A stretch of DNA of 38,833 bases from Sulfurimonas sp. (lineage in GTDB: Bacteria; Campylobacterota; Campylobacteria; Campylobacterales; Sulfurimonadaceae): the NCBI GenBank assembly GCA_030654155.1, contig JAURYA010000060.1:1-38833 (forward strand), written 5' to 3'. Of this stretch, positions 1 through 38,833 are shown piece after piece (position 1 is the stretch's first letter; each line of letters opens with the position of its first letter). The position numbers were made by a program, and so were the translations under genes. The notes below the pieces were generated by a model that was given only the letters and a program-made list of their open reading frames with translations, had not been told where the DNA came from and searched no databases.

Positions 1-42
1 CTCTTTTTTCTTTGCAAATTGTTAGTTTATTTAAGTTAAATA

Positions 43-51
43 TGCTACAAT
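43..51 (+). promoter_or_regulatory. Putative acpP promoter (extended -10)
   Basis: The sequence shows TGC followed by TACAAT, about 35 bases before the acpP start, with no good -35 hexamer. A strong -10 without a clear -35 is common for the housekeeping sigma factor in Campylobacterota. Position and motif are seen; promoter activity is inferred. Confidence 0.5.
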
Positions 52-85
52 TACGAGATTTTACACATAAAACATAGGAGCTAGA

Positions 86-313
86 ATGGCACTTTTAGAC
101 GATATTAAAGAAGTAGTAGTTGAGCAATTAAGCGTTAGCGCTGATGAAGTTAAAGAGGACTCAAAGTTTGTTGAAGATTTAGGTGCTGATAGCCTTGATG
201 TAGTTGAATTAGTAATGGCACTTGAAGAGAAATTTGATATTGAAATTCCTGATGATGAAGCAGAAAAAATTCAAACTGTTAGAGACGTAGTTAATTATAT
301 CGAAAGCAAGTAG
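86..313 (+). CDS. acpP: Acyl carrier protein
   Basis: Small acidic protein (75 aa, normal length) that carries growing acyl chains as phosphopantetheine thioesters in cytoplasmic type II fatty-acid synthesis. The attachment motif DSLD is present with the modified serine at residue 36, followed by the typical helix II sequence [13 protein letters not shown]. The ATG start has a good AGGAG site 6-7 bases upstream. It lies directly before fabF and accA, but a strong terminator separates it from fabF, which fits ACP being made in excess over the enzymes that use it. Confidence 0.98.
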
Positions 314-326
314 TTATCTAAAAATT

Positions 327-360
327 CTACTGAGGAATCCTCAGTAGTTAATATTTTTTA
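327..360 (+). terminator. Rho-independent terminator after acpP
   Basis: A perfect 9-bp stem, CTACTGAGG / CCTCAGTAG with loop AAT, is followed by a T-rich run (TTAATATTTTTTA). It lies 14 bases after the acpP stop and probably ends or attenuates transcription from the acpP promoter before fabF. Confidence 0.85.
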
Positions 361-415
361 GTGGTCAGTTTTTCTGGTTTCTAAAAAGTATTTTATATTT
401 TATACGGAGATATTA

Positions 416-1633
416 ATGAAAAGAGTTGTAGTTACCGGATTAGGCATGATAAATGCAGTTGGAAATGATAAAGAGAGTTCTTTTAAGGCTATGTGCAATG
501 GCGAATGTGGAATAGATACTATTACTCTTTTTGATCCAGAGAATTACAGCGTAAAAATTGCAGGCGAAGTTAAAAATTTTGACCCTGAGACTGTTATGTC
601 TCCAAAAGAGGTTAAAAAGGCTGACAGATTTATTCATCTTGGTTTAAAAGCGGCTCAAGAAGCGATGCTTGATGCTAAGATTCCTGAAGGTACTGATATG
701 GATAGATTTGGCATAAGTGCCGGTTCTGGTATCGGGGGACTTCCATCTATTGAGAGAAATTCTATAATTATTGAAACTAAGGGTCCAAAGAGAATAAGCC
801 CATTTTTTATTCCTGGTGCTCTTGTAAATATGCTTGGCGGTTTTGTGTCTATTGAACATGGAACAAAAGGTCCAAACCTCTCAAGCGTTACAGCTTGTGC
901 TGCCGGAACTCATGCCATAAGTGAAGCCTTTAAGACAATTGTTTGTGGCGGAGCGGATAAGATGTTGGTAGTTTCAGCCGAGTGCGCTATTACAGGTGCC
1001 GGTGTCGGCGGTTTTGCTTCTATGAAAGCACTTTCAACAAGAAATGAAGAGCCGAAAAAAGCTTCTCGTCCATTTGATGCAGACCGTGACGGTTTTGTTA
1101 TGGGTGAGGGTGCTGCCGCACTCGTGTTAGAAGTATATGAAGATGCAATTGCGCGCGGAGCAAATATCTATGGAGAGATTATCGGATTTGGCGAAAGCGG
1201 TGATGCAAGTCACATAACTACGCCAAGCCTTGACGGTCCTACTCGTGCAATGAAAGCTGCATACAATATGGCTGGCAAGCCTAAGCTTGATTATGTAAAT
1301 GCACATGGAACAAGTACGCCTATAAATGATAAAAATGAGACTGCTGCCGTTAAAGAGCTTCTTGGCGGTAAAGAGAATTGTCCTCCGATGAGTTCAATTA
1401 AAGGACAAATCGGTCACTGTTTGGGTGCAGCAGGCGGTATAGAGGCTGTTGTATGTTTATTGGCTATGCGTGATGGAATAATTCCTCCGACAATAAACCA
1501 TGAAACACCTGATGAAAATTGTGATTTAGATATTGTTCCTAATTGTGCAAGAAAAGCTGAGTTGACTACCGTAATGAGCAATTCGTTTGGTTTCGGCGGG
1601 ACAAACGGTGTTTTAATCTTTAGAAAAATCTAA
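416..1633 (+). CDS. fabF: 3-oxoacyl-[acyl-carrier-protein] synthase II
   Basis: Condensing enzyme of fatty-acid elongation; it joins malonyl-ACP to an acyl-ACP. The Cys-His-His catalytic triad of the KAS I/II family is visible: C161 in [10 protein letters not shown]297 in NAHGTSTP and H334 in [12 protein letters not shown]. The C-terminal glycine-rich SFGFGGTNG is also present. Length (405 aa) is normal. The ATG follows a CGGAG site. The upstream gap of 100 bases holds the acpP terminator and an AT-rich stretch that could carry a separate promoter. accA follows after 16 bases, so fabF-accA is probably one transcript. Confidence 0.97.
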
Positions 1634-1649
1634 GTATAAGGATTCAAAT

Positions 1650-2585
1650 TTGGCAACATATTTAGATTTTGAACATAAAATAAAGTTTATTCAAGAGGAT
1701 ATCATATCTGCGCAAGTTCGTCATGATGACGGCGCAGTTGAACTACTCAAGGAAAATTTGGATAAAGAAGTTTCAAAGATATTTAACAACCTCTCTCCTT
1801 TTCAGCAACTTCAATTAGCACGCCATATAGATAGACCGTACGCGCTTGATTATATTAACTTAATCATGAGAGACAAGTATGAGATACACGGAGATAGACA
1901 CTTCCGTGATGATGCGGCTATCCTTTGCTACTTGGGTTATATCGGCGGCGAAAAAGTTATGGTTATCGGCGAGCAAAAAGGTCGCGGAACCAAAAATAAG
2001 ATAAAAAGAAATTTTGGTATGCCTCATCCTGAGGGGTATAGAAAAGCTTTGCGTGCTGCAAAACTGGCTGAGAAGTTCAACATACCTGTTCTTATGCTTA
2101 TTGACACTCCGGGCGCATATCCTGGTATTGGAGCAGAAGAGAGAAACCAAAGCGAGGCAATTGCTCGAAATCTGCTTGAACTCTCTCAGCTAAATACCCA
2201 AACAATCTCGGTGGTTATCGGCGAGGGCGGAAGCGGCGGAGCCCTTGCTATCGGAGTTGCCGATAAGTTCGCCATGATGAGATACTCTGTATTTAGCGTT
2301 ATCTCTCCTGAGGGTTGTTCTGCAATTTTATGGAATGATCCTGCAAAAGCTGAAGCCGCAACAAATGCTATGAAAATTACGAGCGGTGATTTAAAAGAGC
2401 TGGATCTTATAGATGATATAATCGATGAACCGTTGATAGGCGCTCACAGAGACAAAGACGGCGCTGCCGCTGCAATCGGCGAGTACTTTTTAACAGAGCT
2501 TGCAAAACTTCGTCAAATGTCAGATGAAGAGAGAATGGATGCAAGATATAAAAAACTTGTAGGCGTCGGAGCTTACAGCGAGTAA
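1650..2585 (+). CDS. accA: Acetyl-CoA carboxylase carboxyltransferase subunit alpha
   Basis: Alpha subunit of the carboxyltransferase half of acetyl-CoA carboxylase; with AccD it moves carboxyl from biotinyl-AccB to acetyl-CoA, giving malonyl-CoA. Family features seen include [14 protein letters not shown]-like sequence (here [14 protein letters not shown]), [18 protein letters not shown] and the glycine-rich [12 protein letters not shown]. Length of 311 aa is typical. The start is TTG, with an AAGGA site about 9 bases upstream; no in-frame ATG lies nearby. It converges on the exonuclease gene with a single base between the two stop codons. Confidence 0.96.
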
Positions 2586-2586
2586 A

Positions 2587-3390
2587 TTACTCTTGACTCT
2601 CCAAGAGAGGGTCAAATTTCGGTTTTTTCAATCTCTTTGCCTCTTTTGAAAATCTTATAAGATCCTCAACACTCACTATACTTTCATCATCTAAATTAGC
2701 TAGTGATAATTTAAAAAGTTCATAAGTTGTCATTACATCACTCATAGCTCTATGATGAACTGCATCTGGATTTAGATTAAACGAGACATTCAGATATGAG
2801 AGAGCGTATCTATATGATTCTATGGTTCTCTCTGCTAAAGAGAGTGAGCACAAGCTTCTGTTTAAAAGCGGCGCCAAACCGATTTTTTGTATACTTAAAG
2901 ATATAAATTTGTAGTCAAATTTTACATCATGCGCAACAAAAACGGCATCTCCTAAAAAAGTTTTAAAATCATACATAACTTTTTTCAGTACCGGCGCATC
3001 CTTTGTGTCTTCAACGGTGATACCTGTTATCTCCGTAATATGCGGATTTATCTCTTTGCAGTTGACAAGTGACTCGTAGCTGTCAATAATTTTGCCATTT
3101 TTAACTTTTACGGCGGCGATTTCTATAATTTGGTGTTTATCTATTTTTGACCCGTTTGTCTCAATATCAACTATGCAAAATATTGCATCTTTTATGGGGA
3201 TGAATTTCGTAGTAAAATAAAAAGAGCCCTGATGTTTTACAAGTTCTAGGCCCTGAGAGTGCCAAAGCTGGAGTAAAAAATCTAAATCTTCATCTATCTG
3301 CTCTTTTAGTGTTTTTAAAGAGAGACCTTTAGTTGATAATTTATGAATACTTTTTGCGTCTAAGGAGAAGTTTGGCTCATCAAGAATCAT
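2587..3390 (-). CDS. DnaQ-like DEDDh 3'-5' exonuclease
   Basis: Exonuclease of the DnaQ/RNase T superfamily, resembling the epsilon proofreading subunit of DNA polymerase III. Motif Exo I is seen as FCIVDIETNG (D75, E77), Exo II as AHDVKFDYKF and Exo III as HHRAMSDVMTTYEL, giving the DEDDh metal-binding set. The first 65 residues are an extra N-terminal region not found in minimal epsilon. It is the last gene of the minus-strand cluster after rpe and trpF. A dnaQ-like gene beside rpe also occurs in Campylobacter as I remember it. Whether it is the replicative proofreader or a repair nuclease cannot be decided here. Confidence 0.88.
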   Translation of the reverse strand: MILDEPNFSLDAKSIHKLSTKGLSLKTLKEQIDEDLDFLLQLWHSQGLELVKHQGSFYFTTKFIPIKDAIFCIVDIETNGSKIDKHQIIEIAAVKVKNGKIIDSYESLVNCKEINPHITEITGITVEDTKDAPVLKKVMYDFKTFLGDAVFVAHDVKFDYKFISLSIQKIGLAPLLNRSLCSLSLAERTIESYRYALSYLNVSFNLNPDAVHHRAMSDVMTTYELFKLSLANLDDESIVSVEDLIRFSKEAKRLKKPKFDPLLESQE

Positions 3391-3393
3391 AAA

Positions 3394-3981
3394 TTATTGC
3401 TTTGCATTTTTTATAAATTCTCTAACTTTAAATGCATCTTTTTTGCCGTAAGAGAGCTCGACACCGCTGCTAACATCAACGCCGTAAAAACCGTATTTTT
3501 TAGCGTCTGCCACATTTTGCGCATCAAGTCCGCCTGCAAGGATTATTTTAGAGCAATCAACTCCATCAAACCACTCTAAATTTAATCTTTTTCCGCTTCC
3601 GCCGAATGATTCGCAGTAAGCATCTATAAGCCTGTACTCATCGCTAAATTGTAAAATATCTTTAGCCTCTTTGGCGCGAATAACTTTTATATAAGGAACG
3701 AACAATTGTTCATATATCTTGTTTGGAGCTTCAAAATGGATTTGTGCGAGTGTTGCTCCTGCTTCTTGGAAGTATGAGTTTATTATTTGAGCGTCGCTAT
3801 TTACAAAGAGGGCAACTTTTTCTACAAACGGAGGCAGTTTTTTTATAATAGCTCTAGCCTCGCTCGGTGATATATATCTAGGTGAATTTTCATAAAAAAC
3901 AAAGCCTAGAGCATCTGCCCCTGCTTTTATTGCTATCATCGCATCTTCATAAGATGTAATTCCGCAAATCTTGACGCGCAT
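3394..3981 (-). CDS. trpF: Phosphoribosylanthranilate isomerase
   Basis: Catalyses the Amadori rearrangement of N-(5-phosphoribosyl)anthranilate in tryptophan synthesis. The N-terminal VKICGIT holds the catalytic Cys of the TrpF barrel, and GADALGFVFYENSPRY and ILAGGLDAQNV carry family and phosphate-binding signatures; the catalytic Asp is likely in RLIDAYC. At 195 aa it is a normal-sized single-domain TrpF. It sits between rpe and the exonuclease, away from other trp genes, with gaps of two or three bases, so it is translated as part of this operon rather than under a tryptophan-specific promoter. Confidence 0.95.
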   Translation of the reverse strand: MRVKICGITSYEDAMIAIKAGADALGFVFYENSPRYISPSEARAIIKKLPPFVEKVALFVNSDAQIINSYFQEAGATLAQIHFEAPNKIYEQLFVPYIKVIRAKEAKDILQFSDEYRLIDAYCESFGGSGKRLNLEWFDGVDCSKIILAGGLDAQNVADAKKYGFYGVDVSSGVELSYGKKDAFKVREFIKNAKQ

Positions 3982-3983
3982 AA

Positions 3984-4625
3984 TTAAATTTTTAAAGAAG
4001 CGATAGCCTCTTTTTTGTCTTTATGGCTAAATACATAGCTTCCCGCAACTACAATATCAACACCGGCATCTTTTAACATCTGGATATTTTTGTTGCTGAC
4101 TCCGCCGTCAACTTCAATAAGACAGTTTGGGTTTATTTTATCTCTCATGGCACTCAGTTTTTTTGCTTTTGGCACAACGCTTTCTATAAAACTCTGACCG
4201 CCAAAACCAGGATTTACGCTCATCAGCAAAACCATATCCAAATCTCCAAGTAGGTATTCTATTGATTCCGGTGGGGTGTGAGGATTGAGTACAATCGCAG
4301 GTTTTATGCCAAGCGAGCGAATCTTTTGGATAAGTCTATGAGGATGTTTCTCCTCTTCTATGTGAAAAGAGATATATTCTGGCTTTAAAGGAGCAAAGAG
4401 GTCAACAAAAAAAGTGTTGTTTTCAACCATAAGATGTATATCAAGCGGTTTTGTAGCACATGCTGCAATTGCAGAGACTACAACTGGTCCGATGGTTAAA
4501 TTTGGAACAAAATGTCCGTCCATGACATCTACATGTACAAAATCACAGCCAGCATCGCAAATGGCTTCAACGTCCCTTTGGAGGTTGCCAAAATCAGCAG
4601 ATAAAATACTAGGAGCTACGTACAT
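3984..4625 (-). CDS. rpe: Ribulose-phosphate 3-epimerase
   Basis: Interconverts D-ribulose 5-phosphate and D-xylulose 5-phosphate in the pentose phosphate or Calvin pathways. Seen are SILSADFGNL at the N-terminus, the metal-binding VHVDVMDGHFVPN, HLMVEN, the loop MSVNPGFGGQSF and IEVDGGVSNKN, all hallmarks of the family. Length 213 aa is normal. It is followed two bases later by trpF and preceded by a 45-base gap from the CheX-type gene. Confidence 0.97.
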   Translation of the reverse strand: MYVAPSILSADFGNLQRDVEAICDAGCDFVHVDVMDGHFVPNLTIGPVVVSAIAACATKPLDIHLMVENNTFFVDLFAPLKPEYISFHIEEEKHPHRLIQKIRSLGIKPAIVLNPHTPPESIEYLLGDLDMVLLMSVNPGFGGQSFIESVVPKAKKLSAMRDKINPNCLIEVDGGVSNKNIQMLKDAGVDIVVAGSYVFSHKDKKEAIASLKI

Positions 4626-4670
4626 TAATTTTCCTTTATAATTGAGCGAAATTCTACAATTTTATAGCTT

Positions 4671-6065
4671 TTATCTAGTTAAGAAAAAGAGAAATTTGTC
4701 ACCGTTAAATGATAAATCCACCTGAACGCCTCTTCTATTTTCGACAACCTCAAGCAGACTGTCCACATCTTGATATGTCCTTGGAAGCGTTATATTTACA
4801 TTAATCAATTCATCTGCCAGAAGAGTTTTTATCTTTCCGCCTACTATATTTACAAGTTCGGCAAGCGTGTCTAATATAAGTTCCATATCATCCGTATTTT
4901 CACCGATGAGAAGCTCACATGCTTTTTTAGCAATACCTTGTGGAAAAACTAAGATAACCATGCCGTCAATATCCCCATAGTAGCCTATTGAGCTAGCTAT
5001 TTTGCCCTTTTTGTCTTCAATGATTAGATTATGAACGCTCACTGCTTCTTTTACTGCTTTTGCATTTGTCATCATCTCTAGCGTTATAACAGTGGCATCA
5101 ATAAATTTCGGCAGTTCTAGCACCGTTGCTTTGTTTAAAGCTCTTTTGTTTTTTACATTTGAGGCACTGCTTGCGCCAAGCTCTTTTAGAAGTTCTTTAT
5201 TTTCTAAAATATCATCCATTTGGGCATAAAAAAGTATCCCTGCATCTTCCATGGTCTCTCTAAAGATTTCTGGAGTTTTATCGAATTTCATTCCGACAAA
5301 ACAGATACTTGCGTTGTATTCTGCAGCTGAACTTGCTAGTTTGGAAAAAAAGTTAAGAGCGTGCACGTTCATGCTGATGACTTTATATGCATCAAAAATA
5401 AAAAGTCTAAAGCCTACATTTAGAGAGTTGTTGTGATACTCAATGTTAAATTTGTCGCCAATTTCAACATCCAAGAAAGAGGAGATTGTATATATGATAG
5501 CATTTCCCGTTACTCTTGTAGCAACTTTTTGCCCCATTTGTCCTAAAAAAGTAGAGTCAATTATGTAGTCGTAAGCATCTTTTTTCTCTTTTTTTTCATT
5601 AAACTCTTGTTCTGATTGTGCGATAATAGGGTTATGCCCGCCATCATGCAGCTCAATTGCAATGGCTGAACGCTGAGATTTGTCACTGCTGTAAATTAAA
5701 ATACTTTTATTTTGATTTTTAAAACTTGATGAAAACAGATAAGCTATCTCCAGAGTTTTAAAAAGGGAAAAATAAAGCTCATCATGAAAAAACCTTTTTA
5801 TCGCATCATATTTTTTACTGTCATAATCGCAAAATCCAACGGTTGCATGATTTTTTTTACGTATTTTAAAAAAAAGTTTTATAAAAATATCTAAACCGTT
5901 TCGGTTAAAAAAAACAACTTTTTTCAAAGAGACCAAAATCATGTCTGCTTTTAGATTTGTTGCGGCTTCAATATCCTCAATGCTCATAAAAGCGTTTGAG
6001 CTGTTTCCGTCTAAAAAACCTTGCGGCGAGAAAACGGCAATCCCATTTTTTACTACGGCCTTCAT
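4671..6065 (-). CDS. Multi-domain chemotaxis-type protein: STAS-like and receiver-like regions with a C-terminal CheX domain
   Basis: No single known gene matches the whole 464 aa. Residues about 1-110 look like a STAS fold (VVKNGIAVFSPQGFLDGNSS, then LKKVVFFNRNGLDIF). Residues 120-200 look like a weak receiver domain: the strand ending at D170 is there, but the usual paired N-terminal acids are missing. Residues 205-290 may be a second STAS-like unit. Residues 320-464 match the CheC/CheX phosphatase fold, with the catalytic E403 and N406 in LAELVNIVGGK. CheX enzymes dephosphorylate CheY-P, so a role in chemotaxis or motility signalling is likely but inferred. Its start overlaps the HDOD stop by four bases, implying coupled translation. 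Confidence 0.7.
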   Translation of the reverse strand: MKAVVKNGIAVFSPQGFLDGNSSNAFMSIEDIEAATNLKADMILVSLKKVVFFNRNGLDIFIKLFFKIRKKNHATVGFCDYDSKKYDAIKRFFHDELYFSLFKTLEIAYLFSSSFKNQNKSILIYSSDKSQRSAIAIELHDGGHNPIIAQSEQEFNEKKEKKDAYDYIIDSTFLGQMGQKVATRVTGNAIIYTISSFLDVEIGDKFNIEYHNNSLNVGFRLFIFDAYKVISMNVHALNFFSKLASSAAEYNASICFVGMKFDKTPEIFRETMEDAGILFYAQMDDILENKELLKELGASSASNVKNKRALNKATVLELPKFIDATVITLEMMTNAKAVKEAVSVHNLIIEDKKGKIASSIGYYGDIDGMVILVFPQGIAKKACELLIGENTDDMELILDTLAELVNIVGGKIKTLLADELINVNITLPRTYQDVDSLLEVVENRRGVQVDLSFNGDKFLFFLTR

Positions 6066-6868
6066 TCAACCCCCATAAGAGATGCGAACTCATCATATAT
6101 ATCGCTAATATACTCAATTTGAAAATCAACAAAATCGTTTAATCCGGCTTCAATAAACTCCGGTTTTGAAAGTTCATAAAAAAGCAGGAGATGCATCCAT
6201 TTTCCAAGAGTATTAATCTTTTCATCACTGGATGGTTTTACTCCTGATGAAGCTTGGATAATTTGAGCAATGCTCTCATCCATATCCCATTTTTTTGCGA
6301 TTTTTTCACAAATATCAAAAAGGCTAACCCCGCATAGACGAATAAGAATTGTGTTAAAATCAAGCGCTTTTGTAGTTCTTAAAAGATTTACATTATCTAT
6401 CTTTTCTGCAAAAAGAGCCTCTGTGACTATTACGCTTGCTGGCAATAGGCTTATTGCCGCGTAAATATTTTTATCATCAATGTTTAAATGTTTTAATATA
6501 GTTTCCCATTTTTTTGATAAATTTGCCTGAAACTCATGAAAAGTTTTAGCGTTTAGTTTAAATAAAACCCATTTTTTTGGACTTAAAAGAGTTATCATAT
6601 AGTTGTATACCGTCTGTTGCGATAGCGAAACACCGAGTATTCCAAATATTTGGGAGATGTCACTAACCTCATTTCTAAATCCGTATATAGGCTTGTTTAC
6701 TATATTTTTTAGATACGATTTAAGTGCCAAATCACCCTCTGCAATCTTTGCAGCCTTTGTTAACTCACCGATATTAAGCAGAGCAATCGTCTCACTTAAA
6801 ACTTTTGGTGCAGGAGGAATCTTTTCTATAAAATCATCTATTTTGTCTTTTGTTATCATGTTTGCCAT
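6062..6868 (-). CDS. HDOD-domain signalling protein
   Basis: An HDOD domain (a non-hydrolytic relative of HD domains used as a regulatory platform) covers about residues 10-210. Its typical start is seen as IPPAPKVLSETIALLN, followed by the KIAEGDLALKSYLKNIVNKP region and a YNYMITLL helix. No catalytic HD metal site is visible. HDOD proteins in Campylobacter have been tied to motility; here the gene overlaps a CheX-type gene, supporting the same theme. It is the first gene of the minus-strand cluster, with a possible -10 (TAGAAT) about 20 bases upstream. ATG at codon 4 is an alternative start. Confidence 0.85.
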   Translation of the reverse strand: MANMITKDKIDDFIEKIPPAPKVLSETIALLNIGELTKAAKIAEGDLALKSYLKNIVNKPIYGFRNEVSDISQIFGILGVSLSQQTVYNYMITLLSPKKWVLFKLNAKTFHEFQANLSKKWETILKHLNIDDKNIYAAISLLPASVIVTEALFAEKIDNVNLLRTTKALDFNTILIRLCGVSLFDICEKIAKKWDMDESIAQIIQASSGVKPSSDEKINTLGKWMHLLLFYELSKPEFIEAGLNDFVDFQIEYISDIYDEFASLMGVE

Positions 6869-6887
6869 ATATTCTTAATTTTGTTTT

Positions 6888-6893
6888 ATTCTA
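6888..6893 (-). promoter_or_regulatory. Putative -10 of the HDOD-rpe operon
   Basis: On the minus strand TAGAAT lies 20 bases before the HDOD start in the divergent gap with rpmB. No convincing -35 is seen. Position supports it; the motif alone is weak. Confidence 0.35.
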
Positions 6894-6987
6894 CCCGCAT
6901 AAGCATAAAAGAAATATTAAGAGCATCTCCGAAGAAAAAAAGAAAAAAATATTGTATCTGCCCTTAAGCAGAAGTTTTGTTTGGGCT

Positions 6988-6996
6988 TGATATAAT
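6988..6996 (+). promoter_or_regulatory. Putative rpmB promoter (extended -10)
   Basis: TGA-TATAAT, a perfect extended -10, lies 35 bases before the rpmB start, with no clear -35. It would drive rpmB, the short ORF and probably argJ. Confidence 0.6.
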
Positions 6997-7030
6997 TCGC
7001 AACTTTAAAACCTAATAAAAGGAGCTAACC

Positions 7031-7219
7031 ATGGCAAGAAAATGTGCTATAAGTGGCAAAGGCCCAATGAGCGGAAACAACGTTTCACACGCAAAAAACA
7101 GAACAAAACGTCGTTTTTTATTAAATCTTAGAACAGTGCGCATCACATTAGATGATGGTACATCTCAAAAGATTAAAATCTCTGCAAGAGAGTTACGTAC
7201 ACTTAAGAAAAATTCTTAA
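7031..7219 (+). CDS. rpmB: 50S ribosomal protein L28
   Basis: Basic 62-aa ribosomal protein of the large subunit. The N-terminus [20 protein letters not shown] and the [11 protein letters not shown] segment are typical of bacterial L28. The form has no extra zinc cysteines beyond C4. A strong AAGGAG site precedes the ATG. It is divergent from the HDOD operon and is followed at 18 bases by a short ORF that may be a gene remnant. Confidence 0.97.
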
Positions 7220-7237
7220 GTCTAACAGGACGTAATC

Positions 7238-7444
7238 TTGAATCTCTTAGAGAAGATTCGAAACTTTCTACATTGGGAGACTTCTCCCAAACCCCGCATA
7301 ATATTCAATAATGAGTCATATTTTCAATCTTTACCGTTTAGAATCTATTCTATTTTAATTCAAATGTCTATGTTTATAGGATTTGGTAGATTAAAAGAAT
7401 TAGTTAATAAAAGAGATAAGACAATGGAGTTTAAATTTGTATAA
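7238..7444 (+). pseudogene. Short ORF, likely internal-deletion remnant of a Kch-type potassium channel gene
   Basis: A 68-aa reading frame from TTG with a possible AGGA site. The first 48 residues (NLLEKIRNFLHWETSPKP, then FRIYSILIQMSMFIGF) look like the N-terminus and start of the first membrane helix of the potassium channel that usually follows rpmB in Campylobacterota. The last 20 residues (GRLKELVNKRDKTMEF) resemble, from memory, the C-terminal tail of that protein. Pore and RCK/TrkA-N domains are absent. The frame is open, so a precise in-frame deletion is the simplest reading. It could still encode a small membrane peptide. Its end carries the GGAG site of argJ and overlaps the argJ start by eight bases. 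Confidence 0.45.
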
Positions 7445-8615
7445 TATAATCTATTCAAGCGGCGGAGTCTGCGCAAGTGAAGGTTTTTTTGCCGATGGCG
7501 TAAGCGTGGGTCTTAAAAAGGATAACGCTAAAGATATGGCGTTTATATATTGTGAAGACGAGTGTGAAGTAGCCTCTGTTTTTACCACAAACAAGATGTT
7601 TGCGGCGCCTATAAAGCACTTTCGTTCAATGGGTGATTTTAAAACAAATTTTATAGTTATTAACTCAAAAAATGCAAACGCAATGACTGGGCAAGCAGGA
7701 GTTGAGGATATAAAAGAGGTGCTCTCTAACTGCCCATCAAGCATAAAAAACCCTATCATGAGTTCAACTGGGGTAATCGGTGTCAGACTTCCAAAAGCAA
7801 AAATTATAGAGGGAATGAAGCTTTTTGATTTAACAAAAAGAGACTCTGCAAGCGCGTCAAAAGCGATAATGACAACGGATACATTTGCAAAAGAGATAGC
7901 ATTTAAAATTAAGCTAGATGATGGAAGCAGTTTTAATATCGGAGCGATAGCAAAAGGTGCGGGGATGATAAACCCTGCAATGGCTACTATGCTCTGTTTT
8001 ATAACAACCGATGCAAAAGTTACAAGCAAAGAGATGCAAGAAGCTCTTGATGAAGTAAAAACAACAACATTTAATGCCATAAGCGTGGACGGCGATACTT
8101 CTACAAACGATACTGTTTTGGTTTTGGCAAACGGCAGAAGCGGAGCTTACGATAAAGAGGCATTTAAAGAGGCACTCTTTAAAGTTATGCACTTTTTGGC
8201 GCTGGAGATGGTAAGAGACGGAGAGGGTGCCACTAAACTTGTAACCTACAAGGTAACAGGTGCAAAAAATGACAAAGAGGCAGAGATTGCCGCAAAAGCG
8301 CTCTCAGATTCTCTTTTAGTCAAAACCGCACTCTTTGGCGAAGACCCGAACTGGGGAAGAATTGCCTCAACAATCGGAGCCAGCGGAGTAGAAGCTTATG
8401 AAGAGAAGCTAAAAGTCTCGTTTGACAATCTATGCGTTTATGACAGAGGCGAGATACTCTTTGACGCCGAGATGGAGAAGAAGTGCGCAGTTGTTATGCA
8501 GCATCAAAAGTTTACTATTTCGTGTGATTTAGGCATAGGTGAAGGAAGTTTTAAAGCATACGGATGCGACTTGGGTCACGAGTATGTTAAGATAAATGCG
8601 GATTATAGAACTTAA
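7437..8615 (+). CDS. argJ: Bifunctional glutamate N-acetyltransferase / ornithine acetyltransferase
   Basis: Transfers acetyl from N-acetylornithine to glutamate (cyclic arginine route) and may also use acetyl-CoA. The self-cleavage region GAIAKGAGMINPAMATML is present; by family knowledge the chain splits before the Thr of ATML, which becomes the nucleophile. Further signatures are TTDTFAKE and FGEDPNWGRIASTIG. Length (392 aa) is normal. The TTG start is supported by GGAG seven bases upstream; the protein begins MYNIIYSSGGVCASEGF, close to the family's usual N-terminus. No other arg gene is in the window. Confidence 0.96.
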   Translation: MYNIIYSSGGVCASEGFFADGVSVGLKKDNAKDMAFIYCEDECEVASVFTTNKMFAAPIKHFRSMGDFKTNFIVINSKNANAMTGQAGVEDIKEVLSNCPSSIKNPIMSSTGVIGVRLPKAKIIEGMKLFDLTKRDSASASKAIMTTDTFAKEIAFKIKLDDGSSFNIGAIAKGAGMINPAMATMLCFITTDAKVTSKEMQEALDEVKTTTFNAISVDGDTSTNDTVLVLANGRSGAYDKEAFKEALFKVMHFLALEMVRDGEGATKLVTYKVTGAKNDKEAEIAAKALSDSLLVKTALFGEDPNWGRIASTIGASGVEAYEEKLKVSFDNLCVYDRGEILFDAEMEKKCAVVMQHQKFTISCDLGIGEGSFKAYGCDLGHEYVKINADYRT

Positions 8616-8643
8616 AATTTCCCCAACTTCTTTCATTACATAC

Positions 8644-8672
8644 TTGATTTATCTCTCCTTTTTGCATATACT
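8644..8672 (+). promoter_or_regulatory. Putative promoter of the haem operon
   Basis: TTGATT (8644-8649) and TATACT (8667-8672) are separated by exactly 17 bases, a good sigma-70-type arrangement about 80 bases before the cytochrome c peroxidase-like start. The -10 lies between the arms of the inverted repeat at 8654-8688, which suggests repression or activation at this site. Confidence 0.55.
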
Positions 8673-8688
8673 TAAAGCAAAAAAGAGA
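8654..8688. repeat. 12-bp inverted repeat flanking the -10 (possible operator)
   Basis: Arms TCTCCTTTTTGC and GCAAAAAAGAGA pair at 11 of 12 positions with an 11-base spacer that contains the TATACT -10. The symmetry around a promoter element suggests a dimeric regulator site. It could also be a weak hairpin after argJ, though no T-run follows. Confidence 0.45.
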
Positions 8689-8751
8689 TTTACATGTTAA
8701 AAACATTTTTGATAACTGATGCGGCTTTTGTATGAGAAAGGTTTCATCAAG

Positions 8752-9945
8752 ATGAAAAAGATTCTGTTTTATCCTATTATAATCGTCTTAGCTGCAATTT
8801 CCACCATCTTGATTATATCAGTCATCATACCACCAAAAGATATTCCAACGTACAGCGATGATAAGCTAAGAGAGTTTGCTCTAAACAAGGGGCTCAAACC
8901 TGTTCCTAGTTCATTTGAGCAGCTCATAAAACTTTTAGATAACGACTCCTCAAATAGTATGACGCTTGAAAAAATTGCACTTGGCGAGGAGCTTTTTTTT
9001 GACGTCAATCTCTCAAAAAATAGAAAAACCAGTTGTGCTACATGTCACTCTTTTGATAGAGACCTTAAAAACAACGGCGCTTTGGTAAGAATGCTCACAA
9101 AAGAGAGTAGCAGTGTTACGGATTGCGCGGCTTGTCATCTGCAAGACCAAAGCGGAGTAGATAGATTTACCTTTGCTCAGGGTGATGGAGGGAAAATGCA
9201 CCCGCACTTGCTAAATACACAAACCATTTTAAATGCATCTTTGGCAAAACATTTTACATGGAGCGGTGAGGTTAGTAGTATAAAGGAGCAGAGCAAAAAC
9301 TCATTTTTGGCTCATCACAAAATGAACATGACGGCAGAGGAACTTGAGGAGAGGTTAAGAGAAAATCCAAAATATGCAGAGATGTTTGAGAAGGTTTTCC
9401 AAGATGGCACTAGTTTGCAAAACAGCGCCAAAGCCATAGAAGTTTACGCAAAAACGCTGCTTACCAGAGGCGATTATGATAGATTTTTAGAGGGTGATAA
9501 CAGCGCAATGACAAAAGAGGCCAAAAGGGGATTGGCAAACTTTATCAGCATAGGGTGTAAGGGTTGTCATAACGGCATGAGCTTGGGCGGTCAAAGCATT
9601 CAGCGATTTCCACTTAGAGGATTTGCCCAGTTCTTTGAGATAGAGCCGAATATTGAGATTTCCCCTGAAATAAAGATAATAGAGAGAGCATTTCCTTTTG
9701 AAAATAGCGGCGGCTATTTAGGAAAAGATAATGAGCATCTTTTTCGAGTTCCCATACTAAGAAATGTTACAAAAACTTCGCCATATTTTCACAATGGAGC
9801 CGTTGCAAAGATAAGAGAAGCTGTAAATATTATGGCTAAGCATCAAATAGGGCGTAACTTGACTCCGACTCAGATAGATGAGATAGTGGCATTTTTAAGA
9901 ACATTAGAGGGTGAGATAGTAGATTATAAAAAGGAACAAAGATGA
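8752..9945 (+). CDS. Three-haem cytochrome c peroxidase / MauG-family protein
   Basis: Periplasmic dihaem-peroxidase family protein held by an N-terminal membrane helix (residues about 4-26). The family pattern LGEELFFDVNLSKNRKTSCATCH gives the first haem site (C95-H99), and IGCKGCHNG the second classical site (C269-H273). FRVPILRNVTKTSPYFHNG is the typical C-terminal segment. A further CAACH (C125-H129) lies between them, so three c-haems are expected rather than two. Peroxide reduction is the usual role, but MauG relatives do other oxidations. The ORF track begins at 8719; I prefer ATG 8752 because it gives a clean signal anchor after an AAAGG site. Its stop overlaps the next start (ATGA). 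Confidence 0.85.
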   Translation: MKKILFYPIIIVLAAISTILIISVIIPPKDIPTYSDDKLREFALNKGLKPVPSSFEQLIKLLDNDSSNSMTLEKIALGEELFFDVNLSKNRKTSCATCHSFDRDLKNNGALVRMLTKESSSVTDCAACHLQDQSGVDRFTFAQGDGGKMHPHLLNTQTILNASLAKHFTWSGEVSSIKEQSKNSFLAHHKMNMTAEELEERLRENPKYAEMFEKVFQDGTSLQNSAKAIEVYAKTLLTRGDYDRFLEGDNSAMTKEAKRGLANFISIGCKGCHNGMSLGGQSIQRFPLRGFAQFFEIEPNIEISPEIKIIERAFPFENSGGYLGKDNEHLFRVPILRNVTKTSPYFHNGAVAKIREAVNIMAKHQIGRNLTPTQIDEIVAFLRTLEGEIVDYKKEQR

Positions 9946-11750
9946 GAAGAGTCTTTGTGAAAATTGCTCTGTTTGCAATGTCTTTATCCGGTATATTTAT
10001 GTATGCGCCGTTTGGACTCTCTTGGGAGAACTTTAGAGTTGTTCAGCCTCTTCATATAGTTGGCTCGATTTTGATAATGCTCTTTTTTATGAACTCTTTT
10101 ATTTATCGTCATATACGCAGATACTTTTTTATAAAAAAGATAAACAGCCCAGATGGGTGGTTTCTTCTTTTAGCTTTTATTTTGGTAACGCTCAGCGGTC
10201 TGTACCTTTTCTTGGTCGGCAACCGAGGCGGAGATATCTTTGGAATAATCTCTTTTAATATTCACCTTTTTGGCTCATTCGTTTTGGCGGCTCTTTTTCT
10301 GTGGCATATCATAAAAGCAAAGAGGCAAAACGCGCAGCCGCTTGCTCTGTTTGTTGCGATTTTGTTCTCATATCCGTCCGTTTCATATAGCAAAATTACG
10401 GAGCTATCGCTTCTGGAGATAGAGAAAAAAACAGGGGTTTATCACAGTGAGGATTGGACTTCCTCGGCAAAATGCAAATCTTGCCACAGTGAGATATTTA
10501 AGCAGTGGAGCAACTCAAACCATAAACATATGGCCGGTTCAAACCCATACTATATGGTTATGGAGACGTTAGCTGGAGAGGTTGAGGGGCAAGAGTTTCG
10601 CAAATGGTGTATGAGTTGCCACAATCCAAGCGCATTATCTTTAGGTCACCCAAAAACAACGCATGCAATGGATGGCAACTTGGTAGGCAACGAGCATTTT
10701 GAAAGCGGTGCAAAAACACTTCTAAATGATTTTAAAGAGCATGGCAATTTTAGAGTTGAAGAGGGTGTTTCGTGTATAACATGCCATCAAATAAAAGAAG
10801 CAAAGAGCAAAGGAAACGCTTCGTTTACGCTCTCTTTGGATAGGGAGAAATATCTGCTTGAAGACTCTAAGTATGATTTGGGACGCTGGTTTAGCGAAAA
10901 ACTTATCAATGCAAATCCAAAAGTTCATAAAGAGAGCTACTCTAAGGAGCTTTACAAAGAGAGCCGTTATTGTGCTTCATGCCATGATGAGTTCCATCCG
11001 CAAAATGGTATAAAAATAGTCTCTACGTTTCAGGAGTGGGAGAAGTCGCCATTTAACAATCCAAAAGATAAAACTAAACACAAAAGCTGCATAGACTGTC
11101 ACATGACCTATATGAAAGATGGTAAATTCGCACCGTTAAGAGGCACTTCAACTGACGGCGGAGTTATAAAAGATGATGTAAAGGTTCACTATTTTGCAGG
11201 CTCAAACCACTTTTTAGCAGGGCTTAGAGATAAAGTGCATGAAGAGCAGACACTACAACTTCTTAGAACCTCGGCAAAACTTGATGTAGCTATAAAAGAT
11301 GGAGTTTTGGAAGTAGGCGTTAAAAATGTAGGTGCTGGACATCATCTACCGACTGGTGTAGCTGACTTTAGAGAGATGTGGCTTGAGGTTGAGGTCAAAG
11401 ACAAAGATAAAAAACTTATCTTCTCAAGCGGCAAACTAAAAAGCGACGGCAATATAGAGGAGGGGAGCAGACTGTTTCAAAAGGTTTTCGGCGATGAGAA
11501 CTCCAAACCCGTCGGGCTTCTCTTTTGGAAGTATAAAACGCTTCTAAGCGACACGAGAATACCCGCAGGAGAGAGAAGAGTCGAGAAGTTTGAACTGCCA
11601 AAAGGCACAAAAAAATTTCTACATGTAAATGTAAAACTAAACTTTAGAATCTATCCGCAGTGGGTTACTGATGCGGTAAAAAAGGTTTTTCCCGTTCTTT
11701 TAGATCCGAATGTAGTCGAGCTTGCAAGTGTACAAAAAGAGTTTAAGTGA
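9942..11750 (+). CDS. Membrane protein: putative b-haem four-helix domain plus pentahaem cytochrome c
   Basis: Five hydrophobic segments (about 5-25, 36-54, 72-93, 103-124, 132-149) precede a large periplasmic region with five CXXCH sites at C178, C223, C278, C344 and C383. Within the membrane part, H38 and H57 and the pair H108/H122 (in FNIHLFGSF and FLWHIIK, 14 apart) look like b-haem ligands as in cytochrome b561-type bundles. The haem region resembles the cytochrome c554/multihaem family (CKSCHSEIFKQW). After residue 420 a beta-rich domain follows (GAGHHLPTG). The layout recalls Geobacter CbcL, a cytochrome b fused to multihaem c. A role passing quinol electrons to the upstream peroxidase-like protein is inferred. 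Confidence 0.75.
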   Translation: MRRVFVKIALFAMSLSGIFMYAPFGLSWENFRVVQPLHIVGSILIMLFFMNSFIYRHIRRYFFIKKINSPDGWFLLLAFILVTLSGLYLFLVGNRGGDIFGIISFNIHLFGSFVLAALFLWHIIKAKRQNAQPLALFVAILFSYPSVSYSKITELSLLEIEKKTGVYHSEDWTSSAKCKSCHSEIFKQWSNSNHKHMAGSNPYYMVMETLAGEVEGQEFRKWCMSCHNPSALSLGHPKTTHAMDGNLVGNEHFESGAKTLLNDFKEHGNFRVEEGVSCITCHQIKEAKSKGNASFTLSLDREKYLLEDSKYDLGRWFSEKLINANPKVHKESYSKELYKESRYCASCHDEFHPQNGIKIVSTFQEWEKSPFNNPKDKTKHKSCIDCHMTYMKDGKFAPLRGTSTDGGVIKDDVKVHYFAGSNHFLAGLRDKVHEEQTLQLLRTSAKLDVAIKDGVLEVGVKNVGAGHHLPTGVADFREMWLEVEVKDKDKKLIFSSGKLKSDGNIEEGSRLFQKVFGDENSKPVGLLFWKYKTLLSDTRIPAGERRVEKFELPKGTKKFLHVNVKLNFRIYPQWVTDAVKKVFPVLLDPNVVELASVQKEFK

Positions 11751-12127
11751 AAACATTCTTAGTTTTGTTTCTGATGGCAGCAGCGCTTTTTTCAGAACAG
11801 ATAAGATGGCATAACGATTTTGACAAAGCTTTGTTCAAAGCTAAAGAAGAGAAAAAAGAGATAATGCTTTTAGTCTTAAAAAAAGAGTGTGCGGAATGTA
11901 AAAAAGTTTTTGTCGAAGTTTTTAATGACAAAGAGGTGCAAGAGAAAGTAAATAGAAAATATATTGCCGTTGTTGCTTTTTTTGAGCATGAGAACAGCTA
12001 CCCTGTAGAGCTTTTTTATACACAAAGCTTTCCGACTATATTTTTTGTCTCAAGTAAAGATGAATCTTATCTGCAAAAACCGCTAAGAGGCTATTTTACA
12101 AAAGATGATATTTTAGAAAGTCTTTGA
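11747..12127 (+). CDS. Periplasmic thioredoxin-like protein
   Basis: A 126-aa protein with a signal peptide (about residues 1-16, FLVLFLMAAALFS) and a thioredoxin fold. The CXXC site reads ECAEC (about residues 44-48), and FPTIFFV carries the expected cis-proline. It resembles the thioredoxin_7 / DUF255-like group of single-domain periplasmic thioredoxins. The GTG start overlaps the stop of the pentahaem gene (GTGA), so it is the third coupled gene of this operon. Keeping haem-site cysteines reduced for c-type maturation, or repairing oxidised partners, would fit, but the substrate is unknown. Confidence 0.75.
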   Translation: MKTFLVLFLMAAALFSEQIRWHNDFDKALFKAKEEKKEIMLLVLKKECAECKKVFVEVFNDKEVQEKVNRKYIAVVAFFEHENSYPVELFYTQSFPTIFFVSSKDESYLQKPLRGYFTKDDILESL

Positions 12128-12154
12128 AGCAAAATGCAGATAATCAAGTTTTAC

Positions 12155-12766
12155 TTATGCAAGGCGCGGCAGATGCCACCCTTTTTTATAAGCTATCAGC
12201 CTTAGAGTTATGCTAAATAGTGCGGTAGCAATGATTGTAAACTCATTTATAGAATTAAATAGCTCTAAAAGCCCAAAAATAAGAGCTACGATGACCGCTA
12301 TCGAGCCGTAAAAATCGCTTATTAGAACTGTCGGAACTTCGTTTATCATTATATCTCTTGCAACTCCGCCGCCGACTGCCGTGATGAAGCTTAGAATTAC
12401 TATGCCAAAAAAGTTATACTCCGCGTTTATGGCTAAAAGAGCGCCGGTTATACTAAAAGCCACAAGCCCAATGGTGTCGCTTACTACAAACATCCACTTT
12501 CTCTCAATTGAGCTCTCTTTGTATAGTTTAAAGATGTATGCAACAAAAATGGTAGCGATAAGCGTCAGAGCAGGATAAAAAGAGGTAAAGGCAAAAGGCG
12601 GAGAGCTAAGAATAACATCTCTTATGATTCCGCCCCCAAGAGCCGTAAGCGTAGAAGCGATAAGTATGCCCAAGATGTCGAGGTTATTTTTTATGGCAAT
12701 TAAAAAACCGCTAATCGCAAATGCGATAATTCCTATGATGTCTGCAAATATAAAATATTCTGGCAT
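12155..12766 (-). CDS. TRIC / UPF0126 family membrane channel (YicG-like)
   Basis: Seven hydrophobic segments are visible in 203 aa, arranged as two similar halves. Each half contains the family signature: ALGGGIIRDV and AVGGGVARDI, with kinked GGG helices that form the pore in bacterial TRIC channels. Such proteins conduct monovalent cations; E. coli YicG has been described as a glycine transporter, so the substrate is open. It is the last gene of a minus-strand series after the gamma-carbonic-anhydrase-like gene, with no gap between them. Confidence 0.9.
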   Translation of the reverse strand: MPEYFIFADIIGIIAFAISGFLIAIKNNLDILGILIASTLTALGGGIIRDVILSSPPFAFTSFYPALTLIATIFVAYIFKLYKESSIERKWMFVVSDTIGLVAFSITGALLAINAEYNFFGIVILSFITAVGGGVARDIMINEVPTVLISDFYGSIAVIVALIFGLLELFNSINEFTIIATALFSITLRLIAYKKGWHLPRLA

Positions 12767-13294
12767 TTATTTTTGATAGTGAGATTTGAACTCTACATAT
12801 CTTGATGCCGAAGCGTAAAGCTCTTTGACCTCTTCATCGCTGAGTTCTCTGATGAGTTTTGCAGGGCTTCCCATGATAAGGGAGCGAGGCGGGAAAACTT
12901 TGTTTTTTGTAACAAGTGCGCTGGCTCCGACAATTGACTCTTTGCCGATAACTGCACCATCAAGAATGGTTGCACTCATTCCGATAAGGCAAGCGTCTTC
13001 AATTGTGCATCCGTGAAGCATTACACGATGACCTATTGTTACATCATCGCCTATAATAGTCGGATGTCCATCGCTTCTGTCAGCCTTTTTGTGGTGTGTC
13101 ACGTGTACCATACTAAGGTCTTGAATACTTACTCTGTCTCCAATTTTAATGTAGTGAACATCGCCTCTTACAACCGTTCCGAACCAGATAGAGCAATCCT
13201 CACCGCAAGTTACGTCTCCGATAACATCGGCAGATGGAGCTATCCATGTGTTGTTTCCAATTTTTGGTTCCATTTCTTTAAAGTTGTATAACAT
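12767..13294 (-). CDS. Gamma-carbonic-anhydrase-like hexapeptide protein (YrdA/PaaY type)
   Basis: Left-handed beta-helix protein of 175 aa with hexapeptide repeats (IGDVTCGEDCSIWFGTVVRGD, then IGDRVSIQD and VTIGHRVMLHGC). The metal ligands are visible: H90-type VHVTHH and a later GHRVMLHG, consistent with a trimeric gamma-class fold. Carbonic anhydrase activity is uncertain, as many YrdA-type proteins have none measurable. The start at MLYNFKEM overlaps the ppk end by 17 bases and is supported by an AGGA site; ATG at codon 8 is the alternative. Confidence 0.9.
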   Translation of the reverse strand: MLYNFKEMEPKIGNNTWIAPSADVIGDVTCGEDCSIWFGTVVRGDVHYIKIGDRVSIQDLSMVHVTHHKKADRSDGHPTIIGDDVTIGHRVMLHGCTIEDACLIGMSATILDGAVIGKESIVGASALVTKNKVFPPRSLIMGSPAKLIRELSDEEVKELYASASRYVEFKSHYQK

Positions 13295-15395
13295 TTTGCT
13301 CGTCCTCGCTGAATATTTTAGCAGCTAACTGCTCGATTGAACTTGCCGTATCTTTTGTTGCAGCTCGGGAGATTTTATTTACGTAATCTTCTAAAAGTCT
13401 GTGGTTGTTTATAGTTTTAATGCCATCATTTTTTACTTTTATATAAGAGCCGTCGCTTTGAAGCTCATGTGCTAGAGAGTTGTCAGCACATTGAAGTTGA
13501 AGTATTTGTATAATTTTGTCTCTTGCTTTTTCATCTTTAATTGCAGTTAAAAGCTCTATGCGTCTGGTTAGATTTCTAGGCATCCAATCGGCGCTGGAGA
13601 TATAAACCTTTGCTTCGTCATTTTTGAAGTAGAATGCTCTTGCATGTTCTAGGTATTTTCCAAGTATAGAGATAACTCTAATGTTCTCACTAACTCCTTC
13701 TATTCCCGGTTTTAAAGAGCAGATTCCGCGGACAATAAGGTCAACCTTGACACCAGCTTGACTAGCTTTATAGAGTGCTTTAATCACATCATCATCAACT
13801 AACGAATTTAATTTTGCAATAATACGTCCGTCTGTTTTTTTTCTTGCTTCATTTTGAATAAGAGAGAGAATCTTCGGCTTAACTTGTGATGGCGACATGT
13901 AGAGCTCGTTTAGCTTCCCCTTTTTGCTAAATCCAGTTAAAAAGTGAAAGAACCGAGTCATGTCGGTTGTTATCTCATCTTTTGATGTAAGATAACTCAT
14001 GTCGGTATATATTTTTGCAGTAGATTGGTTGTAGTTTCCTGTGCCTAAATGAGCATATTGTTTAAGCTTTCCGTTTTTTCTTCTTGTTATCAAGGTTGCT
14101 TTTGCATGAACTTTAAAGCCCTTGATTCCGTAGATAACATGTGCTCCTGCTTTTTCGAGTGCTTTTGCCCAAATAAGGTTATTCTCCTCATCAAATCTTG
14201 CTTTTAGCTCAACCATAACAGTTACCTGTTTTCCAGATTCGCTAGCACTCATAAGAGCTTTAACAATCGGAGAATCCGTTCCTGAGCGGTAAAGCGTCAT
14301 CTTTATAGAGACTACATCAGGGTCTTTTGCCGCTGCTTGAATTAGTTTTACAACAGGGTCAAAACTTTCATACGGATGGTAGAGCAGAATATCCTGTTTC
14401 TCCAATGTGCTGAAAATATTTTCACTGCTATCTAGAGGCGGAAGAGTTTTTGTTTTAAACGGCTCTGACAAAAGATGTGCAAAATGTTTGTTTGAGACTA
14501 TCTGCCAAAGGCTGGAGAGGTTTAAAAAAGTATGAAATGTATATATATCATCTTTGTAAACATTTGTGTGTCGGTTGAAAAAATTAACAATCTCATCATC
14601 TCCGTCACTGCCGACTTCAAGTCTAACCATAGCACCTTTTCTGCGAAGCTTCAGTCCCTCTTCAAGTATTTCCAAAAAGTCATCTGCCTCTTCTTCCTCA
14701 ATCTCGATGTCCGCATTTCTGGTAACCCTGAATGATGCAAATTTTATAAGAGTATACCCTGGAAAGAGTTCTTCAACATGCTCAGCTACTACGCTCTCAA
14801 TCGGAATGTAGATGTTGTTCTCAAGCTCGACAAATCTCTCTAAAACCCTAGGAACGCGAATGATTCCAAATCTCTCTATTGTTGTGTTGTCGCTATCTCT
14901 TAATTTTATAATTAGCCCAAAGCTAAGGTTGTTTAAATGTGGAAAAGGGTGTGTCGCATCAATGGCTATCGGGATAATTACCGGATAGATGTTTTCATGA
15001 AAATATCTGTTAAGATACTGTTTTTGATGCTGATTTACTTCATTGTAAAGTTTTACGCTGATGCCCTCAGCTTCGAGTTTTTTTAAAACCCCGTTCATGC
15101 AGTGTTCAACTACCTGCTGCTCTTGATGAAGATATTTTCTTATTTCACGAAGCTGCTGAAGAGGTGTTAGTTTGTCCGCACTTGAGACAATGATGCCTGC
15201 GGCAAATAGTTTTTTGAGTCCGGCCACCCTAATCATATAAAATTCATCTAAGTTTGTTCCATAAATGGCTAAAAATTTTAGACGTTCTAGAAGTGGAAGC
15301 GACTCGTCTTGCGCCTGTTTTAAAACTCTTGTGTTAAATTGAAGCCATGATATTTCACGATTGTTGTATAGGTCTGGATTTTTGAGATTTAGCAT
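13278..15395 (-). CDS. ppk: Polyphosphate kinase 1
   Basis: Makes polyphosphate reversibly from ATP. The 705-aa protein has the PPK1 order: N-terminal helical region (NREISWLQFNTRVL), head domain (FPHLNNLSFGL), then two phospholipase-D-like halves. The autophosphorylated His is in GFKVHAKATLITRR and the second conserved His in EHARAFYFKNDE, followed by SADWMPRNLTRRIELL. The gene lies 49 bases after lnt on the minus strand and overlaps the gamma-carbonic-anhydrase-like gene downstream. Polyphosphate supports stress survival in Campylobacter. Confidence 0.97.
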   Translation of the reverse strand: MLNLKNPDLYNNREISWLQFNTRVLKQAQDESLPLLERLKFLAIYGTNLDEFYMIRVAGLKKLFAAGIIVSSADKLTPLQQLREIRKYLHQEQQVVEHCMNGVLKKLEAEGISVKLYNEVNQHQKQYLNRYFHENIYPVIIPIAIDATHPFPHLNNLSFGLIIKLRDSDNTTIERFGIIRVPRVLERFVELENNIYIPIESVVAEHVEELFPGYTLIKFASFRVTRNADIEIEEEEADDFLEILEEGLKLRRKGAMVRLEVGSDGDDEIVNFFNRHTNVYKDDIYTFHTFLNLSSLWQIVSNKHFAHLLSEPFKTKTLPPLDSSENIFSTLEKQDILLYHPYESFDPVVKLIQAAAKDPDVVSIKMTLYRSGTDSPIVKALMSASESGKQVTVMVELKARFDEENNLIWAKALEKAGAHVIYGIKGFKVHAKATLITRRKNGKLKQYAHLGTGNYNQSTAKIYTDMSYLTSKDEITTDMTRFFHFLTGFSKKGKLNELYMSPSQVKPKILSLIQNEARKKTDGRIIAKLNSLVDDDVIKALYKASQAGVKVDLIVRGICSLKPGIEGVSENIRVISILGKYLEHARAFYFKNDEAKVYISSADWMPRNLTRRIELLTAIKDEKARDKIIQILQLQCADNSLAHELQSDGSYIKVKNDGIKTINNHRLLEDYVNKISRAATKDTASSIEQLAAKIFSEDEQNVIQL

Positions 15396-15444
15396 TACTA
15401 AAAAACTCCATATAATTATTTTTTCTCATTATATCAAAGAAAGG

Positions 15445-16683
15445 TTACTTTATGATTCCAGTGCCGCGCCAGTTTGCCGAATGATAGATAGTAGCTCCAT
15501 TTTTTCTTGCATAAAACCTTATAAGAAGCTTTTGAAGCGTCGGTTCGATAGACGGGTAGAACCAAGCGTTGTTGCTAGTAGCAATTACGAAATCCACATC
15601 TTCATCATATATCTCTTTGCGGGTAGCTTCATAGCAGATGGCATTTCTAAACTTCACTCCCTTTATGATAAAGTCAGTTGGCTTAGTTGCTGTTTTAAAG
15701 TCGGATGCTCCGGCAAAAAAGATATCATTTACAATTTTTTCTGCAAATTTTGGAAGCGGAATATACTCTCCAAAAGGGACAAGTATCATCTTCTTCGCCA
15801 CATCAAAGTTGCCGTTTTCAAATTTGTAAGTTACATTGTAGTGTAGATTATTTTCGCGTAAAAGCGAGCCTGCAACAATGGCAATATCGTATGAAAGAGT
15901 TTTTAGCTGCTCTATAACAAGAGGGGCTTCGTTCATAAAAAAAGGAAAAACAGATTCAGGCAGAACAACTACATCATAGCCGTTTTTGACGGCATCATCT
16001 ATCTCTTTGTAGATAATCTGCAGAGTTTCATTAAGAGTATCTTTTTTCCATTTAATATTCTGCCTTATGTCAGTGGCAACAAGTTTGATTTTTAAAGGTG
16101 CATCTTTTTGGATAGGAGGATTAAAGTTAAATGCCAAAATAAGCAGCAGAAGCGGAACGTATCTGTATGGATTTTTAATATAATTAACCAAAGTAAGAGA
16201 GAACAAAACCGTTGCAAACTGGTACTTAAAGATGCCAATGTAGCTGTCTACGAAGAGAAGCTCAAGTTGTAGCCAGTTAAAATCTACCGGTTCAAAAAAA
16301 CTAAGTCCAAAGAGTAAAACCGCTCTGATGGCAACACTTTTTGTAAGTGCCAAAACCCCGAAAAACAGCATATAGATAAACATAAACGTAACGGTTATGA
16401 GTGTCTCCATATTGTTTATGCCGTTGTATTTAAAGCTATATCCAATCCAGTAAAACCATAGCAAACCAATAAAAAACCCGGCTGTTAAAACAGCTCTTTT
16501 TGGAATGTATAGGAGAAGAGTCAGTGAAAGAAGTCCAAAAATTGTATTTAGAAGTTTTATAGTGATACCAAAATGCTCTAAATAAAGAAAGGCGCTAAAA
16601 AGCAGTGCTGTTACAACTCCTAATGTCAAGTCAAACAGTAAGTGGTTGTAGGAGTTTCTAATATTTTGTATTTTTTCAATCAT
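15445..16683 (-). CDS. lnt: Apolipoprotein N-acyltransferase
   Basis: Inner-membrane enzyme adding the third acyl chain to lipoproteins. Several N-terminal membrane helices cover about residues 15-190, followed by a CN-hydrolase domain. The Glu-Lys-Cys triad is visible: E in VVLPESVFPF, K in the region before MILVPFGEYIPLP, and C350 in NAICYEATRKE. At 412 aa it is shorter than E. coli Lnt (about 510), as usual in Campylobacterota; the final periplasmic helix seems reduced. It diverges from yajC and is transcribed toward ppk. Its substrates could include the LptE lipoprotein in this window. Confidence 0.93.
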   Translation of the reverse strand: MIEKIQNIRNSYNHLLFDLTLGVVTALLFSAFLYLEHFGITIKLLNTIFGLLSLTLLLYIPKRAVLTAGFFIGLLWFYWIGYSFKYNGINNMETLITVTFMFIYMLFFGVLALTKSVAIRAVLLFGLSFFEPVDFNWLQLELLFVDSYIGIFKYQFATVLFSLTLVNYIKNPYRYVPLLLLILAFNFNPPIQKDAPLKIKLVATDIRQNIKWKKDTLNETLQIIYKEIDDAVKNGYDVVVLPESVFPFFMNEAPLVIEQLKTLSYDIAIVAGSLLRENNLHYNVTYKFENGNFDVAKKMILVPFGEYIPLPKFAEKIVNDIFFAGASDFKTATKPTDFIIKGVKFRNAICYEATRKEIYDEDVDFVIATSNNAWFYPSIEPTLQKLLIRFYARKNGATIYHSANWRGTGIIK

Positions 16684-16707
16684 TTTTTCACTCTGTTTTT
16701 GATGCGA

Positions 16708-16713
16708 ATTATA
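16708..16713 (-). promoter_or_regulatory. Putative lnt -10
   Basis: On the minus strand GATATAATTC contains a perfect TATAAT 25 bases before the lnt start, in the divergent gap with yajC. No clear -35 is seen. Confidence 0.55.
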
Positions 16714-16746
16714 TCAGTATTCAGTCTTTTATTAATATACTTTTTG

Positions 16747-16752
16747 TACAAT
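16747..16752 (+). promoter_or_regulatory. Putative yajC-secDF -10
   Basis: TTTTTGTACAAT gives a TACAAT -10 about 33 bases before the yajC start. The same TTTTTGTAnAAT form recurs before leuS (20470), which supports it as a real promoter type here. Confidence 0.5.
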
Positions 16753-16784
16753 GCCCCCAATTTATTCAAAGGAAACCCAGACAC

Positions 16785-17051
16785 ATGGAAATCATAAGCC
16801 AACTATTACCATTCGTATTTTTAATTGCAATTATGTATTTTGTAATTATTCGCCCACAACAAAAAGAGGCAAAAAACCGTCAAGCAATGATTGAAGCTCT
16901 AAAAAAAGGTGACAAAGTAATTACCTCAGGCGGATTAATCGTAACAGTATATAAGGTTGAAGAGCAATATTTATCGGTAAAGATAAATGAGGATGTAACT
17001 GTAAAGGTGACTAAAGATTCTGTTATTAGGAAGTATGAGGATGAAGCTTAA
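16785..17051 (+). CDS. yajC: Preprotein translocase subunit YajC
   Basis: Small (88 aa) accessory subunit of the SecDF-YajC complex. One N-terminal membrane helix (LLPFVFLIAIMYFVIIRPQ) is followed by the family core RPQQKEAKNRQAMIEALKKGDKVITSGG. An AAAGGAAA site precedes the ATG. Its last codons overlap the secD start, so the two are translationally coupled. Confidence 0.97.
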   Translation: MEIISQLLPFVFLIAIMYFVIIRPQQKEAKNRQAMIEALKKGDKVITSGGLIVTVYKVEEQYLSVKINEDVTVKVTKDSVIRKYEDEA

Positions 17052-18618
17052 TTTTCGTTTAATAATTCTTGCATTTGCTACGGTTTTCGGACTTATTTTT
17101 TCTGCTCCGTCTCTTTTACAACTAGAGAGTGGTAAAAAAGTTACGCTTGGGCTTGATTTGCAGGGCGGACTCCATATGCTTTTGGGTGTAAAAACAGAGG
17201 AAGCAATAACTTCTCGCATAAAATCAATCTCGGCAAGTGTGAAAAATTTTAGTGATAAAAAAGATATTCTGATTGAATCTTTTAGTTTCAGCGAAGATAG
17301 TGTGACAATAACCTTTTTAGATAAAGATGATGTTAAAAATGTAAAAGATTACATATCGGAGATAAAAGGGAGTGTTGTAGTTGTAGAAGATACGAAGATT
17401 TCTATTTCACTTACTCCTGAGGAAGTTTTGGCAACAGGGGAACAGGCTGTTTCACAAGCGGTTGAAACTATTAGAAATAGACTTGATCAATTCGGACTAT
17501 CGGAGCCATCTGTTACACGACAAGGTAAAGATAAAATCTTAGTCGAATTAGCCGGAATTAAAACCGTAGAGGAAGAGCAGCGAGCTCGTGAGCTTATCTC
17601 TCGTGCCGCTAAACTTCAGCTTATGGCAGTTGATGAAGATAGAGCAGGCAGAGTTTATACAATGAGCGATAGTGAGGCTGCGACGTACGGTGATGTTATT
17701 TTAGAAGATACTACAAATCCACAAATAAAATATCTGGTTCGTGAAATTCCTATTTTAGACGGCGGAATGCTAACAGATGCACATGTTGGATTTGATCAAA
17801 ATAATCGTCCTTTGATAAACTTTACATTAAATGCCGAGGGCGCTGAGATATTTGGTGATTTTACGGCTGCTAGTGTCGGCAAACGTTTGGCGGTAGTTCT
17901 CGATGGGAAGGTCTATTCTGCTCCAAATATAAATGAGCGCATCGGTGGGGGCAGCGGTCAAATATCCGGCAGCTATACGGTTACTGAAGCCAAAGATTTG
18001 GTAATAGCTCTTCGTTCAGGTTCGCTTTTGGCACCTATTTATGTAATGGAAAAACGCTCTGTAGGTCCTAGTTTAGGAGCAGACAGCATTCGAGCAGCAC
18101 TGCTTGCATTGGTAAGCGGTTTTGGACTTGTTATTTTGTTTATGATGTTTTATTACGGACTAGCAGGCGTTATTGCTAATTTAGCAGTTGTAATCAATCT
18201 TTTTATTATATTAGGAACGATCTCATTATTGGGCGCAACATTGACCTTACCTGGTATGGCTGGTATCGTGTTGCACATAGGACTTGCCGTGGATTCTAAT
18301 ATTATTATTAATGAGCGTATTCGCGAGGGTCTGCGTGCAGGAGTTCCAGCCAGCAGAGCGATTTCAGAAGGGTATAAGAAAGCGATGCGTGCAATATTGG
18401 ATTCAAATATAACACAACTTTTAGCTTGTACTATTCTTTATGTGTACGGAACAGGAGCCATTAAAGGGTTTGCCGTTACTCTTAGTTTGGGTCTTTTGGC
18501 ATCAATGCTTACGGCAATTGTCGGTACGTACGGGATATACCAGTTTTTTATGGGTCGTATAGAGAAAAATAAAAACTACACATTGTGGTTTGGTATGTCA
18601 CGAAGAAAAGGAGTGTAA
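17041..18618 (+). CDS. secD: Protein translocase subunit SecD
   Basis: Proton-driven RND-type partner of SecYEG that aids late steps of protein export. It has the first membrane helix with LGLDLQGGLHMLLGV (conserved D-x-QGG), a large periplasmic region with VETIRNRLDQFGLSEPSV, and five C-terminal helices including HIGLAVDSNIIINERIREG. I moved the start from 17035 to ATG 17041, because AGGAAG then sits seven bases away rather than one. Length about 525 aa is typical. It overlaps yajC, and secF follows at once. Confidence 0.96.
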   Translation: MKLNFRLIILAFATVFGLIFSAPSLLQLESGKKVTLGLDLQGGLHMLLGVKTEEAITSRIKSISASVKNFSDKKDILIESFSFSEDSVTITFLDKDDVKNVKDYISEIKGSVVVVEDTKISISLTPEEVLATGEQAVSQAVETIRNRLDQFGLSEPSVTRQGKDKILVELAGIKTVEEEQRARELISRAAKLQLMAVDEDRAGRVYTMSDSEAATYGDVILEDTTNPQIKYLVREIPILDGGMLTDAHVGFDQNNRPLINFTLNAEGAEIFGDFTAASVGKRLAVVLDGKVYSAPNINERIGGGSGQISGSYTVTEAKDLVIALRSGSLLAPIYVMEKRSVGPSLGADSIRAALLALVSGFGLVILFMMFYYGLAGVIANLAVVINLFIILGTISLLGATLTLPGMAGIVLHIGLAVDSNIIINERIREGLRAGVPASRAISEGYKKAMRAILDSNITQLLACTILYVYGTGAIKGFAVTLSLGLLASMLTAIVGTYGIYQFFMGRIEKNKNYTLWFGMSRRKGV

Positions 18619-18620
18619 TT

Positions 18621-19592
18621 ATGGAACTTTTTAAAGAAGATAAGGTTTATAACTTTCTAGGAAAAGGAAAAATCTTTTTTATTGCGTCATTTGTTCTATT
18701 CTTTATCTCAATTGCTCTTATTGCAGTAAAAGGATTCTCCTTTGGTATTGATTTTACTGGCGGAACAGTTGTTCAAGTAAAGTATACCCAAGATGCTCCG
18801 ATAGATAAAGTTCGTGAAAGTCTTAAAAAAAGTGAACTTTTTAAACATGCAACCGTAAGTGAATTTGGTTCGTCGCAAGAGATAGTTATTAAAACTCCGT
18901 CATCAACCGCTGAATTAAGTAACGATATAGGCGATACTACCAAAGAGATTTTAAAAGGCACTGGTGATTTTGAGATTCGCCGTGTTGATATGGTCGGTCC
19001 AAAAGTAGGGGATGAACTTCGTGTCAAAGGTCTTACTGCATTTTTGCTGACACTCTTGGCTATTATGGCAACTGTTACATTTCGATATGAGTGGCGTTTT
19101 GCTTTGGCGGCTATTATTGCGATTGTTCATGATATCGTTATCACTTTTGGATTTGTTTCTTACTTTGAGGTTGATTTTAACATCGAGAGTGTCGCGGCAC
19201 TGCTTATGATTTTAGGGTACTCGATACATGACACCATTATTGTTTATGACCGCGTCCGTGAGAATATAGAAGAGTCTAAAGAGACAGACTTCGTTCATGT
19301 TATTAATGAAGCTGTTTCACGCACACAGTCTCGTACTACTCTTACTTCATTGACGGTATTTTTTGTTGTACTTACTCTCTTCTTATTCGGCGGAGACATA
19401 ATGCTTGGGTTTAGTTTCCCGATGTTGGTGGGTGTTGTCATAGGAACATATAGCTCTATTTTTGTTGCTGCTCAACTTGTTGTATGGACAGGATTTAGTG
19501 TTACTGACTATCGTCAAAAACTAGCTGAAAAAATAAAATCTAGAGCTGAAAGAGAAAAAATGAGAGCTCAGTTTGAATCTGGGATTATTTAG
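18621..19592 (+). CDS. secF: Protein translocase subunit SecF
   Basis: Partner of SecD. The first helix is followed by SFGIDFTGGTVVQV, and the conserved ALLMILGYSIHDTIIVYDRVREN lies in helix 4, both family hallmarks. About 323 aa. The ORF track starts at 18585, but that stretch overlaps secD; ATG 18621 (MELFKEDK) has a strong AAGGAG site and is preferred. The last seven codons (encoding AQFESGII) are duplicated 118 bases downstream around a palindrome-rich insert. Confidence 0.95.
   Translation: MELFKEDKVYNFLGKGKIFFIASFVLFFISIALIAVKGFSFGIDFTGGTVVQVKYTQDAPIDKVRESLKKSELFKHATVSEFGSSQEIVIKTPSSTAELSNDIGDTTKEILKGTGDFEIRRVDMVGPKVGDELRVKGLTAFLLTLLAIMATVTFRYEWRFALAAIIAIVHDIVITFGFVSYFEVDFNIESVAALLMILGYSIHDTIIVYDRVRENIEESKETDFVHVINEAVSRTQSRTTLTSLTVFFVVLTLFLFGGDIMLGFSFPMLVGVVIGTYSSIFVAAQLVVWTGFSVTDYRQKLAEKIKSRAEREKMRAQFESGII
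19566..19588 (+). repeat. Direct repeat copy 1 (end of secF)
   Basis: The 23-base sequence covering the last sense codons of secF occurs again, identical, at 19684-19706. The offset is 118 bases. Copy 1 is read as protein and ends ATTATTTAG. Confidence 0.9.
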
Positions 19593-19607
19593 AGTTTGAG
19601 GCTCTCA

Positions 19608-19665
19608 TTTTGGCAAAAGCCAAAACTTCAGTGTCTGAAGATGTTCTGGACTTTGTTCAGGACAT
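19608..19665. repeat. Three consecutive hairpins in the secF-downstream insert
   Basis: Three adjacent inverted repeats are seen: TTTTGGC-AAAA-GCCAAAA (19608-19625), CTTCAG-TGT-CTGAAG (19626-19640), and ATGTTCTGGAC-TTT-GTTCAGGACAT (19641-19665, 11 pairs including two G-U). A fourth imperfect stem joins GAGAGCTCA (19562-19570) with TGAGGCTCTC (19597-19606). The cluster is typical of a dispersed palindromic intergenic element. No gene is present in it. Confidence 0.75.
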
Positions 19666-19683
19666 GTGAGTGATAATAACAAG

Positions 19684-19706
19684 GCTCAGTTTGAATCTGG
19701 GATTAT
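19684..19706 (+). repeat. Direct repeat copy 2 (duplicated secF tail)
   Basis: Exact 23-base repeat of 19566-19588, here followed by ATAA, which would also give a stop in the secF frame. The downstream copy may be the ancestral gene end, separated by the insert, or a slipped duplicate. Confidence 0.9.
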
Positions 19707-19748
19707 ATAATAAAAAAGTAGTGGGATAATACAAGAGAGTTTATTTAA

Positions 19749-19776
19749 AAAATCATCTCTTGCGAGATGATTTTGT
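19749..19776. terminator. Bidirectional terminator between secF and the DUF302-like gene
   Basis: An 11-bp stem, AAAATCATCTC / GAGATGATTTT with loop TTGC, has TTTTGTTT on the plus side and a TTTTTTAAAT run on the minus side. It can end both the yajC-secDF transcript and the convergent DUF302-like transcript, whose stop is only four bases away. Confidence 0.85.
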
Positions 19777-19779
19777 TTG

Positions 19780-20298
19780 CTAGTGATCTGTATGACGATT
19801 TTCAATTGAGTCGCTAGAAAAAGCTTTTTCCATATATTTATCTGTTGTTAACTCAATTGTGTTGATAACCACTTCATCAAGAGTTTCTAATAAAGCACTA
19901 ATTTCTTTATTTGTTGAAGCACCTTTATACTTCGTGTATATAATCTTTGTATATTTGCCATTGCTTATTACACTAATCTTTATAGGACATAACGCCATCA
20001 TTTCAGCGTCAATGTTTGAGATTTGATTTCCAATATATCCGTTACATAGTAAAATTGTTGTTGCAGCCGTTAATTGATTTTTATTAAAATCAGCACCAAA
20101 CTTTTTAGCATAACCGGCGTCTTTGAACTTCTTGATTAAGTCCAACTCATATAAAACATTCATATGATTTTTTTCGATAGCTTCTTTTAACTCTTTTATG
20201 TAAACATCATACGGAGTTTTAACCTCTTTTTTATATACTTCATTTGCAAATGAAGAACTAGCAAGCAGTAGCAAAACACTTAACAGTAACTTTTTCAT
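19780..20298 (-). CDS. DUF302-like periplasmic protein
   Basis: A 172-aa protein with a clear signal peptide (KKLLLSVLLLLASSSFA, cleavage near residue 18). The middle section follows the DUF302 pattern: a helix with YELDLIKKFKDAG, then TTILLCNGYIGNQI, then MALCPIKISVIS and a strand with KIIYTKY. DUF302 proteins are small periplasmic proteins of unknown or ill-defined function, common in sulfur oxidisers. The gene stands alone between the secDF and leuS operons. Its upstream gap is AT-rich with three ATTCACA/ATCACA-type repeats that could be a regulator site. Confidence 0.7.
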   Translation of the reverse strand: MKKLLLSVLLLLASSSFANEVYKKEVKTPYDVYIKELKEAIEKNHMNVLYELDLIKKFKDAGYAKKFGADFNKNQLTAATTILLCNGYIGNQISNIDAEMMALCPIKISVISNGKYTKIIYTKYKGASTNKEISALLETLDEVVINTIELTTDKYMEKAFSSDSIENRHTDH

Positions 20299-20548
20299 TA
20301 AGCCATCCTTTTTTTTGATTTTGCATAAGGTATCAAATTAAAAATATATCTATCATTAAACGGTAAAAAATAATCACAAAAAAATCACAATGAGATAAAA
20401 ATTCACAATTTTTGAGAATATTTATAGGACATCAAATGTCATGAAATCTACATTTTAAGATACTTTTTGTATAATTTTCTTAATTAATTTTACAGCAGGG
20501 CTTGTCTATGTATAGAGCTCAAAAAACCGCTATGAGTACTAGGAGAGA
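20299..20548. other. Divergent intergenic region, DUF302-like / leuS
   Basis: About 250 bases without a recognised gene. It contains repeated TCACA blocks near 20370-20410, a small perfect palindrome GACAT-CAA-ATGTC (20428-20440), a TATAAT at 20470-20475 and a 15-codon ORF (20508-20555) that overlaps the leuS start. No RNA gene was recognised. Confidence 0.6.
20470..20475 (+). promoter_or_regulatory. Putative leuS operon -10
   Basis: TTTTTGTATAAT contains a perfect TATAAT about 75 bases before leuS, similar in context to the yajC promoter. No clear -35. Confidence 0.55.
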
Positions 20549-23008
20549 GTGTTGAATTATAGTTCAAAAGAGTTAGAGAAGCAGTGGCAGTTATACTGGG
20601 CAAAAAATAGAAGTTTTGAGCCTAGCGAAGATTTTACAAAACCTAAAAAGTATATACTCAGTATGTTTCCGTTTCCAAGCGGACGTCTTCATATGGGGCA
20701 TGTTAGAAACTACACTCTAAGTGATGCTTTCGCAAGATATTACCGTCAACAGGGCTTTAATGTCCTTCACCCAATCGGCTTTGACAGCTTTGGTATGCCG
20801 GCGGAAAACGCAGCTATCAAAAATGGCTCACACCCAAAAAAATGGACCTACGACAATATTGACTACATGAAGGGCGAGTTTAAATCGCTCGGTTTTTCAT
20901 TCTCAAAAGAGCGCGAACTAGCAACAAGCGATGAACTTTACACCAAGTTTGAACAGTCTTTTATTATCGACATGTACGAAAAAGGACTTTTGTACAGAAA
21001 AAAAGGTTTTTTAAACTGGTGTCCTAGTTGTCATACTGTTTTGGCAAATGAGCAGGTAATAGACGGCTCATGCTGGAGATGTGACAGTGATGTAGTTAAA
21101 AAAGATATGAACCAGTACTACTTCAAAATAACTGAGTACGGCGATGAACTGCTCTCTGATTTAAGCAAACTTGAGGGCGGCTGGCCTAAGCAGGTTCTTA
21201 CAATGCAGGAGAACTGGATAGGCAAGTCAAACGGCTTGGAGTTTAAGCTTTCATTTGATGAGAAATCACAAGAGAGGCTAAATAACAAGTTTGATGGTTT
21301 TAGCGTATTTACAACCCGTCCCGACACCATCTATGGAGTGAGCTATGCGGCATTAGCTCCTGAACACGAGATAGTAAGCTATATGATAGAGAATTCACTT
21401 CTTGATAAAGAGACAATTGAAAAAATCAAAGAGATGAAAAACACTTCATCCATAGATAGACAAAAAGAGAAGAGCGGTGTGGCGTTAAATCTACATGTAC
21501 TCCATCCACTGACTAAAAAATCGGTTCCTATCTGGGTTGCAAATTTTGTTCTGATGGATTACGGAAGTGGTGCTGTTATGGCTGTCCCTGCCCATGATGA
21601 AAGAGATTTTGATTTTGCCAAAAAATATGATTTGCCAATCAAGGGGGTAATCAAACCCTTTGGCGGCGAGTTTAGTGCAGATAAACCTTTTACGGATGTC
21701 GGCGAGCTTTTTGACTCAGAGATGTTTAATACTCTGAACTCCAAAGAGGCGCAGGCTAAAATAATAGAACATTTTGAAGATAAAAAAATCGGTAAAAAAA
21801 CAACAAACTTCAAACTCAAAGATTGGGGAGTTTCCCGTCAGAGATATTGGGGTGCGCCAATTCCTTTTGTTCACTGCCACGATTGCGGAATAGTGATGGA
21901 AAAGAAAGAAAATCTTCCTATCGCCCTTCCTGAAGATATCGTAATTACAGGCGAGGGAAATCCGCTTGACCACCATCCGACGTGGAAGCATTGCAAGTGC
22001 CCTAAATGCGGAATAGACGCAGTTCGCGAAACAGATACTATGGATACGTTTGTAGAATCAAGCTGGTATTTTTTACGTTTTTGCGCATCGCCTAAAAACT
22101 GGCAAATCGAAGCCTTCTCAAAAGAGCAGATTAAGTACTGGATGCACCAAGGTGTTGACCACTATATCGGCGGGATTGAGCATGCAATTTTGCACCTTCT
22201 TTATGCAAGATTTTTTACAAAAGTTTTCCGTGATTTAGGATATTTGGAGTTTGATGAGCCTTTTGGCAGACTTCTTACCCAAGGAATGGTCCTAAAAGAC
22301 GGTGCAAAGATGAGCAAGTCCAAGGGCAACACGGTTGATCCAGATGCAATTATAGAGAAGTACGGAGCGGATACCGCAAGACTTTTCATACTCTTTGCTG
22401 CACCTCCGACACAAGAGCTGGAGTGGAATGACAATGCTGTTGATGGGGCGTATAAGTTTATAAAAAGATTTTTTGAGAGAAGCGTGAATGTTTATAAAAC
22501 AGATAAAATCCCTACTCTTGAACACTCAAAACTGAACAAAGAAGAGAAGTTTGCCAGAAAGAAGGTGTACGAGGCGCTTGTTCGCGCAGAGGATGTTTAC
22601 AGAGAGAAATACACCTTTAACACGATGATAGCGGGCGTAATGGAGGCAATGAATGCTCTAAATCTGCAGTCAAACAGCGATGTCTGGAGCGAGGGGTACT
22701 GGATTTTGACCTCTATCATGGAACCTGTCATTCCGCACACATGCTGGGAGATAAGCAGTCAAAAATTCTCATTTGCAAATTTGGCACCGCAGAGAGTTGT
22801 GGATGAAGTTTTTGTTGAAAACACATTGATTTTGGGTGTCTCTATCAACGGAAAAGCAAGAACCGAGATAGAAGTATCCCCTGATGCCACAAACGATGTG
22901 ATAATCGCAATGGCTAAAGAGAGTGCTTCAAAATGGCTTGAGGGGAAAACTATAATAAAAGAGATTGTAGTCCCTAAAAAGCTAGTAAATTTGGTTATCA
23001 AGGATTAG
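20549..23008 (+). CDS. leuS: Leucyl-tRNA synthetase
   Basis: Class I synthetase charging tRNA-Leu. The HIGH motif reads HMGH ([12 protein letters not shown]), the KMSKS motif reads AKMSKSKGN, and the editing domain has [19 protein letters not shown]. Zinc-type cysteines occur in CPSCHTVL and CWRC and again in CPKCGID. Length 819 aa is typical. Start choice is open: GTG 20549 sits only three bases after AGGAG, TTG 20552 sits six bases after it, and they differ by one residue. It is the first gene of a five-gene coupled series ending with mfd. Confidence 0.96.
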
Positions 23009-23010
23009 TT

Positions 23011-23535
23011 TTGAAACAATTCTCAGGCATCAAAAACGCTTCGTTGTTATTTTTATTACTTTTTGTAATAAGCGGATGCGGATACACCCCGAGCGCTAAA
23101 TTTTCTCGTGATAATTTGGGAGAGAAGATAAGCACAAGCGTTATTATCTCAGCGGAAGACCCTCAAAATACAGTTGTAATCAAAGATGCAGTTGATAGAG
23201 CGGTTATAGAGGTGTTTCAAGCCTCACTGGTCAGCAAAGAACTTTCAGACACACATCTTGTGCTAAAAATGGGCAAGCCGGCATACGCACCGATTATTTA
23301 TGATGAGAACGGTTTTGTTGTTGGTTATAGGATGCAAGTTATTTTAAATATTGCAAAACACAATAATGGTTCATCAAAAAACTATTCTACAAGAGGGTTT
23401 TACGACTTTTCGGTAGCTCCAAACGCTATTGTTACAGACCAAGACAGATTTGAAGCTATCGAATTCGCGGCACAAAGGGCTATTAAATCATTCGTAGCGC
23501 AAGTTTCTGCCGAGGGAGCGAGAGCTAAAAAATAG
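23011..23535 (+). CDS. lptE: LptE-like LPS-assembly lipoprotein
   Basis: Outer-membrane lipoprotein candidate (174 aa). The signal ends in a lipobox, VISGC with C23 as the lipidated cysteine. The remainder has alternating strands and helices, with DAVDRAVIEVF and FEAIEFAAQRAIKSFV, as in LptE, which plugs LptD during LPS insertion. Sequence identity in this family is low; the call rests on the lipobox, size and position right after leuS, as in many proteobacteria. The start is TTG, two bases after the leuS stop. Confidence 0.75.
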   Translation: MKQFSGIKNASLLFLLLFVISGCGYTPSAKFSRDNLGEKISTSVIISAEDPQNTVVIKDAVDRAVIEVFQASLVSKELSDTHLVLKMGKPAYAPIIYDENGFVVGYRMQVILNIAKHNNGSSKNYSTRGFYDFSVAPNAIVTDQDRFEAIEFAAQRAIKSFVAQVSAEGARAKK

Positions 23536-23544
23536 GGAGATGTT

Positions 23545-25092
23545 ATGAACATTCAAGCAATTATTAAAAAAGCTGTTAAAAGATTAGAAGTTGAGGGCAA
23601 ACTTCTGACGCCCGATTTTTATGCAGAGGCTTTTTGCAAAGAGGCGACCAAAGCCGGTTTTAGTGTTGAAGACTGCTCCAAACTAGATAAATTCAGATCT
23701 ATGCTCAATAAAGAGTTTCAGGATGAGCTAAAAAAATATCATATCAAAACGATATCCGAACTATCTCACTTTTTGATATCTAAGCTAAATAGAACAAACC
23801 CGTCACACTGCTCAAACTTATTGGAGTCCCAAACAGCCTTTACAAAAAGAGTGCTTCAGGTTATAGAGGTACTTCATAACAGAGAAGCAGCCGAGCTGGC
23901 AAGAAAAAGCTTGGATTTATTAAGCAGAGAGGCTTCGATTGCGGAAATAGAGCAGTTTAGACAGTCTTGGATTAATTTTACAACCACATACGACGATACC
24001 TTTTTACAAAAGTTAAAATCATTTGGTGAAATCGACAGCAGTGATTTAAAGAAGAGTGTCCAAAATCTAAATTTAACCGGTGTTTCCTGTAAAATTTCAG
24101 ACTCATTTGAGCTTTCAAAGGTAGCGTCACTCTTAGTCTCATCGCTTGTTCCGTCAATCGCCTCTGATGCAAACGAGAAGATAATTCAAATAAGCCAAAA
24201 AATTCAAAATAATCCTGCGCTTTTAGAAGACTCTACCATCGAAGCTGAGATAAAATCTGCAATATCTCTGAGAATTGCTCTTGATAAACAGAGCGTAAAA
24301 GATATGGTTGAGTCCATAGACGGCGTTCTTGACAGGCTCTCTCTTAGACTTATAGAGATGATAGAGAGTTCGGACAGCTCAACTACCGAGATACAAAAGA
24401 TAAAAAAAGAGCTTGAGAGCTACTCAAATGAGGGCATAAGTACAAATTTTAATATCGCACATAAAAAACTATACACCATTGCAGTGGCACTTGAAGAGAA
24501 CACCCAAGCGCTGACAAAAGATTTAAAAAAGCACAGCAGCGAAGTAAGCATACTAAGTAAAAAAATAGAGCAGTTAGAGGTTGAGCTTGAGCAAGCCAAA
24601 GAGCAGTCAAGAGAGGATTTTTTAACAAAACTTTTCAATAAGCGTGCATTGGATGAGTTTATGAGTGTTAAAGAGGCAGAGTTTGAAAGATACGGTCACA
24701 ACTTCACAGTCGTATTTTTTGATCTTGATTACTTTAAAGCAGTTAATGACACCTACGGGCATGATGCCGGTGATGCAGTGCTTGTCGCTTTTGCAAAAAT
24801 TCTCAAAAATGAGGCTAGAACCGTTGATATAATAGGAAGATTTGGTGGTGAAGAGTTTATGGCGATTCTTGGCGAAACTGATCTTGATGGCGGAGTGGTT
24901 TTCGCGCAAAAAGTACGAAACAAGGTTAAAAATGCCCGTATGATGTATAAAGAGAACCGCATAGAGCTTACCGTCAGCTGCGGTGTAAGCGAGAGAAAAA
25001 CACACTTCTCGCTTCAAAATCTAGTTAAATCGGCTGATGAAGCTCTATACAAAGCAAAAAAAGACGGCAGAGACAGGGTTGAGGCTAAGTGA
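23545..25092 (+). CDS. GGDEF diguanylate cyclase with long helical N-terminus
   Basis: The C-terminal GGDEF domain (about residues 355-515) should make c-di-GMP. Seen are DPLT-type DFLTKLFNKRALDEF, the metal site VFFDLDYFKAVNDTYGH, the catalytic GGEEF at residues 434-438, and an RxxD inhibitory site (RTVD) exactly five residues before it. The first 350 residues are helical and end in a coiled coil (SKKIEQLEVELEQAKEQ); I recognise no domain there, and no membrane helix. It is placed between lptE and folC, overlapping folC by four bases (GTGA). The enzyme looks active and subject to product inhibition. Confidence 0.88.
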   Translation: MNIQAIIKKAVKRLEVEGKLLTPDFYAEAFCKEATKAGFSVEDCSKLDKFRSMLNKEFQDELKKYHIKTISELSHFLISKLNRTNPSHCSNLLESQTAFTKRVLQVIEVLHNREAAELARKSLDLLSREASIAEIEQFRQSWINFTTTYDDTFLQKLKSFGEIDSSDLKKSVQNLNLTGVSCKISDSFELSKVASLLVSSLVPSIASDANEKIIQISQKIQNNPALLEDSTIEAEIKSAISLRIALDKQSVKDMVESIDGVLDRLSLRLIEMIESSDSSTTEIQKIKKELESYSNEGISTNFNIAHKKLYTIAVALEENTQALTKDLKKHSSEVSILSKKIEQLEVELEQAKEQSREDFLTKLFNKRALDEFMSVKEAEFERYGHNFTVVFFDLDYFKAVNDTYGHDAGDAVLVAFAKILKNEARTVDIIGRFGGEEFMAILGETDLDGGVVFAQKVRNKVKNARMMYKENRIELTVSCGVSERKTHFSLQNLVKSADEALYKAKKDGRDRVEAK

Positions 25093-26234
25093 TATTAAAA
25101 GATTATCTAAATTCTAAGCCTCTTTTTTACGAGGAGATTGACTACGCTCGTATGCCGCGTGTCTATGAAAAAGTGAAATCTTCTCTGGCTGCTCCTAAAA
25201 CAGTTCATATAATCGGAACAAACGGCAAGGGAACTACTGGGCGTTTTTTGGCTAATGCCCTCTGCTCAATGGGATTTTATGCAGGACACTACACGTCGCC
25301 GCATATCTTAGAGTTTAACGAGAGAGTTTGGTTAAATGACGCAAATGCAACCGATGCAGAGTTAGAAGATGCACATGTAGAGTTGCAAAAACTTTTAAGC
25401 AAGTCAGACTCTGATTCTCTTAGCTACTTTGAGTACACAACCCTTTTGGCAATGATTATTTTTAAAAAGTGTGATTATGTGGTTATGGAGGCAGGGCTTG
25501 GCGGCGAGTTTGACGCCACTGCTGTATTTGCCAAGTGTCTGACGCTTGTAACGCCTATTGCTTACGACCATGAAGCTTTTTTAGGCTCAAGTATAGAGAG
25601 TATCGCTGCTACAAAATTAAATGCCATTCAAAACAGCGCAATACTTGCTTCTCAAAACTACGATGAGGTTTATAAAATTGCCGATAAACTTAAGACCGAA
25701 AAATCTTTAAATATTAAAAAAGTCACTGAATTTATAGATGAAAAAGATAGCCAAAAGATAGAACAAATAGCTAAAAAATTATCGCTTGTTCCATATTTGA
25801 GAGATAACTTGTCGCTTAGCATATCTGCGTTGAATTTTTTAGGACTCAAATATGAGATAGAAAATTTCTCAGCAGCGCCTCTTTTTGGAAGAGTTACAAA
25901 AATAAGCGAGAATATAATTGTTGATGTTGGACATAACGCGTTGGCTGCACAGGGCATAGCAGAGGCTCTGAGTGGGCAAAAAATCAGACTTGTTTATAAC
26001 AGTTACAAAGATAAAGATTATAGAGAGATACTCTTGATTTTAAAGCCTGTTATCTTAAGCGTAGAGATTATTGAGATTGAAAACCCAAGAGTAGAAGAGT
26101 TGGAAAAAATCCAAAAAGCGTTGGATGAGTTGGATATCGCTCATACAATTTTCAAAGAGATAAAAAAGGAGCAAAACTACCTAGTTTTTGGCTCTTTTAG
26201 CGTTGTTGAAGAATTTTTAAGGAGTTATGTCTAA
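25089..26234 (+). CDS. folC: Folylpolyglutamate synthase / dihydrofolate synthase
   Basis: Adds glutamate to dihydropteroate and to folates. The Mur-ligase P-loop reads IIGTNGKGTTGRFLANAL (about residues 41-58), followed by GHYTSPHILEFNER and MEAGLGGEFDATAVF, all typical. The C-terminal domain has VDVGHNALAAQ. Length 381 aa is slightly short for the family but complete. GTG start overlaps the upstream GGDEF stop; its own TAA stop shares one base with the mfd ATG (TAATG). Confidence 0.94.
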   Translation: MILKDYLNSKPLFYEEIDYARMPRVYEKVKSSLAAPKTVHIIGTNGKGTTGRFLANALCSMGFYAGHYTSPHILEFNERVWLNDANATDAELEDAHVELQKLLSKSDSDSLSYFEYTTLLAMIIFKKCDYVVMEAGLGGEFDATAVFAKCLTLVTPIAYDHEAFLGSSIESIAATKLNAIQNSAILASQNYDEVYKIADKLKTEKSLNIKKVTEFIDEKDSQKIEQIAKKLSLVPYLRDNLSLSISALNFLGLKYEIENFSAAPLFGRVTKISENIIVDVGHNALAAQGIAEALSGQKIRLVYNSYKDKDYREILLILKPVILSVEIIEIENPRVEELEKIQKALDELDIAHTIFKEIKKEQNYLVFGSFSVVEEFLRSYV

Positions 26235-29206
26235 TGTCACAGCAGAGACTGTTCCAGTACTACAAAACCGCTAAAAATCAAGATTTGGAACTCTTGATTT
26301 GCGATGACTCAAAAGAGGCTCATGAGCTTGAGAGCGTAGCCAGATTTTTCAAGCAGGATGTTATTGTTTTTCCTGATTTTAGAGCTACTTACGGGGATGA
26401 TTTAAGGGTTTACAAAGAGGAGCTTCATGAGCTCTTCTGTGCTTTGAGAAAATATTATACATGTAAGAAAAAGCCGCTTGTTATTTCGCCGCTAAAAACA
26501 CTCCTTTTCAATCTGCCGCGCAAAGAGCTTTTGGACTCTGTAGTTATAGAGTTTGGAACAAAAATAGAGTTTAAAAAATTTCAAGAGCAGATGCTGTTTT
26601 GGGGATACAGCTTTGTTGATATGGTACAGGTGGAGGGTGAAATATCTTTTCGCGGAGATATCATAGATATTTATCCGCCATCAAGTGCTCTGCCGCTTCG
26701 CATCTCGCTCTTTGACGATGAGATTGAGCAGATAAAATATTTTGAACTTGAATCCCAAAGAACACAAAAAGATGAGCTTGAGAGTTTTGAGCTGACTCCC
26801 GCATTTTTCTCTCTGGATGAAGAGGGGTTTGAGAGCCTAAACGAGAGGGTAAAAAAGAGTGAATTTGACTCTCTTGTAAAAGATATAGCCTCTTTGGGTC
26901 TATGGCACTTGGGCGAGAACGCTATAAGCTTTTTAGAGGGCAAAAATGCAAAACTAGTCAGAAATCTAGATGCTACTTTGGTGGATGCTTATGCGCTTAA
27001 TAAACCAACACTCTCAAGAGAGTGCTTTAACCTTGAGGTCTTAAGCGAGTCAGATGATTTTAAAGAGATTTTTGTCACCGACCTTCATGCTCTTTTAAAA
27101 GTACATAAAGATAAAAAGATAACTATTATCGCTTCAAATGAGGCTGTCGTAAAGCAGGCAGGGTTGTTTGAACTTAAAAATATTAGCGTGGTTTATGCTC
27201 CCTACATTTTAAACATAATCTCCAAAGATGAGCTTGTTATTTCTTTGAACAAACAAAACAAAGTAAGACGCAGAAGAAAAAGCTCAATCCTGCTTGATGA
27301 TTTAAAATCGGGCGATTATGTCGTTCATGAGGATTACGGGGTCGGTATATTTGAGGCTATTGAGCAGACCAAAATTCTCGGCGGTATTAAAGATTTTATA
27401 GTTATCAAGTATGTCGGTGACGATAAGATTTTGCTCCCCGTTGAAAATCTTGACTGCATCGACCGATACATCGCTTCAGGCGGCTCCGTTCCGGTCTTGG
27501 ACAAGCTTGGCAAAGGAAGTTTCGGCAAACTAAAAGAGAGCGTTAAAAAACGCCTTATGGAGATAGCGGGGCAGATTGTAAATACCGCTGCCGCAAGAGA
27601 GCTAATCCAAGCGCCTAAAATTAGAGTGGATGAGAGCGAGCTGATAGAGTTTCAAAAGCTCTCCGGTTTTGACTACACAGACGACCAGACTCAGTCGATT
27701 TATGAGATAATTACGCAGATGAGTTCGGGTCACATCATGGACAGACTTCTTAGCGGGGATGTCGGCTTTGGTAAAACAGAGGTCGCAATGAACACTATTT
27801 TTGCCGCATACAAGTCAGGCTTTCAAGCGGCTCTAATTGTCCCTACAACGCTTCTCTCGGCTCAGCACTACCGCTCACTGCGAGAGAGGTTTAATAATCT
27901 GGGAATCAAGACGGCAAAGCTGGATAGATTTGTCAGCGCAAAAGATAAAAGCAATATAATAAAAGGATTGGCTTCAGGCGAAATAGATGCCGTAGTTGGA
28001 ACACACTCTCTTTTTGATTTGAATTTTAAAAACTTGGGCGTCGTTATAATCGATGAAGAGCATAAGTTTGGCGTAAAACAAAAAGAGAAGATAAAAGAGC
28101 TCTACCACAATGTGCATCTCCTCTCGATGAGCGCAACCCCGATACCGCGCTCACTTAATCAGGCTCTCAGCTCTATAAAGACGATGTCGCAGCTCTTAAC
28201 TCCGCCAAGCCAAAGACAGCCGGTTAGAACCTTCGTAAAAGCGTATGAAGAGAAGCTTATAAAAGAGGTAATACTCCGAGAGATTCGCCGCGGCGGGCAG
28301 ATATTTTATGTCCATAACTCAATTGACCATATGCCTATAAAATTAGGCGAGTTAAAAGCACTATTACCGTCGCTTAGAGTCGTGATGCTCCACTCAAGAA
28401 TCTCTGCAACTGATACCGAAAAAGAGCTTTTGAAGTTTGAAGCTGGCGAATATGACCTTATGCTTGCAACCTCCATCATCGAATCGGGCATCCATATGCC
28501 TCGCGTAAACACCATAATTGTTGATGGCGCGGATAGATTTGGTATGGCGGATTTGCATCAGCTTCGCGGTCGAGTAGGGCGCAGCAGCGTTGAGGGTTTT
28601 GCATATTTTATAGTAAATGACAAAGAGACATTGACTGATGATGCTAAAAAAAGACTTCTGGCACTCGAATCAAACTCATTTTTGGGAAGCGGCTCGGTGC
28701 TGGCTTACCACGATTTAGAGATACGAGGGGGCGGAAACCTTGTCGGAGACGCTCAGAGCGGACATATAAAAAATATCGGCTATTCGCTCTATCTTAGAAT
28801 GTTAGAAGATGCCATAAAACTCCTTAGCAACCAAGTGCAGGTTGAAAAGATGAAAGTAGATATAAAACTCACAATCTCCGCTTATATATCCGATGAGATA
28901 GTAAAAGAGGACAGACTTCGCATAGACATCTACAGAAGGCTCTCGGCGTGTGTAGAGCCAATCGAAATATACGAGATACAAGAAGAGGTTATTGACAGAT
29001 TTGGAGAGCTTGACACACCTACAAAACAGTTTTTTGAACTTATGGTTATCAAACTCCTTAGTTTACAAATGAAGATAAAAAGCGTCTCAAATTATGGTCA
29101 AAATATAACATTTACATATATGGATGAGAGAAAAGAGAGTATAAAATCAGATTCAAAAGATGATGACGACATCGTAAAAGCTGTGCTTCTGTATTTGAGG
29201 GCGTGA
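26234..29206 (+). CDS. mfd: Transcription-repair coupling factor
   Basis: Superfamily 2 translocase that removes stalled RNA polymerase and recruits UvrA. Domains in order: UvrB-like N-terminal part (FRGDIIDIYPPSS), RNA-polymerase-interaction domain (SGDYVVHEDYGVGIFEAIE, about 355-420), then motor domains with Walker A GDVGFGKTEVA near residue 508, DEEH in VIIDEEHKFG, SMSATPIPR, and LRGRVGRS. The C-terminal TRCF region ends in RFGELDTPT. At 990 aa it is shorter than E. coli Mfd (1148) but normal for Campylobacterota. Last gene of the leuS series. Confidence 0.97.
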   Translation: MSQQRLFQYYKTAKNQDLELLICDDSKEAHELESVARFFKQDVIVFPDFRATYGDDLRVYKEELHELFCALRKYYTCKKKPLVISPLKTLLFNLPRKELLDSVVIEFGTKIEFKKFQEQMLFWGYSFVDMVQVEGEISFRGDIIDIYPPSSALPLRISLFDDEIEQIKYFELESQRTQKDELESFELTPAFFSLDEEGFESLNERVKKSEFDSLVKDIASLGLWHLGENAISFLEGKNAKLVRNLDATLVDAYALNKPTLSRECFNLEVLSESDDFKEIFVTDLHALLKVHKDKKITIIASNEAVVKQAGLFELKNISVVYAPYILNIISKDELVISLNKQNKVRRRRKSSILLDDLKSGDYVVHEDYGVGIFEAIEQTKILGGIKDFIVIKYVGDDKILLPVENLDCIDRYIASGGSVPVLDKLGKGSFGKLKESVKKRLMEIAGQIVNTAAARELIQAPKIRVDESELIEFQKLSGFDYTDDQTQSIYEIITQMSSGHIMDRLLSGDVGFGKTEVAMNTIFAAYKSGFQAALIVPTTLLSAQHYRSLRERFNNLGIKTAKLDRFVSAKDKSNIIKGLASGEIDAVVGTHSLFDLNFKNLGVVIIDEEHKFGVKQKEKIKELYHNVHLLSMSATPIPRSLNQALSSIKTMSQLLTPPSQRQPVRTFVKAYEEKLIKEVILREIRRGGQIFYVHNSIDHMPIKLGELKALLPSLRVVMLHSRISATDTEKELLKFEAGEYDLMLATSIIESGIHMPRVNTIIVDGADRFGMADLHQLRGRVGRSSVEGFAYFIVNDKETLTDDAKKRLLALESNSFLGSGSVLAYHDLEIRGGGNLVGDAQSGHIKNIGYSLYLRMLEDAIKLLSNQVQVEKMKVDIKLTISAYISDEIVKEDRLRIDIYRRLSACVEPIEIYEIQEEVIDRFGELDTPTKQFFELMVIKLLSLQMKIKSVSNYGQNITFTYMDERKESIKSDSKDDDDIVKAVLLYLRA

Positions 29207-29244
29207 GGGCTAACAATAAGAGTTTGAGATTCAGATATTAATAA

Positions 29245-29284
29245 ATTATATTGTATTGCATTACATATAATATTGCGATATAAT
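29245..29284 (+). promoter_or_regulatory. Putative promoter with overlapping inverted repeat, ATPase gene
   Basis: TTGCAT (29256-29261) and TATAAT (29279-29284) are 17 bases apart, ahead of the ATPase gene. Inverted arms ATTATAT (29245-29251) and ATATAAT (29265-29271) straddle the -35, which could be an operator. The AT-richness makes chance symmetry possible. Confidence 0.45.
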
Positions 29285-29311
29285 TGTAAAACTCCACGAT
29301 AGGAACCGAGT

Positions 29312-30553
29312 ATGTTAGAAGAACTTTTTATTAAAAGCCGAGATTTTGTTAATTTAAACAATCAAGAATATAAAAGATATTTTATCAATACAAAAAACTT
29401 AGAACACAGATTATCAATAATTATCGGTCCAAGAGGAGTTGGAAAAACAACTACGGTCGCTCAATACATAACACTCAATTACAAAGAGGGTGAAGCTCTA
29501 TATGTAAATCTTGATGATATCCAAAACTCCTCAAAATTTACCATGATAGAAATTGCAGAGGAGTTTGTACTCAATGGCGGCAAGCTACTTTGTTTTGATG
29601 AGATACATAAGCACAGCAGTTGGTCTGGGGAACTTAAAAATATTTATGATAGATTTGATAAATTAAAAATCATAGCAACAGGAAGTTCAGCACTTCAAAT
29701 CAATAAGGGAAGCCATGATTTAAGCCGAAGAGCCATTGTCTACAATATGGTTGGTATGAGCTTTAGAGAGTTTTTAGAACTTCATTACGGTTATAAACTG
29801 GGTAGTTACTATTTGGAAGATATATTAGCTAATCACATTGAAATTGCAACAAATATCAAAAAAACTATTGAACAAAACGACCAAAAGATAATTCCGCTTT
29901 TTAAAAACTATCTTAGATTTGGATATTATCCTTATTATTTATCAATGCCAAATGAGTTGCTATTTTTTCAAACGCTTCAACAAAATATCAATGTATCAAT
30001 AGAGAGTGATTTACTCAATGTTTATCCCAAACTCAATGGAAACAGCATTAAAAAAATAAAAATGCTTTTATCGGTAATTATTAAAAATGTACCGTTTGAA
30101 CCTAATATGAGTGAGATTAAAAAAGCGACAGATATTACCGATGACAGAACGCTAAAAGAGTACCTTGCCAAACTCGATGATGCGGGGCTTATCAAGCTTC
30201 TTATGCAAAATTCATTATCTATGAAATCATTTGATAAACCGGAAAAAATTTATTTAGCTAACACCAACCTAATGTACACAAAAGAACCAAATATTGGAAA
30301 TCTAAGAGAAACATTTTTTGTAAATCAACTTGATAATTACTACAAAAACAGACAAAGTCTAAGTGATGATGGCATCTTTGCAAGTAAGGCAGGTGATTTT
30401 TATTGTGAAGAAAAATATACATTTGAAGTCGGTGGAAAAAATAAAAGTTTTGAGCAAATAAAAGATATGCCAAACTCCTATGTAGCAAGTGATGACATGG
30501 AAGTTGGGATTGGAAATAAAATTCCCCTTTGGCTTTTTGGGTTTTTGTATTAA
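29312..30553 (+). CDS. AAA ATPase with C-terminal DUF4143 (AAA_14 type)
   Basis: The N-terminal ATPase has Walker A IIGPRGVGKTTT (G39-T46) and Walker B LLCFDEIHKHSSW, then a sensor-like IIATGSSALQI. This is the AAA_14 family, usually paired as here with DUF4143, a nuclease-like C-terminal fold (YTFEVGGKNKSFEQI). The true function is unknown. Such genes are patchily distributed and often carried in accessory DNA. It stands alone, with more AT-rich code than neighbouring mfd and its own promoter. Length 413 aa is complete. Confidence 0.85.
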   Translation: MLEELFIKSRDFVNLNNQEYKRYFINTKNLEHRLSIIIGPRGVGKTTTVAQYITLNYKEGEALYVNLDDIQNSSKFTMIEIAEEFVLNGGKLLCFDEIHKHSSWSGELKNIYDRFDKLKIIATGSSALQINKGSHDLSRRAIVYNMVGMSFREFLELHYGYKLGSYYLEDILANHIEIATNIKKTIEQNDQKIIPLFKNYLRFGYYPYYLSMPNELLFFQTLQQNINVSIESDLLNVYPKLNGNSIKKIKMLLSVIIKNVPFEPNMSEIKKATDITDDRTLKEYLAKLDDAGLIKLLMQNSLSMKSFDKPEKIYLANTNLMYTKEPNIGNLRETFFVNQLDNYYKNRQSLSDDGIFASKAGDFYCEEKYTFEVGGKNKSFEQIKDMPNSYVASDDMEVGIGNKIPLWLFGFLY

Positions 30554-30628
30554 ATTTTTGTGATAAATATTATCTTGTAGATTAGTTTATGAGATATTGG
30601 ATAAAAGATAAATAAAGGAAATATAACA

Positions 30629-31441
30629 TTGAGAATAGCATTTATAGGCGATATTGTAGGAAGTCCAGGCAGAGATATGTTAAAAGCGCATCTCAAAAAA
30701 ATTAGACAAGAACATAATATAGACTTTGTAGTTGCAAACTATGAAAATGCTTCTCACGGTTTTGGGCTGACTGCAAAAAATGCAAGCGAGATTGTAAGTT
30801 TTGGCGTTGACTGCATGAGCGGCGGAAACCACACATGGGATAAAAAAGATGTTGAAGCGCTTTTTGATACCCACGAGATTTTAAGACCTCACAACTATCC
30901 AGATGAGGTAAAAGGAACAGGCTGTAAAGTTTACGATGTGTGCGGAGAAAAGTTGGCAGTTTTAAACCTTATGGGTCATTACTCAATGCCATACACAAAT
31001 AACGCTTTTAGAGCGGCAAAGAGTACAGTTGAGGCGCTACATGCAGATGGCGTAAAAAATATATTTATAGATTTTCATGCAGAGGCTACAAGCGAAAAAC
31101 GAGCTATGATGATGCTGCTTCAAGGGAGTGTGAGTGCCATCATCGGAACACACACTCATGTTTCAACAGATGATTTTCAAATCTATAGAGGTACGGCATA
31201 TCTAACAGACATTGGCTTGAGTGGCTGTCGCGATAACGTAATAGGCATGGATGAGAAGGTGCCTCTAAAGCAGTTTTTTACCGGAATTAAAGGTCATTTT
31301 GATATTCCAAAAAAGTGTAAAAAAATAATGCAGATAGCTATTATGGATTTCAGTGGCGGCAAATGCAGCGGCGCATTTAAGTTAAAGATATTTGAAGAGG
31401 GCACGGTTATAAGAACGGATGCTTGGATAGAGAGCGAGTAG
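30629..31441 (+). CDS. YmdB-family metallophosphoesterase
   Basis: A 270-aa two-metal phosphoesterase of the TIGR00282/YmdB family. Metal-binding motifs are seen at FIGDIVGSPGRD, NYENASHGFG, SGGNHTWDKKD, FIDFHAEATSE and GTHTHVSTDD. In Bacillus, YmdB hydrolyses cyclic 2',3'- or 3',5'-nucleotides and affects multicellular behaviour; the role here is unknown. The start is TTG with an AAGGAAA site 9 bases upstream. Its stop abuts the stop of the convergent gene with no base between. Confidence 0.9.
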   Translation: MRIAFIGDIVGSPGRDMLKAHLKKIRQEHNIDFVVANYENASHGFGLTAKNASEIVSFGVDCMSGGNHTWDKKDVEALFDTHEILRPHNYPDEVKGTGCKVYDVCGEKLAVLNLMGHYSMPYTNNAFRAAKSTVEALHADGVKNIFIDFHAEATSEKRAMMMLLQGSVSAIIGTHTHVSTDDFQIYRGTAYLTDIGLSGCRDNVIGMDEKVPLKQFFTGIKGHFDIPKKCKKIMQIAIMDFSGGKCSGAFKLKIFEEGTVIRTDAWIESE

Positions 31442-31900
31442 TTAAGCGGCAGTTATTTGGAAATATTTGTCATTCGCAGAGTAGGTATTTACCATTACAT
31501 GTCGTAAATTTTTCTCTTTTGCCTCTTTAATATTATTAGGCAGCTTTTCGTCTATTTTAGGTGTCTGGCTCAAAGTCAGAGTAGGTTTTCTCATCAGTGA
31601 GAACATCGTGCTATTGCCATCATAGGCAACTTTCGCATTGATTGTGGTAGTTAATTGTTTTAGTCTTAGTTCATCCTGAGTTTGTAACTGTTCTTGTAGT
31701 TTTTGCTGGTTATTAAAAGATTTATAGTTAGAGATATAATCGATAGGTAAATTTTTATTGTTGTGTGATTTTATTATGGTAGATTTTGACAGCTCTTCAC
31801 CAAAAGAGTCTAAACTTTCCTTAGAGGCATCAGTTTTATAGCTGTTGGTCTTATTTGAACCGTTGGCGCTAATATATGTACTATATGATGATACAAACAC
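31442..31900 (-). CDS. Unrecognised small protein
   Basis: I do not recognise this protein. The ORF track starts at 31948, but a GTG at 31900 (VFVSSYSTYISANG) follows an AGGGAG site and gives a more plausible 153-aa product. It has no signal peptide or membrane helix. The first half is rich in Ser, Asn, Lys and Gln and looks disordered with a helical KLQEQLQTQDELRLKQL stretch. The C-terminal part (FSLMRKPTLTLSQTPK, then KNLRHVMVNTYSANDKYF) looks better conserved in style. It diverges from the response regulator gene, so they share a control region. Confidence 0.55.
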   Translation of the reverse strand: MFVSSYSTYISANGSNKTNSYKTDASKESLDSFGEELSKSTIIKSHNNKNLPIDYISNYKSFNNQQKLQEQLQTQDELRLKQLTTTINAKVAYDGNSTMFSLMRKPTLTLSQTPKIDEKLPNNIKEAKEKNLRHVMVNTYSANDKYFQITAA

Positions 31901-31985
31901 TGTGATTTTCTCCCTATTAGCGCACATTATAAGGCAAATAAACTTCAAAAAATATAAAAGAAGAAGCGTACTTTTTTAATACATT

Positions 31986-31994
31986 TGATACAAT
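31986..31994 (+). promoter_or_regulatory. Putative promoter of the two-component pair
   Basis: TGA-TACAAT, an extended -10, lies about 30 bases before the response regulator start. No -35 is evident. Confidence 0.5.
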
Positions 31995-32023
31995 AGTAAA
32001 AAGATATATTTGGGGATGTTTTT

Positions 32024-32698
32024 ATGAGTGCTAAAATTGTTGTCGTAGAAGATGAAGAGGATATATTAGAGCTTATTGAATACAATTTGACGAAAGAGGG
32101 CTATGAGGTTATAGGATTTTTAAACACAAAAAGCGTTGAGCAGATGCTCAGCGAAGAGAGTGTTGACCTGCTTATTATGGATAGAAATCTTCCCGGAGTA
32201 GAGGGGAGCGAATTTGTCCAAGTTCTTAGAAAAGATGGATTTGTGACACCTGTTATCTACTTAAGCGCAAAGAGCCTAGAGAGCGAGATAGAAGAGGGTT
32301 TTATGCGTGGGGCAGATGACTATATAACAAAACCTTTTAACATGAAAGAGCTGCTGCTTCGCATTAAAGCAATTTTAAGAAGAACAAGCAAAAAGGTGGA
32401 AGATGGAGTTTTGGCATATAGGGATTTAGTGCTGAATAAAAGCTCTAGAACATTGAGCGTTGAGGGCAAGGACGTTGATGTTACAAAACTTGAGTTTAAT
32501 CTCTTGTGTGAGTTTATTTTAAATAAAAACAGCGTGCTTGACCGCGACTACCTGCTGGAAAATGTATGGGACGGAGCGGAGGAGTACCAGTACAAAACCG
32601 TAAATGTTGCAATAAACCGTCTAAAAGAGAAGATAGACCCCAATAAGAGCAAAAACTACATACAAACTGTTCGAGGAATAGGGTATAAATTGTGTTAA
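32024..32698 (+). CDS. OmpR/PhoB-family response regulator
   Basis: A 224-aa transcription regulator. The receiver domain (residues 1-120) has the acidic pair ED in VVVEDEED, the phospho-acceptor D53 in LLIMDRNLPG, Ser at YLSAKS and Lys at DDYITKPFN. The winged-helix DNA-binding domain (about 130-224) ends in INRLKEKIDPNKSKNYIQTVRGIGYKL. It is coupled to the following kinase gene, whose GTG start lies inside its last codons. It could match the phosphate regulator PhosR of Campylobacter, but I cannot confirm this; no phosphate transport genes are nearby. Confidence 0.93.
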   Translation: MSAKIVVVEDEEDILELIEYNLTKEGYEVIGFLNTKSVEQMLSEESVDLLIMDRNLPGVEGSEFVQVLRKDGFVTPVIYLSAKSLESEIEEGFMRGADDYITKPFNMKELLLRIKAILRRTSKKVEDGVLAYRDLVLNKSSRTLSVEGKDVDVTKLEFNLLCEFILNKNSVLDRDYLLENVWDGAEEYQYKTVNVAINRLKEKIDPNKSKNYIQTVRGIGYKLC

Positions 32699-34086
32699 AA
32701 ATACATCAAATATTTATACTAAAATTTCTGCTGCTGTTTGTAAGCACACTCTTAATTACCTCCGTTATCGGCTATATAGCGCTAAAAGATATAATTATTG
32801 AACATAAGAAAAATCACCTAAAGCATGCCATCGAGCTAATGGAGATAGAGTTAGAAAAAGTAGATAGTTTAGATAGTTTTGCAATGCAAATCAATAATAA
32901 AACATCTCTTAGGGTAACCATAATATCTGAGGATGGAGTTGTGTTGGCCGAATCAAATGCAGATAAAGCAGAGATGGACAATCATGCTTCAAGATTTGAA
33001 ATAATGCAGTCAAATGCCAACGATTACGGAGATATAACAAGATATTCAAAAACCGTTAAAGCTGATTTTTTGTATGTTGCAAAAAAAATTGTTTATAAAA
33101 GTAGACATATATATGTAAGACTTTCGATGAATCTTACGCAGATTATGAGTGATTTTTACTCTCTGTGGATAAGGCTATTTTTTATTTTTGTCGCTATTGT
33201 AATTCTTGCTACATATATATCCAAAAAAATGAGTCAAAGAATAGTTTATGATATCACTCAAATTACAAACTATCTTGATGAGGTTTCAAATAAAAACTAC
33301 AAAGCGGTGATAAAAACAAAATATTTTTATGAGTTTTTGCAAATATCGCTACTTCTTAAAAATCTGGTGAAAAAGTTGAGTAAAAATGAGAAGAAAAAAG
33401 CAAAGCATATGGCGAAGCTTAGACTTATAAATAAGCAAAAAAACGACATTCTCTCAGCTATTTCGCATGAGTTTAAAAATCCCGTAGCAGCAATTATGGG
33501 TTATTCTCAGACTATTCAAGAAGATAGCGATATGCCAAAGAGCATAAGGGATAAATTTTTGGGCAAAATCAGCTCAAACGGTGATAAAATATCTAAAATG
33601 CTAGATAGACTTACTCTCTCTGTCAAGCTTGAAAACGGCGATTTGTCTATCAATAAAAGCGAGTTTGATTTAAAACAGCTCTGCCATGAAGTTGCATCAA
33701 ATCTTGCTCTGAAATATAAAGATAGAGAGATAAGCGTTGTAGCAGATGAGCAGATGGTTTTTACCGATAAGACTATGTTGGAACTGGCGCTCATCAATCT
33801 AGTTGACAATGCTTTAAAATACTCAAGAAGCGATGTTGTCGTAGAGCTAAAAGACAAAAAAATCTCCGTAATAGACAGCGGAATAGGGATAAAAGAGGAA
33901 GATATTAAGAGAATAACGGACAAGTTTTACAGAGTAGATAAAAATAGATGGGACAACTCTATGGGAATCGGTTTGGCTATGGTTACCTATGTTTTAAAAC
34001 TGCTTGACTCATCGCTTGAGATAAATTCAAAGTTCGGTAAAGGCTCGACATTTAGTTTTAGTGTTGAGAAAATGTTAAAGAGCTAG
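32692..34086 (+). CDS. Membrane sensor histidine kinase
   Basis: Partner of the upstream response regulator (seven-base overlap, GTG start). Two membrane helices (about 7-31 and 163-183) enclose a periplasmic sensor region of some 130 residues. A HAMP-like linker follows, then HisKA with the phospho-acceptor H259 in SAISHEFKNPVA and an ATPase domain with NLVDNALKYS (N box), DSGIGIKEED (G1), GIGLAM (G2) and FGKGSTF. Length 464 aa is normal. The ligand is unknown. Its stop codon is within a CTAG shared with the dnaX stop on the other strand. Confidence 0.93.
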   Translation: MLKIHQIFILKFLLLFVSTLLITSVIGYIALKDIIIEHKKNHLKHAIELMEIELEKVDSLDSFAMQINNKTSLRVTIISEDGVVLAESNADKAEMDNHASRFEIMQSNANDYGDITRYSKTVKADFLYVAKKIVYKSRHIYVRLSMNLTQIMSDFYSLWIRLFFIFVAIVILATYISKKMSQRIVYDITQITNYLDEVSNKNYKAVIKTKYFYEFLQISLLLKNLVKKLSKNEKKKAKHMAKLRLINKQKNDILSAISHEFKNPVAAIMGYSQTIQEDSDMPKSIRDKFLGKISSNGDKISKMLDRLTLSVKLENGDLSINKSEFDLKQLCHEVASNLALKYKDREISVVADEQMVFTDKTMLELALINLVDNALKYSRSDVVVELKDKKISVIDSGIGIKEEDIKRITDKFYRVDKNRWDNSMGIGLAMVTYVLKLLDSSLEINSKFGKGSTFSFSVEKMLKS

Positions 34087-35705
34087 ATTTTTGACTGGAT
34101 TGTCATTTTTTTGGCTTCAAAGAGCTCTACCGCTTTTTGAACCATCGGCTCATCTTTAATATGCGCTCCATCTATCTCTCTTGAATAGTCGCTGCTCTGG
34201 CAGTTTACAGCGCAGCTGGCACTTCCTTCGATTTCAGCATCTTCTATCATAGATGCAGGCTCATACTGCTCTATCTCTGGTTCAATCTCTTTTGTGCAGA
34301 CTTCATGTTTGATTTTAGTCTCAAATCCGAACACCTCCCGTACAAGCTGTTTTATAACTCCGTAGCTGTGTGTTAAAACTTTTTTACACTCTTCATTAGC
34401 GCAGCTCTCCCATGTTAAGAGATTCTCTTCATAGGAGATAAATCTAATGCTTTTAGTAAAACACTCACCTAGTTCAAAGTTTCTGTCTTTTATTTTAAAA
34501 ACAAGCTGCTCAAAGGTTTTTTCATAAGGATTTATTTCTACATGCAAATCTTTTTTTGGTTGAGGCTCTTTTTGTTGAGCAGCAGCTTCCTCATTTGGTA
34601 TATTGACTGGAATTGCGCATGAGATGGCAGGTCTGTATATCTCTTTTTGCAGAGACTCTATCATCTGGTCAACCTCTTTTATACGCAGTGCTTCCATCAT
34701 TTTAAAAAAGATAAGCGAGAGCACAAAAGAGCCGTCAGCGTTTATGCCAAAGAGATATTTTGCGTCGCTTAAAATTCTAAAAAATCTATCTAGAACAAGA
34801 GTGGAGTAGAGCGCGTCTGAAGCGAACATTCTCTCTTTTAAAAATGCTATAAGCTCATCTACGACCATAACAGCTTCGTAATCTTGCAAAACTTTTACAT
34901 ACTCTACTATTTTTGCATAATCTTTTGCAAAAACCGCACTAAATAGTTCACTTATAAATTTAGGGTCAACAAGTCCCAGCATGTCTGTAACTGTGCGGAC
35001 ATCTACATAGTTTTTAGAGTAGATAATGGCTTGGTCGAGCAGGGTAAGAGTGTCTCTAAGGCTTCCGCTTCCGCTTCTTGCAAGTATTTCAAGAGCTTCT
35101 GTCTCATATTTAATTCCCTCAAGATTTAAAATATGTGCCAAATGGTCCACGATTTTATTTGCAGCAATCGACTTAAATCTAAAGTGCTGCGTACGGCTAA
35201 GTATGGTTGCAGGAAGCTTTAGGGGGTCTGTCGTTGCCAAAATAAACTTAACATATGAGGGCGGTTCTTCAAGTGTTTTAAGAAGCGCGTTAAAAGCCTC
35301 TTTTGTTAACATGTGAACTTCGTCGATGATGAAGATTTTAAATCTAGCCGTAGTCGGTTTGTATTTTGTCTGCTCAATCAAATCTCTGATATCATCTATT
35401 TTTCTAGATGAAGCCCCGTCCATTTCTACTATGTCTATGTGACGGTTTTCAAGAGAGTTTATGCAGTTTAAACAAACGCCGCAAGGCTGGTGGGTTAAAC
35501 CTGCCTCACAAATAAGAGCTTTTGCAAAGATGCGGGCGGTGGAAGTTTTTCCGCTTCCGCGAAGCCCTGAGAAGAGATATGCGTGAGAGAGTCTGTTTGA
35601 GTCAAGTGCGAGTGAGAGAGTTTGGGAGATTGTCTCTTGACCGATAAGCTCATCAAAGCTTTTTGGTCTATATTTTCGCGCTAATACTTCTGAACTTTCT
35701 CTCAC
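34083..35705 (-). CDS. dnaX: DNA polymerase III subunits gamma/tau
   Basis: Clamp-loader ATPase. The AAA+ region has Walker A SGLRGSGKTSTAR, a zinc module (CEAGLTHQPCGVCLNC), Walker B FIIDEVHML, sensor 1 FILATTDPLKLP and the arginine-finger SRT motif at TILSRTQHF. Domain III ends near residue 365, followed by a short acidic tail rich in Glu. At 540 aa the protein has a tau-like tail; I see no obvious slippery A-run to make a separate gamma form. The start is GTG with GGAG nine bases upstream. Confidence 0.96.
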   Translation of the reverse strand: MRESSEVLARKYRPKSFDELIGQETISQTLSLALDSNRLSHAYLFSGLRGSGKTSTARIFAKALICEAGLTHQPCGVCLNCINSLENRHIDIVEMDGASSRKIDDIRDLIEQTKYKPTTARFKIFIIDEVHMLTKEAFNALLKTLEEPPSYVKFILATTDPLKLPATILSRTQHFRFKSIAANKIVDHLAHILNLEGIKYETEALEILARSGSGSLRDTLTLLDQAIIYSKNYVDVRTVTDMLGLVDPKFISELFSAVFAKDYAKIVEYVKVLQDYEAVMVVDELIAFLKERMFASDALYSTLVLDRFFRILSDAKYLFGINADGSFVLSLIFFKMMEALRIKEVDQMIESLQKEIYRPAISCAIPVNIPNEEAAAQQKEPQPKKDLHVEINPYEKTFEQLVFKIKDRNFELGECFTKSIRFISYEENLLTWESCANEECKKVLTHSYGVIKQLVREVFGFETKIKHEVCTKEIEPEIEQYEPASMIEDAEIEGSASCAVNCQSSDYSREIDGAHIKDEPMVQKAVELFEAKKMTIQSKI

Positions 35706-35732
35706 GCTTGCTCTCCATTTTTAAGTGCCGTG

Positions 35733-35741
35733 ATTTTAGCA
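35733..35741 (-). promoter_or_regulatory. Putative dnaX promoter (extended -10)
   Basis: Minus strand TGC-TAAAAT lies 28 bases before the dnaX GTG start. No good -35 is seen. It would let dnaX be transcribed apart from the signalling genes upstream. Confidence 0.45.
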
Positions 35742-35779
35742 TTTTAAGAGTTAAACTTTGATATGAAGAGTTATTTATT

Positions 35780-37540
35780 TTACAGCAGCGAACTCATTGA
35801 GATATGGTTGATATCTTGCTTTGCAACTTTTTTTTGAATAGATAAAATTTCGTTAATATTGCCAATATTTTTTCTACATTTTGCATTATGCAGAATAACC
35901 AAAGAAGCACTGGTACTCAACAGATCAAATTTTTTCATATTTCCATCTCTGTCCTTGGTAGATATAAACCCGCTCTGCTTATCTTCTTTAGAGTAAAGTT
36001 CTCTTGCATCATCTTTAAATTTTGTGAGTATATTAAAGATTTTTTTTATATATTTTGTTTCATTATTCTCATTAAATTCTACGCCGATAAAAAAGTCATC
36101 ACCCCCGATATGGGCTTTGAAAAACTCTTGAGGGAGATTTTTTCTTAATATATCTGCAAAAAGCATAATAGCTCTATCTCCGTTTCTAAATCCGTAAACA
36201 TCATTAAATGCCTTAAAATTGTCCAAATCAAAATAGCATAAAATGTAGTTGTTTTTGCTTGCGGCTATTACTGAGAGATACTCTTCAATCATAATATTTC
36301 CGGGAAGTTTTGTTAATGGATTTTGCTCTCTTGCATAGATGAGATTTTGCTCATTCATAATGGAAATAATTGCTCTGGCAGATAAAAATCCGCAATACTT
36401 TGAGTTGTTTGTTAAAATAATGCCGACAGAATCGGGATTATTTGAAAAAAGCTCAATTATAGTCGACATGTTGCAGGTTATCTCTGTAATACCGCAAGGC
36501 TGGATAAGGTTTTTGAGTTTAAGTTTTCTTGTGCCGTTGTTGAGCATTAATGACCTGCCGTAAGGCGAATATATGAACTCTTTTATTTTATTTTCCTGTA
36601 AAATTCCCATAGGCTCATTGTTGGAGTTTACAATAGTTACAACTTCAGTTTGCGGATTTTTTTGAAAATATTCTACAACAAGATTCATGTTAGTATCAAG
36701 AAACATAGGAGCTGTTTTGTCTAGATGTGTCTCTATTTTGCAACTGCTGTCAGTAGCCCTTTTTTCATTCTTTAAGATGTCAATAACGTGAGGATACTCT
36801 TTTAATATCTCCGCAGATTGAACGGTCGGTTTTTGTACAAAATAGCCCTGAACCAGATGGCAACCTATATCTCTGCATGCAAAGAGCTCCTCTTTTGTCT
36901 CAACGCCCTCTGCTATAACCTTTATGCCGAGTTGAATAGCCAAATGTGTAATGCTTCTGCTCATTATCTTTTTTTTGATATTCGTGTCTATATCGCTTAG
37001 AAAAAATCTATCTATTTTTATGACGTCAGGCTTGGAGTCATAGAGAAGCTTGTAGCCTGAGTGGCCTACGCCAAAATCATCAATGGCGATGCAGAAGTTT
37101 TCTTCTTTATAGTGAGCGAGAACCTCTTGCATTCGCAAAGTGTTGGAGATTTCATGCCTCTCCGAAATTTCAAAACAGATACTGTTCTTGTCCACTCCGT
37201 AGCGTTTTAAAAGTTTGTTCGTGTTTCCATGCTTGAAATTTGGCATGTCAAGAAGTCTATTGTCAAGGTTGTAAAAGAGTTTGATATCTTCATAGCCTTC
37301 AATAGTTATGAATTTTTTTAGAGCTTTTTTTCTAAGTTTGATATCAAAAGAGTAGAGCAGGTTGTCTCTGTACACTTCGTCAAACAGCTCAAAAATAGAG
37401 CTAAAGCCTACATCTTGGTAGTTTCTAAGAAGTGCTTCAACCCCAAAAATTTTACCTGTATGGATGTTTAAAATCGGTTGAAATGCAACATCTAGAATTT
37501 TTAAGTTGTTTATCCATTTTTTTGGCAGATTATTTTTCAT
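35780..37540 (-). CDS. EAL-CBS-GGDEF signalling protein
   Basis: Cytoplasmic protein of 586 aa with reversed domain order. The EAL domain (about 10-250) has all main motifs: EALLR, FEISERHE, AIDDFGVGHSGY, IKIDRFF, IAEGVET and VQGYFVQKP, so c-di-GMP hydrolysis is plausible. A CBS pair (about 270-400) suggests nucleotide sensing. The C-terminal GGDEF domain (about 410-575) has FDLDNFKAFNDVYG but reads GGDDF at the catalytic loop and lacks an RxxD site, so cyclase activity is doubtful and it may sense GTP instead. It lies 40 bases after a sensor kinase gene on the same strand. Confidence 0.88.
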   Translation of the reverse strand: MKNNLPKKWINNLKILDVAFQPILNIHTGKIFGVEALLRNYQDVGFSSIFELFDEVYRDNLLYSFDIKLRKKALKKFITIEGYEDIKLFYNLDNRLLDMPNFKHGNTNKLLKRYGVDKNSICFEISERHEISNTLRMQEVLAHYKEENFCIAIDDFGVGHSGYKLLYDSKPDVIKIDRFFLSDIDTNIKKKIMSRSITHLAIQLGIKVIAEGVETKEELFACRDIGCHLVQGYFVQKPTVQSAEILKEYPHVIDILKNEKRATDSSCKIETHLDKTAPMFLDTNMNLVVEYFQKNPQTEVVTIVNSNNEPMGILQENKIKEFIYSPYGRSLMLNNGTRKLKLKNLIQPCGITEITCNMSTIIELFSNNPDSVGIILTNNSKYCGFLSARAIISIMNEQNLIYAREQNPLTKLPGNIMIEEYLSVIAASKNNYILCYFDLDNFKAFNDVYGFRNGDRAIMLFADILRKNLPQEFFKAHIGGDDFFIGVEFNENNETKYIKKIFNILTKFKDDARELYSKEDKQSGFISTKDRDGNMKKFDLLSTSASLVILHNAKCRKNIGNINEILSIQKKVAKQDINHISMSSLL

Positions 37541-37580
37541 GGCATAATTTTAGTGCCAAATTATTTCATGAAGGTTACAA

Positions 37581-38833
37581 CTATTTTATTTGAAGTGAAA
37601 AAGTAGAGATAGTTCCATGCCCTATGCCATCGCTCTTTAGCGTGACATCTCCGCCTAAAATATTTGCCATTTTTTTACTAAGAGAGAGACCCAAACCTGT
37701 TCCTTTGTGGCTCTTTTGCATAACATTTTCGAGCTGGGTAAAGTCGTTAAAGAGGTGTTTCATATCATCCTCAGATATTCCGATACCGCTGTCTTTTACT
37801 TTTACATGTAGATTATGATTTTCGTTATATAGCTCTAGTTGTATGCTTCCCTGTTGAGTAAACTTTATGGCGTTGGAGATAAGATTTACCACAATCTGTT
37901 TAAACATCTGAGGGTCGGTTTGGTATTTTTTATTTTCAAAGTTATCAAATATAAAATCAAATTTGATATTTTTATCCTTCGCCAAAGGAGAGAGCATGTT
38001 GAGGCTGTTTTGAACTATATCTAAGATATTTACATTCTCAATATGTGCTTCCATCTTGCCGGCTTCAATCTTGGCTATGTCTAAAATCTCATTTATCATA
38101 CTAAGAAGATATTGGGCAGAGGATTCAATATTTCCAACTGTATCTTTTTGATCCTCATTCAGCTCTTCATACTCAATCATAAACTGCGCAAAACCTATAA
38201 TTGCATTTAGCGGAGTTCTAAGCTCATGCGACATGTTTGAGATAAATGCGGATTTTGCCTTTGACGCAGAGGTTGTTCTCTCGATTAGTCTGATTCTATC
38301 AAGCTGCAGTGTTATCATGGAAGCGATAGAGTTATAAAAATCCTGTTCATTTTTATCTTCAAAGCTCTCTATTCCAAGTTCAATGGAGCCGAAATATATC
38401 TTCTCATCATTCTCAAAATCACTCACATAAAGATTTGTGCACTCTTTGTCTGAAGCTCTATTTTGGTCTTTTGTAAAATGCAGATTCTCTTTATGTGTCA
38501 ATTTTTTTATCTCTTGCATAGAGACATCCATACACTCATCTTCGCTTTTTGTCTGAATGATGGTGTTGAAGACTTCGATTAGCTGAGTAAACCTTTTTAG
38601 TCTTAACTTATTTTCCTCTTCTAGCGTCTGAAGTGCGGAGTATGTGGTTTTTAGCATATTGTTAAAAGAGTGTGTGAGAGTGGCTATCTCATCCTGCGAA
38701 TTTACGTTTAACTGTGCGGAGTAGTTTTGCGTTTTGGTTATGTAGTCGGTTGTGGCTGTGAGCTCTTCGATCGGTTTTACAATATCTCTTGATTGTTTGA
38801 TAGACATATAGATAATCAGTATAAAAATAATAA
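37581..38833 (-). CDS. Sensor histidine kinase, N-terminus beyond the window edge
   Basis: Partial gene: the frame stays open through the window end, and the eight codons before the ORF-track ATG encode IIFILIIY, clearly the end of a membrane helix. A HAMP domain (VKPIEELTATTDYI), a coiled coil, and a GAF-like region follow. HisKA has SNMSHELRTPLNAIIGFAQF, and the ATPase domain has NLISNAIKFT, DSGIGISEDDM and GTGLGLSLSKKMANILGG. No receiver domain is attached. The missing part should hold the sensor domain. It is probably co-transcribed with the EAL-CBS-GGDEF gene, hinting that the two act in one pathway. Confidence 0.9.
   Translation of the reverse strand, partial: IIFILIIYMSIKQSRDIVKPIEELTATTDYITKTQNYSAQLNVNSQDEIATLTHSFNNMLKTTYSALQTLEEENKLRLKRFTQLIEVFNTIIQTKSEDECMDVSMQEIKKLTHKENLHFTKDQNRASDKECTNLYVSDFENDEKIYFGSIELGIESFEDKNEQDFYNSIASMITLQLDRIRLIERTTSASKAKSAFISNMSHELRTPLNAIIGFAQFMIEYEELNEDQKDTVGNIESSAQYLLSMINEILDIAKIEAGKMEAHIENVNILDIVQNSLNMLSPLAKDKNIKFDFIFDNFENKKYQTDPQMFKQIVVNLISNAIKFTQQGSIQLELYNENHNLHVKVKDSGIGISEDDMKHLFNDFTQLENVMQKSHKGTGLGLSLSKKMANILGGDVTLKSDGIGHGTISTFSLQIK

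Follow-up and report, generated by a model that had tools for sequence, protein, structure and literature searches.

A conserved gene pair encoding a CCP-like trihaem protein and a membrane-anchored pentahaem cytochrome in Sulfurimonas and related Campylobacterota

Classical dihaem cytochrome c peroxidases (CCPs, PF03150) are represented by the CCPs of Campylobacterota and by BCCP from N. gonorrhoeae (NgBCCP), in which Gln108 and Glu118 are required for catalysis; bacterial CCP variants at the Glu and Gln positions are inactive (PMC10094543). Three haems, an uncleaved N-terminal helix and a CCP core are found in YhjA/Ccp from E. coli and QPO from A. actinomycetemcomitans, for which a link to quinol has been proposed, YhjA being thought to draw its electrons directly from it (PMC10301912). 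A c552 fold with five CXXCH motifs and, after it, a beta domain characterize T. tepidum c552 (PDB ID: 5ze8), Geobacter ExtKL and the sPHC and lPHC proteins of cable bacteria, and the c552-like, ExtKL and cable-bacteria proteins were grouped in 2025 as one pentahaem family (PHC) with an immunoglobulin-like domain (PMC11976967). CbcL is a di-haem-b plus multihaem-c quinol oxidoreductase, and it shares with related HydC/FdnI-like proteins the presence, in one polypeptide, of a transmembrane (TM) domain likely binding b haems and a multihaem c domain (PMC6295460). The parts of the locus presented here are ordinary in themselves, while their combination is unusual and conserved.

The window, i.e. 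the whole stretch of 38,833 nucleotides that was analysed, belongs to a source genome of 1.97 Mb whose nearest relatives bear the name Sulfurimonas. All features described below lie on its forward strand. Gene A (8752–9945) codes for a 397-residue protein of the CCP/MauG fold (PF03150, E 4e-39), gene B (9942–11750) for 602 residues in which a b-type-like membrane domain is followed by a pentahaem c domain and a C-terminal beta domain, and gene C (11747–12127, with a GTG start) for a secreted thioredoxin-fold protein with a CXXC site (PF13899, E 1e-10). The start of A was placed by alignment: an alternative ATG is found at 8719, and the alignment of most homologues begins at about ATG 8752. The preliminary description of this DNA had reported three open reading frames overlapping by four bases each, with three, five and no haem motifs and a CXXC site in the last product, and all of this was found again: the A/B overlap is ATGA (9942–9945), the B/C overlap is GTGA (11747–11750), and CXXCH occurs three times in A, five times in B and not at all in C, compared to means of 0.003 (A) and 0.007 (B) in shuffled-residue controls. 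The promoter that it placed ahead of the set corresponds to a promoter-like site, TTGATT-17-TATACT (8644–8672), with 9 of 12 matches. Taken alone this site is weak, since 14 such sites are present in the region and 8.7 ± 3.0 in shuffles; the nearest relative (locus L116) has the same two hexamers at the same spacing, and a more distant flank that has diverged.

Protein searches with A and with B found both in 39 of 149 related genomes and one alone in none, the 39 having been counted by hand from two lists of full-length or contig-cut matches of high identity, with an A considered real if it had three haems or was interrupted by a contig end, and with the genomes of one genus not being independent samples. 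Both genes are absent from about half of the surrounding genus, and the pair is also kept in the Arcobacter group. The named genome collection yielded 59 unfused B genes, from Sulfurimonas, Arcobacter and their kin; A lies directly upstream of B in 53 of the 55 with a visible upstream ORF, and the junction is a four-base overlap in nearly all paired loci. A and B are an obligate pair. C, on the other hand, follows B directly in fewer than half of the loci (24 of 55), and CXXC is present in 20 of its 25 homologues (absent from those of L117, L128, L131, L137 and L178), which makes it an accessory, optional neighbour outside the core. A three-gene unit was thus rejected as far as C is concerned, the majority of loci lacking it and its CXXC being inconstant. 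The earlier proposal was to fall if the genes occurred independently, and the genome comparison shows such independence for C and not for A and B. The constant association with A–B and constant CXXC expected of a thioredoxin belonging to the system were not observed, and its suggested role in maintaining or maturing the haem enzyme is not supported on the same counts.

Short-chain dehydrogenase (SDR) genes adjoin A–B about as frequently as C does (27 of 51 loci, often in the arrangement SDR-AraC-SDR), and in several loci the start of A comes directly after an SDR stop. The window and L116 are without an adjoining SDR and have the promoter-like site in its place, and for the AraC regulator of the relatives the source genome offers no true counterpart, its match being confined to the DNA-binding domain. 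The set had been called self-contained, a term that is only partly apt, as SDR/AraC genes directly adjoin the unit in about half of them and C is often absent.

A has an N-terminal membrane anchor (residues 8–26), and its fold is that of the CCP_MauG proteins with both the P and the E haem motifs, the best Foldseek matches being bacterial CCPs (TMt 0.83). It has in common with classical dihaem CCPs the fold, the E-haem CXXCH and Met, the Ca-site Asn and the inter-haem Trp, and differs from them in being membrane-anchored, in having B as an obligate membrane partner, in the replacement of Glu, Pro and Phe, and in a third CXXCH carried by a 30-residue insertion. None of the three motifs (residues 95, 125 and 269) varies across the three-haem homologues, one N-masked row excepted. 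Alignments with dihaem CCPs place the approximately 30 additional residues exactly at the N-domain haem, with the usual upstream context at the first CXXCH and the usual downstream context at the second; the first motif, the inserted segment and the second motif together span residues 95–129 (9034–9138), and the predicted model is of low confidence in this extra-haem region (pLDDT about 51–62 over residues 101–140), so that either of the two N-domain haems may occupy the old P site. In YhjA, and likewise in QPO, the extra haem belongs to a distinct domain at the N-terminus, whereas that of A is inside the P-haem domain, 30 residues past the first motif; moreover, YhjA keeps Glu270 and Gln260, while the Glu is lost in A, and quinol itself is the proposed electron donor of YhjA, where A has B. 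Assignment of A to the YhjA type of peroxidase was rejected because its third haem is placed differently and its Glu has been lost. A quick, midpoint-rooted tree that included half of the three-haem sequences puts these in a single clade (SH-aLRT 100) which branches from within the two-haem CCPs, and the closest relatives of A in it are dihaem CCPs from the same order. We propose that A derives from a two-haem Campylobacterota peroxidase which gained a haem beside the old peroxide site and lost the catalytic Glu.

Gln108 and Glu118 of NgBCCP correspond to Gln180 and Lys190 (codon at 9319–9321) of A, respectively, so that the two residues that active CCPs have jointly at the P haem are not both present. 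Amongst 51 three-haem homologues, the Glu position is occupied by Lys in 38, Gln in 7, Thr in 4, Ile in 1 and Glu in 1, compared to Glu in 22 of 23 two-haem relatives of the same order. The Gln is kept in A of the window and in 37 of the 51 homologues, and lost in 14, while the equivalents of Phe97 and Pro112 are Thr/Met and Ser/Met. Trp170 (inter-haem), Asn155 (Ca ligand) and Met361 (E haem) never vary in the three-haem set, which indicates that the electron-transfer parts of A have been kept and the peroxide site has not. The loss of the catalytic Glu argues against ordinary peroxide reduction, and the best reading of these alignments is that A is not an ordinary peroxidase, but a CCP-derived protein that has been repurposed. 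The periplasmic peroxidase-like enzyme of the preliminary description is not supported as a catalyst, the Glu needed for O–O cleavage being gone in 50 of 51 homologues, together with the nearby active-site Phe and Pro. At the level of sequence, the clade-wide loss of a catalytic residue is clear, and it alters the functional call: annotation pipelines would label A a cytochrome c peroxidase and it would be counted as peroxide defence, a label against which the residue data for the whole clade speak.

A peroxidase fed by quinol could nevertheless have been retained if electrons passed from menaquinol via B to A and hydrogen peroxide was reduced by a modified mechanism, with Lys acting for Glu or with catalysis by the added haem. 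This would suit the closeness of A to CCPs by both fold and sequence, its E-haem Met, Trp relay and Ca-site Asn, the P-haem Gln in 37 of 51 homologues, and the example of E. coli YhjA, a membrane-anchored three-haem CCP proposed to use quinol electrons (PMC10301912). We consider it unlikely, since the Glu is replaced by Lys, Gln, Thr or Ile in all but one of the homologues and the Gln is lost in 14, variants of CCPs at these positions being inactive (PMC10094543), since the third haem differs from the N-terminal domain of YhjA, and since the source genome codes for another, intact CCP of the classical type with both catalytic residues. Much less probable again is a MauG-like role, with A modifying a residue of B or of some other partner; the strict association of A with one partner protein and its low-score matches to the NCBIfam MbnH and MauG models might point that way. 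These scores are far under the curated cut-offs (TIGR03791 and TIGR04039; 141 vs 363 and 121 vs 444 bits), and the E haem of A keeps its invariant Met361, as CCPs do. In MauG, the E-haem ligand is a Tyr in place of this Met. A MauG or MbnH identity was rejected on the scores and on Met361, and the Glu lost in A is one that MauG requires (PMC10094543). A selenoprotein relative, MccSep, is present in the PDB; a literature search for it gave nothing usable.

The membrane domain of B consists, according to hydropathy, of five hydrophobic helices (approximately residues 4–152; 9951–10397) and contains four His (38, 57, 108 and 122) which are invariant in 45 of 45 homologues. They probably hold two b haems, and their invariance in the TM region favours the possible b-type haem mentioned in the earlier account. 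The unusual 19-residue spacing in helix 2 counts against b haems, and matches to Ni_hydr_CYTB are weak (6 of 45 B members, best 2e-4, with B of the window below the cut-off). The pentahaem c domain (10473–11105), with CXXCH at residues 178, 223, 278, 344 and 383, matches PF13435, as do all 45 homologues. The only Foldseek match below 0.001 for the periplasmic part of B is the T. tepidum pentahaem c552 (5ze8, E 5e-13), and the score against the ExtKL equivalog model NF040886 is 63 bits, compared to a curated cut-off of 250. The C-terminal beta domain (11271–11744) has a conserved GAGHxLPTG motif and predicted strands with a pLDDT mostly of 80–92, in a model that is weak overall (mean pLDDT 66), and it fits the immunoglobulin-like domain of the pentahaem family.

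With five CXXCH motifs, the c552 fold and the beta domain, B shares the characteristics of this family, to which it adds the tie to A and, at the N-terminus, the five-helix domain with its four invariant His; through B, the c552/ExtKL family gains a member that is anchored in the membrane and has a constant partner. The view that no named system has this composition holds, as far as found, for the A–B pair, but not for the periplasmic domain of B, which belongs to the named c552/ExtKL pentahaem family (PMC11976967). The fifth helix of many B members ends in a signal-peptidase-like pattern, and cleavage between the two halves of B is possible on that basis.

That A and B form an inner-membrane, quinone-linked haem relay with a repurposed CCP-derived partner is a proposition we consider evenly balanced. 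B, anchored by its five helices, would exchange electrons with the quinone pool through two b haems held by the four His, and these haems would also exchange electrons with its c552/ExtKL-type five-haem domain in the periplasm. The next step would take electrons to the three haems of A, which is built on a CCP scaffold and anchored through an uncleaved helix at its N-terminus. The retention of the E-haem Met, the Trp and the Ca site argues for electron transfer having been kept in A, which would most likely now relay electrons to, or reduce, something other than hydrogen peroxide. The route previously suggested, from the quinone pool through the membrane to a periplasmic partner, agrees with the obligate pairing and with an architecture of B that fits electron exchange between quinone and periplasmic haems; what it loses is the active peroxidase at its end. 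The best reading is that the relay resembles CbcL-type quinol oxidoreductases in its working and differs from them in its build: the order is reversed in B, with the TM domain first, the c haems are five and of another family, there are five helices and not six and four conserved His and not three, and the partner is CCP-derived. By analogy with CbcL (PMC6295460), the direction from quinol to A appears about twice as probable as the reverse. We also suggest, tentatively and at slightly less than an even chance, that the pair represents a Campylobacterota respiratory complex not described before, where a CCP scaffold with a third haem and without its peroxide chemistry now forms, as terminal reductase or electron exit, the periplasmic arm of a di-haem-b/pentahaem-c quinone oxidoreductase. 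If real, the relay would give the widespread sulfur-oxidising Campylobacterota a further quinone-linked outlet (or inlet) for electrons, and would illustrate the conversion of a peroxidase into a haem wire via an insertion beside its active site.

With the relay operating in reverse, A and/or B would take electrons from a donor in the periplasm, which might be a sulfur compound, Fe(II) or another cytochrome, and quinone would be reduced by B. The host is a Sulfurimonas relative, and the Sulfurimonas group grows on hydrogen and on reduced sulfur compounds. T. tepidum c552 has been suggested to function in sulfur metabolism (PMC11976967), and in four loci a neighbour of a B paralogue with a fused beta-propeller encodes an iron permease of the FTR1 type. 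As A and B have no known donor-oxidising domain, and as no sulfur-oxidation or iron gene recurs among the identified neighbours of the A–B loci, the reverse direction seems rather unlikely. The paralogue itself occurs in approximately 12 loci, has its propeller and one extra CXXCH between the membrane and pentahaem domains, and is usually preceded by a protein of 660–680 residues belonging to no known family. The membrane-plus-pentahaem frame therefore serves more than one partner, as expected of a general quinone-linked relay.

The multihaem membrane protein B has a paralogue that carries two additions between its membrane and pentahaem domains: a beta-propeller of YVTN/cd1-like type and one further CXXCH motif, the sixth (L169:4030-7431, with further copies at L168, L170-L173, L175, L176, L180-L182 and L185). 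In Aliivibrio sifiae, outside the Campylobacterota, this propeller fusion occurs without the membrane part. Immediately 5' of the fusion there is regularly a gene for a protein of 660-680 residues (L169:1854-3899, with homologues at 10 other loci); these proteins share 53-75% identity and have no match in Pfam or NCBIfam. The fusion is also adjoined by genes for an FTR1/EfeU-type iron permease, an FAD protein of the PRK07208 type and a protein of 192 residues that belongs to no known family (L169:7431-10221; L185:159-3001), and in this neighbourhood it is possibly a haem-based partner in iron uptake. Many congeners, and the genome of the window itself (L115:5636-6760), also encode distant kin of B's pentahaem domain as separate proteins; these have five haems, are about 370-415 residues long and lack the membrane domain.

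About half of the loci pairing B with the CCP/MauG-fold protein A carry SDR-AraC-SDR genes ahead of the pair (L119, L123, L126, L132, L163 and L165, among others). The SDRs are cytosolic, whereas the haem relay proposed for A and B is periplasmic. In the window, a 13-codon ORF (8694-8735) lies between the promoter-like site and A; its start and stop are retained in the nearest relative (L116), where many codons differ. This ORF may encode a leader peptide, or its presence may be due to chance.

At L119, the same region as L084, an in-frame TAA splits B (about 6001-7810) while A and the thioredoxin-fold protein C are intact, which reflects either an assembly error or recent decay. All three genes are present in a MAG whose record bears the doubtful organism name 'Helicobacter pylori PMSS1' (L178); their closest sequences are from Sulfurimonas.
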